A stretch of 64,000 nucleotides of DNA from Alteromonas australica. GTDB taxonomy: Bacteria; Pseudomonadota; Gammaproteobacteria; Enterobacterales; Alteromonadaceae. The translations under genes were made by a program, and so were the position numbers. Below, in pieces: positions 1 to 64,000 of the stretch (position 1 is the first letter of the stretch; each line of letters starts with the position of its first letter). Under the pieces are notes generated by a model. It was given only the letters and a program-made list of their open reading frames with translations, made no database searches and was not told the origin of the DNA. Where the stretch lies: contig NZ_CP008849.1 in the NCBI RefSeq assembly GCF_000730385.1, positions 4,030,001 to 4,094,000 of the forward strand, written 5' to 3'.

Positions 1-793
1 CAAGCTCTTCACTGGCCTTTGGAATCAGTACTCTGTCTTTTCCAAGCGCCACAACGTTCACACCCAACTCCAGCACAGAGCGGTAAGAAATATCGATAAT
101 CTCAATTTGTCTCGCCTTCAGCCAATCAAGTAATTCGTCTTCAACCGCCTGTGTGCATACTGCCGCCAGCTTCTCAGACAACATGGCAAATTTCACATCT
201 AGGTGCAAAAAGTAGGGGTCGAACTGGTAGGCTTTAAATTCCCACCCTTCTTTTTCAACCCAAGACTTCATTTGATTTAACCCTGCTTCACTGGTTCGCT
301 CGCCGGTGTAACCACATAGCACCACGCCAGGTTCTAGCACCATAAAGTCGCCCCCTTCAAATGCCCCAGCGGTTATCACATCGTATAGCGGAATGTCTTG
401 CTGCTGATAGAAGTTAGCTACACTCACCCACTCGCCTCTTCGCCATGGGCTATACATTTGCGTAATGACAGGACCCCACGGGGTGAGTACCGAGGAATCT
501 CTCGCATATATTTGATAAGGTAAGTGTTCATCTGCCTCAAGAATGTGAGTTTTAACACCACAATGCTGATAAACATCAAGCATCTCTTGATACTGTTGTT
601 GGGCAACCGATTTATCAAACTGTCGGCCTAATCGCATTGAGCGACGAGACATAGCATTGCCGCTCTTCCAACTGTAGTGATCCATTGGCCCTATTAAGAC
701 TTCTTTAAGCTCTGCATATTCAGAGTCCATACTCCAGTGGGCTAAACGCCCCGTGCCACCTTGAGGATTACGACGGTAAAAAGATTTGTTCAT
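1..793 (-). CDS. Arginine deiminase/dimethylargininase-family protein (partial, 3' end outside window)
   Basis: The reverse frame is open from an ATG at 793 to the window edge, giving 264 residues with no stop. It has the amidinotransferase (pentein) fold signatures of arginine deiminase and dimethylarginine dimethylaminohydrolase relatives: YARDSSV near residue 95, and FEGGDF near 145, where the conserved Glu and Asp bind the guanidinium. The catalytic Cys expected near the C-terminus lies outside the window. The likely reaction is hydrolysis or transfer at a guanidino group of an arginine-like substrate in the cytoplasm; the exact substrate cannot be read. It diverges from a LysR regulator at 898 across about 100 bp, the usual arrangement for a regulator and its target. 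Confidence 0.75.
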   Translation of the reverse strand, partial: MNKSFYRRNPQGGTGRLAHWSMDSEYAELKEVLIGPMDHYSWKSGNAMSRRSMRLGRQFDKSVAQQQYQEMLDVYQHCGVKTHILEADEHLPYQIYARDSSVLTPWGPVITQMYSPWRRGEWVSVANFYQQQDIPLYDVITAGAFEGGDFMVLEPGVVLCGYTGERTSEAGLNQMKSWVEKEGWEFKAYQFDPYFLHLDVKFAMLSEKLAAVCTQAVEDELLDWLKARQIEIIDISYRSVLELGVNVVALGKDRVLIPKASEEL

Positions 794-897
794 GGTTTTC
801 ACTCTTAAAACATTGTGAAAACCAGTTTATGGTGACATATTAAATACACAAGCATCTATTTATTACCACAATGGTCTAATAATAAGACCAACAAGCC

Positions 898-1821
898 ATG
901 AAGACAGAACAAAGCCCCTATTTAGATTTACGCCAAATTCCATTAAATGCGCTGGTGGCCTTTGAGGCTGCAGGCCGGCATTGCCATATGCGAAAAGCCG
1001 CGCAAGAAATGTTTGTGTCTCACTCGGCGTTAAGCCGCCATATTAAGCAGCTAGAGTCACGGCTAAATACGCAACTTTTCGAACGAAAAAGCAATAAACT
1101 GCAATTAACCGCCCCCGGCATGCGGTTACTTGCGTCTGTTCAAGCCGCCTTTGGTGAATTAAATAATGGGCTTCATATGCTGAATCCCACTCAAGTAGAA
1201 GGCGAGGTAGTGATTGGCACCACAGGTACAATTATGCTGAATTGGCTTTTGCCTGTGCTGGCCGACGTGCAAAAGCAATACCCGGAGATATCTTTCAAGC
1301 TACGCACGTTAGATCCTCAGCAAAAAGCGCTGCCGTCAGAATTGGATATTGCCCTTTGCCTAGGCTGCCCTGATGAGCCTGACAAGGAAGTGAAAAAACT
1401 TTACGACGAATATTATGTTCCTGTGTGCAACCCCGCATTACTTAAGGGCCAAACCCTACAGACAGTAGACAGTTTATTGGCTTATCCCTTACTGCACGAT
1501 GGCTTGGGGCAATGGCTTCCATGGTTTCAACATCATCAACTCGATGGACGAAAGTCGCCTCATCACACTTATTTCGATTACGCCTATCAGGCCATTGAGG
1601 CCGCCAGAGTAGGCATGGGGCTGGCGCTTGCAGATATTGTTGAAGTGGCTGAAGATATTCGCCAAGGCAAGCTTATGCAGGCCATAGACTCAGCGCATAC
1701 TGAAGGGGAATCAGTTTATTTGGTGACGCATCCCACCGCGTTAATGAACTACCGTACCCAGTTAGTGCTACAAAGCGTGATTAACAATTTAAGAGAACGA
1801 GGCGCACGACTCTGTGTGTAG
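898..1821 (+). CDS. LysR-family transcriptional regulator, GcvA-like
   Basis: 307 aa, the normal size for the family. The N-terminal winged helix-turn-helix (residues about 15-75) contains the typical run AAQEMFVSHSALSRHIKQLE, and a periplasmic-binding-protein-like effector domain follows from about 100. The opening NALVAFEAAGRH resembles the GcvA/AmpR branch. The ATG at 898 follows directly on the spacer shared with the divergent amidinotransferase-like gene, so it probably controls that gene and itself. The inducer is unknown. Confidence 0.9.
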   Translation: MKTEQSPYLDLRQIPLNALVAFEAAGRHCHMRKAAQEMFVSHSALSRHIKQLESRLNTQLFERKSNKLQLTAPGMRLLASVQAAFGELNNGLHMLNPTQVEGEVVIGTTGTIMLNWLLPVLADVQKQYPEISFKLRTLDPQQKALPSELDIALCLGCPDEPDKEVKKLYDEYYVPVCNPALLKGQTLQTVDSLLAYPLLHDGLGQWLPWFQHHQLDGRKSPHHTYFDYAYQAIEAARVGMGLALADIVEVAEDIRQGKLMQAIDSAHTEGESVYLVTHPTALMNYRTQLVLQSVINNLRERGARLCV

Positions 1822-1843
1822 TGCGCCCGCAATACTGAGGATA

Positions 1844-2362
1844 TTAAGCGTCTTTGGGCTGTAGATTGTTGCTGACCTCTCGCGCATCGAAACTGGTTGC
1901 ACGAGTAGGGCGAGTACCTTTCCCCATTTCAATACTCAAAATTGTTTCAATTTCGCTTTTTTTCGCGCCGCCGACAAACACTCCCGTTTCAAACTGAGTG
2001 GTAGGATGATAGGCGGTTCGGCAGGTAATCACCCCACACTCGGTTACCCTGGCGTAGCGCTGGCTAAAGCCCACTTGCGGCGACGTTTCTACACGCTCTT
2101 TGTCTACCATGGTTTCTCTGTCTGTAACCACGAACCAATCATAACCTTTCAGTAAGGTGAGTTCAGCAGCCCTTAACATAGCGTAATCCATCGCCTTGGC
2201 TTTATCCGACCCTTTAGCTTTGAAGTGCACCCGATATTGGGTCTCACTCATCTGCGATTCAGTGTAACCAAAACCACCCTGAGTGGCTTCTCTGTAATCA
2301 GGTTGACTTGCGCAACCCGCCATAAAAAGCACAACCAATATCATACTCAATTTAATTTTCAT
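1844..2362 (-). CDS. CC0125/CC1285-type lipoprotein
   Basis: 172 aa. The N-terminus has a lysine-bearing hydrophobic signal and a lipobox ending in MAGC, so it should be a lipid-anchored envelope protein. The following GGFGYTESQMSETQYRVHFKA-type segment and the AMDYAMLRAAELTL segment are those of the small CC0125/CC1285 lipoprotein family, whose molecular function is not known. Its start overlaps the end of the anti-sigma gene by 11 bp, making it the third gene of the ECF operon. It may therefore be an envelope effector or sensor of that stress circuit (inference). Confidence 0.8.
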   Translation of the reverse strand: MKIKLSMILVVLFMAGCASQPDYREATQGGFGYTESQMSETQYRVHFKAKGSDKAKAMDYAMLRAAELTLLKGYDWFVVTDRETMVDKERVETSPQVGFSQRYARVTECGVITCRTAYHPTTQFETGVFVGGAKKSEIETILSIEMGKGTRPTRATSFDAREVSNNLQPKDA

Positions 2363-3185
2363 GAAACTCTCCTTCGGCGGTAGACACCACCTGCCATTGT
2401 TGTTTAATCGCTTGCTGCTCTTGTTGATGGTTGAGCGGTAGCGACAGCATCATTTTGTCTAACTCATTTTCAAAAACGTTCGATGCACTGGCCGTTTGAT
2501 ATTCGCCACGCATTGGCGAGACCAAAAAGGTCTCAGTGGCTTTCAGCTGCCAGTTACCTTGCTTGTTTTTACAAGCAATCATTACATTTAGTTCATCATT
2601 GCTCTGCACTTGGGCTTGACGACAATAATTGTGCTGAGTATCTTCAAAAGACAATTGCGGGGTAATGCGCTTGCCCGACGCCAACGTGATGGTGGTACCA
2701 CTATGCACCGTATTCAACGCTTCAGACACATTCGCCCAGTAGCTGGATTGCTGTGATTCCTTGCTGTCGAGTTGGAAAAAGCTCAACCCTGCTACAACAG
2801 CAAGACTGGCGGCCATTGCCAACGGAAATGTCCACGACTTACGCTTGGTAGGCCGCATGCCAATGTGTTTCAACGTTGCAGAACCATCAAATTGCCGTTC
2901 AGTATCGGCGAACGGCAGTTCCTTGCGCGTCACTTGGGCGTGCTTTGTGTTATTGCCGTGAGTCGCATCCATGCTGTGCTGCCCCAACAAATGAACAACA
3001 GCAGCTGGCAAAGGTCTTCGGGTAGCCACATCAGCCGCTTTTTTTACCACCATATCCACTTGCGCCAGCTCAGCGAGACGGTCGGCTACGGCCAAATCTT
3101 GTGCCATGGCATCCCTCACTCGCTCCATATCACCAGCAGATAGCGCGTTATCTAAAAACGCTGAAAGCATGTCATCGGTAATCAT
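2352..3185 (-). CDS. Transmembrane anti-sigma factor (RseA/zinc-finger-less type)
   Basis: 277 aa. A cytoplasmic N-terminal part (about 1-110, with MLSAFLDNALSAGDMERVRDAM typical of anti-sigma N-domains) precedes one hydrophobic segment around residues 120-138 (FPLAMAASLAVVAGLSFF). The C-terminal part is probably periplasmic. I do not see the His-x3-Cys-x2-Cys zinc motif. Its ATG shares bases with the sigma-factor stop (TAATG), so the two are translationally coupled. The expected role is to hold the neighbouring ECF sigma factor inactive until an envelope signal is received. Confidence 0.8.
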   Translation of the reverse strand: MITDDMLSAFLDNALSAGDMERVRDAMAQDLAVADRLAELAQVDMVVKKAADVATRRPLPAAVVHLLGQHSMDATHGNNTKHAQVTRKELPFADTERQFDGSATLKHIGMRPTKRKSWTFPLAMAASLAVVAGLSFFQLDSKESQQSSYWANVSEALNTVHSGTTITLASGKRITPQLSFEDTQHNYCRQAQVQSNDELNVMIACKNKQGNWQLKATETFLVSPMRGEYQTASASNVFENELDKMMLSLPLNHQQEQQAIKQQWQVVSTAEGEFHEN

Positions 3186-3673
3186 TAGGACAATACCTCG
3201 TTATTCGCGCGTAACACGTTACTTAGCTTGGCTCTCGCCCTTGCTAGTCGGCTCATAATAGTACCTGTAGGCACCTCCAGTACGGCTGAGGCGTCACGAT
3301 AACTCATGCCTTGTACGGCAATAAGAGACAAGGTTTCTCTTTGTTCATTGGGTAAATCATCCATGGCTTTAGTCACTTGCCTTAGCGTAATTTCGCTGGT
3401 TAATGCAGTATCTAAGGCCCCTTGTTCTTGGGCACGTAATTCGGGAGAAGCGGCCGCTTGCGTTCGTACTTTTTGTGCGCGGTATTCGTCTATCCAAATA
3501 TTACGACACACCCTAAATGCCCATGCCATCAATGTGGCCTCTTGGGGTAAAGGCTTGCTAAGTAGCTTTTCAACCGTTGCCTGCAGTAAATCGTCTGCAT
3601 CATGCATATTTCCAGTGAGCGAAAATGCAAACTTTCGCAAAGATGGAACTAAATCGGTAAGTTCTTCATTCAT
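3185..3673 (-). CDS. ECF (extracytoplasmic function) RNA polymerase sigma factor
   Basis: 162 aa from the ATG at 3673; an in-frame GTG at 3697 would add eight residues. Sigma region 2 is visible (DADDLLQATVEKLL, then AWAFRVCRNIWIDEYRA), as is region 4 with the helix-turn-helix SYRDASAVLEVPTGTIMSRL. This is a normal length for the class. It heads the sigma/anti-sigma/lipoprotein operon. A subtilisin-like protease gene is transcribed away from it across about 230 bp, and the outer-membrane and secreted proteins beyond may be part of its regulon. I could not identify a convincing autoregulatory promoter by eye. Confidence 0.9.
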   Translation of the reverse strand: MNEELTDLVPSLRKFAFSLTGNMHDADDLLQATVEKLLSKPLPQEATLMAWAFRVCRNIWIDEYRAQKVRTQAAASPELRAQEQGALDTALTSEITLRQVTKAMDDLPNEQRETLSLIAVQGMSYRDASAVLEVPTGTIMSRLARARAKLSNVLRANNEVLS

Positions 3674-3869
3674 TTTGTTTACCCGTGTTCTTAACACTCT
3701 TTCACTGATAACGAGTGAGTTCGCAATTTATTCCCTAGATCATGGAATTTTTTTGATGGCGAACCGTTATTAAGGAAACCCTCGTTGCCTATTACTGAAT
3801 GTTTTTTCTTTATCAACGTGGAGTATGGGCACGATTTGTGCCACCAATGAATGAGAGGTAACAACCTCA

Positions 3870-3886
3870 ACACAATATAGTTGTGT
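3870..3886. promoter_or_regulatory. Short inverted repeat upstream of the subtilase gene
   Basis: ACACAA-TATAG-TTGTGT is a perfect 6-bp inverted repeat, 21 bp before the ATG at 3908. A second small hairpin, GAGGT-AACA-ACCTC, lies just upstream. They could be an operator or a 5' leader structure; no regulator is identified. Confidence 0.3.
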
Positions 3887-3907
3887 AAATTGACGAGAAG
3901 GGGACCT

Positions 3908-5263
3908 ATGTCTAACGTGACATTCTTAGCCATATTTTTGATGCTCATCACAGCGTTTAATTGCTATGGGCAAATCGCAATACCCAGCCAAGTCGCCCGC
4001 CCTATTACCCCTATTATTGAAAAGTTACCTGGCGAATTAACACGCATTCGAGAAACAGTAAAAAACCCCGTAGACACTACGCTAGCAAACGCTTCCTCCC
4101 TTTTAGATAAGGCCTCTGATCCCCTTTATGCCCTGCCCGATGCCATCACCATTAAACAAAGTAACGGCACTGCTGCGCTCAAGGAAATAAAAACCCCAGA
4201 CGGCTTTTTAGCGATTGAAAAAGAGTGGGTATTAGTCGCGAAAGAGGCAGACATAAAGGCATTGTCTGACCCAGACATTCAGGTAGTCGAAAAACACTAT
4301 TTGCAGGCCATTGGGCAATGGATGTATACCCTTAGAATCACAGCGAACCTTGAAAAACTGTCTGCAATAAGAGACAGCCTGCCAGCAGAGCTTCAACAAC
4401 AATTAACTCGCAATTATGTTTATCTTTCGCAAACATCGAATCCTGTAGACACTTCCCGCAGACAGATGGACAGCGCACCATTACTAACATCATCTTCTCA
4501 CTCACCTTCCGCTGAACTAGCAAAACCTGACGTTAAGACGTGTAGCCTAGCCTCAAGGGTGGGCATGATTGATACGCCTATTTTTGAATCTCATGAAGCA
4601 TTTGCACATATCGATGTCACCCAGAAAAATTTTTTATCTAAGCCCCTCACGAATAACACCGTGCACGGCACCGCAGTGGCGGGCATTTTAGCGCAACGCC
4701 TTGCTAGCAATAGCCTTATCTTTAACGCCAGCGTATTTTACGAACGTAGCCAAGTTAGCCAAGGCGCCACCCTTGCTAACTTGCTCGAAGGCTTAAATTA
4801 TCTCGCCGAGCAAAACGTTGATGCAATAAATATGAGCTTGTCGGGCCCTGAAAATGAAGTGCTACGTTTAGCCCTAGCCTCCATAGATAAACAAGGCATT
4901 CAAGTGATTGCCGCTGCGGGTAACAATGGCCCTGCGGCACCCGCAGCCTATCCAGCCGCCTATTTAAGCACAATAGCGGTCACTGCCGTAGACAGCGAGC
5001 ATCAAATTTATCGCTGGGCCAATCAAGGCAGCTATATTGATTTTTCGGCACCTGGGGTATCTGTAGAAACGGCACATCCCACGCTAAGAACATCAAGGGA
5101 GTCGGGTACGTCCATGGCCGCGCCCATCATTACCGCGTATTACGCCTGTGCCCTACGCCATCGTGCACATAGAGGAGATGCCTTAACTTCGCTCATTGAA
5201 GCGTCGATAGATATGGGGAAAGAAGGTAGAGACGCTGTGTTTGGGTATGGGCTGTTGCCATAA
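3908..5263 (+). CDS. S8-family (subtilisin-like) serine peptidase, exported
   Basis: 451 aa from ATG 3908, chosen because AGAAGGGG precedes it and a clean signal peptide (TFLAIFLMLITAFNCYG) follows at once; an upstream TTG at 3881 is less likely. The catalytic triad is visible: Asp in GMID near residue 222, His in VHGTAVAGI near 253, and Ser in SGTSMAAP near 402. A long N-terminal segment of about 200 residues precedes the catalytic domain and may act as a propeptide or inhibitor-like region. It is divergent from the ECF sigma operon and convergent with a barrel gene. A role in processing surface or secreted proteins is inference. Confidence 0.88.
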   Translation: MSNVTFLAIFLMLITAFNCYGQIAIPSQVARPITPIIEKLPGELTRIRETVKNPVDTTLANASSLLDKASDPLYALPDAITIKQSNGTAALKEIKTPDGFLAIEKEWVLVAKEADIKALSDPDIQVVEKHYLQAIGQWMYTLRITANLEKLSAIRDSLPAELQQQLTRNYVYLSQTSNPVDTSRRQMDSAPLLTSSSHSPSAELAKPDVKTCSLASRVGMIDTPIFESHEAFAHIDVTQKNFLSKPLTNNTVHGTAVAGILAQRLASNSLIFNASVFYERSQVSQGATLANLLEGLNYLAEQNVDAINMSLSGPENEVLRLALASIDKQGIQVIAAAGNNGPAAPAAYPAAYLSTIAVTAVDSEHQIYRWANQGSYIDFSAPGVSVETAHPTLRTSRESGTSMAAPIITAYYACALRHRAHRGDALTSLIEASIDMGKEGRDAVFGYGLLP

Positions 5264-5306
5264 CATTCATGGCAACATATCCTCGTTGAAACAGGGCTGC
5301 GGTGGT

Positions 5307-6227
5307 TTAAAAGTGCAGTTTCATACCAAGCTCAGCCAGCGTTTCTTTGTAATCTGCGCTGTCCGTGGTAGAGGAATAATTCCCGTATTGCGTACTCAGC
5401 ATGACATCGACATGTCGGCTAACAGGGTAATCGATGACCGCTTTAATGCGCTGCCGATGGTCATTGCGCCCGATGCCTCCTTCCCTCGCGCCTGCATAAT
5501 CTCTCGTTTCATAGTGATAAGATAGCGTAAACTCGGTGTCTTTATGTAACCATGTAAGCGGGGTGGTATAAGCGACATCCGCTAAATAGCTGGTGTAATC
5601 AAAGGTGTTATCCTGCGCGTCTTCTTGCTGAAAAGTGAATCCAAACTGCCAAAATGCCTGGGCTTCATTAAACCAAAATACATCACTACGTAGTGCGTTT
5701 GCGTCACTGTCTCTTTCTGGTGTTGCCACAAAGATTTTTGAGATATTGTCTACGCTAAGCCGCCAGTAGCCCTTTTGTTGCCATGCACGCCCCACAGACA
5801 GCCCAGTTTGCCGATAAGTGAGGTAGTCGCTGTCATCTAATTTGGCATCAGCTGAATAATGGTGCAGCGCCACTTTTGCCCAATCGGCCTTATAGACCGC
5901 TTCTGCCGACAACGTGGTAATAGCGAGGTTAAACACAGAATAGTCGTTGTATTCGGTTGACGCATGTTGCGCAGACGTGTTCAATTGCCATTTCTCATGA
6001 GGCGTTATACTGGCTTTCACCTTTCCTTTCGCATAAAGCGCTGAATCACCTTCACCTGTGTTAGTGTCTATTTCACTCACACTCACATTGCTGTCATAGC
6101 CATAGCCGGCGTAGGCTTGTGCATCAAATTCAATCCATTGGGGCTCTGTAGAGGCGTCCTGTGCCAATGCCAAAGGAAACGGACTTACCAATAAAATCGA
6201 AATCGCGGTTTGCATTGCTGTATTCAT
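5307..6227 (-). CDS. Outer-membrane beta-barrel protein, surface-lipoprotein-assembly-modifier-like
   Basis: 306 aa with a signal peptide ending around ALAQDAS. After it the protein shows alternating amphipathic strands and ends in LAELGMKLHF, a C-terminal aromatic typical of BAM-inserted barrels. The pattern YAGYGYDSNVS at the start and RNDHRQRIKAVIDYPVSRHV near the end resemble DUF560/Slam-type barrels, but without the TPR-rich N-domain of full-length Slam proteins. It is the last gene of a leftward set with the secreted 6327-6989 protein and the exported 7075-7752 protein. A role in moving or anchoring that protein at the surface is inference. Confidence 0.65.
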   Translation of the reverse strand: MNTAMQTAISILLVSPFPLALAQDASTEPQWIEFDAQAYAGYGYDSNVSVSEIDTNTGEGDSALYAKGKVKASITPHEKWQLNTSAQHASTEYNDYSVFNLAITTLSAEAVYKADWAKVALHHYSADAKLDDSDYLTYRQTGLSVGRAWQQKGYWRLSVDNISKIFVATPERDSDANALRSDVFWFNEAQAFWQFGFTFQQEDAQDNTFDYTSYLADVAYTTPLTWLHKDTEFTLSYHYETRDYAGAREGGIGRNDHRQRIKAVIDYPVSRHVDVMLSTQYGNYSSTTDSADYKETLAELGMKLHF

Positions 6228-6268
6228 AAGTCACCTATCAATACCTGTACTTATGGTGCGTTGAGGGG

Positions 6269-6303
6269 AAAAACGAGGTAACAGCCGCTATCCGACTGTT
6301 ACC
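6269..6303 (-). terminator. Probable intrinsic terminator after the secreted-protein gene
   Basis: An 8-bp stem GGTAACAG/CTGTTACC (6277-6303) with an 11-nt loop is followed on the minus strand by TCGTTTTT. It lies between the 6327-6989 and 5307-6227 genes, so it may attenuate rather than end transcription. Confidence 0.5.
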
Positions 6304-6326
6304 GATACATCGTGGTCAGGTGAAAA

Positions 6327-6989
6327 TTACTGACCTAATACAGCTGTAATACTGCTAGTTACTGTGTCTTCGACAGATCCAGAAACCGTGTCATTTACAT
6401 TGGAAGTAATGGTGCTATCAATGGTTGAGGTAAGCGTGCTTTCAACAGAGGTGGCAACGCCAGATGTCACAACAGCATCAATACTGTTGCTAAGCGAATT
6501 GTTTACGGTGGAATCAACCGTATTGGTAATGCTATTTTCTACATTTCCATCCAGGCTCGACACTAGTGAATTTACGCTGTCTGTAGACACTGTGTTGTCG
6601 AAAGCAGTAGAAAGACCAGATTGCACATCGGTGACGTGATTAGCAATAAGTGAAAGAGACGATTGTGCGTCTTGTGTAGCAGATTCACTGGCCTCAGTGG
6701 CTTCGTCATCTTCTACAGTGGCGTCAGTATTGTCTATTTCTGTATTCGCTACGTCCGTATTATCAGCTAATTCGGTATTTGGTTGAGTATCTAATTGCGA
6801 GTTAACCTGGGCGCTGGATTGTTGTGACAAATTGGCATCGAAAGATGAGGCACCATCAGAAGTGGCTGACACCTGAGTTTGCGATGAAGTGTCTGATGAC
6901 GCCGATAGGTCAGCAGAGATTTCCTGCCCGTAAGCAGCGTAAGTGGTAAGGCCTAAAGCAAGTACGATGGAAGTGGTTAAAGTATTCAT
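6327..6989 (-). CDS. Secreted Ser/Thr/Asp-rich low-complexity protein
   Basis: 220 aa with a signal peptide (SIVLALGLTTYAAYG). The mature protein is almost entirely Ser, Thr, Asn, Asp, Val and Gln, with no Cys and hardly any aromatic residues. The last 75 residues consist of degenerate short repeats of the form S/T-V-D/E-S/D-T-V/I. Such sequences suggest a flexible stalk, adhesin or amyloid-like or biofilm matrix component; I recognise no family. It sits between a SurA-N-like exported protein and an outer-membrane barrel, so it is the likely cargo of that set. Confidence 0.65.
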   Translation of the reverse strand: MNTLTTSIVLALGLTTYAAYGQEISADLSASSDTSSQTQVSATSDGASSFDANLSQQSSAQVNSQLDTQPNTELADNTDVANTEIDNTDATVEDDEATEASESATQDAQSSLSLIANHVTDVQSGLSTAFDNTVSTDSVNSLVSSLDGNVENSITNTVDSTVNNSLSNSIDAVVTSGVATSVESTLTSTIDSTITSNVNDTVSGSVEDTVTSSITAVLGQ

Positions 6990-7074
6990 CCGTTAATCTC
7001 CTGTTTTTCATAATGGACATAGAGATAACGGGCGACTTGTGAGTTTATTCCTTTTTTATTTCTATTTTTTATTT

Positions 7075-7752
7075 TTAGTCTTCCGACGCGAGTTGCGACT
7101 TTTCCCACCATGGCGTCGAAAAATCGATGTTATTTTGCTGCAAAACGTTCTCGTATTTCACTCTTACCGATTCCCAAAACGCCGCTTTAAAAACAGGATC
7201 GTAAATCACAAACTCCCCTTGTTCACGATACTGCTCAAACAGTTCTTGGTAGGCACCTACAGGTGTAAGTGGGTTAGTCTGCTGCATAACCACGTCACCA
7301 CCGTATGTGTTGTAGAGTGCTTTTGACACCTTCCAATTTTTTGCCATACCTTTGGCCATAAGCAAACGATAACGCTCAATGTCTTCGTCTGAATACTCGA
7401 GGCTACTTTCTAAATCGGCTGTCCAAGACTTAATGACACTATACGCAGACTCCACTTCACCCACTGTAGGTTTAATTTCATTTTTTGATGCGTAGTCTGC
7501 TAATACTGATTCAGTGATTTTTGTGCCCAAAGCACGTTGCGCTAGAATTTTGCGGATTTCAGGTTCAGATTTATCCGTGAGAATAGCCTGAAAGCGATTC
7601 ACGTCGCTTTGAGAGGGTTGCAACTCGCTATTTGATATCGATTTATCAAATAAACGTGCAATAATTTCGTTTGCCGCTTGGGGGGTATTGATACCCAGCG
7701 ACACCAATATAGCGCCAAATAGCACCATAGGTATTATGTCTGAACGTGTCAT
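7075..7752 (-). CDS. Exported SurA-N/PpiC-like protein of unknown function
   Basis: 225 aa. A hydrophobic N-terminal segment (IIPMVLFGAILVSLGI, about 6-22) is a signal anchor or signal peptide. It is followed by an all-helical sequence whose start (ANEIIARLFDKSISNSEL) and the LADYASKNEIKPTVGEVESAY segment resemble the chaperone part of SurA/PpiC peptidyl-prolyl isomerases. I do not see a parvulin catalytic domain, so a chaperone-like role is more likely than isomerisation. It is the first gene of the leftward trio ending in the barrel protein. Confidence 0.6.
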   Translation of the reverse strand: MTRSDIIPMVLFGAILVSLGINTPQAANEIIARLFDKSISNSELQPSQSDVNRFQAILTDKSEPEIRKILAQRALGTKITESVLADYASKNEIKPTVGEVESAYSVIKSWTADLESSLEYSDEDIERYRLLMAKGMAKNWKVSKALYNTYGGDVVMQQTNPLTPVGAYQELFEQYREQGEFVIYDPVFKAAFWESVRVKYENVLQQNNIDFSTPWWEKSQLASED

Positions 7753-7876
7753 TGTGTGTGCTTCCCTGAGTTGTTGCTAACAGCGCGTGCGCAAAACGTA
7801 TTCTTTAGAATTATTAGAATTTTCCATTCGTCTTACGAAATGACGTTGCTGAGCTACTACTTTAGGCTATATAGAC

Positions 7877-8290
7877 CTAGATTTCCACTTTTTTACGCAA
7901 TGACTTTCGTGCACTTCGCTGCTTTTTCGCTTCACCTCGACGCGCTTTCACTGCACGGCTTAACTTTGTCGGCCTTCTTGGCTTTTGCTTTTTCGTCGCA
8001 TTGATTATCCAGGTTTTTAACCGATCAACCGCATCGTCTCTGTTCTGCTCCTGGGTTCGATAGTTTTGCGCTTTTAGCACAAACACGCCGTCTGTTGTAA
8101 TACGGCTGTCATTGGTTGCCAAGAGCGCGTCTTTCACGGTTTGCGGTAAATCGGCGTTTGCAATATCGAATCGCAAATGAATAGCGCTACTGACTTTATT
8201 AACGTTTTGCCCTCCCGCACCTTGCGCACGAATAGCCTGCATGTCTATATCGCTTTCCCGAAGTTGAATGGATGACGTGACAGTGATCAT
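7877..8290 (-). CDS. arfB: Alternative ribosome-rescue factor / peptidyl-tRNA hydrolase ArfB
   Basis: 137 aa. The release-factor signature AQGAGGQNVNKVSSAIHLRF near residues 20-40 contains the GGQ loop that hydrolyses peptidyl-tRNA on stalled ribosomes. The C-terminus is a strongly basic tail (ATKKQKPRRPTKLSRAVKAR and beyond), as in ArfB/YaeJ, where it enters the empty mRNA channel. The length matches E. coli YaeJ (about 140 aa) and there is no codon-recognition domain, which excludes a normal release factor. Confidence 0.93.
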   Translation of the reverse strand: MITVTSSIQLRESDIDMQAIRAQGAGGQNVNKVSSAIHLRFDIANADLPQTVKDALLATNDSRITTDGVFVLKAQNYRTQEQNRDDAVDRLKTWIINATKKQKPRRPTKLSRAVKARRGEAKKQRSARKSLRKKVEI

Positions 8291-8410
8291 AGTGTATTGA
8301 ATTCCTATCTTTCATATTTTATTCGTCGTGTGACTTTTCAGTATTAAGGTAAACGCAATTGACGACACCGCGTTTTGTGATTAATTTAACTTTACCTACA
8401 GCGGTTGCGC

Positions 8411-9376
8411 ATGGAGCGAACCTTGATTTACGTTGCTATTTTTCTTGCTTGCTTAGCCTGCATGCTGTTTTTCGCTTGGCGTTTTACCCGCCACATAGAC
8501 AGCAAAATAGAACGCCAATTCCAGCCTTCAGGATCATTTACCGAGGTAGAAGGCGGCAGCATTCACTGGTACAAGCAAGGTTCGGGGCCTAATCTTATTC
8601 TCATTCATGGCCTTGCCGGTAGCGGCCTTAACTTTTCCACTCTCACCGCTTTACTCGCGAATGACTATACGGTTTACGTCATTGATAGGCCCGGCAGCGG
8701 ATTTTCCACGCGCCAACCTTCTATTTCTGCCAATTTCGATGTGCAAGCGACAATGATTTTACAATGGATGGACAAATTAAACATTGAAAACGCCAACCTC
8801 GTTGGCCATTCAATGGGTGGCGCCATTGCATTAAGATTAGCCCTTGATGCCCCCTCACGAATTAACGCAGTAAGCTTATTGTGCCCTCTCACTACACCAG
8901 CAATGGACCCCCCTGGGCCGTTAATTTCGTTGTATATTCCCCATGATGGCCTGCGTAGCTTACTTGCCAATACTTTCGCGACACCACTTAGGGTAACCGT
9001 TGGCAAGCGTCATGTGAACCAAGTGTTTTACCCCGAATTGGTGCCAAACAAGTTTGCCATACAAGGGGGTGGTGCTTATGCACTGCATTCAACACAGTTT
9101 TTCAATGCCAGTTGTGACATAGTGGCATCGACGAGAAGTTTGTATAAACAGTACAAACGCTACAATGAAATAACCTGCCCTGTGGGCGTTTTATTTGGCG
9201 AGAAAGATAAGATTTTAAAGCCGTCTACGCACACACCTGCGGTCACTGAGTTAATTGAGAACAGTATCAGCGAGGTCGTGGCCAATGCAGGACATATGAT
9301 TCCTGTTACCCAGCCGGATGCCTGCAAAGCGTTTATCGATAAAGTGAATCAAATGGCACAACCTAAGCCCATTTGA
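8411..9376 (+). CDS. Membrane-anchored alpha/beta hydrolase
   Basis: 321 aa from ATG 8411; an in-frame TTG at 8405 is the alternative, and neither has a clear ribosome-binding site. One N-terminal membrane segment (LIYVAIFLACLACMLFFAW) is followed by an alpha/beta-hydrolase fold: oxyanion HG in LILIHGLAGSG, nucleophile elbow GHSMGG near residue 135, acid in FGEKD, and a final His in AGHMIP. The substrate is not predictable. It is convergent with the antitoxin-like gene 6 bp away. Confidence 0.85.
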   Translation: MERTLIYVAIFLACLACMLFFAWRFTRHIDSKIERQFQPSGSFTEVEGGSIHWYKQGSGPNLILIHGLAGSGLNFSTLTALLANDYTVYVIDRPGSGFSTRQPSISANFDVQATMILQWMDKLNIENANLVGHSMGGAIALRLALDAPSRINAVSLLCPLTTPAMDPPGPLISLYIPHDGLRSLLANTFATPLRVTVGKRHVNQVFYPELVPNKFAIQGGGAYALHSTQFFNASCDIVASTRSLYKQYKRYNEITCPVGVLFGEKDKILKPSTHTPAVTELIENSISEVVANAGHMIPVTQPDACKAFIDKVNQMAQPKPI

Positions 9377-9382
9377 TTTGAT

Positions 9383-9808
9383 TTAGTGCGCCATTTGTGG
9401 CCTAACTGCAGACGTCGCTAGCGTTTGCGTAGGTGGATAAGGCGAGGTCGTCATAGCGTCTTGACGCAGCTCCCTTAGGAAGTGAGAAAGTTGCTCTATA
9501 CCGTCTTCCATTAGACACAGATCCACAGGGGCCGCATTAATGGGCATTTGAAATTCATGAAACCACGCTCGCATGGTATCACTGTCCCCTTCTGACAACC
9601 CTATGAGTAAATGATACATACGGATGAAAGCAAGCTGGGTACGGTATTCAGGGGTGCCACTTTCAAACCCAAGCAACAATGTCTGCGCCAATGCATTTTC
9701 AGAAACGCCCAATAAATCAGAGGCTTGCTCTTGGGATAAACCTAGCTCTTGATAGGCCCAAGTGAAGGCTTTAGTCACCACGCTGGGTGGATATACTGAT
9801 TTCATCAT
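9383..9808 (-). CDS. Xre/MbcA/ParS (DUF2384)-type antitoxin homologue, apparently orphan
   Basis: 141 aa from ATG 9808, preceded by GAGGCGAAATT. The N-terminal helix-turn-helix (ELGLSQEQASDLLGVSENALAQ) and the C-terminal segment running from FIRMYHLLIGL through MRAWFHEFQMPINAAPVDLC to the final GIEQLSHFLRELR match the toxin-binding domain of Xre/MbcA/ParS antitoxins. These normally pair with RES-domain or similar NAD-degrading toxins encoded immediately downstream. Here the downstream gene is an alpha/beta hydrolase on the opposite strand, and no RES domain (Arg-Glu-Ser) is visible nearby. It may be a lone regulator that has lost its toxin. Confidence 0.75.
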   Translation of the reverse strand: MMKSVYPPSVVTKAFTWAYQELGLSQEQASDLLGVSENALAQTLLLGFESGTPEYRTQLAFIRMYHLLIGLSEGDSDTMRAWFHEFQMPINAAPVDLCLMEDGIEQLSHFLRELRQDAMTTSPYPPTQTLATSAVRPQMAH

Positions 9809-10052
9809 AATTTCGCCTCGCGTTAACACACAATAATTGGTTACATACTAAGCGGGGGTGCGAAATTCGTTCCAACTATTAAGAAAACCGCGATCTGCGC
9901 GTAATTTAGCATTTTAAAGTGGTGTAAAAGACAGTGTAAAAGGTCGGTAGAGCCAACACATTCTCTTAGGCTGGCACGTCAGTGTACTAAAGGCAGATGA
10001 CACCCCACTCAAACTCGCAGCTTAAGTGGGGTAGGTTACCGCCATAAGAAGA

Positions 10053-10616
10053 TCAGGCAGCCAGTACCTGCATTAAACCTGAAAACGTAGGCTTATTCTG
10101 TATGTTTAACGGCGCTTTAAGCTCGCGAGCAATATCGCTAACGCTAATGACGCCTCGTACTTCGTGATGATCTCTGTCTAACACCAAACAATGATGTTGT
10201 CCGTAATCTTTCAGGGTTTCAATAACGTCACCCACGGAAGATTTCGCCAGTTCATAAAAATCGAAAGACATCAGTGCCGTTTTCGGCTGCATAAAGTCTC
10301 TGACTTGTAGCTCTGCACGGGCAGTTTCTAGTTCGGCAATACGCTGAACAATATGCTGTTCGTCAACATCCTCAGCCGTCACAATACCAATAAAGGCATT
10401 GTCGCTGTTAACGACTAACATCATTCGCACATGAGATTGGCGCATAATTGTTTCCAACTTAACCGCTGGAGCGTTTGCGTCAATAACATGTGGCATATGC
10501 TGTTTAAAGTCAGTAAACACTGACATTGCTGATGATGTTAAAGAGATTTTGTTTTCGATAATGGGCCAAGCCAGCTTATCGGCGGCATCAGTTTTGTAAA
10601 GTGGTAAGGTGTGCAT
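10053..10616 (-). CDS. Tandem CBS-domain protein
   Basis: 187 aa from ATG 10616, chosen because AGGAGGAAGGTT sits right before it; an upstream in-frame start at 10685 has no such site. Two CBS motifs are visible, residues about 45-105 (MLVVNSDNAFIGIVTAEDV) and about 120-175 (HHCLVLDRDHHEVRGVISVSDIA). Such pairs bind adenine nucleotides and act as energy sensors, but there is no attached enzyme or channel domain here, so the partner is unknown. Confidence 0.85.
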   Translation of the reverse strand: MHTLPLYKTDAADKLAWPIIENKISLTSSAMSVFTDFKQHMPHVIDANAPAVKLETIMRQSHVRMMLVVNSDNAFIGIVTAEDVDEQHIVQRIAELETARAELQVRDFMQPKTALMSFDFYELAKSSVGDVIETLKDYGQHHCLVLDRDHHEVRGVISVSDIARELKAPLNIQNKPTFSGLMQVLAA

Positions 10617-10662
10617 AACCTTCCTCCTATTAAAGCGTTGAAATGAGTTTAAATACAATTCA

Positions 10663-11019
10663 TCAACGAAATAGTGGAGGGGCACGAATTAAGGTAGCGC
10701 CGAAAAAGGCGCGAGACGCAGGCAGCGTGGGGAAATGCCACTCACTGAAAGTGACAACCGCAACACCGGCGTCGAAGTGCGAAGCGCACGTGTCGTCTAT
10801 ATCGGAATTATCGAGACTATCTTGGCTTAAACTACTGAAATTTGAGCTGCCGGCGATACGGCCAGTGTCCACCAACGCCTGTTCTTGCTTGGTATTTTTT
10901 GCACCCGCTTCCCCCCCACCTTGTTCAGGGGTAGCAAACACAAAAGAAAACAATAAGAGGAGTAGGTTGATACTCAAAATCTTTCCTAAGCAGCCGTTAG
11001 CACGAATAACGATATACAC
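10663..11019 (-). CDS. Small hypothetical exported protein
   Basis: A 118-aa frame beginning with a GTG. It has a plausible signal peptide (KILSINLLLLLFSFVFA), then a Gly/Glu-rich linker and a hydrophobic, proline-ending C-terminus. No ribosome-binding site stands out and I recognise no family. A longer open frame on the opposite strand overlaps it but looks less protein-like. It lies between the CBS gene and ndh on the same strand. Moderately supported at best. Confidence 0.4.
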   Translation of the reverse strand: MYIVIRANGCLGKILSINLLLLLFSFVFATPEQGGGEAGAKNTKQEQALVDTGRIAGSSNFSSLSQDSLDNSDIDDTCASHFDAGVAVVTFSEWHFPTLPASRAFFGATLIRAPPLFR

Positions 11020-11094
11020 ATCTACTATTACTATATGCCCTTATACTGCGTTCAAAAGACCATCAATCTTATCTTTTAACCACTTTGTCTCACC

Positions 11095-11128
11095 GTAGAA
11101 AAAATAGAGCCTGAAAAACTTCAGGCTC
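11095..11128 (-). terminator. Intrinsic terminator downstream of ndh
   Basis: A perfect 9-bp stem GAGCCTGAA/TTCAGGCTC with a 4-nt loop (11107-11128) is followed on the minus strand by TATTTTTT. It lies 16 bp beyond the ndh stop codon. Confidence 0.8.
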
Positions 11129-11143
11129 ATTGTTACTTTGGCA

Positions 11144-12436
11144 TTAGTGAAGTTTCAGTTTAGGGCTAATCGCATTACTTAGTTTTTTGATTGCCAGTTT
11201 CAAAGCGCCCTTTAGTTTTCCATGTACAGCAAATTGGTGCATATTATACAAAGAGACATAGACAAGCTTAGCTAACCGCCCCTCAATAAACATACTACTA
11301 TTAGAGAGCGATCCCATTAAACTTCCCACGGTACTGTATTTGCTTAAGTGAACCAGAGACCCATAATCTTTGTAGCTGTAAGCTCGCATTGGCTTGCCGG
11401 TAACTTGCGCTTGAATATTGTAAGCCACAGTATCCGCCATTTGATGAGCCGATTGCGCTCTTGGCGGCACCCATTTCCCGTTTTCCTGTTGAAAACCACA
11501 GCAATCGCCCAATACCCAAATATCTTGGTTCGATTGGCTACGCAAATACTGATCTGCAAGAACCTGGTTGGCTCTGTTGGTTTCAAATAACCCCATATTA
11601 GCAATGAAGTCTGGGGCTTTCACACCGGCAGCCCAAACCATTAAATCGGCATCTATACGGCTGCCGTCCTTAGTGATTAAGCCTCGTTCATCGGCCTCAG
11701 CCACCATCGTTTGCTCTTTAATGTCAACGCCAAGCTTGTACAGGGCTTTTCTTGCCGAGTTAGCAATGCGTTCAGGTAAGGCAGGTAAAATGCGTTCACC
11801 AGCTTCTACGATGGTGATCCTCAGCCTCGCTGCCGACATGTCAGGCATGCCGTAGGCCTTTGATAAGTTGGCAACGTGGTGCAGTTGTGCAGCCAACTCT
11901 GTTCCCGTCGCTCCCGCACCAACAATAGCCACGTCAATTCGACCATCACTATCATCTTGCTGATTAATTCGAATAAGCTGATTTAACAAGGCGCGATGAA
12001 AACGCTCGGCTTGTTGGAGTGAATCAAGAAAGTAGCAATGTTCACTTACCCCTGGGGTCCCAAAGTCATTACTCACGCTGCCAATGGCTAACACCAGTTG
12101 ATCGTAATGAATTTGACGGGAAGGCAGTACTTGCGTGCCTTCTTCATCAATCAGCGGTAACAAGGTTATGGTTTTTTGTTGCGCATCTATGGCGCACATT
12201 TCTCCCAATTGAAACCGGTAGTGATGGGCAGCAGCGTGTATAGCGTAGTCAACACCATCAGAATGCTTGTCAATAATGCCCGCTGCCACTTCGTGAAGTA
12301 AGGGCTTCCAGATGTGGGTTCGACTTCTGTCGACCAGGGTAATTTCAGCGTGTTTTTTTCTCCCTAAGGAGCGGCTTAATCGGCTAGCTAATTCAAGACC
12401 ACCAGCTCCGCCACCAACAATTACTATTTTTTGCAT
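11144..12436 (-). CDS. ndh: Type II NADH dehydrogenase (NDH-2) family flavoprotein
   Basis: 430 aa, the size of NDH-2 enzymes. The FAD-binding motif VIVGGGAGGLELA is at the N-terminus, and a second Rossmann motif VAIVGAGATGTELAA for NAD(P)H is near residue 170. The FAD-closing motif VWAAGVKAP and WVLGDCCG follow, and the C-terminal amphipathic helices around 375-425 are those that attach these enzymes to the membrane. It transfers electrons from NADH to quinone without pumping protons. It is the only gene in its transcript, ending at a strong terminator. Confidence 0.88.
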   Translation of the reverse strand: MQKIVIVGGGAGGLELASRLSRSLGRKKHAEITLVDRSRTHIWKPLLHEVAAGIIDKHSDGVDYAIHAAAHHYRFQLGEMCAIDAQQKTITLLPLIDEEGTQVLPSRQIHYDQLVLAIGSVSNDFGTPGVSEHCYFLDSLQQAERFHRALLNQLIRINQQDDSDGRIDVAIVGAGATGTELAAQLHHVANLSKAYGMPDMSAARLRITIVEAGERILPALPERIANSARKALYKLGVDIKEQTMVAEADERGLITKDGSRIDADLMVWAAGVKAPDFIANMGLFETNRANQVLADQYLRSQSNQDIWVLGDCCGFQQENGKWVPPRAQSAHQMADTVAYNIQAQVTGKPMRAYSYKDYGSLVHLSKYSTVGSLMGSLSNSSMFIEGRLAKLVYVSLYNMHQFAVHGKLKGALKLAIKKLSNAISPKLKLH

Positions 12437-12602
12437 GGGTAAACCACCTATTTACAATCATTCCACCTATTGCCGCTTGATTATCAAAACGGCAATACAT
12501 GGCATGACTGGCCCTACCTAGGTGATGGGCAGGGTACGTTCAACCGAAAATACTGACAACAGTATAGCGCCGGCGCCAACTAAAAATGCGACAAAAAAAA
12601 TA

Positions 12603-14693
12603 TTAGAAAGTATAATTTGCGCTAAACATGTAATGACGGGGTCGCCCAGGGAAATAACGGTCGCCAGTAAAGGTCGTATAATCTGCCCTTTCCGCATAAG
12701 CGGTATCGAGAATATTGTTTATGGTTACCGCGAGGGTTACGCCATTATTTAACTGATGCTCCCCACGCACATGCAGTAAATCATGTCCCTCATAACTGTG
12801 TGCATTCTCTGGATCGGTAAAATAACGCCCTACATGCTGCCACTCCAATTGAAGCGCGGTATCGGGGTTTATTTGGTAATGGGTTCTTGCATTGAATTGA
12901 AGTTCCGGCGCGGTATCCATATCGTTACCTTGAATGTCCACCTCTCCAACTTGCTGTGAATGTTCGTAAGTGTGTCTTGCATAAGTCCCTGCCACGTCTA
13001 TGGCCCACTGCGGTAGCAGTTGGTAGCTCAGCGTAACCTCAACGCCCTTATGTAGCGTTTTGCCGTTATTGACATTAAAAAAGTCACTGTCTCGATAGAT
13101 GACGTTTTCTTTTCGCAATCGATACACCGCGATATCAAGGCTGCCACTGTTAAACCCCGTGCGTAAACCTACTTGCGCACTTACCGCTGAAACCGAATCT
13201 AAATCAGCCACTTCTTGATCTCGTTGCAAGCGATATAACTCAGTGGCTTGTGGCGCTCGATACCCCTTGGCTACATCTAAATACCATTGAAGATTGTCTT
13301 GAGGCGAGTAACTCAGGGTAAATTTGGGGCTAAACTCTGTGAAGTTATTTTCACCACTCTCTGGGCGAGAATACCGGCAGCCGCCAAAACCACATTCAGT
13401 GCCATTGTCTCTGGTTCGTCCATCTATCATATTGTTGGTGTAGTCGTAGGCAAGCCGCTCGTATCGCCCACCTAGGGACACATTCCATTTTGCTGTTTGC
13501 CACTCTAGCGCAGCGAAAGGGGCCAACATAAACGCTGTCACGTCGTAATCGTAGTGTTTTCCTACCGGCACCGTTTCGACTAGAAAGTCTGAGCCTTCTG
13601 TTTGGGTGTCTTGCGATTGTACTAAGCCACCTCGGGTATATTCGGTATCCACACCTGAATTCAGGTATAAGTTAGGAGTAAGCTGATAGCGCAGCTGAGA
13701 TAACAATCCTGCGCCTTTTTGGTCATTTTCTTCTAGCGGCGTTCCTGGTAAAAAATGCATGCGAAAATCCATATCCTGATGACGTACATAAGGAGTAATA
13801 GACAACGCCAGTTGCTGGTTGACTTGCACATCTAACTTAACCCACCCCCGAAAACTTTGGGCTTTTCTGAAGGCTTCTGGATTCGGGTTGGTTTTGATTA
13901 AAAGCGGATCTTCATAGCTTTCAAAACCGGTAATATAGCCCGCGGTGTCCTGGTCTAAATGGGTGTATGTAAGCCCCGACGTCAACGTTCCCTTCTCAAG
14001 GGCGGTTCTGTATCGTACATTCACCTTTTCCTGTTTCACGCCTTCGCCATTTCTATACCCGCTGTCATCTGTAATACTGGCATTCACTCCTATGCCACTA
14101 TCACCGAAATCCTTGCCATTGCGCACTTTTATTCTAGCGTATCCATATGAACCATAGTCGGCGCCTAGCCAGCCACCTCCTTGCGTGGTATCCGGCGTGA
14201 TTACATTTATGACACCATGAATAGCATTTGAGCCGTACAATAGAGAGCTTGGTCCCTTAACCACGTCTATGCGCTGCGCCATTTCGCTATGCGCTTCAAA
14301 CAGCTCGTTAATATTACAAAACCCCGCTGCGCGTAATGGAATACCATCCTCTGCTGCAAGTATCCCCCCACAGGCACCCGCCCCCGTTAAAACTGGCGAT
14401 CGCAAAGCGGGTAAATATTCTTGACCATTCCCTCGCTGCACGCCCGCACCCGCCACATAATTTAGCGCTTGTTGTATATGTTGTGGCGAGAGTTGTTCTA
14501 TTTGCTGCTGGGAAATCGAAGTGATCGGATAGGCGGCATTTTGATTATCACTTACTATGCGTGACCCCGTGGTAACAATACGTTCAATGTTTTCTACCTC
14601 TTGTGCAGAAACACTCACCGCCATACCTGTAAAGGCAAGTACGCCTACTGCTAATAACGTGTGGCGTAGATGACCGCAAACTCTTGTTACCAT
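12603..14693 (-). CDS. TonB-dependent outer-membrane receptor
   Basis: 696 aa from the ATG at 14693, which begins directly before a signal peptide (LLAVGVLAFTGMAVSVSAQ); an ATG at 14744 would add an unlikely leader. A TonB-box-like segment (IERIVTTGSR), a plug domain (about 60-180, with RIDVVKGPSSLLYGSNAIHGVINVITP) and a 22-strand-type barrel ending in MFSANYTF are visible. The plug's paired cysteines (ACGG...FCNINE) are a distinguishing trait. The substrate is unknown: the sequence looks siderophore/colicin-receptor-like, but no siderophore genes and no obvious Fur box were seen. Confidence 0.88.
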   Translation of the reverse strand: MVTRVCGHLRHTLLAVGVLAFTGMAVSVSAQEVENIERIVTTGSRIVSDNQNAAYPITSISQQQIEQLSPQHIQQALNYVAGAGVQRGNGQEYLPALRSPVLTGAGACGGILAAEDGIPLRAAGFCNINELFEAHSEMAQRIDVVKGPSSLLYGSNAIHGVINVITPDTTQGGGWLGADYGSYGYARIKVRNGKDFGDSGIGVNASITDDSGYRNGEGVKQEKVNVRYRTALEKGTLTSGLTYTHLDQDTAGYITGFESYEDPLLIKTNPNPEAFRKAQSFRGWVKLDVQVNQQLALSITPYVRHQDMDFRMHFLPGTPLEENDQKGAGLLSQLRYQLTPNLYLNSGVDTEYTRGGLVQSQDTQTEGSDFLVETVPVGKHYDYDVTAFMLAPFAALEWQTAKWNVSLGGRYERLAYDYTNNMIDGRTRDNGTECGFGGCRYSRPESGENNFTEFSPKFTLSYSPQDNLQWYLDVAKGYRAPQATELYRLQRDQEVADLDSVSAVSAQVGLRTGFNSGSLDIAVYRLRKENVIYRDSDFFNVNNGKTLHKGVEVTLSYQLLPQWAIDVAGTYARHTYEHSQQVGEVDIQGNDMDTAPELQFNARTHYQINPDTALQLEWQHVGRYFTDPENAHSYEGHDLLHVRGEHQLNNGVTLAVTINNILDTAYAERADYTTFTGDRYFPGRPRHYMFSANYTF

Positions 14694-14840
14694 GGTAAAT
14701 ATGTACCTGTTATCAAATAAGTTACAATACGCGATTTTAAGCACTTATGCTGTAAGAAGAAAGGCTTGTAATTAATCAAACCTAAGGTACTTTTAGCATA
14801 ATTTGCGTTACAACCACCTATCACCTTGTTGGAGGAATGA

Positions 14841-15284
14841 TTGGACACTCTGATTCCCAGCCTTTCACAGCTCATAGAGTTTGCCGTTGCCCCTGTATTT
14901 TTACTTACCGGTATTGCGGGCTTTCTTAATGTCATGTCATCCCGTTTGGGTAGAATCTCAGACCGCGTTAGAGTAGCAGAACGGCAAATCCATACGCTGT
15001 CAGACCCTCATATTGTGGAACGCTCAAAGCAAGAAATAAAAGTACTCTGGCGTAGAGTGAAAGTGATTAATTGGGCCATAGGTTTGTGTGTGGCATCGGG
15101 CCTTATGGTATGTACGGTTATTATGGCGCTGTTTGCTGGCTCGCTTTGGCTGGTAGATTTGAAAACCCCCATTATCGTTCTGTTTATTTTAGCTATGATG
15201 TTTCTGATAAGCGCATTGCTGGTCTTTTTACTGGAAGTCAAACTGGCTACCAACACCATAAACTTAGTAAGAACCATACGCTAA
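14841..15284 (+). CDS. DUF2721-family membrane protein
   Basis: 147 aa starting at TTG 14841, chosen because GGAGG (14831-14835) is spaced five bases before it and MDTLIPSLSQLIEFAVAPVF then matches the family start. An ATG at 14837 is out of frame. There are three hydrophobic segments, one at the N-terminus (APVFLLTGIAGFLNVM) and two near the C-terminus. The short RISDRVRVAERQ segment after the first is typical of DUF2721. The function is unknown. It ends at a strong terminator. Confidence 0.85.
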   Translation: MDTLIPSLSQLIEFAVAPVFLLTGIAGFLNVMSSRLGRISDRVRVAERQIHTLSDPHIVERSKQEIKVLWRRVKVINWAIGLCVASGLMVCTVIMALFAGSLWLVDLKTPIIVLFILAMMFLISALLVFLLEVKLATNTINLVRTIR

Positions 15285-15310
15285 CAAGTGCGTTCGCAGA
15301 CGAAAAACAA

Positions 15311-15338
15311 AAACAGGCGCTTTTGCGCCTGTTTTTTT
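15311..15338 (+). terminator. Intrinsic terminator after the DUF2721 gene
   Basis: A perfect 10-bp stem AAACAGGCGC/GCGCCTGTTT with a TTTT loop runs into a T-run ending at 15338. The A-run on the left makes it potentially bidirectional for the converging MTAN-like gene. Confidence 0.9.
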
Positions 15339-15375
15339 GTGCCTTACATACATAGCACCCATCAATGTCGTCAGG

Positions 15376-16371
15376 CTATTGAGCCAAATTATCTAACACA
15401 GAGAAAAGGACATTTGCCCCAATTCTAGACACTTCTTTGTCATACGTATTTTCACTATTCACACCTTCCTGGCCCCCTGCTAAATCACTGATAGCACGGA
15501 TGATAACCCAATCAACATCATTAACCGTACATACTTGTCCTATGGCCGCCGACTCCATTTCGGTAACTTCAGCGTTAAACACTTCTCGGGTCCATTTTCT
15601 GTATTCACGGTTGTCCATAAATACCGAGCCCGTTATGCCATTTCCGCCCACGTGTAGTTTAGCGTCGCGCTCATCAAGTACACGCTGCACAGGCATAGTT
15701 GCCATCGCAGACTTCGCCGCCGAAAGAAGCCGTGGTGTAGCAGAAAAATACGCCGTATCCTTTGGCTTACTCATTCCATCTTTAATGATGAGCACTTCAT
15801 CTGGGTGAATAAAATGAAACGGCTTATAATGGGGTAGATGAGGGTCTTCGGCGCGTCTTTCCGGTTGTTCTTCTAAAAACTTAGCATAGTACTCAGGCAA
15901 TATATAAGCCCCCGGATTTTCAGGGTCTTCATTGGTGTAAACACTTTCGTCGTGATAGTACCAACGCGCTGGAACAATCACATCACCGGGCTGCCAAGCG
16001 GGGTTAACGGCACCCGCTATTCCCATATACACCACTTGCTCCACAGGAAAGTAATCAAGCGCCATCTGCATCGTCATTGCAGCATTTGCTATGCTCATGC
16101 CCGTTGCAAACACTAAAATAGGTTCATCATGGTAAGTCCCCATCCGATATGTCACACCCTTGATGGTTTTAGTGGTATCAATTTGAGCATGGGGATCTTG
16201 CTCTATGCGCTGCAAAATGCCTTCCATTTCGGGGGCGTAAGCCACCACTACCGCAGTAAACGCGTCGCTATTATGAACCTTAGGGCCAAATTGCCCAGAC
16301 GAAGATGCACAACCGGAAATCCACACTAGTACGGGGATGAAAACAAAGACTAACTTTATATTTTTTATCAT
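15376..16371 (-). CDS. Lipoprotein of the nucleoside phosphorylase / MTA-SAH nucleosidase superfamily
   Basis: 331 aa. The N-terminal signal ends in a lipobox (VWISGC), so it is a lipoprotein, which is unusual for this normally cytosolic fold. The core shows the family motifs: GMSIANAAMTMQ, VVYMGIAGAVNPAWQPGDVIVP, EVTEMESAAIGQVC and AISDLAGG with the Asp that protonates the purine in MTA/SAH nucleosidase. It probably cleaves a nucleoside outside the cytoplasm, perhaps for purine scavenging; the exact nucleoside is unknown. Confidence 0.8.
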   Translation of the reverse strand: MIKNIKLVFVFIPVLVWISGCASSSGQFGPKVHNSDAFTAVVVAYAPEMEGILQRIEQDPHAQIDTTKTIKGVTYRMGTYHDEPILVFATGMSIANAAMTMQMALDYFPVEQVVYMGIAGAVNPAWQPGDVIVPARWYYHDESVYTNEDPENPGAYILPEYYAKFLEEQPERRAEDPHLPHYKPFHFIHPDEVLIIKDGMSKPKDTAYFSATPRLLSAAKSAMATMPVQRVLDERDAKLHVGGNGITGSVFMDNREYRKWTREVFNAEVTEMESAAIGQVCTVNDVDWVIIRAISDLAGGQEGVNSENTYDKEVSRIGANVLFSVLDNLAQ

Positions 16372-16725
16372 AATAATACGCTCTCAAATACAACCTTGCA
16401 GTAAAAGTAAACATTATGTAAAGGCACGAACATTCTCATTCTTTTCTATTCTAATGCCTGACGTACTCACCAACCGAGCTGGTTGTGTCTGTACAAATAA
16501 GTGACACCACTACTTTACATTGCCATACGTAATCACAGAAGCAAAAAAGCCCTGTGCGTTCCTTGTTATTCTGCACCTATTCGCTTGGTTTAATAAAAAC
16601 GCGTTTAAGCGCAACTTAATGGGGTGAGCACCACTACTCTTGCTGAATTTTTTGTTTAGAATTGGTTGCCATTGTTCTTATACTTTAGTCAAAGGCCAGT
16701 GCCTTTTTTGCGATAGGATTTGCAA
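16372..16725. other. Intergenic region between the MTAN-like lipoprotein and a LysR gene
   Basis: About 350 bp separating divergent genes. It must hold both promoters and probably the LysR operator, but I see no convincing RNA gene, riboswitch or reading frame. A short GGTGAGCACC inverted repeat near 16624 is the only small symmetric feature. Confidence 0.5.
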
Positions 16726-17610
16726 ATGAATATGAAACTACTTCGCTCCTTACAGGTCTTTATAGCCGTTGCTGAGAGCGGCAGTATGAGCGTAGCAGCA
16801 AGGTCGTTACACATGACAGTGTCTGCAATTAGCCAACAGCTAAGAAAGTTAGAGCAGGACATAGGGCTAAGCCTATTTAATCGGAATACCCGCAGCCTAA
16901 GCTTAACAGAAGCAGGCCGGATTTATTACGATACCAGTAAGCAAATGCTAAAAACGGCAGAAATTGCACAAGAGCAAATTGAAACCCTGCAAGATGCACC
17001 TTCAGGAAAAATTAATATTATTGCGCCAGAAGGCTTCGGGGGCGGGTTGTTAAGTCAGCCTATCCATAAGCTTTGCGAAGAATTTCCAAAAATCACCGTA
17101 TCACTTACTGTCACCGACGAGCCAAAAGATATTATTGCTTCGGGAGCCGATTTGGTACTTTGTTTTGCGCCATTGTCAGACACCAATTTCAGTAGTTTAG
17201 AGTTAGCAACGTGGAACCGCATTCTTTGTGTATCATCAGAACACCCTTTAGCTTCGGCTAACATTGGCTCTACAGACGCCTTGCAAGAATTCACCTACAT
17301 CGCACACCGTCATATTGAAGATTACACAATGACACACCCAACCCATGGGAATATGGCTTTAACTTCACCGCGTATTGAAGTTAATTCAATGCAAACACTG
17401 ATTCAGTTAACTAAGGATGGTATGGGCTATGCGGTTTTACCCGAGCCTGAAGTGAGACATTTACTGAATGATGGGTCGATGAAACAGCTTTTCAACGACT
17501 GGCAATTACCTAACTATACGGTATATGCAGTCACACCTAAACGAGAATTGGTACCTGCCAAGATTAGTGCGGCCATAAACTGTTTACAGGAATGGTTTGA
17601 AGCAATTTAG
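16726..17610 (+). CDS. LysR-family transcriptional regulator
   Basis: 294 aa from ATG 16726 (AGGA at 16715 upstream); a second ATG at 16732 is equally possible. The N-terminal helix-turn-helix MSVAARSLHMTVSAISQQLRKLE and the family sequence FNRNTRSLSLTEAG are clear, followed by the effector-binding domain. It diverges from the MTAN-like lipoprotein gene, its most likely target. It shares a bidirectional terminator with fadL. Confidence 0.9.
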   Translation: MNMKLLRSLQVFIAVAESGSMSVAARSLHMTVSAISQQLRKLEQDIGLSLFNRNTRSLSLTEAGRIYYDTSKQMLKTAEIAQEQIETLQDAPSGKINIIAPEGFGGGLLSQPIHKLCEEFPKITVSLTVTDEPKDIIASGADLVLCFAPLSDTNFSSLELATWNRILCVSSEHPLASANIGSTDALQEFTYIAHRHIEDYTMTHPTHGNMALTSPRIEVNSMQTLIQLTKDGMGYAVLPEPEVRHLLNDGSMKQLFNDWQLPNYTVYAVTPKRELVPAKISAAINCLQEWFEAI

Positions 17611-17663
17611 CCTCTTTGAGGGTGCTTATTTCATTGATTAAACACCGCGCTATATCTAAAAGA

Positions 17664-17697
17664 CACAAATAAGCAGCCGTTACGCTGCTTATTTGTG
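17664..17697. terminator. Bidirectional terminator between the LysR gene and fadL
   Basis: A perfect 14-bp stem CACAAATAAGCAGC/GCTGCTTATTTGTG with a 6-nt loop lies between the two converging stops. The AT-rich stem base supplies short T-runs in both directions. Confidence 0.8.
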
Positions 17698-17707
17698 GCT
17701 AAATGTA

Positions 17708-19003
17708 TTAGAAGCTCATGTTAACCTGAGCACTTAGTACGTGCGCCGTGGCAGATTGGCTGCCCTCAATAGTAGAGGTAATACTACCAATATCACGAGA
17801 CTTATCGATGTTTGCTTCACGACCATTGATGTAGGCATAGGCAAAATCGAAAGTGGTAGAATCGTTTAGGGTATAAGTTACCCCCCCTGTAATCCAATGG
17901 CGGTCTGTATCAGGAATACTTAAAGAACGGTTTTCAACTGTTACCACACCATCGTCATAGGCGTAACCGGCACGTAAAGTATACTGGTCGTTTAGCTTAT
18001 AAGTTACCCCTAAAGACCCTCTCCATGAATCATCGAAGTTTTCTTCTTTAATGAGGAAATCATCACCGCTAGCTAAGTTTGCTTCAAGCTTTTGGAACGT
18101 ACTCCAATCAGTAAACACTAAGCTTGCTTGAACAGACCATTGGTCATCAATAATTTGACTAACAGCAACTTCTGTAATAGCTGCAAGGTTGAGATCTAGG
18201 CTACCATCTTGGTTTAACTCAGCCGATAAATCAGAGCTTACTTCACCATCAAGTTCGAGTTCGGTTTCTGCGCGGTAAGATAGCGCGAGGGTTGTGGTTT
18301 CAGTAGGCTGATAATAGACACCCGCATTCCAACCGTAACCAATATCGTCACCTTCCAGCTTAAACACAGAGGCATTGTCTACTGCCAAGCCTAATACTGG
18401 GGTAAGTGAATTAGGGATAGCTGAGCTAATTTCAGCGTCGGCATAAGTAAAGTTAAGCCCAAAACCTACACGTAGTGTGTCGTTGACTTTGTATGAAACC
18501 GCAGGGTTAAGGGTAAATGATTTTACCTCAGCGGTATCAGCAAAGTGTAGCGCTTCAAAATCGTCGCTGTAATCAGAGCGTAGGCCATAGGTTGTGAATG
18601 CGCCGATACCAGCTGACCATTTGTCATTAATAGGAGTGGTATAGAAGAATGAAGGCACAAATGCAGTATCTGCAATATCATCTTCAGAGGCGTCTTCTGA
18701 TGCCACGGTTAGGTTACCCGCTTCTGTAGCAACATAAGAGGTGGTTTGTGCACTTACGTCAACATTAGGATCAATAAAGCTGATTGAACCACTGAATTGT
18801 GACGTAGTAAACACACCAATAGCCGCAGGGTTTGTCGCTAAAATAGAGGCATTCTCAGCCATTGCAGCTTGACCCGCCATTGCACGGCCTAAACCATTCG
18901 CACTATGTTCATTGACCTGAAAGCCCGCCGCTAGCGCAGAAGAAGACGCGAGAGTAGCTAACGCTAAGCAAACAGAGGCACGTAAAGATAATTGTTGCTT
19001 CAT
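17708..19003 (-). CDS. fadL: FadL-type outer-membrane long-chain fatty-acid channel
   Basis: 431 aa from ATG 19003 (MKQQLSLRASVC); an ATG at 19018 would add five residues. The signal peptide ends at SSALAAGFQ. The mature start, with NEHSANGLGRAMAGQAAMAENASILATNPAA, is the hallmark N-terminal hatch of FadL-family barrels (the NPA motif). The C-terminus, VLSAQVNMSF, ends in Phe as expected. It would take up long-chain fatty acids or other hydrophobic compounds. It diverges from a CurA-like reductase gene. Confidence 0.93.
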   Translation of the reverse strand: MKQQLSLRASVCLALATLASSSALAAGFQVNEHSANGLGRAMAGQAAMAENASILATNPAAIGVFTTSQFSGSISFIDPNVDVSAQTTSYVATEAGNLTVASEDASEDDIADTAFVPSFFYTTPINDKWSAGIGAFTTYGLRSDYSDDFEALHFADTAEVKSFTLNPAVSYKVNDTLRVGFGLNFTYADAEISSAIPNSLTPVLGLAVDNASVFKLEGDDIGYGWNAGVYYQPTETTTLALSYRAETELELDGEVSSDLSAELNQDGSLDLNLAAITEVAVSQIIDDQWSVQASLVFTDWSTFQKLEANLASGDDFLIKEENFDDSWRGSLGVTYKLNDQYTLRAGYAYDDGVVTVENRSLSIPDTDRHWITGGVTYTLNDSTTFDFAYAYINGREANIDKSRDIGSITSTIEGSQSATAHVLSAQVNMSF

Positions 19004-19336
19004 AAAAAACTCATTCATTAAGGGAAAAAATGCAGTCGAGCATTCTACGTATATGGTGACTTTTGTTCAATGCAAGTAAACGTTATTTACGCGCTTTTAT
19101 CGCATTTTTTACAACTTTACCGTCTATTTCACGACCATTTGCGACATTTTTGCAACATTTACTAAATACCATATTTACTTATTTTTAAAGAATGGCCCAT
19201 TATCAGCATAATGAATTGGATTGAGTGGCTTTATCGTCCGATTATACCCACTCATAGTAAACAGGGTTGGAATACGCCAGTGTTACCCTCAGTCACAATA
19301 ACAGACGAGATTTCACACGTTAAAGGAGAGCTATCT
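19004..19336. other. Intergenic region between fadL and the CurA-like reductase
   Basis: About 330 AT-rich bases between divergent genes, holding both promoters. An open frame could begin at 19211 and add 42 residues to the reductase, but that leader does not look like the protein family. No RNA element or strong palindrome was recognised. Confidence 0.45.
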
Positions 19337-20335
19337 ATGTCCACTTACAAAGAAATACACTTAGTAAAACGCCCACACGACGGAAAAATTGGCCCCCATT
19401 TATTTGAGCAGAAAACGCTGCCTATCCCCACTCCCGGCGAAGGGGAAATATTGATAAAGCAAACCTATATGTCGTTAGACCCTGCCATGCTGGGTTGGAT
19501 GAGCGAAGACAGAGAAAGTTATATTCCCCCAGTAGAGCTTGGTGAGGTCATGCGATCAAGCGGCGTAGGGGAAGTGGTTGCCTCCAATCACGCCGATTTT
19601 AGTGTGGGTGATAAAGTGATGGGCATGACTGGCTGGCGTGAGTACGTGGTGAGTGATGGTTCAGGCTTTAACAAGCTGCAAGACGGCGTAACTGAAGAAA
19701 TGGCACTGTGCGTATTCGCCCTTCCCGGCCTCACCGCCACCACGGGACTCTATAATTTTGGCGAACCCAAAGAGGGTGAAACCTTAATTGTCACAGGTGC
19801 CGCAGGGTCGGTAGGATCCATTGTTGGCCAACTTGCCAAAGCCGACGGCCTACGGGTAATTGGTGTGGTTGGTAGCGACGAAAAAGCAGACTGGATTGTG
19901 AACGAACTAGGGTTCGATGGTGCAATCAACTACAAGACCGACGATCTAGAAGAAAAGTTGAAAACACTAACCCCTGACAAAATTGATGTCTTTTTTGAAA
20001 ATACAGGTGGCCCTATTCAACAGCACATTTTTAACCGTATGAATACCCATGGACGAATTGTCGTATGTGGCATGATTGCTGATTATCAGTCTGACAATCC
20101 CGCGCCGGGGCCTAATTGGATCCCCTTAATTAAAAAGCGTATTAACATTCGCGGTTTTGCTATGCCCGATCATTGGGGTGAGGTACCCAAGCTACTTCAG
20201 AAACTCACACCTTATGTACAGCAAGGCAAAATAAAATATCGTGCTCATACCATTGAAGGCCTAGACAATGCTGAAGAAGGGTTGAACATGCTGTTTAATG
20301 GGGAAAATAAAGGCAAGATGATGGTGAAACTCTAA
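19337..20335 (+). CDS. CurA-like NADP-dependent medium-chain reductase
   Basis: 332 aa from ATG 19337, chosen because AAAGGAGAG stands 7-15 bases upstream and homology would begin at MSTYKEIHLVKRP. It belongs to the zinc-independent medium-chain dehydrogenase/reductase group that includes curcumin reductase CurA and leukotriene B4 12-hydroxydehydrogenase: YMSLDPAMLGWM near the start, cofactor-binding TGAAGSVGSIVGQLAK, and GRIVVCGMI. These enzymes reduce the double bond of alpha,beta-unsaturated ketones or aldehydes, perhaps in detoxification. The length is normal. Confidence 0.9.
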   Translation: MSTYKEIHLVKRPHDGKIGPHLFEQKTLPIPTPGEGEILIKQTYMSLDPAMLGWMSEDRESYIPPVELGEVMRSSGVGEVVASNHADFSVGDKVMGMTGWREYVVSDGSGFNKLQDGVTEEMALCVFALPGLTATTGLYNFGEPKEGETLIVTGAAGSVGSIVGQLAKADGLRVIGVVGSDEKADWIVNELGFDGAINYKTDDLEEKLKTLTPDKIDVFFENTGGPIQQHIFNRMNTHGRIVVCGMIADYQSDNPAPGPNWIPLIKKRINIRGFAMPDHWGEVPKLLQKLTPYVQQGKIKYRAHTIEGLDNAEEGLNMLFNGENKGKMMVKL

Positions 20336-20375
20336 TTGCTTATTGGTGCTTAAATATTGACTGGAGGCGAGTCAA

Positions 20376-21452
20376 CTACGGGTTGGCGTAGCTCTCCAGT
20401 TTAATGGTGTTTTTGCCCGCGCTTTTCGCCTCATAAAGCGCCTTGTCTGCAGTTTGAATCAAGGCTTCTAGTGACGTACCTTTGCCTTTTTCCATACACG
20501 CGATACCAATAGAACAAGTTACCCAGCGGTGGGTCGCAGTGTCAGCATGAGCGATACTTCTGCTTTGCCATAGCATGCTCATTTGCTCACACTTACTATA
20601 TACTTGCTTACGGGTTAGGCCACTGACGACCACCATAAACTCTTCGCCGCCATAACGCCCTAACACATCAGTTTGACGCTTAAATATCTCCCGCATGAGG
20701 TCCGCCTGCATCACAATAACGTCGTCTCCTTTTTGGTGACCGAAGGCGTCGTTGTATTTCTTAAAATCGTCTAAATCTAACATAATGACGGCGAAATCGA
20801 GAGATTGTCGAATACTCAACGACAGCAGCGCTTCACTGCGCTGCATAAGCGCACGCCTATTAAGAAGGTTAGTTAAGGAGTCGATACGGCTTAATTTAGC
20901 TAACTTTTTATTAGATGACACCAACAGCTCCATCACCCTATCAAGCCGATACTTAGCATACACACATATGAATAATGAGCCTGCCACAAAGGCACTTGAA
21001 ATCATGACCCGTTCGCCATAAACCGGTGAAACCACCATAAGTAAAACGAACCCTATAACGTTAATTAGGGCGGCCAATAGGGCTAGTTTAAACGGTATCC
21101 CTAAGGCAAAAACACAATAGAAGGCATAAAGTATGGTGCCCTCATAAGGGAAAGCGAAGTTGGCCTCTATCCAGCTTTGATGAATTAACCCGAAGTTGGA
21201 TAGGGTTAGCACAACCATCAATAGTGTAAAAATCCAATGGCGTTTAGCATAAAAGAAGGGGGCGTACGATAAGCCTACCACCAATACGATGGTGGGTACT
21301 TGAAAATATAAGCGGTTAAAAAAATAGGTGTCATGGAGATTATCGGGAAGCAGAACGATATCAGCCCACATGAAACCACATATCAATAGTGCGCCCACTA
21401 TAAGTGCGAGACGAAGTCGTACTGTTTCTTTGTGGGGCGAGACTACATCCAT
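20376..21452 (-). CDS. Membrane diguanylate cyclase
   Basis: 358 aa. About six hydrophobic segments fill residues 15-170, forming a membrane sensor domain. A GGDEF domain follows, with LTNLLNRRA near its start, the metal-binding LDDFKKYNDAFGHQKGD and the intact active-site loop GRYGGEEF. It should make cyclic di-GMP. I see no RxxD inhibitory site before GGEEF. It lies 70 bp downstream of the hybrid kinase and may be the output of the substrate-binding-protein/kinase pair. Confidence 0.9.
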   Translation of the reverse strand: MDVVSPHKETVRLRLALIVGALLICGFMWADIVLLPDNLHDTYFFNRLYFQVPTIVLVVGLSYAPFFYAKRHWIFTLLMVVLTLSNFGLIHQSWIEANFAFPYEGTILYAFYCVFALGIPFKLALLAALINVIGFVLLMVVSPVYGERVMISSAFVAGSLFICVYAKYRLDRVMELLVSSNKKLAKLSRIDSLTNLLNRRALMQRSEALLSLSIRQSLDFAVIMLDLDDFKKYNDAFGHQKGDDVIVMQADLMREIFKRQTDVLGRYGGEEFMVVVSGLTRKQVYSKCEQMSMLWQSRSIAHADTATHRWVTCSIGIACMEKGKGTSLEALIQTADKALYEAKSAGKNTIKLESYANP

Positions 21453-21524
21453 TACGGTATCCTAATCAGGGCTTAGCATATGCGATTCAATGCGTGTATC
21501 ACCAGTATAGTACAGCGGGTAACG

Positions 21525-23450
21525 CTACATTGAAGAGGTGAGTGTATTTTCTCGCTCTAGTTTTACCAAACTCTCTTTCAGCGCTTCAATAGTAACAGGC
21601 TTAGTGACCACATTATTCATACCGGCTTCGATAAAGGTATCGTGACGCTCTTTGAAAGCCTCTGCCGTTAAACCAATTATAGGCGTGCTGGCAGCGCCAC
21701 TGTCTAACTTACGAATACGTTTTGTGGCTTCAACCCCATCCATAACAGGCATATGAATGTCCATAAAGACAACATCAATATCCCCCTCTAATACGCGAGT
21801 GCTGGCCTTAAGACCGTTATCAACATGAATCACGTTGCAGCCCAGTTGCTCGAGTAACGCTTGCGCCACTACCGCATTAATCGCGTTGTCTTCCGCCAAC
21901 AACACATTTAAATTGTGATTAACTGCCGGCGTTGCAGCGCAGGCTTCTTTATCTACGTTTGTGCCTACCAAATCTACAGATCTAGCGCGTACATTAGCGG
22001 TAACGGTAAAACACGAGCCCTCACCCACCTTACTGCTTACTTTAATGTCGCCGCCTAAGAGTTGGGCGAGCTCTCTTGCAATCGCAAGGCCAAGACCGGT
22101 TCCACCATAACGCCTTGAAATAGAGGAGTCTGACTGGGTAAATTTCTCAAAAATACTTTCTAGACGATCGGGCTCGATGCCAATGCCTGTATCCTTCACT
22201 GAAATCACAAGTTTATTATCTTGCGCTTCTTCCTGCGCCACCTGTTTCAGCTTGGCCGAAATGCTTACCGTGCCCTGCTGGGTAAACTTAATCGCATTGC
22301 TGATTAAGTTAATAATAATTTGACGCAGCTTGGTAAGGTCACTGGTCACCATAACCGAGTCTAAATTACGGCTCTTATACTCAAGGCGAGTATTATTGGC
22401 ACTTGCGTTAGTGCCTAATAAAGTCACCAAGTCGCTTAACATTGAGTCTAAATTGAACTCAATGAGATCAATTTCAGACATACCGGATTCTATCTTCGAT
22501 AAATCGAGAACATCGTTTATTACGTTCGCTAAAATTGAGGCCGACGCTTTTAGATCTGTTGCGTATTTCTTTTGTTTTTCGTTAAGCTCCGTATCTAACA
22601 ATAGTGTTGCAAGCCCTTGAATGCCATTTAGCGGCGTACGTATTTCATGGCTCATTACCGCTAAGAAATCGGTTTTTGCTTTATTGGCCGCTTGAGCTCG
22701 AGATACATATTCTTGAATATCAGCCGACATGGTTTCCACATCCCGGGCCAGCTCACTCAGTTCATCAGTGCCTTTAACATCGATACTTATCCCTTGATGA
22801 TTTTTTGCAATTCGACTGGTAGCACTCTTGATTTTATTAATAGGGGTAATAACAAGGTGCTGGGTAACCGACCCCATAAGTACACTTACCAGCGCCACGG
22901 CAAATAGGGTGATAATAATCGTAAGAAGTGCGATGTTCGATAAGGACGTTTGCAACGCATCGGTAGTTTGGCTTACCGTCAGTTTCCAATTCCAAGGCGA
23001 AAACTCGCTGCACGCGAAAAGTATTTCTTCGCTTCCCATGGTCGTTTCGCCAAAAGCCACTTTTTTGTTATTAATCGTTTGCCTATTGGCTTCACTAATA
23101 TCGAGGGGCGACCAATTTTGTTGAGACGTATAAATCAGTTGCCCTGTGCTTTTTTCGCTCACCGTGAAGTGTTTATCTGTTGAAAGATGCAATGCGTCTA
23201 ACTCGTCAAACACTTCTTTTTGATAGGCTTCGCGAAACATAGGGACATTTTCTAACCCTGAGTCCACCAATAGCTTATGTCGCTCTTCCACCAACTCCAC
23301 AAAGGTGAGTGATAAGGTTTGGGTAAGTAATTTATACTCCCGCTCTCTCACGGATTCGTAGGCAGTAAGGTAAGCCCAATAGCCGATAAGCGTCATTCCA
23401 ATCAGCAAGATAGGAATGTATATGGCTAATAATTTCGATTTAATTCGCAT
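21525..23450 (-). CDS. Hybrid sensor histidine kinase/response regulator
   Basis: 641 aa. In order: membrane segment about 8-28, extracytoplasmic sensor region about 30-170 (Cache-like), membrane segment about 172-195, HAMP about 200-250, dimerisation/phosphoacceptor domain with MSHEIRTPLNG (His268), the ATPase domain with the N box and G box (DTGIGIEP, GTGLGLAI), and a C-terminal receiver domain with VVFMDIHMPVMDG. No Hpt domain is present, so phosphate must pass to a separate protein. It is co-transcribed, 19 bp apart, with an exported substrate-binding protein that probably presents its signal. Confidence 0.92.
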   Translation of the reverse strand: MRIKSKLLAIYIPILLIGMTLIGYWAYLTAYESVREREYKLLTQTLSLTFVELVEERHKLLVDSGLENVPMFREAYQKEVFDELDALHLSTDKHFTVSEKSTGQLIYTSQQNWSPLDISEANRQTINNKKVAFGETTMGSEEILFACSEFSPWNWKLTVSQTTDALQTSLSNIALLTIIITLFAVALVSVLMGSVTQHLVITPINKIKSATSRIAKNHQGISIDVKGTDELSELARDVETMSADIQEYVSRAQAANKAKTDFLAVMSHEIRTPLNGIQGLATLLLDTELNEKQKKYATDLKASASILANVINDVLDLSKIESGMSEIDLIEFNLDSMLSDLVTLLGTNASANNTRLEYKSRNLDSVMVTSDLTKLRQIIINLISNAIKFTQQGTVSISAKLKQVAQEEAQDNKLVISVKDTGIGIEPDRLESIFEKFTQSDSSISRRYGGTGLGLAIARELAQLLGGDIKVSSKVGEGSCFTVTANVRARSVDLVGTNVDKEACAATPAVNHNLNVLLAEDNAINAVVAQALLEQLGCNVIHVDNGLKASTRVLEGDIDVVFMDIHMPVMDGVEATKRIRKLDSGAASTPIIGLTAEAFKERHDTFIEAGMNNVVTKPVTIEALKESLVKLERENTLTSSM

Positions 23451-23469
23451 AATAACGTTTGGTCAACCC

Positions 23470-24492
23470 TTACTGATACACGTTGTTTTTAGCTAACTTC
23501 AAATAAGAAGAGGGAATTGGCAATCCCAGTTTAATCGCAGTAGATACGTTGACCGCGACGGTATATTTACTCATTCTTGAGACCGGGAATTGATTCGCCG
23601 GTGTGCCGCGAAGAATTTTCGCTGCTCGTTGAGCTGCGGACTTACCTATGCTGTTCACGTCCGACACCACACCTAGCAGTGCGCCGTCTTGAACCGACTC
23701 TATACTTTCCGCAAAAAGTGGAAATAATTGGGTTTGCTTTCTGATTTCACCAATCAGATTCTCCGCCTGCAATAGCGGCCCCGTGGACAACCACAAGCCA
23801 TCAATGCTTCGGCTTTGTTTATGTTTAACAAGGGCGTTAATAATGCCTTCTCGCATAACAGGCAAGCCTTTGTCTCCATCAACATAAGGCGTACTAATCG
23901 CCACAAACTTCACACTGTCGTAATCGCTTTCTAAGGCAAGTAGGCTATCGACAGAACTCGCCGATGAAGGGTAGTCGGTATGAATTAGCCCTATAGTTAG
24001 CGGTAAGTCAGTGTCAGATGCCGCAATTAACCCTTGCAACATATCTAGTTTTACCTTGGCATCCAGCACATGAGACTCGCCGGTGATATTATCAGCGCTT
24101 GTTTCATCAAACTGAGTCACAATACCTTCCTTGACCGGGTCGGCTACCGTCATAAATAATTTGGGTGTTTGACGACTAATCTCAGCTTGATAGAGCGCTC
24201 GGGTCGCCAGTGTTGCGATAGACACAATAAGATCCGGCTCGCCCACTTGGTATGCCGCTTCTATTGCCGCGCGCGCGCCCTCGAAGGAGCCGCCAGCATC
24301 ATAAACATCAAATTCAACAGACGCCTCAGGCATTATAAAACGAAGCTCTTTTTCAAAGGCGGCTTGAGATTCCATCACGATGGGCAAGGCATTTGTTTGA
24401 ATGATGACGACTCTAAGCACAGTGTCATCGGCCTTTGTTAATGAAGAAACACTAGCAAAGGTAATAAATACAACGAAAAGGATCCACTTCAT
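23470..24492 (-). CDS. ABC-type substrate-binding protein (TrpX-like family), probable kinase partner
   Basis: 340 aa from ATG 24492 (MKWILFVVF), where the signal peptide starts; upstream in-frame starts would add an unrelated leader. The mature protein has the two-lobed family features: ADDTVLRVVIIQTNALPIV, DLIVSIATLATRALYQ, TVADPVKEGI and IGLIHTDYPSSASS. No permease or ATPase genes are adjacent. Instead it is the first gene of an operon with a hybrid histidine kinase, so it more likely acts as a periplasmic ligand sensor, as LuxP does for LuxQ (inference). Confidence 0.85.
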   Translation of the reverse strand: MKWILFVVFITFASVSSLTKADDTVLRVVIIQTNALPIVMESQAAFEKELRFIMPEASVEFDVYDAGGSFEGARAAIEAAYQVGEPDLIVSIATLATRALYQAEISRQTPKLFMTVADPVKEGIVTQFDETSADNITGESHVLDAKVKLDMLQGLIAASDTDLPLTIGLIHTDYPSSASSVDSLLALESDYDSVKFVAISTPYVDGDKGLPVMREGIINALVKHKQSRSIDGLWLSTGPLLQAENLIGEIRKQTQLFPLFAESIESVQDGALLGVVSDVNSIGKSAAQRAAKILRGTPANQFPVSRMSKYTVAVNVSTAIKLGLPIPSSYLKLAKNNVYQ

Positions 24493-24664
24493 CGGATGAC
24501 GCCCAAGGCAGAGTTGCTCAAAAATATTAGTCGAAAGTGTAATATGCTTGTCTGTGCGTATCATAATGTTATTCAAACATTTTGCATAGGCGATATTTGC
24601 CATGTTGCCCTCATGTGGCCTCGAACACCGCCCACATTCTCAAGCTATTGGCAGAAAAAGCACC

Positions 24665-25663
24665 CTATGGATTTAAGCTTCCCATCAACTCACTAAACAA
24701 TTTCACACTTTTTAGGCGCTGTTCAATAGGATGAATTGGCATAGAAACGATAATTTCATCAGCTTGGGTGGCTTGCAAAAACCCATCTAACTTGTCGGCT
24801 ACCGACGCTTTTGTTCCCACCATGGCATAGCGTAAAACACTTGCTAGCATAGCTTCATCGGCTGGGCTGCAGTTTTCTTTAAAGTTTTCAGACGGTTTCG
24901 AAAACGGCTTATTCGCGCCTTGGCGCAAGTGAATGAATTGCTGTTGAACCGAAGTAAACAGATATTGCGCCTCTTCTTCAGTGTCTGCCATGACCACCAT
25001 GACACCCACCATCGCGTAAGGTGCGCTAACCTGATCAGAGGGCTGAAACATAGACCGGTAAACATGTAGGGCATCAAATAACTGATCGGGCGCAAAGTGA
25101 GAGGCAAACGAATAAGGGAGGCCCAGTTGCGCCGCAAGCTGAGCACTATACAAGCTCGAGCCCAACAGCCATAAAGGAACATGAGTATTTACTCCAGGTA
25201 TGGCTACCACCTTTTGCGATGGATTAGGCTGCCCTAAATATGCCTGCAGCGCTTGAATATCACTGGGGTAACTGTCTACCGAATCTATCCCATTTCGGCG
25301 CAGGGCTTTTGCCGTAGCCATATCGGTGCCCGGCGCTCGACCTAATCCTAAATCTACACGATTAGGATACAAGGTGGCTAAGGTTCCAAATTGTTCAGCC
25401 ACCACCAAAGGCGCATGATTAGGAAGCATCACGCCTCCCGCCCCAATTCGTATGGTGGAGGTTGCTTGCGCAATGTGACTTAACACCACAGCGGTGGCTG
25501 AACTGGCCACACCGTGCATACCGTGATGCTCAGCCAACCATACTCTTCGATAACCACAGTGTTCAGCCTGCTTAGCTAATTGCCGCGAATGTTCGAACGC
25601 CGCTTGAATAGTGGAGCCTTCTGCAATAGGGGCAAGATCTAACAGTGAGAAAGGGCGAGACAT
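24665..25663 (-). CDS. LLM-class flavin-dependent monooxygenase-like protein (YhbW/MsnO8 type)
   Basis: 332 aa; AAGGAGTAAC precedes the ATG. It has the bacterial luciferase-like TIM-barrel pattern: [12 protein letters not shown] start, [62 protein letters not shown]. That is the YhbW/MsnO8 branch, which uses FMNH2 and oxygen or F420-like cofactors; substrates are mostly unknown. It is 18 bp downstream of the fused solute-binding protein gene, forming an operon. It is not close to the sulfoquinovose monooxygenase SmoC as far as I can tell. Confidence 0.88.
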
Positions 25664-25681
25664 GTTACTCCTTAACCTGGT

Positions 25682-27766
25682 TTACTGGATATACCCCGCA
25701 CGACGCATCACCGAGGTAGTTTGATACTGCGCTGTTTTCAACGCCTCTGATACTGATACCTGTTTCGTTAGTGCCATGTTCACTTGAACGCCCACTAAAT
25801 GTCCTATTGCGGTAAATTCAGCAATAGGCACAAACTGCTTACCAATTGCTGACGCACTAGTATCAGTATGGGAAAGTGCGCGTAACGCTGAATACTCATA
25901 GGATGCCGATGGGATAGCCCGTTGATAGCTCTCGTCATAAGTGGAGTGACGCGTACCAGGAAGTACTGCATATAAACCGTAGTTTTCTCTTAGCGCGTCA
26001 TTCAGCGCTTTCGACGTTAACCATAATGCCAGTTGTTGCGCAGCTTGTTTACGCTCACTGCTTGCTGGCACCGCAAAGTTCCAAGACCAAAACCATTGAG
26101 ACCCCCTTTTAACTGTGCCAATAGGCGCTTGTGTTACCCCGACATTTTTCGCCACACTGGATGTTTTGGGGTTTAAAATGCTACCACCTAATGAGGAAGC
26201 ATCCACGAAAAACGCAAGCTTTCCCTCGGCAAACAGCGCCTGATTCTCTTGCCAGCCTAAATCTTGGTGATTAGGTGGCCCAAAGTTGCCTAGCAAATCA
26301 ATATACGTACTCACCGCCTTGTGCCACTCTCGCGTGTTAATTTGTGGCTGCATTTGTTGATTAACCCATTGCCCACCATAGGTATTGACCATCACAGAAA
26401 GCAGGGCCATATTTTGCCCCCAGCCCACGCGGCTTCTAAGACCAATGCCATATACCTCTTTTTCAGGCTGATGCAGCTGCTTCACCATTGCGTACAATTG
26501 CTCGTAAGTCAGTGGCGACTGTATATTAAGGCCCGCGTTTAATAGCAAGTCTTTGCGGTAATAGGTTAGGGTGGTTTCAGCTACAAAAGGTAAGGCATAA
26601 AGTGTCTCTTCATACGTATTGGCAGTGAGCGCGGCGCCAATAACATCATCGATATCATAGCTTTCGGGCACATCGGCAAACGCTGCTAACTGGCCTTTCT
26701 TGGCCCAAATAGGCACATCATAATTCCCAAGCATAACCAGGTCATAGTTCGTCTGGTTCACTGCGACATCCCCTTGCAGGCGCTTCCTAAGTACAGTTTC
26801 ATCCATGACTCTCCAATCGATTGCAAGCTGTGAAAACGGCGTGTCATGGCTGCTTAAATACTGTATTACCTGTTTGATGCCATTAATATCCGGCACACCT
26901 ACGGTTAACGATGATGACGAAGGCGCCGCCTCATACATACCGTATTGCTTTAAAACTTCCTCTATTTCACCCCTAGCTTCTAGCGCATGATATGCCTCAT
27001 CAAAGCTTTCTATAATGTTTGCGGCATTGGGAGTGTCTTTTGATACCGCAAGGAAAAAAGGATGATCACGACTAAGCGCTTCTATAAAACGGTACTGCCC
27101 TTGCAAATGAGGGCGTTCGTTAACCAAGGTTTCTTTCACTAAATACTCATCTGCGAAAATCATGTCTACTCGGTCAAGCGCCAACATATCAAGTAACGAA
27201 GAAACGCTGCTTACCGCGATGGTGTCTATGTTACTTGCGTCAACCAGTGCCTGTGGTATCGGCGCGCCAGTGATATAGCCTATTCGTGTTAAACCAAGAC
27301 GCAAAAAGTGGGCGTTAATATCGCCATTTTTGACGGGGAGAATCGTGTCTACCTGGGTTGCAACCGGTACCAAATAGCCTATTTTTGTGCCCGGTATGGG
27401 GTTTGAGTAATATAAACTGTCTTTGTGTGCCTGATTAGAGCGCAGAGGAAAAACGCCTGCGGTTTTTCCCTGGGTAGCCATGAAAACAGCGCGGGTGTGA
27501 GGATAATGCTCAAATCGAGTGGAAATCGATTTCGAAGCAAACGCACGGCGAATAATTTCATTGACGTAACCTGCTTGAGGGTTATGCTCTGAACTGAAAG
27601 GACTGGCGTTTGAGGTGGAGAATATAAGAGGTTCTGCGACAACGAAAGCCGGCAATATAAGACAAAGTAACCATAAAAGTGGGCATACACTGAGCCTCAA
27701 TGCGCGTAGGCAAATATGACCGTTAATAAATTCATAATTAAAGCATCGCCCACGACTAAGTAGCAT
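25682..27766 (-). CDS. Fused SBP3-SBP1 extracellular solute-binding protein
   Basis: 694 aa, about twice the normal size. After a signal peptide (LLWLLCLILPAFVVAEP), residues about 45-275 form a family 3 (amino-acid type) binding domain (NPQAGYVNEIIRRAF, DRVDMIFADEYLVKET). Residues about 285-694 form a family 1 (sugar/oligosaccharide type) domain (YALPFVAETTLTYYRKDLLLNAG, LFAEGKLAFFVDASS, WFWSWNFAVPASSERKQAA). Both seem complete. No permease is nearby; the partner gene is the LLM enzyme. It may sense or deliver two ligands, or serve a transporter encoded elsewhere. Confidence 0.8.
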   Translation of the reverse strand: MLLSRGRCFNYEFINGHICLRALRLSVCPLLWLLCLILPAFVVAEPLIFSTSNASPFSSEHNPQAGYVNEIIRRAFASKSISTRFEHYPHTRAVFMATQGKTAGVFPLRSNQAHKDSLYYSNPIPGTKIGYLVPVATQVDTILPVKNGDINAHFLRLGLTRIGYITGAPIPQALVDASNIDTIAVSSVSSLLDMLALDRVDMIFADEYLVKETLVNERPHLQGQYRFIEALSRDHPFFLAVSKDTPNAANIIESFDEAYHALEARGEIEEVLKQYGMYEAAPSSSSLTVGVPDINGIKQVIQYLSSHDTPFSQLAIDWRVMDETVLRKRLQGDVAVNQTNYDLVMLGNYDVPIWAKKGQLAAFADVPESYDIDDVIGAALTANTYEETLYALPFVAETTLTYYRKDLLLNAGLNIQSPLTYEQLYAMVKQLHQPEKEVYGIGLRSRVGWGQNMALLSVMVNTYGGQWVNQQMQPQINTREWHKAVSTYIDLLGNFGPPNHQDLGWQENQALFAEGKLAFFVDASSLGGSILNPKTSSVAKNVGVTQAPIGTVKRGSQWFWSWNFAVPASSERKQAAQQLALWLTSKALNDALRENYGLYAVLPGTRHSTYDESYQRAIPSASYEYSALRALSHTDTSASAIGKQFVPIAEFTAIGHLVGVQVNMALTKQVSVSEALKTAQYQTTSVMRRAGYIQ

Positions 27767-27907
27767 GATTCCACTCTATCTGCTCGAACCCTTCCCTATT
27801 ATTAACGGGAATCTCGAAAAAACAACACATTAAATGAAATACTATAAGATTGACGAAGCCTATAATCGCGTAGTTTGGGTGATATAGAAGGTGTGACCAT
27901 GCGCCTG

Positions 27908-27949
27908 GAAAATGGCTAAACAGGCACATCTTTGCGCTTGTTTAGCCAT
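27908..27949 (-). terminator. Intrinsic terminator after ilvE
   Basis: A 14-bp stem (one G-U pair), ATGGCTAAACAAGC with GCCTGTTTAGCCAT on the minus strand, is followed by TTTTCC. It lies directly after the ilvE stop codon. Confidence 0.75.
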
Positions 27950-27958
27950 AGCGATGAA

Positions 27959-28963
27959 TTAGGTGGGGTTTATTTTAACAAGCCAGTTGTGTTTATCTTC
28001 CGCTTTACCCCATTGAATATCATTAAGGGCTTGGCGCAGCTTCATGGTCACTGGGCCCGCTTCACCGTTACCTACTTGATATTCTTTTCCATTGTGAATA
28101 AAGGTTCCCACTGGCGTAAGCACTGCTGCGGTGCCCGATAATGCAGCCTCAGCGCTTGGCTTGGCAGCACGCTCGAGTAGTTCTTCAACAGTAATATCAC
28201 GTTCGCTTACTGTCATACCGTGATCTTTGGCAAGCTGTAAAATAGTGGCCCGCGTTACACCGTGTAAAAAGCTTGTATCCAAGCCTTTAGTGATGATTTC
28301 GTTACCATCAACAAGTAAGAAGTTAGCTGCACCGGTTTCTTGTACGTCACCGTTAGGGCAAAACAAGATTTGATCGGCTTGCACGTCTGCTTTTGCTTTC
28401 AATATAGGAGGGAGTGCGCTGGCATAGTTACCACCGCTTTTCACCATGCCCATGTGTGGCGCGCAGCGCATGCCTGTTTCATCAAGCAACAAGCGCAGCG
28501 GTTTTAGACCACCAGCGAAGTAATCACCTACCGGCGATAAAAGCACATACAACATAGAGGTAGCTGAGGGTGCTGCCGCTTTACCAATAGACGCCTCGGT
28601 ACCTATGTGAGTGGGACGAATATACATAGAACCTGGAGGCTCAGGAACCTCAGCGCTGTACGTAGACACGATGTCGATAATCATTTTTTCAACTTGTGCT
28701 TTGTCAATCTCAGGCAAGTTGAGTAAACGGCTGCTTTGCGCAAAACGTTCGATATTTCTATCCATACGGAAGATATTAATACTGCCGTCTTCGTGCCTAA
28801 ATGCTTTCAAACCTTCAAAACAGGTACTTGAGTAATGCAAGACATGGGCACCCGGGTGCATTTGTATGCTGTCTGCACTGACAAACTCAGTCTCAGTCCA
28901 TGTATCGTTTTCAAAGCGGGTAAGCGCCATCGTGGGCATGAATACAGTACCGAATACGGCCAT
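27959..28963 (-). CDS. ilvE: Branched-chain amino-acid aminotransferase
   Basis: 334 aa from ATG 28963 (MAVFGTVFMPTM), preceded by AGGA; an upstream in-frame start at 29014 is unlikely. It is a class IV PLP enzyme: HYSSTCFEGLKAFR, YIRPTHIG, the Schiff-base lysine in GMVKSGGNYA, QETGAANFLLV, and LSGTAAVLTPVG, typical of the long BCAT form. It interconverts leucine, isoleucine and valine with their 2-oxo acids using 2-oxoglutarate. It is a single-gene transcript with its own terminator. Confidence 0.95.
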   Translation of the reverse strand: MAVFGTVFMPTMALTRFENDTWTETEFVSADSIQMHPGAHVLHYSSTCFEGLKAFRHEDGSINIFRMDRNIERFAQSSRLLNLPEIDKAQVEKMIIDIVSTYSAEVPEPPGSMYIRPTHIGTEASIGKAAAPSATSMLYVLLSPVGDYFAGGLKPLRLLLDETGMRCAPHMGMVKSGGNYASALPPILKAKADVQADQILFCPNGDVQETGAANFLLVDGNEIITKGLDTSFLHGVTRATILQLAKDHGMTVSERDITVEELLERAAKPSAEAALSGTAAVLTPVGTFIHNGKEYQVGNGEAGPVTMKLRQALNDIQWGKAEDKHNWLVKINPT

Positions 28964-29124
28964 TAGTTTTTCCTGTTTACGTCTACTCAAAAAATACACG
29001 AGAGAGTTTACCAAAAAATGGTCGTATTGCTAAAAGAATGTCCAATGATGAAGCATTATTTCGCGATAGGGTTTTGGCAAGGTATGCGTACGGGCGCATC
29101 GGCAACGCCATGACTGAATGGCAG

Positions 29125-29154
29125 CGAGGCTGCTATCTTGCGATAGCAGCCTCG
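29125..29154 (-). terminator. Stable hairpin downstream of the TonB receptor gene
   Basis: A perfect 13-bp stem CGAGGCTGCTATC/GATAGCAGCCTCG with loop TTGC lies 30 bp past the stop codon at 29184. There is no T-run on the minus strand, so it may be a Rho-independent-like barrier or an mRNA 3' stabiliser. Confidence 0.55.
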
Positions 29155-29183
29155 TAACATGCGCGATTAGGTTTAAAATCGTG

Positions 29184-31604
29184 TTAGAACTGTGCTTTAA
29201 ACGCTACACCAAAATAACGGTCTGCGTCCCTTGGAATTTGATAGCGAAAGTTATCACCGCTATACGTCGTCGCATAGCTTTCATCAAGTAAGTTTTTGGC
29301 GATTAAAGACACCCGGAAAGCATCATCTTTAAACGACATACCCACGCTAGCATTCACCATGGTGTAGTCAGGCAGTAACGAGGCCGCATTAAATTCACCA
29401 GTATTGCCTGGCAAGTCAGAATACTGCTCATCGGTATAGATATATGACGCATTGTAGTAAATGTCGAAGCCATACTCGGTTTCCATAATATACTCTGCTG
29501 ACAACGAGTATTTAAGGTCAGGGGAGAAAGGCACATCTAAGCCAGAGCGATCAGTACAGGCATCAGCGTCTACTTCAGCAGGGCAATTAAACTCGTCGAT
29601 TTCAGCTTTGGTGTAAGCCACGCCACCAATCAGAGTAAGATTGTCCGTCGCATTGTACATAAAGTCTAGTTCAACACCTTGGGTGGTGACGTTACCCGCG
29701 TTAGTTAAGCGAGTAATACAGGCACCGTCAGAACAGTCAAAGTTGTTCGCCTGAAAGCCTTCAATATCAGTGGAGAATACGGCCACATTTAGTAGTAAAT
29801 CACGGCTAGCGTATTTATAACCAATCTCATAGGCATCCGACTCTTCTGCCCCAATAGGTCTGCCATCATTCTCGGGGTTAAAGTTGTAATAGACGTTAAA
29901 GCCTGGACCTTTATAGCCTTGCGAATAAGTACCGTAAATCATTTGGCCTTTCGCGATATCGTATTGAATTCCAACACGACCAGACAAATTGGTTTCATCG
30001 ACACTCCCTGCAGCATCAGTATCTAATGTAGCAGGGCGCACGCCAACACCCGTGCGGCCGTATTCATCGTTATTCACACGCCGGTGGGTGTAAGACACTT
30101 CGTCATCGGTATAGCGCAATCCAAAAATTAAACGCATGTCATCGCTAAGATCGTAAGTCCCGTCACCGTACAAGGCCCAGTTGTTAAACTCTGTGCTCAT
30201 GTAAGCTGTGGCCGACACAATATCATTGGCGTTACAGCTTACACCCAATGAATCAGCATAAGCGCCTAAATCAGATAACGCGGTTGTTAAGTCGTCACCG
30301 GAAAGGTTGTTTTCGGCATAATTGGTCAATGCAGCATCTAACTGCCCAGCATTGTTTTGACAACTCGCGTCACGGGTAAAGCTTCGCTCGGAGTCCATAT
30401 TCCAGTAGAACAAGCCGGCTAAGAAATTGAAGGGGCCAGACAGGTTAGATGCAACGCGGAACTCCTGTGAAAACTGACTCCACTCTTGCGGGCCCACATC
30501 ATGTAATTGGAAAGGTGCGCCAAATACCGGTTCGTTACTGTCCCCCGCAATGGAAGTGAAATCGCCCTCACGGTATTCGGTATTTTCCCACGAACGCTGT
30601 GCAGTAATTGAGGTATAAGTATAGTCACCCACTGTTTTGTCTACTTGCACAGAAAACGCAGCATGATCGTCGATGGTTCGCGACTCAAAATCATGATCGA
30701 TTTGACGCTGATCCAAATCGATATCAGCGACACCATCAACAATGCCATCACTATTTGGCGCAGCTTCTGAATCAGGGTTACGACCACTTGGCAAGCCTTC
30801 TAAATCGGCACAGCAGTCATCGTCTGCGCTATAGAATTCGCTAATAAATTTAACCGTTAAATCGTCTGCAGGCTCGTAAAGCACAACCGCACGTGCCCCT
30901 TCACGATCGTAGCCATTTACCATTTCATTGTTATAGACATTTTTTATGTAGCCATCAAACTTGCCTTGGAAGACCGTTAAACTGGCAGATAATTCATCGG
31001 TTAAGCCACCGCTTACCGTCCCTTTCATACGGTATTCATTGTCTTGATAAAACTCAGTAGAAAGGCTGCCGGTTAGCTCTTGTGTAGGATCTTTCGTAGT
31101 AATATTCACCACACCTGCCGACGCATTTTTACCAAACAGCGTACCTTGCGGGCCTCGCAAAACTTCAATACGGTCAACATCGTAAAGGTCGGCAAACGCT
31201 TGACCCGAGCGCCCTAATACGACGCCATCCACGACAGTAGCGACACTAGGTTCAGCGGCAATACTAAAAGAAATGGTGCCAATGCCTCGCACGGTAAGTG
31301 CGGAGTTTCGAGTAGTGGTGCCTTTTCGGAAGCTGACGGAGGGGACTAACGCTTGAAGGTTTTCAACATTGTTTGCGAAAGCGGATTCAATCTGGTCGCC
31401 CCGTAGTACGGAAACCGCAACCGGTACATCACTGATGCTCTGCACACGTTTTTGTGAAGTTACGACGATTTGTTCAAACGACTTATCATCGTCTGGCGCT
31501 TGTGCTGGCTCTGCTTCTTGCGCGTAGGTGTGGGCGCTAACGAGCAGTCCAGACGTCATAGCAAGCGTGACCGCTTTACTTATGATTGATCGCTTTGTAT
31601 TCAT
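29184..31604 (-). CDS. TonB-dependent receptor of the sulfosugar regulon
   Basis: 806 aa; GGAG stands before the ATG. Signal peptide (LAMTSGLLVSAHTYAQ), TonB-box region (FEQIVVTSQKR), plug with RIEVLRGPQGTLFGKNASAGVVNITTKDP, and a barrel ending in FGVAFKAQF. It belongs to the large sphingomonad/alteromonad type of receptors that import sugars and other nutrients. It has its own promoter region with a copy of the shared palindrome at 31793, about 190 bp upstream. That places it with the symporter, GH31 and dioxygenase genes; the likely cargo is a sulfoquinovose-type glycoside (inference). Confidence 0.88.
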   Translation of the reverse strand: MNTKRSIISKAVTLAMTSGLLVSAHTYAQEAEPAQAPDDDKSFEQIVVTSQKRVQSISDVPVAVSVLRGDQIESAFANNVENLQALVPSVSFRKGTTTRNSALTVRGIGTISFSIAAEPSVATVVDGVVLGRSGQAFADLYDVDRIEVLRGPQGTLFGKNASAGVVNITTKDPTQELTGSLSTEFYQDNEYRMKGTVSGGLTDELSASLTVFQGKFDGYIKNVYNNEMVNGYDREGARAVVLYEPADDLTVKFISEFYSADDDCCADLEGLPSGRNPDSEAAPNSDGIVDGVADIDLDQRQIDHDFESRTIDDHAAFSVQVDKTVGDYTYTSITAQRSWENTEYREGDFTSIAGDSNEPVFGAPFQLHDVGPQEWSQFSQEFRVASNLSGPFNFLAGLFYWNMDSERSFTRDASCQNNAGQLDAALTNYAENNLSGDDLTTALSDLGAYADSLGVSCNANDIVSATAYMSTEFNNWALYGDGTYDLSDDMRLIFGLRYTDDEVSYTHRRVNNDEYGRTGVGVRPATLDTDAAGSVDETNLSGRVGIQYDIAKGQMIYGTYSQGYKGPGFNVYYNFNPENDGRPIGAEESDAYEIGYKYASRDLLLNVAVFSTDIEGFQANNFDCSDGACITRLTNAGNVTTQGVELDFMYNATDNLTLIGGVAYTKAEIDEFNCPAEVDADACTDRSGLDVPFSPDLKYSLSAEYIMETEYGFDIYYNASYIYTDEQYSDLPGNTGEFNAASLLPDYTMVNASVGMSFKDDAFRVSLIAKNLLDESYATTYSGDNFRYQIPRDADRYFGVAFKAQF

Positions 31605-31792
31605 GTTGTTCTCCAGGTGTTTCGCTTATCACATGTAGGTTTACGACACGTGTTAATGCCCGCCTTATTAAGGGGGTAATTTATCGCAAGCCCATCACGC
31701 GTGGTTTTTATTGTGCGGCGTAGAATTAGAGTACAGCGCTACGCAGTGCGTTTATGAACCTTGTTTATTGATATAAGATATCTTGCGTCTAA

Positions 31793-31808
31793 TGTCTTAT
31801 ATAAGAGT
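31793..31808. promoter_or_regulatory. Probable GntR operator upstream of the TonB receptor
   Basis: TGTCTTATATAAGAGT matches the perfect palindrome at 35729 in 14 of 16 positions and contains the 12-bp palindrome TCTTATATAAGA. A second small palindrome, AAGATATCTT, lies 9 bp to its left. The rest of the 300-bp gap between the receptor and the symporter gene shows nothing else I can name. Confidence 0.75.
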
Positions 31809-31900
31809 TATTAAGTTAAACAATTGTTAAAGAGTTTGCAAACGTTATGTTAATTTTTTTGCGTTTTTTCTGTACAGCCCTGTAGAAACGGGGCGAATAC

Positions 31901-33628
31901 TTATAGACCAGGCGTAGCAAGACGCTTTAGGCCTCGCTCGTATTTAAAGCGCCACCACTTCAGGCTAAAGCCGATAGCGACAAAACAGGTGCTCCATAAC
32001 GCGATAAGCGATGGAATAAAGAGATTGCTAATGCCGCCAACAAACCCCACAGGAGAGAACATGAGATAGAGGGTGACAATCAGGCCTACCAGCACTATGG
32101 CGCAGGGAATAGCGTAACGCCAAGGCGTCATATTCACTTCCGCTTTAGGTGTAAAGTGCCAGGGGGTTTGCAGGGGGTACAGACGGCCTATAACCAGCAT
32201 AATGGCGAGCTCTATGGCAAATAAGATGGCATAGATGTGAATAAAGTTAATGTCTACTTCCCACACAAATTTTAGCAATCCGTATGCAATCACATGGAAA
32301 ATAATGGCAACTTTTGCCGCTAAAGCTGGTACCCGTTTGGTAAATAAGCCTACCAACACAATGGTAATAACAGGAATGTTATAAAACCCGGTGAAGATAC
32401 GAATAATTTGCCACAGGCCCTCAGGGGCAAACATTAAAAGCGGAGCCGTAATAAATGACAAGACAGCAATAACCAAGCTGGTTATTTTGGCCACACGAAT
32501 AAGCTTCTCATCTGTCACTTTGTCTTTTTTCAGAGGCTTATAAACATCTAAACAAAACAGCGTGGCAGCACTATTGAGTAACGAGTTGAACGAACTGAAT
32601 ACTGCGCCCAGCAAAACAGCCAAAAAGAAACCTGACAAATATTGAGGTAGTACGTCTTTCACCAAATGAGGATAGGCTAAGTCGATGGTTTGTAAGTTCT
32701 CATCTTGATATAGATGATACGCAATCACACCAGGTAGCATCATCATAAAGGGCACTAGCACTTTAAAGTAACCAGAGAAAAGCACACCTTTTTGCCCTTC
32801 TACGAGGTTTTTAGCCCCCAGAGTGCGTTGAATCACATATTGGTTAGTCCCCCAATAAAACAAATTAGCGAGGATCATGCCGGTAAATATGGTGCCAAAG
32901 GGCACAGGATCGTCACGACTGCCTATGGCATTCAGCTTTTCTGTTTCTGTGGTGGCAATGGTCGATAACCCCTGACTGAAACTGCCATCACCCAGCGCGA
33001 TTAACCCCAATACAGGCACCAAGAGCCCTACAATTAACAAACCAATACCATTTATCGTATCTGAAACCGCCACGGCTTTAAGACCACCAAAAATAGCATA
33101 GAGCGCACCCACGGTTCCCACAACAATAATGGTAAAGACCAATGACGCTTCATAGCTAATATTGAGTAACCCGGGTACATCAAATAGCCTTAGAACAGCA
33201 ATAGAGCCTGAATACAGCACTGAAGGAATGGTGACCAAAGAGTAGCCCACCATGAAAAGCACCACCGTCATTCTTCGCACGCTGTCATCGAATCTGTTGC
33301 GCAAAAATTCAGGGAGCGTTGAAAACGCTCCTGCCAAATAACGGGGGAGAAAAATTAACGCCATAATGATGGTGGATATACCTGCGGTGACCTCCCATGC
33401 CATGGCGCTTAAGTTATAGCCAAATGCAGAGCCGTTTAGCCCGATGAGTTGCTCTGCAGACAAATTAGTGAGAATCATAGACCCAGCAATAAAGGTACCG
33501 GTAAGCCCTCTCCCAGCGAGGAAATACCCATCTTGAGTATTCACTTCGCCTTTGGTTTTCATGTACGAAATTACGGCCACAATAGCCATAAACGCCATGC
33601 ATGATAATAGGGTTAGGGTGATATCCAT
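31901..33628 (-). CDS. Sodium/solute symporter (SSS family), probable sugar importer
   Basis: 575 aa, with AGGAGTCGTAC before the ATG. About 14 hydrophobic segments are seen. Family traits include GRGLTGTFIAGSMILTNLSAEQLIGLNG near the start and the WGTNQYVIQRTLGAKNLVEGQKG loop, typical of SGLT-like sugar symporters. It is 16 bp downstream of the GH31 gene in the same transcript. It would bring the sulfosugar or its glycoside across the inner membrane with sodium, fitting a marine host (substrate inferred). Confidence 0.9.
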   Translation of the reverse strand: MDITLTLLSCMAFMAIVAVISYMKTKGEVNTQDGYFLAGRGLTGTFIAGSMILTNLSAEQLIGLNGSAFGYNLSAMAWEVTAGISTIIMALIFLPRYLAGAFSTLPEFLRNRFDDSVRRMTVVLFMVGYSLVTIPSVLYSGSIAVLRLFDVPGLLNISYEASLVFTIIVVGTVGALYAIFGGLKAVAVSDTINGIGLLIVGLLVPVLGLIALGDGSFSQGLSTIATTETEKLNAIGSRDDPVPFGTIFTGMILANLFYWGTNQYVIQRTLGAKNLVEGQKGVLFSGYFKVLVPFMMMLPGVIAYHLYQDENLQTIDLAYPHLVKDVLPQYLSGFFLAVLLGAVFSSFNSLLNSAATLFCLDVYKPLKKDKVTDEKLIRVAKITSLVIAVLSFITAPLLMFAPEGLWQIIRIFTGFYNIPVITIVLVGLFTKRVPALAAKVAIIFHVIAYGLLKFVWEVDINFIHIYAILFAIELAIMLVIGRLYPLQTPWHFTPKAEVNMTPWRYAIPCAIVLVGLIVTLYLMFSPVGFVGGISNLFIPSLIALWSTCFVAIGFSLKWWRFKYERGLKRLATPGL

Positions 33629-33644
33629 GTACGACTCCTAGGGC

Positions 33645-35711
33645 TTATGCCGGCCAAAAGTGGGTGTTGGTCATGTCCATATCGGTATGCTGAACATCAG
33701 GTCCCATCACAATCTGCTTACCTTTTCGGATAAACACCGCCACTTCATCAAGGGCTAGCGATTCCTCTTTGTACTGACCTCCACCTACGGTTTCGTCTGT
33801 GCCCAATCGCACCCATTCACCTTCAGGAAGGTAGTATTTTATTTTCCCACCAGGGACCACACATGGCACTACGAGCAAATCATCGCCGCACATAAATTGC
33901 TGTTCAAAGCTATGGCATACGGGCTGTTCTGGGAAAGCGAGTGCCATGGCGCGCTGCACAGGCAAGCCCGTCTTCGATGCTTTTTCAGCCGTTTGCTTTA
34001 AATAAGGAATAAGACGGTAACGCAGCTTTAGCGCGTCAAACACGGCTTGGGATGCTTCATCGCCGTACGACCAAGGTTCGCGAGGGCCGATACCATGAAG
34101 GCGCATATGTGCGCTAAATACAGACGCTTGCGCCCAACGAACATAAAGCTCTGCATCACGGGTATCTTTATAAAAACCGCCAATATCGGTAGCAAAGAAA
34201 GGCCCACCAGACATACCCCATGATAAACTACCGCGAATACTGGCAGCTAAACCATGCCAATCGGCCTGTGGGTCGCCGCCCCATTGTGATGGATAGCGTT
34301 GGCTGCCCGTCCACGCCGAACGACTAAACAAAAACGGCCCCGTTTTACAGTATTTTTCAGCCGCTTCGTAAACACAGCGGTTGTACAACATACTGTAAAC
34401 ATTGTGCAGACGATTGCCTGAGTCACCGCTGTACGACACCATATTGTCGTCTTCTAGCTGCTCGCCAAAATCAGCCTTAATCATATCTACACCCAGTTCA
34501 AAAAACGGCTTGTGCGAGGTTTTCCAAAATTCGTAGGCTTCAGGATGAGTAAAGTCTAAAATGCCAGAATCAGGCAAAGGCGTAAGCACTTCACCAAACG
34601 GACTTAAATCCCACTCGTAGCGATAAGCTTCGCCGGTACGCTTGTCTTTAATTAACCAGCCTTTTTCTGCGGCCTTTTTATACAGTGGGTTTTTCACTGA
34701 AATCATTGGGTATTCCCATACGCAAATTTTAAAGCCTAGGGATTTCAGTTCATCAATAACCGGTTGCGGGTCGGCGTAGCGTGTTGGATCCCACTCAAAT
34801 GCAAAACGGGTATCGGTATCTTGCCAAGCGCGGCCATCTAATGTGATCACATCGCAGGGCATATTTTTTTCGCGGACCTCCCTTGCCACCGACAAGAGTT
34901 CTTCTGCGTCTTTGTAGTAGGCCTTTGACAAAATAACACCAAGACTCCAAGTAGGAGGCGTTGGGGCAAAGCCTGTTAGCTGACTATAAGTATTAATGCT
35001 TTGCGCGGGACTATCTTGGTGATAGATGAACATGTCTAGCACCGCATCTTCAACCAGACACACATAAGCGCGCTGCGACCAAAGCGCGTAGCCTACGCCA
35101 TGGGTAACAGGTGCAGGGGTATGTACAAACAGGTTCCAGCCTTCGGGGCTCCACGCATAAGGGGTATTTTTGTAGGATTTCTCGGCATTCACGCCCAGCG
35201 CATCATGATTGTACGAACGTACTAGCTGCCCCCGTTTATCTAACTTGCCCCATTTTTCACCTAACCCATAAACAGCTTCGTCGTAGTTAAGTTCTAAACT
35301 GATTAACCAACCACTGTCGGTTTTTGCAAAAGGCGGCAGACGATGTTGGCGCACAAAATGACCATCCGTCGCGCTCTGCTGTACTAAGGTGTCGTTCTTG
35401 TACAGTTTAAAATGCAACGGAGAAGCATATAGCTCAAGACGGTAATCGCCCCCTGTTAACGTGCTGTGGGATTTATCGCCTTTAAGGGTAAGCCTTTCAT
35501 TTTGTGGAACCGTGCACAGCATTTTGAATTGATCATCTTGGCTTTCACCTGCTTGAAGGCGCATTCCAAAGGCGCTAATGGAAAGCTTGAGTTCGCCATA
35601 CTGGGTAGGAACCACAAGCGTGGTATCGTTTGCAAGAAACGGCTGCGCTGTGATGTCGGCAGCCACAATATCATTCCAATTTGGTTCAATTAGACTAAAC
35701 GCGTTACCCAT
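33645..35711 (-). CDS. Glycoside hydrolase family 31 (YicI/alpha-xylosidase-like)
   Basis: 688 aa, no signal peptide, so cytoplasmic. N-terminal beta-domain, then the TIM barrel: nucleophile Asp in MIKADFGEQ, acid/base Asp in WGGDPQADWHG, FEWDPTRYADP and GPFFATDIGGF. By eye it is closest to YicI-type alpha-xylosidases. In sulfoquinovosidase YihQ an Arg-x-x-Trp pair (R301/W304) just before the WxW segment binds the sulfonate. The aligned stretch here reads DTDTRFAFEW, which lacks that pair but has a nearby Arg. Its operon and operator tie it to sulfonate genes, so it may be a divergent sulfoquinovosidase or act on another alpha-glycoside. Confidence 0.85.
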   Translation of the reverse strand: MGNAFSLIEPNWNDIVAADITAQPFLANDTTLVVPTQYGELKLSISAFGMRLQAGESQDDQFKMLCTVPQNERLTLKGDKSHSTLTGGDYRLELYASPLHFKLYKNDTLVQQSATDGHFVRQHRLPPFAKTDSGWLISLELNYDEAVYGLGEKWGKLDKRGQLVRSYNHDALGVNAEKSYKNTPYAWSPEGWNLFVHTPAPVTHGVGYALWSQRAYVCLVEDAVLDMFIYHQDSPAQSINTYSQLTGFAPTPPTWSLGVILSKAYYKDAEELLSVAREVREKNMPCDVITLDGRAWQDTDTRFAFEWDPTRYADPQPVIDELKSLGFKICVWEYPMISVKNPLYKKAAEKGWLIKDKRTGEAYRYEWDLSPFGEVLTPLPDSGILDFTHPEAYEFWKTSHKPFFELGVDMIKADFGEQLEDDNMVSYSGDSGNRLHNVYSMLYNRCVYEAAEKYCKTGPFLFSRSAWTGSQRYPSQWGGDPQADWHGLAASIRGSLSWGMSGGPFFATDIGGFYKDTRDAELYVRWAQASVFSAHMRLHGIGPREPWSYGDEASQAVFDALKLRYRLIPYLKQTAEKASKTGLPVQRAMALAFPEQPVCHSFEQQFMCGDDLLVVPCVVPGGKIKYYLPEGEWVRLGTDETVGGGQYKEESLALDEVAVFIRKGKQIVMGPDVQHTDMDMTNTHFWPA

Positions 35712-35728
35712 TTATACATTACCTTTAA

Positions 35729-35744
35729 TGTCTTATATAAGACA
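35729..35744. promoter_or_regulatory. Perfect 16-bp operator upstream of GH31-symporter operon
   Basis: TGTCTTATATAAGACA is a perfect palindrome ending 17 bases before the GH31 start codon. A protein bound here would block the leader or promoter, so repression is likely. Similar sites at 31793 and 37649 define the proposed regulon. Confidence 0.85.
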
Positions 35745-35822
35745 CAAGTTAATGAAATGTAACTCGAGTGTCAATCACGAATGATAAATTTATGAAAATT
35801 CCGATCACATATACAGAACTTT

Positions 35823-36575
35823 TTAAAAAGAGACATTCCGTACAATCAGGGTAAAACCACTTAAAGAAAGCATACTTAGCGCTAATAAGCGAACAAAAGA
35901 CGCGGGTATGCGTGCAGCTATAAGACGGCCAATACGAGTAAATATTAAAATAACAGGCACGGCGCACAGGGTCGACACAAAAATTTCTTCGGAAGGCAGT
36001 GTTCCAAAAGGCACAATGGCTAGCCTCAGCAACGAGGTGACGCTAAACACCGCCAACAAGGTAAAGCGAATTTCATGAATGGGCCAATGTTGGCGATAGC
36101 ATTGAAATACCACCGGCGGACCAAAGGTAGAAAATAGCCCCCCAAGCAAACCGCCCAACGCTCCCGCTATTGTAAATCCGGTCGCACTACCTGAAGGTAC
36201 GCTATGTTTACGTTTTGCCAGCAGAAGGCCACAACAACTAAGAATAGCCACCCCAAGGATGATGTTAAGCCAGGTTGCCATGCCAGCCGAAAGGTATTCT
36301 AGTAATGCATAACCCACCCCCATCAGGGGAATACCGCTTACGAGTAAAAGCGTAAATGCTCGCCTGTTCACTTGCTCGGTATTTTTAAGTACTAAGCTTA
36401 CCGAGTTGAACAGACTTAAAAAACTCACCACAAAGGTGGTGGCGGTAAGCGGCATAATATTAAACAGGGTAAAACTCGATACCACCATAAGACCAAACCC
36501 AAAACCGCTTAAGGTTTGCAGAAGCGTAGCCAAACCAAGAAGCGCAAACATGGGGAGGAGTGTTTCCAGTAGCAT
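35823..36575 (-). CDS. TSUP (TauE/SafE) family exporter, probable sulfite exporter
   Basis: 250 aa with about eight hydrophobic segments and the TauE/SafE pattern LLGLATLLQTLSGFGFGLM at the start and ALGGLLGGLFSTFGPPVVFQ in the middle. Members export sulfite, sulfoacetate or related anions. Divergent from the GntR gene and next to GH31, it fits a role in expelling sulfite freed in the cytoplasm by the dioxygenase, or moving a sulfonate. A second, unrelated exporter (39729) is in the same locus. Confidence 0.8.
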   Translation of the reverse strand: MLLETLLPMFALLGLATLLQTLSGFGFGLMVVSSFTLFNIMPLTATTFVVSFLSLFNSVSLVLKNTEQVNRRAFTLLLVSGIPLMGVGYALLEYLSAGMATWLNIILGVAILSCCGLLLAKRKHSVPSGSATGFTIAGALGGLLGGLFSTFGPPVVFQCYRQHWPIHEIRFTLLAVFSVTSLLRLAIVPFGTLPSEEIFVSTLCAVPVILIFTRIGRLIAARIPASFVRLLALSMLSLSGFTLIVRNVSF

Positions 36576-36631
36576 CTCGTGTTATTCCTTCGATGTATGT
36601 GATTTATATTAAAAATGCGCTATAACTCTTG

Positions 36632-36647
36632 TGTATGATATAAAAAC
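36632..36647. promoter_or_regulatory. Weak possible operator upstream of the GntR gene
   Basis: TGTATGATATAAAAAC matches the regulon palindrome at 11 of 16 positions, in the 99-bp spacer between the TSUP and GntR genes. It could serve autoregulation but is poor enough to be chance. Confidence 0.3.
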
Positions 36648-36674
36648 AAAAACTAAGCATTGGGTTACGGTTAC

Positions 36675-37424
36675 ATGTCTTCATCACAATTCGACCACAA
36701 ACTTGGCGGTCCAAGCCTTGCCTTCCAACCTCTTTACCAGCAGGTTGCTGAATACATTAAGCAACTTATTGTAGAACGCAGGTGGCAACCGGGCGAAATG
36801 CTTCCAAGTGAATTCAAGCTAGCCGACGAATTTAACGTAAGCCAAGGCACTGTAAGAAAAGCCCTAACCTTGTTAACCGACACCAAAATAGTTAATCGCC
36901 GGCAAGGTGTTGGCACATTTGTATCTGAGCACACCGCACAAGATGCTTTGTTTCGCTTTTTTCCATTGCAAGCCGATGGAAAGGGAGCCGACTTACCCAA
37001 AGCCGAGCTTTTGAATAAAGCGTTAGCAGAGCCATCTGAAGCTGTTCAACGGGCATTATCTTTATCACCTAAAGATAAAGTCGTTAAGCTAAACCGCAGA
37101 CGTATTCTTGATAACGAGTTCTGCATGCTCGAAGCCGTATATTTACCCGCCAAGCTTTTTGCCGATATTGAAAAGCGGGAAGATATACCTCATACGCTGT
37201 ATCACTTTTACCAAACCGACTATAACCAAACGGTATTTAAAACCCGTGACAGCATTAAAGCGGTACTCGCGTCAAAAAGTGATGCGAAAAGCCTGAATAT
37301 CGAAAAAGGCACACCTTTACTTCTGGTTACCCGAGTCACCGAGTCGATTGACGGTACACTCATAGAATACCGTGAAAGCAAATGTCGTACTGATCACTAC
37401 CATTACCAGGTTGAATTAGATTAA
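36675..37424 (+). CDS. GntR-family (HutC/UTRA) regulator of the sulfosugar locus
   Basis: 249 aa from ATG 36675; a TTG at 36660 is the alternative and neither has a strong ribosome-binding site. The N-terminal winged helix contains WQPGEMLPSEFKLADEFNVSQGTVRKAL, and the UTRA ligand domain follows (KLNRRRILDNEFCMLEAVYLP, TPLLLVTRVTESIDGTLIEYRESKCRTDHYHY). HutC-type regulators bind short palindromes and are released by a pathway sugar or intermediate. Its central position and the matching palindromes on both sides make it the likely repressor of the whole cluster. Confidence 0.92.
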   Translation: MSSSQFDHKLGGPSLAFQPLYQQVAEYIKQLIVERRWQPGEMLPSEFKLADEFNVSQGTVRKALTLLTDTKIVNRRQGVGTFVSEHTAQDALFRFFPLQADGKGADLPKAELLNKALAEPSEAVQRALSLSPKDKVVKLNRRRILDNEFCMLEAVYLPAKLFADIEKREDIPHTLYHFYQTDYNQTVFKTRDSIKAVLASKSDAKSLNIEKGTPLLLVTRVTESIDGTLIEYRESKCRTDHYHYQVELD

Positions 37425-45299: not shown

Positions 45300-45539
45300 A
45301 TGTCTGAACAATCAATTTTTGAGCAAATTAAATTGGCACTCGCTGATGCACCACGGAATCAGTATACGGCTGAGTTACACCTGCAAATGATCAAATTCGC
45401 GGATGAACTCAAGCACATAACTTCAAAAGAATTCTGTGAAGGTGTAGGGCTTAAACAAAGTTTAGGAACAGAGTTCAGTAAGATGCGTAACTTGACCCAT
45501 CGTTTAAAGGCTGCTGGACTCGACACTTTAAAATTGTGA
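45300..45539 (+). CDS. Small HTH-like protein, probable island regulator
   Basis: 79 aa. The central and C-terminal part (HITSKEFCEGVGLKQSLGTEFSKMRNLTHRLKAAGLD) reads as a helix-turn-helix followed by a helical hairpin, a composition I associate with small control proteins in mobile islands. No catalytic motif is seen. It lies directly behind a perfect palindrome and 58 bp before the DUF262 gene, so control of the defence-like operon is likely. Function inferred from context. Confidence 0.65.
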   Translation: MSEQSIFEQIKLALADAPRNQYTAELHLQMIKFADELKHITSKEFCEGVGLKQSLGTEFSKMRNLTHRLKAAGLDTLKL

Positions 45540-45597
45540 TCGTAAGTATTAAAACTCTATCAGCTCAAATTGCTAGACAAATATCTAAGGAAACTAC

Positions 45598-46731
45598 ATG
45601 ACTGACATAACAGAATCAGAGCTTGATGAAGAAAAAGTCGATCCTAATGCGGTTGACGATGAGCCAGAACTACTTGACGAAGTGATGCACCCCTTCAACC
45701 CGACAGATATCGATATTGTCGTGGAGCCTAAGTCATTAGACGCTTTGATTAAGCGAATTCAGCATGACGAAATAGATATGAATACTGATTTTCAGCGACA
45801 TGCAGAATTGTGGGATAACCGTAAAATGAGTCGGTTAATAGAGTCGATCTTGATTCGGTTTCCGTTACCAGCATTCTACTTCGATGCGTCAGATGAAAAT
45901 AATTGGCTGATCGTAGACGGCTTGCAACGGTTATCTACGATTCGAAAATTTGTATTAGATAAAAAGCTTCGCCTTAATGGTCTTGAGTTTTTAACCGAAC
46001 TAAACGGTAAAACTTTCGACAAGCTGCATCGCCAATATCAACGTCGTATTGAAGAATGTCCCGTCACTGTGTACATGATCAAACCTGGTACTCCAGAAGA
46101 TGTTAAGTATTCGGTTTTTCGCCGTATCAATACGGGTGGCTTGACGTTGAACAACCAAGAAATCCGTAATGCGCTTGCAAAGCCACGAGATCGAGAGCTG
46201 TTGGAGATGTTGGCCAATTCAGAATGCTCCAAAGCCATGCTCGGTGATCTATCTAAACGTATGAAAGACCAGGAATTAGTATTGCGGTTTTGGGCTTTTT
46301 ATCGCTTTGATTACCTTGACTCCAAGAACAAAAAGGAAATCGCCTCTTTTTTAGATAAAGCGATGGAAGATATCAAGAAAGGTGATGATGTTTATCGTGA
46401 AGATTTTAAGACGAATTATTCAACGGCGATTCAACGTTGTTGTCAACTTTTAGGAAAATCTGGGTTTGAAAAGGACCCGTCATCAAATTCACGAAAGCGT
46501 TCTAAAAACTCAACTTTGTTTGAAGTTTGGATGGTTGCACTAGCTAGGTTGCCAGACACAGAATTTAACTACCTTCTGGCTAAGCAGAGCGATTTTCAAG
46601 AAAAAGCACGAGCGCTTCTGAAAGATGGTGAGTTTTTTAACGCTATTACTTATTCGACACAGAAAAAAGACCATGTTGAAAAGCGTTATGAAAAGGTGAA
46701 CTCGTTAATTCAGGATATGCTGAATGATTGA
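45598..46731 (+). CDS. DUF262-domain protein (ParB-like nuclease fold)
   Basis: 377 aa, with AAGGAAACTAC before the ATG. An acidic N-terminus precedes the DUF262 domain (about 40-200) with DFQRHAELWDNRKMSRLIESIL, the IVDGLQRLSTIRKF signature (usual DGQQR), and FRRINTGGLTLNNQEIRNAL. DUF262 binds nucleotides and, in GmrSD-type systems, works with a DUF1524 nuclease domain; that domain is absent here. The remaining C-terminal half is helical and unassigned. It overlaps the next ATPase gene by 8 bp, so the two are coupled. An anti-phage role is likely. Confidence 0.88.
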   Translation: MTDITESELDEEKVDPNAVDDEPELLDEVMHPFNPTDIDIVVEPKSLDALIKRIQHDEIDMNTDFQRHAELWDNRKMSRLIESILIRFPLPAFYFDASDENNWLIVDGLQRLSTIRKFVLDKKLRLNGLEFLTELNGKTFDKLHRQYQRRIEECPVTVYMIKPGTPEDVKYSVFRRINTGGLTLNNQEIRNALAKPRDRELLEMLANSECSKAMLGDLSKRMKDQELVLRFWAFYRFDYLDSKNKKEIASFLDKAMEDIKKGDDVYREDFKTNYSTAIQRCCQLLGKSGFEKDPSSNSRKRSKNSTLFEVWMVALARLPDTEFNYLLAKQSDFQEKARALLKDGEFFNAITYSTQKKDHVEKRYEKVNSLIQDMLND

Positions 46732-47833
46732 ATTTATTAATATAAAGAATTTTAAAACTTTATTGAATGCTAGTTTCCCTCTTGGGAAGTTGAATCTATT
46801 TTCAGGCTTAAATGGAATGGGGAAATCTACCCTTGTACAGAGCCTATTACTTTTAAGGCAATCATACGAACGCAATACCCTAAAATCAAAGGGACTTTTA
46901 CTGAACGGCGATTACGTAAACATAGGTACAGGCAAAGACGCGCTTTCTAGTTTTAGTGAACAGGAAGAGATTATCTTCACCGTGAAGTGGAGTGATAAGG
47001 AACTGCCAGATCTATTCGAGTTTGACTACCAGCACGACTCTGATTTGCTACCACTAAGGAAATCAGGTATCGGCACTAATTCAGAGCTCCTAAGTCTATT
47101 CAATTCGAATTTTCAGTACTTATGTGCCGATAGATTAAGCCCCCAAAGTCACCATCAATTGTCTGAGTTTCATATCCGTGATTTGAAATCTCTCGGTCAC
47201 CATGGTGAGTTTGCCGTTCACTTTATCGCTGTAAATGGAGCTAAAGATCTAGAAATTTCCGCATTACTTCATCCCAATGCGGTATCAGGAACTTTACTTG
47301 CCAACATTGAAGCTTGGATGTCTGATATTACTCCAGGCTTAAAAATCAAAGCGGTGGCGCAACCTCAATTCAATTCAGCCAGCCTAAGTTATTCATTTAA
47401 CCAAGGTAAAGAAACTACCGAAGAATTTAAACCTCAGAATGTAGGCTTTGGCTTGAGTTACGTGCTACCTGTCGTTACCAGTATTCTGAGCTCAGCAAAA
47501 GGTGATTTGCTGATTATTGAAAATCCAGAATCACACCTGCATCCAGCAGGACAATCATTGATGGGTAAGTTGTGTGCGATTGCTGCGAATAATGGTGTAC
47601 AACTAATCGTTGAATCTCATTCTGATCATTTCCTAAATGGCATAAGAGTGGCTGTGAAGCAGAAAGTGGTTGCCGCTGATGATGTAAAGGTCTTTTTCTT
47701 ACAGCGAGATGTTTACAATTCTATTCATGCTTCAGAAGTCATGTATCCCAATATTGATGATGAAGGTCGCATTGACTGCTGGCCGGAAGGCTTCTTTGAC
47801 CAATGGGATAAGGAGCTGGATCAGCTGTTATGA
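46724..47833 (+). CDS. AAA/ABC-type ATPase with DUF3696 features
   Basis: 369 aa. Walker A GLNGMGKST near residue 32; Walker B-like LLIIENPESHLHPAGQ near 262, where the ENP-H pattern is that of DUF3696/AAA_15/AAA_21 proteins. IVESHSDHFLNGIR follows, and the C-terminus is rich in acidic and aromatic residues. The family is related to the ATPase part of OLD nucleases but no Toprim domain is present. Overlaps at both ends (8 bp and 4 bp) bind it into a three-gene unit with DUF262 and the unknown 325-aa protein. Confidence 0.9.
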   Translation: MIEFINIKNFKTLLNASFPLGKLNLFSGLNGMGKSTLVQSLLLLRQSYERNTLKSKGLLLNGDYVNIGTGKDALSSFSEQEEIIFTVKWSDKELPDLFEFDYQHDSDLLPLRKSGIGTNSELLSLFNSNFQYLCADRLSPQSHHQLSEFHIRDLKSLGHHGEFAVHFIAVNGAKDLEISALLHPNAVSGTLLANIEAWMSDITPGLKIKAVAQPQFNSASLSYSFNQGKETTEEFKPQNVGFGLSYVLPVVTSILSSAKGDLLIIENPESHLHPAGQSLMGKLCAIAANNGVQLIVESHSDHFLNGIRVAVKQKVVAADDVKVFFLQRDVYNSIHASEVMYPNIDDEGRIDCWPEGFFDQWDKELDQLL

Positions 47834-48807
47834 GCAATGGAATTGTACTGAATCATCACTCTTTGCCGTTTGCTAACAAAGAGGATGCAGATAATGGATT
47901 ATTGGCTTTCTTTAATGTTCTTAAAGTTTGCCGAGCCTCAGGTTTAAAAATTTTGTTGGTCGATGAGGATCAAGACAAATCACTAATGGGACTGGAACTG
48001 GCTGAAGGATACTTTATTCGCAATTGGTTTGTGTCAGCAAACAAGGTTGCGGTTCAAGCAGATTGGTGTCGATTTCTTAGATCTCTCGAAACGAAACAAC
48101 CTCTCTTCGAAACTGTTGATATTGAAAGAGTTAGTGATACTGTAGAAGTAGGTTTGCCGGGGGAGACCTCTGGCAAGAGAGTACTATTAGCCGCATTTTA
48201 TTTTGAAACTTTTCTTGCCAGCTTCACCGCGTTAGCAGCATGGATTAATAGCCATATTAAAGTATGGGTTCTCAATCTAGAAGCGACGCCAGAGCAATAT
48301 GAAGAAAATCTATTAAACCTGAGTAACACTGCGAGTTTGGAAGCCCATTTTGAAGAACTCAAACAGCGTCGTAATGCGTTATTAAATACCGCTAAGAATA
48401 TTTGGTTACAAAGAAATGATTTATTTCCTCATATCACTTTGTTGTCAAACCAAATAGGTACGAGCCTTCAAGGTTGGTCTGCTCGACAAGATGTATTATT
48501 CAAAGCACGTAATGCGCTATATGTGCTGGAGTCTTTCGGTGCGAAATGGCTTAAGGGAGACTATGTTGAGTACCGACATGAGTACTTGAGAGCTTTAGGT
48601 TTGGCAGCAGAAGTAAGCGGCGAATCGAAAAGCGTCAATAACGATCCCAAAAAGAAGAAAGAACGCATGTTTTGGTTAGATGATGGGCGACAGCTCTATT
48701 GTGAAAATCACGTAAAACTACCTGATGGGTATCGACTACATTTTTATGCAGATAACGATAAGAAGAGAATATACATCGCATATTTGGGACCACACTTGAC
48801 TCTATAA
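47830..48807 (+). CDS. Unknown third protein of the DUF262-ATPase operon
   Basis: 325 aa; its ATG overlaps the ATPase stop (ATGA). The N-terminal part has a predicted alpha/beta start (LKILLVDEDQDKSLMG), the middle is helical (YEENLLNLSNTASLEAHFEELKQRR), and the C-terminus has a basic patch DPKKKKERMFWLDDGRQLYCENHVKLPDG resembling a small beta domain. I recognise no known family by eye. In three-gene systems of this type the third protein is often the effector, which makes this the piece most worth structural prediction. Confidence 0.8.
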   Translation: MSNGIVLNHHSLPFANKEDADNGLLAFFNVLKVCRASGLKILLVDEDQDKSLMGLELAEGYFIRNWFVSANKVAVQADWCRFLRSLETKQPLFETVDIERVSDTVEVGLPGETSGKRVLLAAFYFETFLASFTALAAWINSHIKVWVLNLEATPEQYEENLLNLSNTASLEAHFEELKQRRNALLNTAKNIWLQRNDLFPHITLLSNQIGTSLQGWSARQDVLFKARNALYVLESFGAKWLKGDYVEYRHEYLRALGLAAEVSGESKSVNNDPKKKKERMFWLDDGRQLYCENHVKLPDGYRLHFYADNDKKRIYIAYLGPHLTL

Positions 48808-48912
48808 TAGTAATTATTACAAATTGCTAACTTAGCGCTGCTGTATTAGGAAATTAAATTATAAATAGCCTACTGTTCTAGAGGTTTTTATTACACCCAA
48901 GGAAGTATAATA

Positions 48913-49443
48913 ATGAAAAGGAAATTAATATTCATAGGCGGTATCCATGGTGCCGGTAAATCGACCCTCTGTAAAAAGCTGATTTCAGAACTGAAAATTC
49001 CCCATTATTCTGCTAGTGAGCTTATAACTAGAGCCCAAAAAGGTCTTTATACAAAAAATAAGACAGTTAAAAATGTAACGAAAAACCAAGACGTTTTGTT
49101 AGTAGCACTAAATGAATTTGTGGATGAGCCCTGTATACTCCTAGATGGACACTTCGCATTGTTCGATGCAAAACAGAAAGTTCAACAAATTCCAGTAGAA
49201 ACATTTGCCTCTATTGAGCCTATAGCTATGTGTGTTCTGACGTCCGATATTGAATTAATTCTAGAGAGAATTGCCGCGAGAGACGGAATTCAACATGACA
49301 AATCTGCATATGAAGCTTTAAGCGATAGCGAACTAGCTAATGCAAAGTCAGTAGCCAAGAGGCTGAATATTCCTCTTTTCATCCATGATACCAATAACGA
49401 TATATTAGAGCTGACTCAATTTATCAGCTCAAACTTGGAGTAA
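48913..49443 (+). CDS. P-loop kinase-like ATPase (AAA_18/33 type)
   Basis: 176 aa, with AAGGAAG upstream of ATG 48913. Walker A GGIHGAGKSTLCKKL at the N-terminus, LLDGHFALFD near residue 78 as a second conserved stretch, and RIAARDGIQHDKS as a lid-like arginine region: an adenylate-kinase-like nucleotide or small-molecule kinase fold. It heads a tight group with a GNAT-PUA-like fusion and an ASCH protein. A role in modifying a nucleotide or RNA base is conceivable; nothing specific can be read. Confidence 0.8.
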   Translation: MKRKLIFIGGIHGAGKSTLCKKLISELKIPHYSASELITRAQKGLYTKNKTVKNVTKNQDVLLVALNEFVDEPCILLDGHFALFDAKQKVQQIPVETFASIEPIAMCVLTSDIELILERIAARDGIQHDKSAYEALSDSELANAKSVAKRLNIPLFIHDTNNDILELTQFISSNLE

Positions 49444-49446
49444 GCT

Positions 49447-50502
49447 ATGGAAAGTCTTAACTATCTACCCTTCAGACAAATAAATCTACACGATTCATTT
49501 TTTGATACATTGAGAGCCGATTATGCTGAGTTTCCGACTTGGTTTTTACGTAAAGCAGAGCAAAATGAATTTGCATACGTGTTAATCGATGGTCACTCAA
49601 TAGATGGATTCATGTACTTGAAGGAAGAAATAGGTCCAGTTACCGACATTTCCCCATGCTTACCACTGGGCAGACACCTTAAAATTGGTACTTTCAAGTT
49701 TAACTCGCATGGAACTCGCCGAGGAGAGCGGTTTATCAAAAAGATATTTGACCATGCGTTAGCTCAAAAGGCTGATAACATATATGTTACTGTATTCGAT
49801 AAGCATCATTATTTGAAAAGCTTATTCGCTAAATACGGATTCAAAGTACATGGTACAAAAAACACTACTAATGGCACGGAATCAGTTATGGTTAGGTCTA
49901 TGCGAAATCAGCTAGGCTCCACACTTGATACATATCCTTTCGTCAAACTTAGCCAAGCGAACCAATATTTATTATCCATTTACCCTCAATTTCATTCCAG
50001 GATGCTACCTGATTCGATCTTGGACAATGAAACTCACGATATCATTCAGGACGTTTCACATACTAACAGCATTCACAAGATTTACATATGTGGGATGGAT
50101 TTAGTGTCTTCGTTTAAAACCGGTGACAACATAGTTCTTTATCGCACTAGTGACAATAAAGGGCCTGCTCGTTTTCGTTCAGTAGCTACATCTATTGGCG
50201 TTGTAGAAGAATACAGAAATATTCACGAATTCAGTTCATTACAAGAATTCATCGATTATTGCAGGCCGTACTCTGTGTTTATGGACAACGAACTAGTACG
50301 TATATTTAACGAAAAAAGATACTGTCATATTATCAGATTTACATATAATGCAGCCCTTTCAAGACGTATTACTCGTGGTCACCTGATAGATGAAGTAGGG
50401 CTTGATGAACGTGAATACTGGGGAGCTATGCAGTTAACAGCCCAGCAGTTTAGACACATTGCTAGTTTGGGAGGAGTCAATGAAAGTCTTATTGTCGATT
50501 AA
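49447..50502 (+). CDS. GNAT acetyltransferase fused to a PUA/EVE-like domain
   Basis: 351 aa; its ribosome-binding site GGAG overlaps the stop of the kinase gene. Residues about 1-160 look like a GNAT acetyltransferase (RRGERFIKKIFDHALAQKAD, IYVTVFDKHHYLKSLFAKYGF). Residues about 205-330 resemble an ASCH/EVE/PUA-type nucleic-acid-binding fold (SSFKTGDNIVLYRTSDNKGPARFRSVATSIGVVEEY, HIIRFTYNAA). The combination suggests acetylation of, or in the presence of, a modified nucleic acid. It overlaps the next ASCH gene by 23 bp. Not a family I can name. Confidence 0.7.
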   Translation: MESLNYLPFRQINLHDSFFDTLRADYAEFPTWFLRKAEQNEFAYVLIDGHSIDGFMYLKEEIGPVTDISPCLPLGRHLKIGTFKFNSHGTRRGERFIKKIFDHALAQKADNIYVTVFDKHHYLKSLFAKYGFKVHGTKNTTNGTESVMVRSMRNQLGSTLDTYPFVKLSQANQYLLSIYPQFHSRMLPDSILDNETHDIIQDVSHTNSIHKIYICGMDLVSSFKTGDNIVLYRTSDNKGPARFRSVATSIGVVEEYRNIHEFSSLQEFIDYCRPYSVFMDNELVRIFNEKRYCHIIRFTYNAALSRRITRGHLIDEVGLDEREYWGAMQLTAQQFRHIASLGGVNESLIVD

Positions 50503-50857
50503 ACCAGAGTTTGTAGATAAAATTCTTGAAGGTTCTAAAAAGTTTGAATTTAGGAAAAACACCTTCAAAAGAGATGGCGTTAAAACTGTCGTGGTGTACT
50601 CAACTATGCCTGTAGGTAAAGTTGTTGGTGAATTTGATATCGAGGATGTTATATCGGAGCACCCAGATCTGCTTTGGCGTAAAACTGAAAAAGCCGCGGG
50701 CATTTCTAAGCAGTTTTTCGATGAATACTATTTAGGTAGGGAAAAAGGTACAGCTATCCAAGTCGGAAATGTTATCAAGTACGAGCGCCCACTATGTTTA
50801 AGTGAGCTAGGCGAAAACATCACTGCCCCGCAATCATATCGTTATTTACCTGCTTAG
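50480..50857 (+). CDS. ASCH-domain protein
   Basis: 125 aa from ATG 50480, which has GGAGG directly upstream inside the end of the preceding gene. The start MKVLLSIKPEFVDKILEGSKKFEFRK and the VVVYSTMPVGKVVGEF strand pattern are typical of ASCH-fold proteins, which bind RNA and include the N4-acetylcytidine amidohydrolase YqfB. With an upstream acetyltransferase-PUA fusion, this raises the possibility of an acetyl-nucleoside cycle (inference). It is the last cargo gene before the transposon end. Confidence 0.8.
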   Translation: MKVLLSIKPEFVDKILEGSKKFEFRKNTFKRDGVKTVVVYSTMPVGKVVGEFDIEDVISEHPDLLWRKTEKAAGISKQFFDEYYLGREKGTAIQVGNVIKYERPLCLSELGENITAPQSYRYLPA

Positions 50858-50865
50858 TTTGTAGC

Positions 50866-50890
50866 AGATGGAACTCAACGAGTTCCATCT
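50866..50890 (+). terminator. Hairpin at the end of the island cargo operon
   Basis: A perfect 11-bp stem AGATGGAACTC/GAGTTCCATCT with a 3-nt loop lies 9 bp after the ASCH stop. The downstream sequence is only moderately T-rich (TACTTTCC), so termination is plausible rather than certain. Confidence 0.6.
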
Positions 50891-50891
50891 T

Positions 50892-50960
50892 ACTTTCCAA
50901 CTTTGTTTGTCACTTTCCATCCTTGTTTATAACTTTCCAACTTAGTTTGGGTGTGACAAC
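50892..50960. repeat. Tn7-like transposon end with three TnsB-type repeats
   Basis: Three direct 20-bp repeats begin at 50892, 50912 and 50932, each starting ACTTTCCA and containing GTTT at the same place. They end in TGTGACAAC at 50952-50960. Read from outside in, the terminus is GTTGTCACACCCAAAC. Spaced 20-bp repeats at the element tip are the TnsB-binding pattern of Tn7 relatives. The end faces glmS. Confidence 0.88.
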
Positions 50961-50983
50961 TATTTGTCGTTACCAGTTACAAA
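50961..50983. other. attTn7 insertion site
   Basis: 23 bp separate the transposon end from the glmS stop codon at 50984. Tn7 inserts about 25 bp past the glmS stop after TnsD binds the conserved 3' end of glmS, here encoding LAKSVTVE. The spacing fits. Confidence 0.85.
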
Positions 50984-52816
50984 TCACTCCACCGTAACAC
51001 TTTTTGCGAGGTTTCTTGGCTGATCCACATCCGTCCCTTTAATTAACGCGACGTAGTAAGACAACAGCTGTAGCGGCAGTGTGTATACAATGGGCGCAAT
51101 AGGCGCATCACAGTGTGGTACGTCGATAACGCGCATGGTCTCATCGCCCGCAAAACGGGCATCTTTGTCGGCAAATACGTACATGATGCCGCCCCGCGCC
51201 CGCACCTCTTCCACATTCGATTTTAGCTTTTCCAGTAGCTCGTTGTTCGGCGCTACCACAATCACCGGCATTTCTTCATCGATAAGGGCTAACGGGCCAT
51301 GTTTAAGTTCACCAGAAGCGTAAGCTTCAGCATGAATGTAAGAAATTTCTTTAAGCTTAAGGGCGCCTTCCATAGCAATGGGGTACTGATCGCCGCGACC
51401 TAGAAACAGGCTGTGGTGTTTGTCGGCAAATTCTTCGGCTAAGTCTTCTATGCCTTGCGTGATGGTGAGCGTTTCTTCTAATTTAGCTGGCAAGCTGTGC
51501 AACGCATTAACAATGTCTTGCTTGTCTTGTGCGGCCATGCCGTTGTATTCACCTAGCGCCAGTGTCAGCATTAAAAAAGCCGTTAACTGAGTGGTGAACG
51601 CTTTGGTCGACGCAACACCAATTTCAGCACCCGCCTGTGTCATAAAGGCTAAATCTGACTCGCGAACCAGGGAAGAACCTGGCACGTTGCAAATCGCCAA
51701 ACTGGCGTTGTAACCTAGCTCTTTGGCTAACCTTAACGCGGCTAACGTATCGGCGGTTTCGCCCGACTGCGAAATAGTAATCAGTAGGCTGTCAGCATGC
51801 ACAACCGATTTGCGGTAGCGAAATTCTGAAGCAATTTCTACATTGCACGACACATTGGCATATTGCTCTAGCCAATACCGCGCGGTCATGCCAGCATGAT
51901 AACTGGTACCACAGGCCACAATTTGCACATGCTTAACCTTAGACAATATGGCATCAGCTTCTTTACCAAAGGCATCACGGGTTAGCCCACTTTCCCCCAG
52001 TCTGTCTTTTAGTGTATTGCGTACAACTACCGGCTGTTCGTGAATTTCTTTAAGCATGTAATGGCGATACATGCCCTTATCACCAGCGTCGTGCTCTACA
52101 TTCGACTCTATGACTTCTCGCTCTACAGGACACCCGTCTTTATCAAAAATCGCCACGCTTCTTCGGGTAATTTCAGCCACATCGCCTTCTTCTAAGAAGA
52201 TAAAGCGGCGGGTTACAGGCAATAGTGCCATTTGGTCAGAGGCAATAAAGTTTTCACCTAACCCTAAGCCAATCACAAGGGGGCTGCCTGAACGCGCGAC
52301 CACAACACGGCTGGGGTCTTCTTTGTCCATGATAACGGTACCGTATGCACCGTGGAATTCTTTCACCGCGCTTTGTACCGCACTCAATAGTGTTTCACCG
52401 GTTTTTAACGCCTCGTGCACTGTGTGGGCAATGGTTTCAGTGTCTGTATCGCTGCCAAACACGTAGCCTTTTTCTTTCAGGGCATTACGTAATTTCTCGT
52501 AATTTTCAATAATACCGTTGTGAACCACGGCTACGCGCTCATTAGAAAAATGGGGATGTGCGTTGGCTTCGGTTACGCCGCCATGGGTAGCCCACCGTGT
52601 GTGCGCAATACCCGTTGTACCTAATGCTTCGCCCTCGGCCACCGCATCGGCTAACTCTTGCACCTTACCTGTTCGGCGAATGCGAGTTAAGATGCCATCG
52701 TTTTGCAATAGGGCAACACCAGCAGAATCGTAGCCGCGATACTCAAGTCGTTTTAACCCTTCTAGCAGAATTTCAACTACATTACGTTCGGCAACAGCGC
52801 CAACAATTCCACACAT
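50984..52816 (-). CDS. glmS: Glutamine--fructose-6-phosphate aminotransferase (isomerising)
   Basis: 610 aa, full length. N-terminal MCGIVGAV with the nucleophile Cys that forms once Met is removed, RWATHGGV and HNGIIENY glutaminase motifs; two SIS sugar-isomerase domains ([48 protein letters not shown]). The C-terminal LAKSVTVE is the conserved end read by TnsD. It makes glucosamine-6-phosphate for cell wall and LPS. It is 2 bp after a DeoR-type regulator gene in one transcript; glmU is encoded nearby. Confidence 0.97.
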
Positions 52817-52818
52817 AA

Positions 52819-53628
52819 TTATTCTCCACTTGGCGCAGCAATTAATACCGTCACGCCCTGATTTTCAATTTTGAGTTTGTCTTGATTGCTAATACCGTCA
52901 TCGGTGATCAACACAGAAATTTGTTCCCAACCTAATTCTAAATTCGGCATTTTATGGGTGAGTTTTTTCGAGCTGGCGAGTATAACAACCTTACTGGCAG
53001 CCGCCGCCATTGCGCGAGTGACGCCAATGAGCTCATTAAATGTTGTGGTGCCTCGATTGACATCAATGCCTGCTGCGCCAATAAATGCAATGTCAAAACT
53101 ATAGGCGCTAACCAGCTGTTCAGCCATAGCGCCTTGAAAAGACTGCGATTGGCCATCCCACGTACCGCCCACCATCAACACTGTGGGCTCTTTTTCACTT
53201 TGGGTTAAAAAGTTCGCCGTAGAAAGTGTATTGGTCATAACGACTAAGTCATTTATCTGTGTCAAATAGGGCAACACAGTGGCGGTAGTAGAGCCACAAT
53301 CGATAACAAGCTTGGTACCAGGCTTAACTAATTCGGCAGCCTGCTTACCTATTACGCTTGTTTTTGGGTTTTCTGTTGGCTGTGGTGGTGCGCTTTTATG
53401 AAAGCCTTTAGCCGCTGAAGTGTCGGTACTCGGGGAGGGCACGGGCACTGCTCCACCAAACTGGCGAATGAGTACACCTAGCTGCGCGAGGGCAGCTAGG
53501 TCTTTTCGAATGGTCACTTCAGAGGTATTAAATTGCGCAGCCAGCTCTTCAACCTGAGTTTGACCCTTTGCATTTACCCACGCCACTATTTTCTGGCGAC
53601 GTTCCTCGACTGACTTGCTGCTCTTCAA
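52819..53628 (-). CDS. DeoR-family transcriptional regulator in operon with glmS
   Basis: 269 aa from TTG 53628, which has GAGGG upstream and gives [17 protein letters not shown]; a TTG at 53658 would add ten residues. No ATG start exists. The N-terminal helix-turn-helix [23 protein letters not shown] and the DeoRC sensor domain ([44 protein letters not shown]) are complete. Members respond to phosphorylated sugars. Its 2-bp spacing from glmS suggests it tunes hexosamine synthesis in response to a sugar phosphate. Confidence 0.9.
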
Positions 53629-53726
53629 CGCACCCTCAATATTTATTTTTACTTTCAAAACGAAAGATATAAGTTTTAAACTGAAAGCATCGTAAGTTAA
53701 AATGAAACTTTGATCAAGGGCGCTGT

Positions 53727-54767
53727 TTAAATATACGTCAGTGTTTTACCTGTTTCACTGGCCTTTATCGCCAGTTCCATCACCCGTATAACTGGGATAA
53801 CGGTGCTGGCATCAGCGGGTGAACGCTCTGCATGCTCAATAGCATGAGCAAGCCGAGTGAAAAAAGTAAGGTATTCACCTTTTTGGGTAGGAATAGTCTG
53901 TTCCACCACGTCACCGCTTTCATTGACTAGCGCTAATACGCCATCCTGTGTGGGTTCTGAGGTCGCCCAACTTGCATCGTCAAAAGGAAGGCCAGCACGT
54001 AATTGGTTTTCCTGAGGATCTAAATGGAATTTACGGAAGCTGCCTTTAGTGCCCTGTAAATCATATCGCAGGGTGGTGCCCGCCTGAAAAGCGCTACTGC
54101 CTAGCTTAATCATTTTGTCTGTGTAATGCAGTGTTATGTCGAAGGTATCATCTGATTGTCCACCTTCTCGTAAGGTAAGTATGTTTGCAGACACTGCCTC
54201 TGGCTGGCCAAACAATTGTAGTGCTTGATCGATCAAATGCGGGCCCAAATCCCAGAAGATACCACTTCCGGGACCTGCATTTTCTCGCCATCTATTCCTA
54301 GGTACAGGACGAAATCGGTCGAAACGACTGTCCAATCGTTTAATGTCGCCAAGGGTACCTTCCTTGATTAACGCTGCCAGTGTAAGAAAATCGCCATCAA
54401 AGCGTCGGTTTTGGTAAACACACAGTTGTTTACGCTGTGCGTTAGCCAGTGCAACGAGTTCGGTGGCGTCTTGGCTACTTAAGGTGAAAGGCTTTTCTAC
54501 TAACACGTGACAACTATGTTCTAACGCTATTTTAGCTTGAGGTGCATGAAGATGATTAGGGGTAGTGATTACAACTAAATCCACGTCATGAATTTTAAGC
54601 GCCTCTTCTAGTGAAGCGTACACTTCTGCGTGAGGTAAAACCGCTTTAACCGCGTCTGGCTTAGAAGAGATAACCACATCAACAGAAAACTGTGGCAAAT
54701 AATTCAGAAAGGGTAAATGAAAAGTGGTGGCGGAGAATCCAAAGCCAACCAATAAGGTAGAAATCAT
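53727..54767 (-). CDS. Gfo/Idh/MocA-family oxidoreductase
   Basis: 346 aa. The N-terminal NAD(P) Rossmann fold (LLVGFGFSATTFHLPFL, VVISSKPDAV, VDLVVITTPNHLHAPQAKIAL, HVLVEKPFTL with catalytic Lys) is followed by the family's substrate domain (GIFWDLGPHLIDQALQLFG, with the Asp and His of the DLGxHxID motif). It resembles the YdgJ/scyllo-inositol dehydrogenase group. The substrate is unknown. It lies between glmU and the DeoR-glmS operon on the same strand but about 70-190 bp from each. Confidence 0.88.
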   Translation of the reverse strand: MISTLLVGFGFSATTFHLPFLNYLPQFSVDVVISSKPDAVKAVLPHAEVYASLEEALKIHDVDLVVITTPNHLHAPQAKIALEHSCHVLVEKPFTLSSQDATELVALANAQRKQLCVYQNRRFDGDFLTLAALIKEGTLGDIKRLDSRFDRFRPVPRNRWRENAGPGSGIFWDLGPHLIDQALQLFGQPEAVSANILTLREGGQSDDTFDITLHYTDKMIKLGSSAFQAGTTLRYDLQGTKGSFRKFHLDPQENQLRAGLPFDDASWATSEPTQDGVLALVNESGDVVEQTIPTQKGEYLTFFTRLAHAIEHAERSPADASTVIPVIRVMELAIKASETGKTLTYI

Positions 54768-54955
54768 TTCAAGAGCCTATGTTAATTGGAGACCATTCTG
54801 TAAGTGAGTATACACTATCAATATACCGCATGGGTATAAAAGCAAGAAGGTTCAATAGGTTGAAGAAAAATAGATAAGAGGCCTAAAAGAAAGAAAGCGA
54901 AACCAGCACAGCTTCGCTTTGGTGTATTTGCCACTCTATTAGAAATAGCCTGACT

Positions 54956-56314
54956 TTATTTCTTAGTTGGCCGAGGCCAATTTGCAATATTGCGCTGCTT
55001 GCCACGGGCAACCGCAAGCGCATTTTCATCAACCTTCGAGGTTATTACCGACCCAGCTCCAACCGTGGCGTTATCGCCAATGGTGACAGGCGCCACCAGC
55101 GATGAGTTTGACCCAATAAATGCATTTTGCCCAATGGTCGTTTTAGATTTATTAACCCCATCGTAATTACAGGTAATCGTCCCCGCTCCAATATTGGCGT
55201 TAGCCCCTACGGTGGCATCACCTAAATAGGTCAGATGGTTGGCTTTGGCACCTTCGCCAAGCACGGCTTTCTTCATCTCAACGAAGTTACCCACCTTCGC
55301 TTTGGCGTGCATTACCGCACCAGGACGTAAGCGAGCATATGGCCCTACTGTGCAGTACTCACCCACAAGCGCTTCTTCAATAATTGAATTGGCTTCTATT
55401 ACCGTATTATCGGCAATTTCGCAGTTGCGTAAAATACAGTGGGCACCAATTTTTACGTTGTTGCCTAAAATTACCGTCCCTTCAACTATCACGTTGATGT
55501 CTATTTCTACGTCTTCACCCGTAGTGAGCTGGCCACGTAAATCGAACCTGTTTGGGTCGGCAAACGTTACGCCATTCATCATTAATTCGTTTGCATGGCG
55601 ACGTTGTAATGCCCGTTCTAAATGTGCCAGTTGCAGGCGATTGTTAACCCCTTCCACTTCTACAATATCTTGCGGGTGCGCGGCATTGATGCGCTTGCCT
55701 TCTTTCGCAGCCATGGCAATAACGTCGGTGAGGTAATACTCACCTTGGGCATTATCGTTACTTAATGCGTTTAACCAGCGTTTCAAATCTTGACCCGACA
55801 TCATCATCATGCCGGTATTAATTTCTTTTATCTCGCGCTGTGCATCGGAAGCGTCTTTATGTTCAACAATGGCGGTAATATTATCATTTTCACGAATAAT
55901 CCTGCCCATGCCCGTTGGGTCGTCAAGTTCAACGGTTAACAACGCCAAATCGCAACGGCTTTTTACCTCAATAAGCTTCGCTAGTGTTTCTTCACGAATA
56001 AGAGGGGCATCTCCGACTAATACCATAACGTCTTCGTCATCGCTGATGTGAGGCACCGCCTGTTTTACAGCATGCCCGGTGCCCAACTGTTCTTCCTGCA
56101 AGCACCAATTGAGGTTGTCGCCCTGTAATGCCGCTTTCAGCTGCGTTTTACCATGGCCATAAATTAAGTGAATATTGTTTGCATCCAAGGCGTCTACGGT
56201 ATTGATAATACGCTGCACCATAGGTAAACCTCCTACTTTGTGCAGCACTTTTGGTAATGCAGACTTCATGCGTGTGCCTTTTCCGGCCGCTAATATCACT
56301 ACTGAAAATGCCAT
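54956..56314 (-). CDS. glmU: Bifunctional GlcNAc-1-phosphate uridyltransferase / glucosamine-1-phosphate acetyltransferase
   Basis: 452 aa, full length; AAAGGAATGAA precedes the ATG. The N-terminal uridyltransferase domain has [25 protein letters not shown] and NTGMMMMSG; the C-terminal left-handed beta-helix has hexapeptide repeats such as [13 protein letters not shown] and [22 protein letters not shown] with the catalytic His region. It makes UDP-GlcNAc, acting after GlmS and GlmM; glmM is not in the window. Confidence 0.97.
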
Positions 56315-56499
56315 TTCATTCCTTTCACATTGCTCGTATTGGAAACTGGATATAGTGTAACGAAGGATTCCAAAGAATTCAGCGATTCATTTTAATCCTT
56401 CGTCCATAAGTCTAACCTACGCTGAACAGCCTAGCAGTTCATTAAAGCAACAGGTATACTCACACCTTTATTTGTATTCGTTCAGTCAGGCAAGGGAGT

Positions 56500-56514
56500 A
56501 TGCGTAGTCTGTGA
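56500..56514 (+). promoter_or_regulatory. Four-codon leader frame overlapping a GTG start
   Basis: ATG CGT AGT CTG TGA (56500-56514) sits six bases behind an AAGGGAG-type site. Its TGA overlaps the GTG start codon at 56511. The spacing from the ribosome-binding site suits the ATG, not the GTG, so re-initiation or coupling may set expression of the gene that follows. Alternatively the true start is elsewhere. Confidence 0.45.
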
Positions 56515-57932
56515 ACACATTTCGAACTCTTCACCGAAGTCTTCTAGTGTTATTTGCTGTTGTGGTCATCGCAATCGTGACACTTGTCCACTTTAGTGTA
56601 TCTAAAATCGTAGCAGAGCAAAGTCGGGCCCAGCAACAATCACTGTCGCCGGCTATTTCTCTTATTGTCGAACAACTTTTAAAACCCCTTCATACGTCTG
56701 AGGCATTAGGCCATTCCACCGAATTAGTGCATTTGATGGACGGTGAAACCTTGGATGAAGACGCCATTTTTGCCAGTTTAACTCGGCTTGAAGAGGAATT
56801 TGGCCTGTCTTTCTTTATTGCCAGCGAAACTAGTCGCAAGCTTTATAATTCAGACGGCAGCACGCTTGATTTAATTGAAGGCGAGGTTAGCTGGTATTTT
56901 AAGTATCGCGACTACCCTGAAGATGCTGTAGCCGATATTGGTAAATGGGAAGATACCCATTTTTATATCGACATTAAAATTTACGACTTTGACGGAAAAT
57001 TTCTCGGCTTTTTTGGTATTGGCAAAAGCCTTCGTAGTTTCTTAAGCGTATTTGATAGCTACAAAAAGCAATACGGTTACGATTTCCTTTTTGTCGATGG
57101 CAATGGCGATATTATGTTGTCTTCCGACCCCAAATTAATTGCCACTTACTCTGATTTTACGAACCTCTCTGAATTACCTTGGTATGCCAGTTTGCCACTC
57201 AGCGTGCGAAACGATCAAGCGCTGAATAATAAGTTGGTGACTATCGATCAGAAAGATTACTTAATCGCCGAGGTAAAGCTAAATCAATTTGGTTGGACGG
57301 TATTTCTGTTAAGCCCGTTAGAAGACAGACAAACAGAGATCTCTCAGGCGTTTATTTTCAGCGTCGTCACCTTATTAGTGGTGATATTTTCGCTATTCCT
57401 GCTTATCTACAATTTGCTTTACTATTTCCGCCGCGACATGCAGCCTGACATGGTTGTGCGCCATGCGAATAGATTGCCTGACAGAGCGGCCGTTGAGTTG
57501 ATTTATCAGTCGTTGTTGAAGGAAGAAAAGTCGATAAGCGTGGTACTTGTAAGCTTAGATGACTTCTCCCATATTTCCGACGCATTCGGCCGCAATACTG
57601 CCGATGATATACTCGACAAAGTGGCGGGCTATTTGGCGGATAACCTACGAGAGCAGGATGTCTTGGGCCGTTGGAGTAGCGAAGAATTTATTGTTTTACT
57701 GCCACAAACTGGCCCTCATGAAGCGTTTGATACGGCGCAAGGTTTGCGCCATGGAATTGCAACCTTGCCACCACCGGTAGGGCAAAACTCACTGCAACTT
57801 ACCGCTTCATTCGGTATTTCGTTTACGGCATCTGCACGCATAATGAACGAAGTGACTGCCCATGCGGAAGACGCCCTTTATCAGGCTAAACGCGATGGCA
57901 GTAACTTAGTTCGCATGCAACTTATTGATTAA
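56511..57932 (+). CDS. Membrane sensor protein with degenerate GGDEF domain (SSEEF)
   Basis: 473 aa from GTG 56511. Two membrane segments (about 10-30 and about 280-305, LLVVIFSLFLLIYNLLYYF) flank a Cache-like extracytoplasmic sensor with FASLTRLEEEFGLSFFI and FLGFFGIGKSL. The C-terminal GGDEF domain keeps LDDFSHISDAFGRNTADDIL, but its active loop reads GRWSSEEF in place of GG[DE]EF, with both glycines changed to serine. Such a site probably cannot make cyclic di-GMP; it may bind GTP or act as a receptor or dominant partner. Confidence 0.85.
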   Translation: MNTFRTLHRSLLVLFAVVVIAIVTLVHFSVSKIVAEQSRAQQQSLSPAISLIVEQLLKPLHTSEALGHSTELVHLMDGETLDEDAIFASLTRLEEEFGLSFFIASETSRKLYNSDGSTLDLIEGEVSWYFKYRDYPEDAVADIGKWEDTHFYIDIKIYDFDGKFLGFFGIGKSLRSFLSVFDSYKKQYGYDFLFVDGNGDIMLSSDPKLIATYSDFTNLSELPWYASLPLSVRNDQALNNKLVTIDQKDYLIAEVKLNQFGWTVFLLSPLEDRQTEISQAFIFSVVTLLVVIFSLFLLIYNLLYYFRRDMQPDMVVRHANRLPDRAAVELIYQSLLKEEKSISVVLVSLDDFSHISDAFGRNTADDILDKVAGYLADNLREQDVLGRWSSEEFIVLLPQTGPHEAFDTAQGLRHGIATLPPPVGQNSLQLTASFGISFTASARIMNEVTAHAEDALYQAKRDGSNLVRMQLID

Positions 57933-57937
57933 TGTCA

Positions 57938-58837
57938 TTACGCGCCTTTAACCCGCCGGCGCAACGGCTTTTTCTGTATGGCGTTAACCACACCTGTGGT
58001 TAGCGCTACGCCAAACAAAATCATTAATCCCCCCATAATGGTTTGCAACGACAAGTGTTCGCGTAAGAAGATAATTCCCCAGATAATGCCAAATAAAGGC
58101 ACAAGATAGGCAACGGTTATTGCTTTGGCTGGGCCAATATCTGCAATGAGCTTAAAGTAAAGAATGTAAGCAATACCGGTTCCAGCCACCGCCAGTGCAA
58201 TGGCATTAAACCACGCATTAAGGCTTGGCATAGTGTCAGGCAAGGTCGCTAACGCAAATGGCGCAAGCATGACAGTGGCCAATGCCTGACTTCCCGTCGC
58301 AACCACAAGCGGCTTCACCCCTTGCAGCCATTTTTTCATCATGCTGGCCGCCAAGCCATAGCCCATGGTAGCCAGCAAGGCGGTAACGATAGGTAAAAAG
58401 CTAATGTCTCCCTCGCCCAACTTCTGTTGGCTTATAATGGCAACACCAACAAAACCCACCGCCAAGCCAGCAATAGCACTTTTTGTAAGTTTGTCACCTA
58501 GCCAAAGCCATGCAAACAAGGCCCCAAACATAGGTGCCGTGGCGTTTAATATGGCATTAACACCCGCTTCTAAATGCAAGCTACTGTAGTTAAACAGCAC
58601 AAAAGGTACTGCTGTGTTTGCCATACCCACCAAGGCAATCGGCACCCAGTAACGATAGATTTGGCGTACCCCGCCCATAATAATTAATATCGGTAAAAGG
58701 ACACAGGTTGCCAGTAGCGTACGTATCGCCACCAGCACATAAATACCGAATTCGGGGGCAGCCACTCGCATAAAGATAAATGAACCGCCCCAAATAGCCG
58801 CTAGTATCAGCAACGCTACTACATGCTTTATTGCCAT
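57938..58837 (-). CDS. EamA-family (DMT) transporter
   Basis: 299 aa with ten hydrophobic segments and two EamA repeats (IWGGSFIFMRVAAPEF near the start and the second from about 150; VAYLVPLFGIIWGIIFLREHLS near the end). It is an inner-membrane metabolite or drug exporter of unknown substrate. It overlaps ogt by 10 bp and is the last gene of the repair operon. Confidence 0.9.
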   Translation of the reverse strand: MAIKHVVALLILAAIWGGSFIFMRVAAPEFGIYVLVAIRTLLATCVLLPILIIMGGVRQIYRYWVPIALVGMANTAVPFVLFNYSSLHLEAGVNAILNATAPMFGALFAWLWLGDKLTKSAIAGLAVGFVGVAIISQQKLGEGDISFLPIVTALLATMGYGLAASMMKKWLQGVKPLVVATGSQALATVMLAPFALATLPDTMPSLNAWFNAIALAVAGTGIAYILYFKLIADIGPAKAITVAYLVPLFGIIWGIIFLREHLSLQTIMGGLMILFGVALTTGVVNAIQKKPLRRRVKGA

Positions 58838-59331
58838 AACACGCCCTGTGCTCCCTCTAAATTGAGTAAAAATTGTTTACGACTAAGTCCACCAGCATAA
58901 CCGGTAAGTGTGTTATTGCTGCCGATAACACGATGGCAGGGCACGACAATGGCTATGGGGTTTTTCCCATTTGCCATGCCCACTGCACGTACGGCTTTAG
59001 GGTTTCCTATGGCATTGGCTATGTCGGCATAACTGGCTGTGTCACCGTACTTTATTTCACCTAGCGCTTGCCATACCTGATGCTGAAATGGGGTGCCCTT
59101 GGCCGCTAAAGGTAAATCAAACTGCGTCAGTGTACCTGAAAAATACCCGTTTAATTGCTTACAGGCCTCTTGCACAATAGCATTGTGTTGCGCGTTCGCG
59201 GTTGGCGCTGAAACAAAGGCAATGGCGGTGACACCACTGTCATTGGCGGTAACTTCAACAATGCCTTGCTCACTTTGAATATGCCCTGCATAAAAACTGC
59301 TGGGTTGCTGACGTTGTAGAGCCGATGTCAT
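58828..59331 (-). CDS. ogt: Methylated-DNA--protein-cysteine methyltransferase
   Basis: 167 aa. The acceptor-cysteine motif reads IAIVVPCHRVIGSN, preceded by the helix-turn-helix KAVRAVGMANGKNP and followed by GYAGGLSRKQFLLNLEG; all are hallmarks of Ogt/AGT proteins that irreversibly remove O6-alkyl groups from guanine. It overlaps the Ada-AlkA-type gene by 4 bp and the transporter by 10 bp, forming a DNA-alkylation-repair operon. Confidence 0.95.
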   Translation of the reverse strand: MTSALQRQQPSSFYAGHIQSEQGIVEVTANDSGVTAIAFVSAPTANAQHNAIVQEACKQLNGYFSGTLTQFDLPLAAKGTPFQHQVWQALGEIKYGDTASYADIANAIGNPKAVRAVGMANGKNPIAIVVPCHRVIGSNNTLTGYAGGLSRKQFLLNLEGAQGVLWQ

Positions 59332-60731
59332 CGCTTACTTAACTCCCATAATTGTAGGGTGAGATAACTGCGCCAAGGCGCTGCTTTTTCCGCTGAAACC
59401 GGATATTTCGCCGCCATTTTTTTAACAATAAGATCGCCCGCTAAATACACATCAGGATCTTTCTCCCCACGCATCTTAATGTAATCTAGTGTCCATTGAC
59501 CAACACCTTTTATTGCCATAATGGCATCATCCTCTGGGGTCGTACCACTTGGTTGTTGAGCAAAGAGCGACGCAAAAGATATCAGTGCTTGCTTTCGTGC
59601 ATTAGGCATTCTCAAAAAAGACACATCACTGCTTGCCACCTGCTGCGGCGATGGGAATGCAAAGCCAGGGCATGTAGCGGTACCTATGGGTGAATGCAGT
59701 TGCTTGGCTAACAAGGAAGCTTGCCCTATGGCCGCTTTTACACTGACTTGTTGCCCCACTATGGCCCTACAACCACTTTCAAATACGTCCCACGTGCCCG
59801 GTAAGCGAATCCCCTCATCAATAAGAGCTAAAGGTAGCCCAGCACCATGAAGGCTGGCTTTAATCAATTGTGGGTCTGCATGTAAATCCAGTACGCCTTT
59901 TATCTTTTCAATAATACTGTGTAGCCCGTCTAACGAAGGTAAGCGCAATTCGATATCAAAGCCATTAGCATGGGCATTATGGATCGCTTTTATTCGCCCC
60001 ACTTCCCCCTTCACGCGAATATATCTTTGATAGCTATTATCGCTAACCGCTTCCACGCCCTCAATGGCACGCATCTTTAAAAAGTCTCGGACTTGTGGCC
60101 AATTGTACGGGGGAAGATAGGCCAGTCTAAGTGTTACGGTGGGTGCATTGCCCTTTACCGATTTACGCAGTGCTGAGGGCGTTGTTTTACAATACTGCTG
60201 CACGGCGCGCTGCAACTGACGAGACGACCCATAGCCAGCACTTAAGGCCACATCATCTACCGTCATTTCGGTTTGCTGCAATAACTGCTTGGCAAACAAA
60301 ACACGATGTAAACTTTGATATTGCTTTGCCGATAGCCCAAGCCCACTTTGCAGCAGCTTGTTGAGATAGCGTTCACTAATCCCTAATCGCTCCGCTACAT
60401 GACTGACAGGTTGGGAAGGAATATGGCTTAGCAACGAGATACCCCTTTTTACGGTAGTGGTGACACCCTGCCACGCGAATGAGCTTGGCGCGCTGTCGGG
60501 CCGACAGCGCAAACAGGGCCGGTACCCATGATGCAAAGCTTGCGTGGCATGCTCAAAATACTCCACGTTTTTTTCTAGTGGTAACTTCGCTGGGCAGATT
60601 GGACGGCAAAATATGCCGGTAGACTTCACTGCCACAAAAAAGCGGCCATCGAAGCGACTGTCTCGGCTTAATCGCGCTTGTGCGTAAACACGCCATTGCT
60701 CTTCAGTATCGCTTGCGCTGTTGGCTAACAT
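59328..60731 (-). CDS. Ada/AraC-AlkA fusion: methyl-sensing regulator and 3-methyladenine glycosylase
   Basis: 467 aa. Residues about 10-85 are an Ada zinc-binding methylphosphotriester domain (GIFCRPICPA, YRPCLRCRPD: the four Cys). Residues about 95-190 are an AraC-type helix-turn-helix pair (VSHVAERLGISERYLNKLL, VALSAGYGSSRQLQRAV). Residues about 200-467 are AlkA: N-domain LRLAYLPPYNWPQVRDFLKMRA, HhH-GPD IVGQQVSVKAAI, GVGQWTLDYIKMRG, and the catalytic Asp in LAGDLIVKK. One protein thus both senses alkylation and removes damaged bases; the methyltransferase is the next gene (ogt). Confidence 0.93.
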   Translation of the reverse strand: MLANSASDTEEQWRVYAQARLSRDSRFDGRFFVAVKSTGIFCRPICPAKLPLEKNVEYFEHATQALHHGYRPCLRCRPDSAPSSFAWQGVTTTVKRGISLLSHIPSQPVSHVAERLGISERYLNKLLQSGLGLSAKQYQSLHRVLFAKQLLQQTEMTVDDVALSAGYGSSRQLQRAVQQYCKTTPSALRKSVKGNAPTVTLRLAYLPPYNWPQVRDFLKMRAIEGVEAVSDNSYQRYIRVKGEVGRIKAIHNAHANGFDIELRLPSLDGLHSIIEKIKGVLDLHADPQLIKASLHGAGLPLALIDEGIRLPGTWDVFESGCRAIVGQQVSVKAAIGQASLLAKQLHSPIGTATCPGFAFPSPQQVASSDVSFLRMPNARKQALISFASLFAQQPSGTTPEDDAIMAIKGVGQWTLDYIKMRGEKDPDVYLAGDLIVKKMAAKYPVSAEKAAPWRSYLTLQLWELSKR

Positions 60732-60920
60732 TTATTGTGCACCTAATTACAAAACGAACAGTATGAAAGAAGTGTATCGCGGTTTTCGTGATGGTGTGCG
60801 ACAAAATCGGAACTGACTATTATTTGAGGCAAAGTTGATAAACTGATGATGCATACGCATAATGTAGAAAAAATAATAACGCCAGCACCCCCACGGGCGT
60901 GCCCCAACTGAGCGAAATCT

Positions 60921-62075
60921 ATGCTGCACACTTTCCGCTACGGGTATCAACGCCTTTTCTCTTTCATGCCTGTGTTTTTCGCCTTATTGTTGATGTGGTT
61001 AGCTTTACCTGCGCATGCCGAGAAGTGGTTAGACGATTACGCTAAACACGTTAAGCAACAAGCTAACAAGTATAACGTACCAGGCTATGCCTTTGTTTAT
61101 TACGAGCAAGGTAAAGTTCCACAAGTATTTGTGTATGGTTATACCCATAAGGGCGGTGAGCGTATTAATGAAAATACGGTATTTAGGCTCGCGTCTGTAT
61201 CTAAAACATTTACCGCGTTACTCACCGCCAAGCTGGTTGAACAAAACAGGCTAAAGTGGGAAACCCCAATCTCCACACTATTGCCCAATATTTCATTTGA
61301 AAAAAATGGCATGCAGTCGTTGCAGCTACAGCATATTGTGGGGCAATCCAGCGGCTTTATTCCCAATGCGTACGATAACCTAATTGAAGCTGATTACTCT
61401 CTTGAGCGGGTGTTAATGTCCCTCTCGGAACTCACCCCCTTGTGCCGTCCAGGCGAATGTTACACCTATCAAAATGCCTTATTTGGCGCCTTGGAATACT
61501 ATTTCAGCAATAACAACACCTCGTATTCTAGAGAATTGCAAAACCAGATTTTAACGCCGTTAGGCATGAGTGCGTCTAGTGCAGGTAAAGGCGGCTTATT
61601 AGCGTCTGCGTCTTGGGCTCACCCTCACATTGCCATTGCCCGTAATCGCTGGCGAGAAGGCAGAGTAGAAAGCAATTACTACCGTTTCTCACCCGCCGCT
61701 GGCGTTAACGCCAGTATTCGCGACATGACCATTTATCTTCAAGCGCTGCTGGGCGAATTCCCTACAGTGATTTCAAAACAGATGATTGAAGAGGTGACAA
61801 CGCCACGGGTAAGAACGCAGCGAGAAATAAGGCGTAGAGGGTGGCGTGGGCACTTAAATGACGCCCATTATGGTTTAGGTTGGCGGGTTTACGATTTTGA
61901 TGGCAAGCGCATTAACTATCATGGTGGTTGGGTAAAAGGGTATCGCGCAGATGTTGCCTTTGCACCAGATTACAGCGTAGGGTATGTGATGCTAATGAAT
62001 GCGGAATCTAACATGATTAACACCACTACCGCCGAGTTTTGGAAACGCTATTTTCAGCAAGCCGAACAACAATAG
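60921..62075 (+). CDS. Class C beta-lactamase-fold serine hydrolase
   Basis: 384 aa with a signal peptide (FFALLLMWLALPAHAEK). The Ser-x-x-Lys active site is SVSK in RLASVSKTFTAL near residue 92; the Tyr-x-Asn pair is YQN near 188; and the third motif is HGG in NYHGGWVKGYR near 335. This is the DD-peptidase/esterase/class C beta-lactamase superfamily; the actual substrate (cell-wall peptide, ester or beta-lactam) cannot be read. It acts in the periplasm. It is convergent with speA. Confidence 0.9.
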   Translation: MLHTFRYGYQRLFSFMPVFFALLLMWLALPAHAEKWLDDYAKHVKQQANKYNVPGYAFVYYEQGKVPQVFVYGYTHKGGERINENTVFRLASVSKTFTALLTAKLVEQNRLKWETPISTLLPNISFEKNGMQSLQLQHIVGQSSGFIPNAYDNLIEADYSLERVLMSLSELTPLCRPGECYTYQNALFGALEYYFSNNNTSYSRELQNQILTPLGMSASSAGKGGLLASASWAHPHIAIARNRWREGRVESNYYRFSPAAGVNASIRDMTIYLQALLGEFPTVISKQMIEEVTTPRVRTQREIRRRGWRGHLNDAHYGLGWRVYDFDGKRINYHGGWVKGYRADVAFAPDYSVGYVMLMNAESNMINTTTAEFWKRYFQQAEQQ

Positions 62076-62098
62076 TTCAGCTTGCTGTGTTACTTAGA

Positions 62099-64000
62099 TT
62101 AAGGCTTAAGATACGTGTAACCGCTTAAACAATTTTCATAAAAATCAGTCCAGCGTACGCCTTCTCTTGGATTTATGTTTCCACTAGACACGTGTCTGTC
62201 AATCAATCGTTTAACGTCTGACGCCATTGCCCGAGGATTGTATTGCATAATATTCAACACATCTTCCACAGACGAACCTTTCACCACTTCTTCAATGTAG
62301 AAGTCTTCTGGATCATCATCGTAACTAAAGATATGCACTTCGTTTAGGCGCCCAAACAAATTATGCATGTCTCCCATCACATCTTGGTATGCCCCGGTTA
62401 AGAATAGCCCCACATAATAAGGCTCATCTTTACGCAATGGGTGCATAGGCAACACATCGGTAATTTCACGGCCAATGGTGAATTGATCAATTTTACCGTC
62501 ACTGTCACAGGTAATATCCACCAGTGAACAGTTCACCGACGGCTTCTCGTTCATTCGAGTAAGAGGAACAACTGGCAAAAGTTGGTCTATTGCCCACGTA
62601 TCCGCCGCCGATTGAAACACCGAGAAGTTACACAGATATTGTGATGACAAGCCATAATCTAGCTCTTGCAGCTCTTCAGGTACGTATTCCTCTTTGCGGT
62701 ACCATAGCTGTAAACGCCCCATAATGTCCCAATAAAGCGTTTCTATTTTTGCCAATTCTTCTAGGGTAATCACCCGGAGTTTAAAGGCATCCAGCGCCTG
62801 CTCTTTATACTGAGACGCATCGTTATACACTTCATGCATGTTAGTTTGACTGTCGAAGGTTTCCGACAACTCACGCATGTTTTTCAAAAAGAAGTGTTCA
62901 CCTTCTTTTTCGCTTGTATCTATTTGCGCCGAATTCGACTTAATTTCACCGACAATTTCTGTAATAACACAGCTGTGGTGCGCGGTAATCGCCCGCCCAC
63001 TTTCACTTACCAAATTGGGATGAGGCACGCCTTCTAAGTCGCACATTTCCTTCATACCGTATACCACATCAGCGACATATTCTTGCATACTGTAGTTACG
63101 GGAAGATTCATTGGTGGAATTACTGCCGTCGTAATCGATGCCCAAGCCACCGCCAACATCAACATAATCAAGAGGGAAACCCATTTTATGAAGGTCAGCA
63201 TATATGCGAGCCCCTTCCGTCATGGCTTCTTTAACTGCACGAATGTCTGTTAGCTGGCTACCAATATGGAAGTGCAACAGTTTTAAACAATGGGCCATAC
63301 CCTGTTCTTCAAGGTAGCGAGCCGTTTTAATGATTTCAGTAATGGTTAAACCAAACTTCGCTCTTTCGCCGCCAGAACTTTCCCATTTACCTCGGCCTTT
63401 AACCGTCATTTTTGCGCGAACGCCAATGATAGGATCAATCTTTAGCTCTTTTGAAATTTTAACCAACAGCAGAAGTTCGCTGTATTTTTCAACCACCACA
63501 ACCACTTTACGCCCTAGCTTTCTACCTAGTAACGCTAAACGCATAAACTCATCGTCTTTGTAGCCATTTAAGATGGTTAATGAGTCTTCGTTGGTATTCA
63601 TGGCAAGTACAGTAAGAAGTTCGGCTTTTGAACCGGCTTCCAAACCATAGTTAAACGGCTTCCCGGCTTCTACGATTTCTTCCACCACTTCGCGCATTTG
63701 GTTAACTTTTACCGGATAAACACCTTGATATACGCCGTTATAATCGGCCTCTTTAATGATGTTTCTAAACGCATTGTTCAAACTCGACACTTGCGAACGC
63801 AATATATCGTGAAACCTAACGACCACTGGAAATTGCACGCCTTCTTGACGAATTTCTTCAATCACGGCTTTAAAATCGATGCGGATACTCGGGTCATCGG
63901 GCACGGGGGTAACATGAACGTTGCCATTTTCACCAACTTGAAAATAGCCGCCACCCCACTGAGACACGCCATAAACGCGTTCTGCTTCTTCAATGCTCCA
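62099..64000 (-). CDS. speA: Biosynthetic arginine decarboxylase (partial, 5' end outside window)
   Basis: At least 633 codons are open to the window edge; the V/GTG at 63967 is not the start because the frame continues upstream with WSIEEAERVYGV, matching SpeA N-termini. It is a fold-type III PLP enzyme: PVKVNQMREVVEEIV with the Schiff-base Lys, LLHFHIGSQL, YVDVGGGLGIDYDG, VSESGRAITAHHS, and near the C-terminus the family's NGRLNEVHIF-like text. It converts arginine to agmatine, the first step of putrescine synthesis. Confidence 0.95.
   Translation of the reverse strand, partial: WSIEEAERVYGVSQWGGGYFQVGENGNVHVTPVPDDPSIRIDFKAVIEEIRQEGVQFPVVVRFHDILRSQVSSLNNAFRNIIKEADYNGVYQGVYPVKVNQMREVVEEIVEAGKPFNYGLEAGSKAELLTVLAMNTNEDSLTILNGYKDDEFMRLALLGRKLGRKVVVVVEKYSELLLLVKISKELKIDPIIGVRAKMTVKGRGKWESSGGERAKFGLTITEIIKTARYLEEQGMAHCLKLLHFHIGSQLTDIRAVKEAMTEGARIYADLHKMGFPLDYVDVGGGLGIDYDGSNSTNESSRNYSMQEYVADVVYGMKEMCDLEGVPHPNLVSESGRAITAHHSCVITEIVGEIKSNSAQIDTSEKEGEHFFLKNMRELSETFDSQTNMHEVYNDASQYKEQALDAFKLRVITLEELAKIETLYWDIMGRLQLWYRKEEYVPEELQELDYGLSSQYLCNFSVFQSAADTWAIDQLLPVVPLTRMNEKPSVNCSLVDITCDSDGKIDQFTIGREITDVLPMHPLRKDEPYYVGLFLTGAYQDVMGDMHNLFGRLNEVHIFSYDDDPEDFYIEEVVKGSSVEDVLNIMQYNPRAMASDVKRLIDRHVSSGNINPREGVRWTDFYENCLSGYTYLKP

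Follow-up and report, generated by a model that had tools for sequence, protein, structure and literature searches.

A second clade of GH31 glycosidases, probably alpha-sulfoquinovosidases, in marine Gammaproteobacteria

Introduction

Sulfoquinovose (SQ) is the sugar of plant and algal sulfolipid. The window analysed here, a stretch of 64,000 nucleotides from an Alteromonas-type genome of 4.31 Mb, carries a gene for a retaining alpha-glycosidase of family GH31 within what appears to be a sulfosugar locus. The question raised by this locus is which glycoside the enzyme cleaves. The sulfo-ASDO pathway, described with the enzymes SqoD and SquF, releases sulfite (PMC12890257). It is called characteristic of Oceanospirillaceae and Alteromonadaceae in PMC13372026, where Ye 2023 and Ma 2025 are cited, and the presence of an SQ pathway in Alteromonas is already known. 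According to PMC10755693, a single GH31 class of sulfoquinovosidase was known, and GH188 enzymes are found in sulfo-SDO clusters without GH31. The kinetics of YihQ-type enzymes are reported in PMC11968277 and altered sulfonate sites of GH188 enzymes in PMC11465081. No account of the window-type GH31 clade was found in the open-access literature searched.

The reading put forward here, at a probability of roughly 80% on sequence evidence, is that the window GH31 evolved as an alpha-sulfoquinovosidase separately from the YihQ lineage and cleaves imported sulfoquinovosyl glycerol. A sulfonate-recognising glycosidase was probably invented at least twice within family GH31.

A GH31 gene among genes for sulfosugar use

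The genes of the locus are arranged as follows.

29184..31604, minus strand, TonB-dependent receptor, likely for outer-membrane uptake (PF00593, PF07715)
31901..33628, minus strand, sodium:solute symporter (SSF) that likely carries the sulfosugar glycoside across the inner membrane (PF00474; NF007790 at 736 bits, above its cut-off of 401)
33645..35711, minus strand, GH31 retaining alpha-glycosidase of 688 residues, intact, ATG start, proposed alpha-sulfoquinovosidase
35823..36575, minus strand, TauE/SafE family protein, likely sulfite exporter (PF01925)
36660..37424, plus strand, GntR/UTRA regulator of HutC type (PF00392, PF07702; listed start TTG, ATG at 36675)
37741..38706, plus strand, aldo-keto reductase (AKR), proposed SquF-like 6-dehydroglucose reductase (PF00248; listed start GTG, ATG at 37753)
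38716..39723, plus strand, TauD/TfdA Fe(II)/2-oxoglutarate dioxygenase, proposed SqoD-like SQ dioxygenase (PF02668)
39729..40733, plus strand, YeiH-type putative anion exporter (PF03601; TIGR00698 below its cut-off)
40767..42068, plus strand, SorA-like molybdenum sulfite dehydrogenase (PF00174, PF03404; NF052245 at 238.8 bits, cut-off 600)
42093..42467, plus strand, SorB-like cytochrome c (NF052246 at 28 bits, below its cut-off of 93)

All three GH31 domains, PF13802, PF01055 (296.7 bits) and PF21365, score above their curated Pfam cut-offs in the 688-residue protein, which is the single PF01055 match in the genome. It belongs to GH31 and not to GH188, and no GH188 gene occurs in the same genome at E<=1e-20. 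The N-terminus shows no evident signal peptide, so the enzyme is presumably cytoplasmic. Two catalytic aspartates can be assigned by alignment.

34470..34472, minus strand, codon of nucleophile D414, aligned with YicI D416 and YihQ D405
34272..34274, minus strand, codon of acid/base D480, aligned with YicI D482 and YihQ D472

The pair is invariant in an alignment of 44 sequences made up of the window protein and 43 of its 44 relatives; the omitted relative, L007, has the loop motif discussed below in other alignments.

The SqoD-like function of the dioxygenase is proposed from its family and gene context. Its solved relatives, 9yut and four sister entries (E 2.6e-63), are labelled TauD/TfdA-like only; they may represent an SQ dioxygenase structure. 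Elsewhere in the window, a 694-residue reading frame (25682-27766) has a C-terminal domain of the bacterial solute-binding type (SBP_bac_1), its N-terminal part being without a Pfam name at E<=0.001. Just past the sulfosugar locus (44380-50502), a protein with a TnsA-like N-terminus, a GmrSD_N (DUF262) protein, an AAA_15/DUF3696 ATPase and an AAA_17 protein form a row that resembles an island of defence or mobile genes.

A separate clade beside YicI

One contig scan yielded 44 loci with relatives of the window GH31, at 47-95% identity. Their hosts include Alteromonas, Pseudoalteromonas, Colwellia, Paraglaciecola, Arenicella, Porticoccaceae, two Alphaproteobacteria and one member of Pyrinomonadaceae, among others. 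The nearest relatives are from Alteromonas (L004, 95% identical), a genus in which the gene is present in 23 of 59 genomes at E<=1e-100.

A maximum-likelihood tree was built from 60 GH31 proteins, 20 of them from the window clade and 11 of YihQ type. The tree is midpoint-rooted, and the program flags long branches around YihQ and YicI. The window clade receives support of 100/100 and is joined to YicI and relatives from Acidobacteria at 100/98; the 11 YihQ-type sequences form a clade of their own elsewhere (100/100). Profile comparison with hhalign gives E 1e-122 against the YicI group and 5.5e-53 against the YihQ group. Membership of the YihQ clade is ruled out by both tree and profiles. The best PDB match by sequence is YicI, so that sequence matches, profiles and tree all bear out the sequence-only reading in its description of the protein as otherwise YicI-like. 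The predicted structure also ranks neutral-sugar enzymes (5f7c at Z 42.7, YicI entries 8t7z at 40.9 and 1xsi at 39.7) above the sulfoquinovosidases (5ohs at 37.4, 8r56 at 37.1, 5aee at 37.0 and 6pnr at 36.7), a gap of a few Z units that was not taken as proof.

These affinities bring in the first alternative, that the enzyme is an alpha-xylosidase or alpha-glucosidase acting on some other alpha-glycoside of algae, which enters the cell, or is induced, along with the sulfosugar. Its closest solved relatives are indeed YicI and other GH31 enzymes for neutral sugars, and its best NCBIfam model is that of an alpha-xylosidase (NF007940). The score against this model, 434.5 bits, falls short of the cut-off of 606 and argues the other way. 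The context of the most divergent relative, L044 (47-48% identity), can also be cited for a xylosidase, through an SDR gene whose product resembles xylose dehydrogenase.

The L044 contig deserves a description of its own. In the stretch L044:209-5262 the GH31 gene adjoins this SDR, which is nearest to xylose dehydrogenase at a score below the cut-off, with no AKR or TauD gene beside it. Its other neighbours, again with scores below the cut-offs, encode an Ldh_2 protein closest to L-sulfolactate dehydrogenase and a 2-hydroxyacid dehydrogenase, and the context is perhaps that of a different sulfosugar route. The L044 enzyme keeps both arginines discussed below, R294 in DGRA and R302 in TRF.

An inserted arginine at the sugar pocket

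In YihQ, R301 and W304 are taken to be the sulfonate-binding residues, as the sequence-only reading also stated, and both are conserved in all 11 aligned YihQ-type sequences. That reading held them to be absent from the window protein and quoted DTDTRFAFEW in their place. The quoted segment corresponds to residues 298-307, and neither of two alignments places an Arg/Trp pair there. With MAFFT, YihQ R301 falls opposite D300 and W304 opposite F303; in the hhalign profile alignment both face a gap, and YihQ R302 pairs with S297. On these alignments the register of the loop against YihQ appears ambiguous.

A more telling feature than those pointed out in the sequence-only reading is an invariant arginine, Arg294, inserted within D292-G-R-A.

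34791..34838, minus strand, codons of the clade-diagnostic loop D292-W307, DGRAWQDTDTRFAFEW, from the alignments
34830..34832, minus strand, codon of R294, an inserted Arg flanked by the counterparts of YicI C307 and F308, from the alignment; proposed sulfonate ligand

Nine loop positions (D292, G293, R294, A295, T301, R302, F303, F305 and W307) are invariant in the alignment of 44. In the profile alignment with YicI, D292 pairs with D306, G293 with C307 and A295 with F308, leaving R294 unpaired. In YicI, C307 and F308 are presumed to border the -1 subsite on its C6 side and to close the C6 pocket. The window protein has G293-R294-A295 instead of this Cys/Phe feature, which counts against a xylosidase, and it retains the equivalents of YicI D306, W345 and K414. 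R294 has no Arg counterpart in 16 sequences of the YicI group and Acidobacteria, nor in the 11 YihQ-type sequences.

From these alignments, the balance tips slightly towards R294, together with R302, holding the C6 sulfonate in place of YihQ Arg301/Trp304. A second possibility leaves the enzyme a sulfoquinovosidase and changes the grip: R302 and the aromatic residues F303 or F305 would hold the sulfonate as a shifted version of the YihQ site, and R294 would not. This fits the equal invariance of T301-R302-F303 and F305 and the ambiguous register. It is set back by the presence of an Arg at the R302 column in L096-L098, sequences from outside SDO contexts, and by the restriction of R294 to the clade in the comparison given above, and we consider it rather unlikely. 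In the AlphaFold model (mean pLDDT 86.7) residues 295-298 lie below 50, so that the position of Arg294 is unproven by the prediction. The wider proposal is a tentative one: a second clade of GH31 sulfoquinovosidases, common among marine Gammaproteobacteria and sporadic among Alphaproteobacteria and Acidobacteriota, would grip the C6 sulfonate by means of an Arg inserted at the place where YicI-like relatives have the Cys/Phe pair that closes the pocket.

Conserved neighbours

The AKR and TauD genes both lie beside the GH31 gene in 38 of the 44 loci. Other neighbours are the GntR regulator (39 loci), the symporter (37), the TonB receptor (33), YeiH (25), TauE (14), SorA (14) and SorB (13). The patchy occurrence of SorA and SorB suggests that sulfite is oxidised for energy in some hosts and exported in others. 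Six loci are without the AKR/TauD pair: L027 and L042, and four that lie on contigs of 3-11 kb (L034, L040, L044 and L045). In the genomes of L027, L042 and L045 the dioxygenase gene is found elsewhere, adjoining an AKR gene; a search for it gave nothing in the genomes of L034 and L044 and no more than a weak match (E 1e-7) in that of L040.

Some neighbours bear on the nature of the solute. Seven loci miss the symporter; six of these have DctM and DctP genes of a TRAP transporter instead, which fits an anionic solute, and the seventh is L044, a short contig. L024, L025 and L030 carry SulP genes. Genes for a glycerol-3-phosphate dehydrogenase of GlpD type lie near four of the 44 loci (L023, L025, L030 and L032) and directly adjoin GH31 in the last three of these, which fits a glycerol aglycone; of the two that were scored, L032 is above the curated cut-off and L025 below it. 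The small number of such loci, and the lack of a GlpD-type gene in the window, speak against this reading. When the TonB receptor of the window (29184-31604) is compared with those of L004, L008, L010 and L019, some Alteromonas have a receptor at about 88% identity and others one at 61-62%; since GH31 is 82-95% identical where the receptor is at 61-62%, receptor swapping at a fixed locus is indicated.

A palindrome common to three operons

A 14-bp palindrome, GTCTTATAYAAGAC, is common to the upstream regions of the GH31, AKR and TonB operons.

35730..35743, unstranded, palindrome GTCTTATATAAGAC, 18 bases upstream of GH31
37650..37663, unstranded, palindrome GTCTTATACAAGAC, upstream of the AKR-TauD operon
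31794..31807, unstranded, palindrome with one mismatch, upstream of the TonB receptor

At up to one mismatch these are the only three sites in the 4.31 Mb genome, and all lie in a single 6-kb stretch inside the sulfosugar locus. A reversed control pattern had two and three matches in the same genome, so that the count alone is not above chance, and a scan of the window at three mismatches was also within expectation. The number of sites is unremarkable, but their clustering within 6 kb is informative.

The same palindrome recurs across the relatives, counted after dropping loci with less than 150 bases of upstream sequence. At up to one mismatch it stands upstream of GH31 in 27 of 42 loci, of AKR in 30 of 37 and of TonB in 21 of 33 (32 of 33 at up to two mismatches). 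Shuffled control palindromes averaged 0.29, 0.56 and 0.03 loci; their maxima of 27 and 28 are believed to stem from the true palindrome, which the shuffled set was able to contain. The AKR-TauD pairs that lie far from GH31 in the genomes of L042 and L027 (L121 and L122) have the palindrome upstream as well. A slightly wider pattern, at up to one mismatch, had no match in 273,304 background bases. It was likewise absent from L119, L120, L123 and L124-L132 and from the GH31 loci L040, L043, L044 and L045. The GntR/UTRA regulator is the probable reader of these palindromes. A locus and a palindrome held in common with genes presumed to cleave a C-S bond speak against a xylosidase that is only carried along.

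Exchange for dedicated sulfoquinovosidases

A search with the TauD protein at E<=1e-50 gave matches in 7 of 369 genomes of Gammaproteobacteria. Among 385 genomes from the class to which the L032 genome belongs it matched 3, and among 296 from a single family of the same order, probably Vibrionaceae, it matched 9. Identity is at least 50% in 14 of these 19 matches. A window-type GH31 lies close by in six of the 14 (G000, G015, G872, G980, G1072 and G426). In three others (G982, G1177 and G1231; loci L119, L124 and L125) a GH188 gene directly adjoins AKR-TauD, and in one (G228; L128) a true YihQ gene lies within the AKR-TauD cluster. YihQ is encoded elsewhere in the genome in two (G1715 and G1592), and no glycosidase of GH31-type, GH188 or YihQ was found in the remaining two (G1568 and G252). 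The GH188 protein of L119 matches the solved SqgA structures 8qc3 and 8qc2 (PMC10755693) at E about 1e-96 (1.4e-96). This count leaves aside L120 (TauD at 35%, no AKR) and L131 and L132 (TauD at 34-35%, GH188, no AKR), and the inspection did not cover two further TauD matches, G1721 and G1756.

In none of the locus stretches examined do two of the three glycosidases occur together. In four AKR-TauD loci (L126, L127, L129 and L130) the surrounding 10 kb or so are free of glycosidase genes, and two of their genomes carry YihQ elsewhere; that the pathway can do without a glycosidase is a point against the preferred reading. A second sulfoquinovosidase hidden elsewhere in the hosts of the window-type enzyme was considered and, within the sensitivity of the searches, ruled out: GH188 was found in none of the 45 genomes with this GH31, and true YihQ in none of the genomes of the 44 relatives (best score 158 bits, against 855-860 for real YihQ), several of these genomes being incomplete MAGs.

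The sequence-only reading had left two options: either the recognition of sulfoquinovosides evolved anew in another subgroup of GH31, or the enzyme acts on a different alpha-glycoside imported alongside the sulfosugar. The former is favoured by the locus and palindrome held in common with TauD and AKR and by hosts without GH188 or YihQ. The latter loses ground where the TauD/AKR pair is joined elsewhere to GH188 or true YihQ. With dedicated sulfoquinovosidases taking its place in sister loci, an alpha-xylosidase or alpha-glucosidase becomes improbable. Less probable still is an enzyme that would use the same Arg pocket for the alpha-glycoside of another sugar with an anionic C6, such as sulfofucose or a uronic acid. 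An arginine in the C6 pocket would suit any such anion, and a catabolic pathway for sulfofucose has been published (PMC12421959), but the AKR-TauD pair is also seen together with genes for GH188 and YihQ-type enzymes, for which SQ is the known substrate (PMC10755693). An independently evolved alpha-sulfoquinovosidase is the preferred reading.

Proposed pathway

The TonB receptor and the symporter would import sulfoquinovosyl glycerol, which the cytoplasmic GH31 enzyme would split into SQ and glycerol by the double displacement usual in GH31, D414 serving as nucleophile and D480 as acid/base. The TauD-type dioxygenase would break the C-S bond of SQ to give sulfite and 6-dehydroglucose, and the aldo-keto reductase would turn the latter into glucose. 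Sulfite would be exported by the TauE- and YeiH-type carriers and oxidised to sulfate by the SorAB-like pair. If the preferred reading is true, GH31 invented sulfoquinovosidase activity twice, with different sulfonate grips, and the motif DGRAWQDxxTRFxFEW finds marine degraders whose enzymes are otherwise labelled alpha-xylosidases.

Comparison with known enzymes and pathways

With the GH31 sulfoquinovosidases YihQ, A. tumefaciens SQase, E. rectale SftG and BmSQase the window enzyme shares the GH31 fold and the catalytic Asp pair, and it appears to fill the same genomic role beside SQ catabolic genes. In contrast to the YihQ type, it belongs to a separate clade, lacks the aligned Arg301/Trp304 and has the extra Arg294. 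The alpha-xylosidase YicI is the closest solved enzyme by sequence and profile, and the window clade stands separately beside its group. NAD-dependent SqgA of family GH188 is unrelated in family and mechanism, yet its homologues occupy the same slot next to AKR and TauD in L119, L124 and L125. The nearest likeness at the level of the pathway, by description, is the Sulfo-ASDO/SDO system of Marinobacterium aestuarii, with SqoD and SquF. Both pair an Fe/2-oxoglutarate dioxygenase with an NAD(P)H reductase; in the window, the dioxygenase (PF02668) and oxidoreductase (PF00248) genes are co-located as direct neighbours, and a SorAB-like pair for sulfite oxidation is added.
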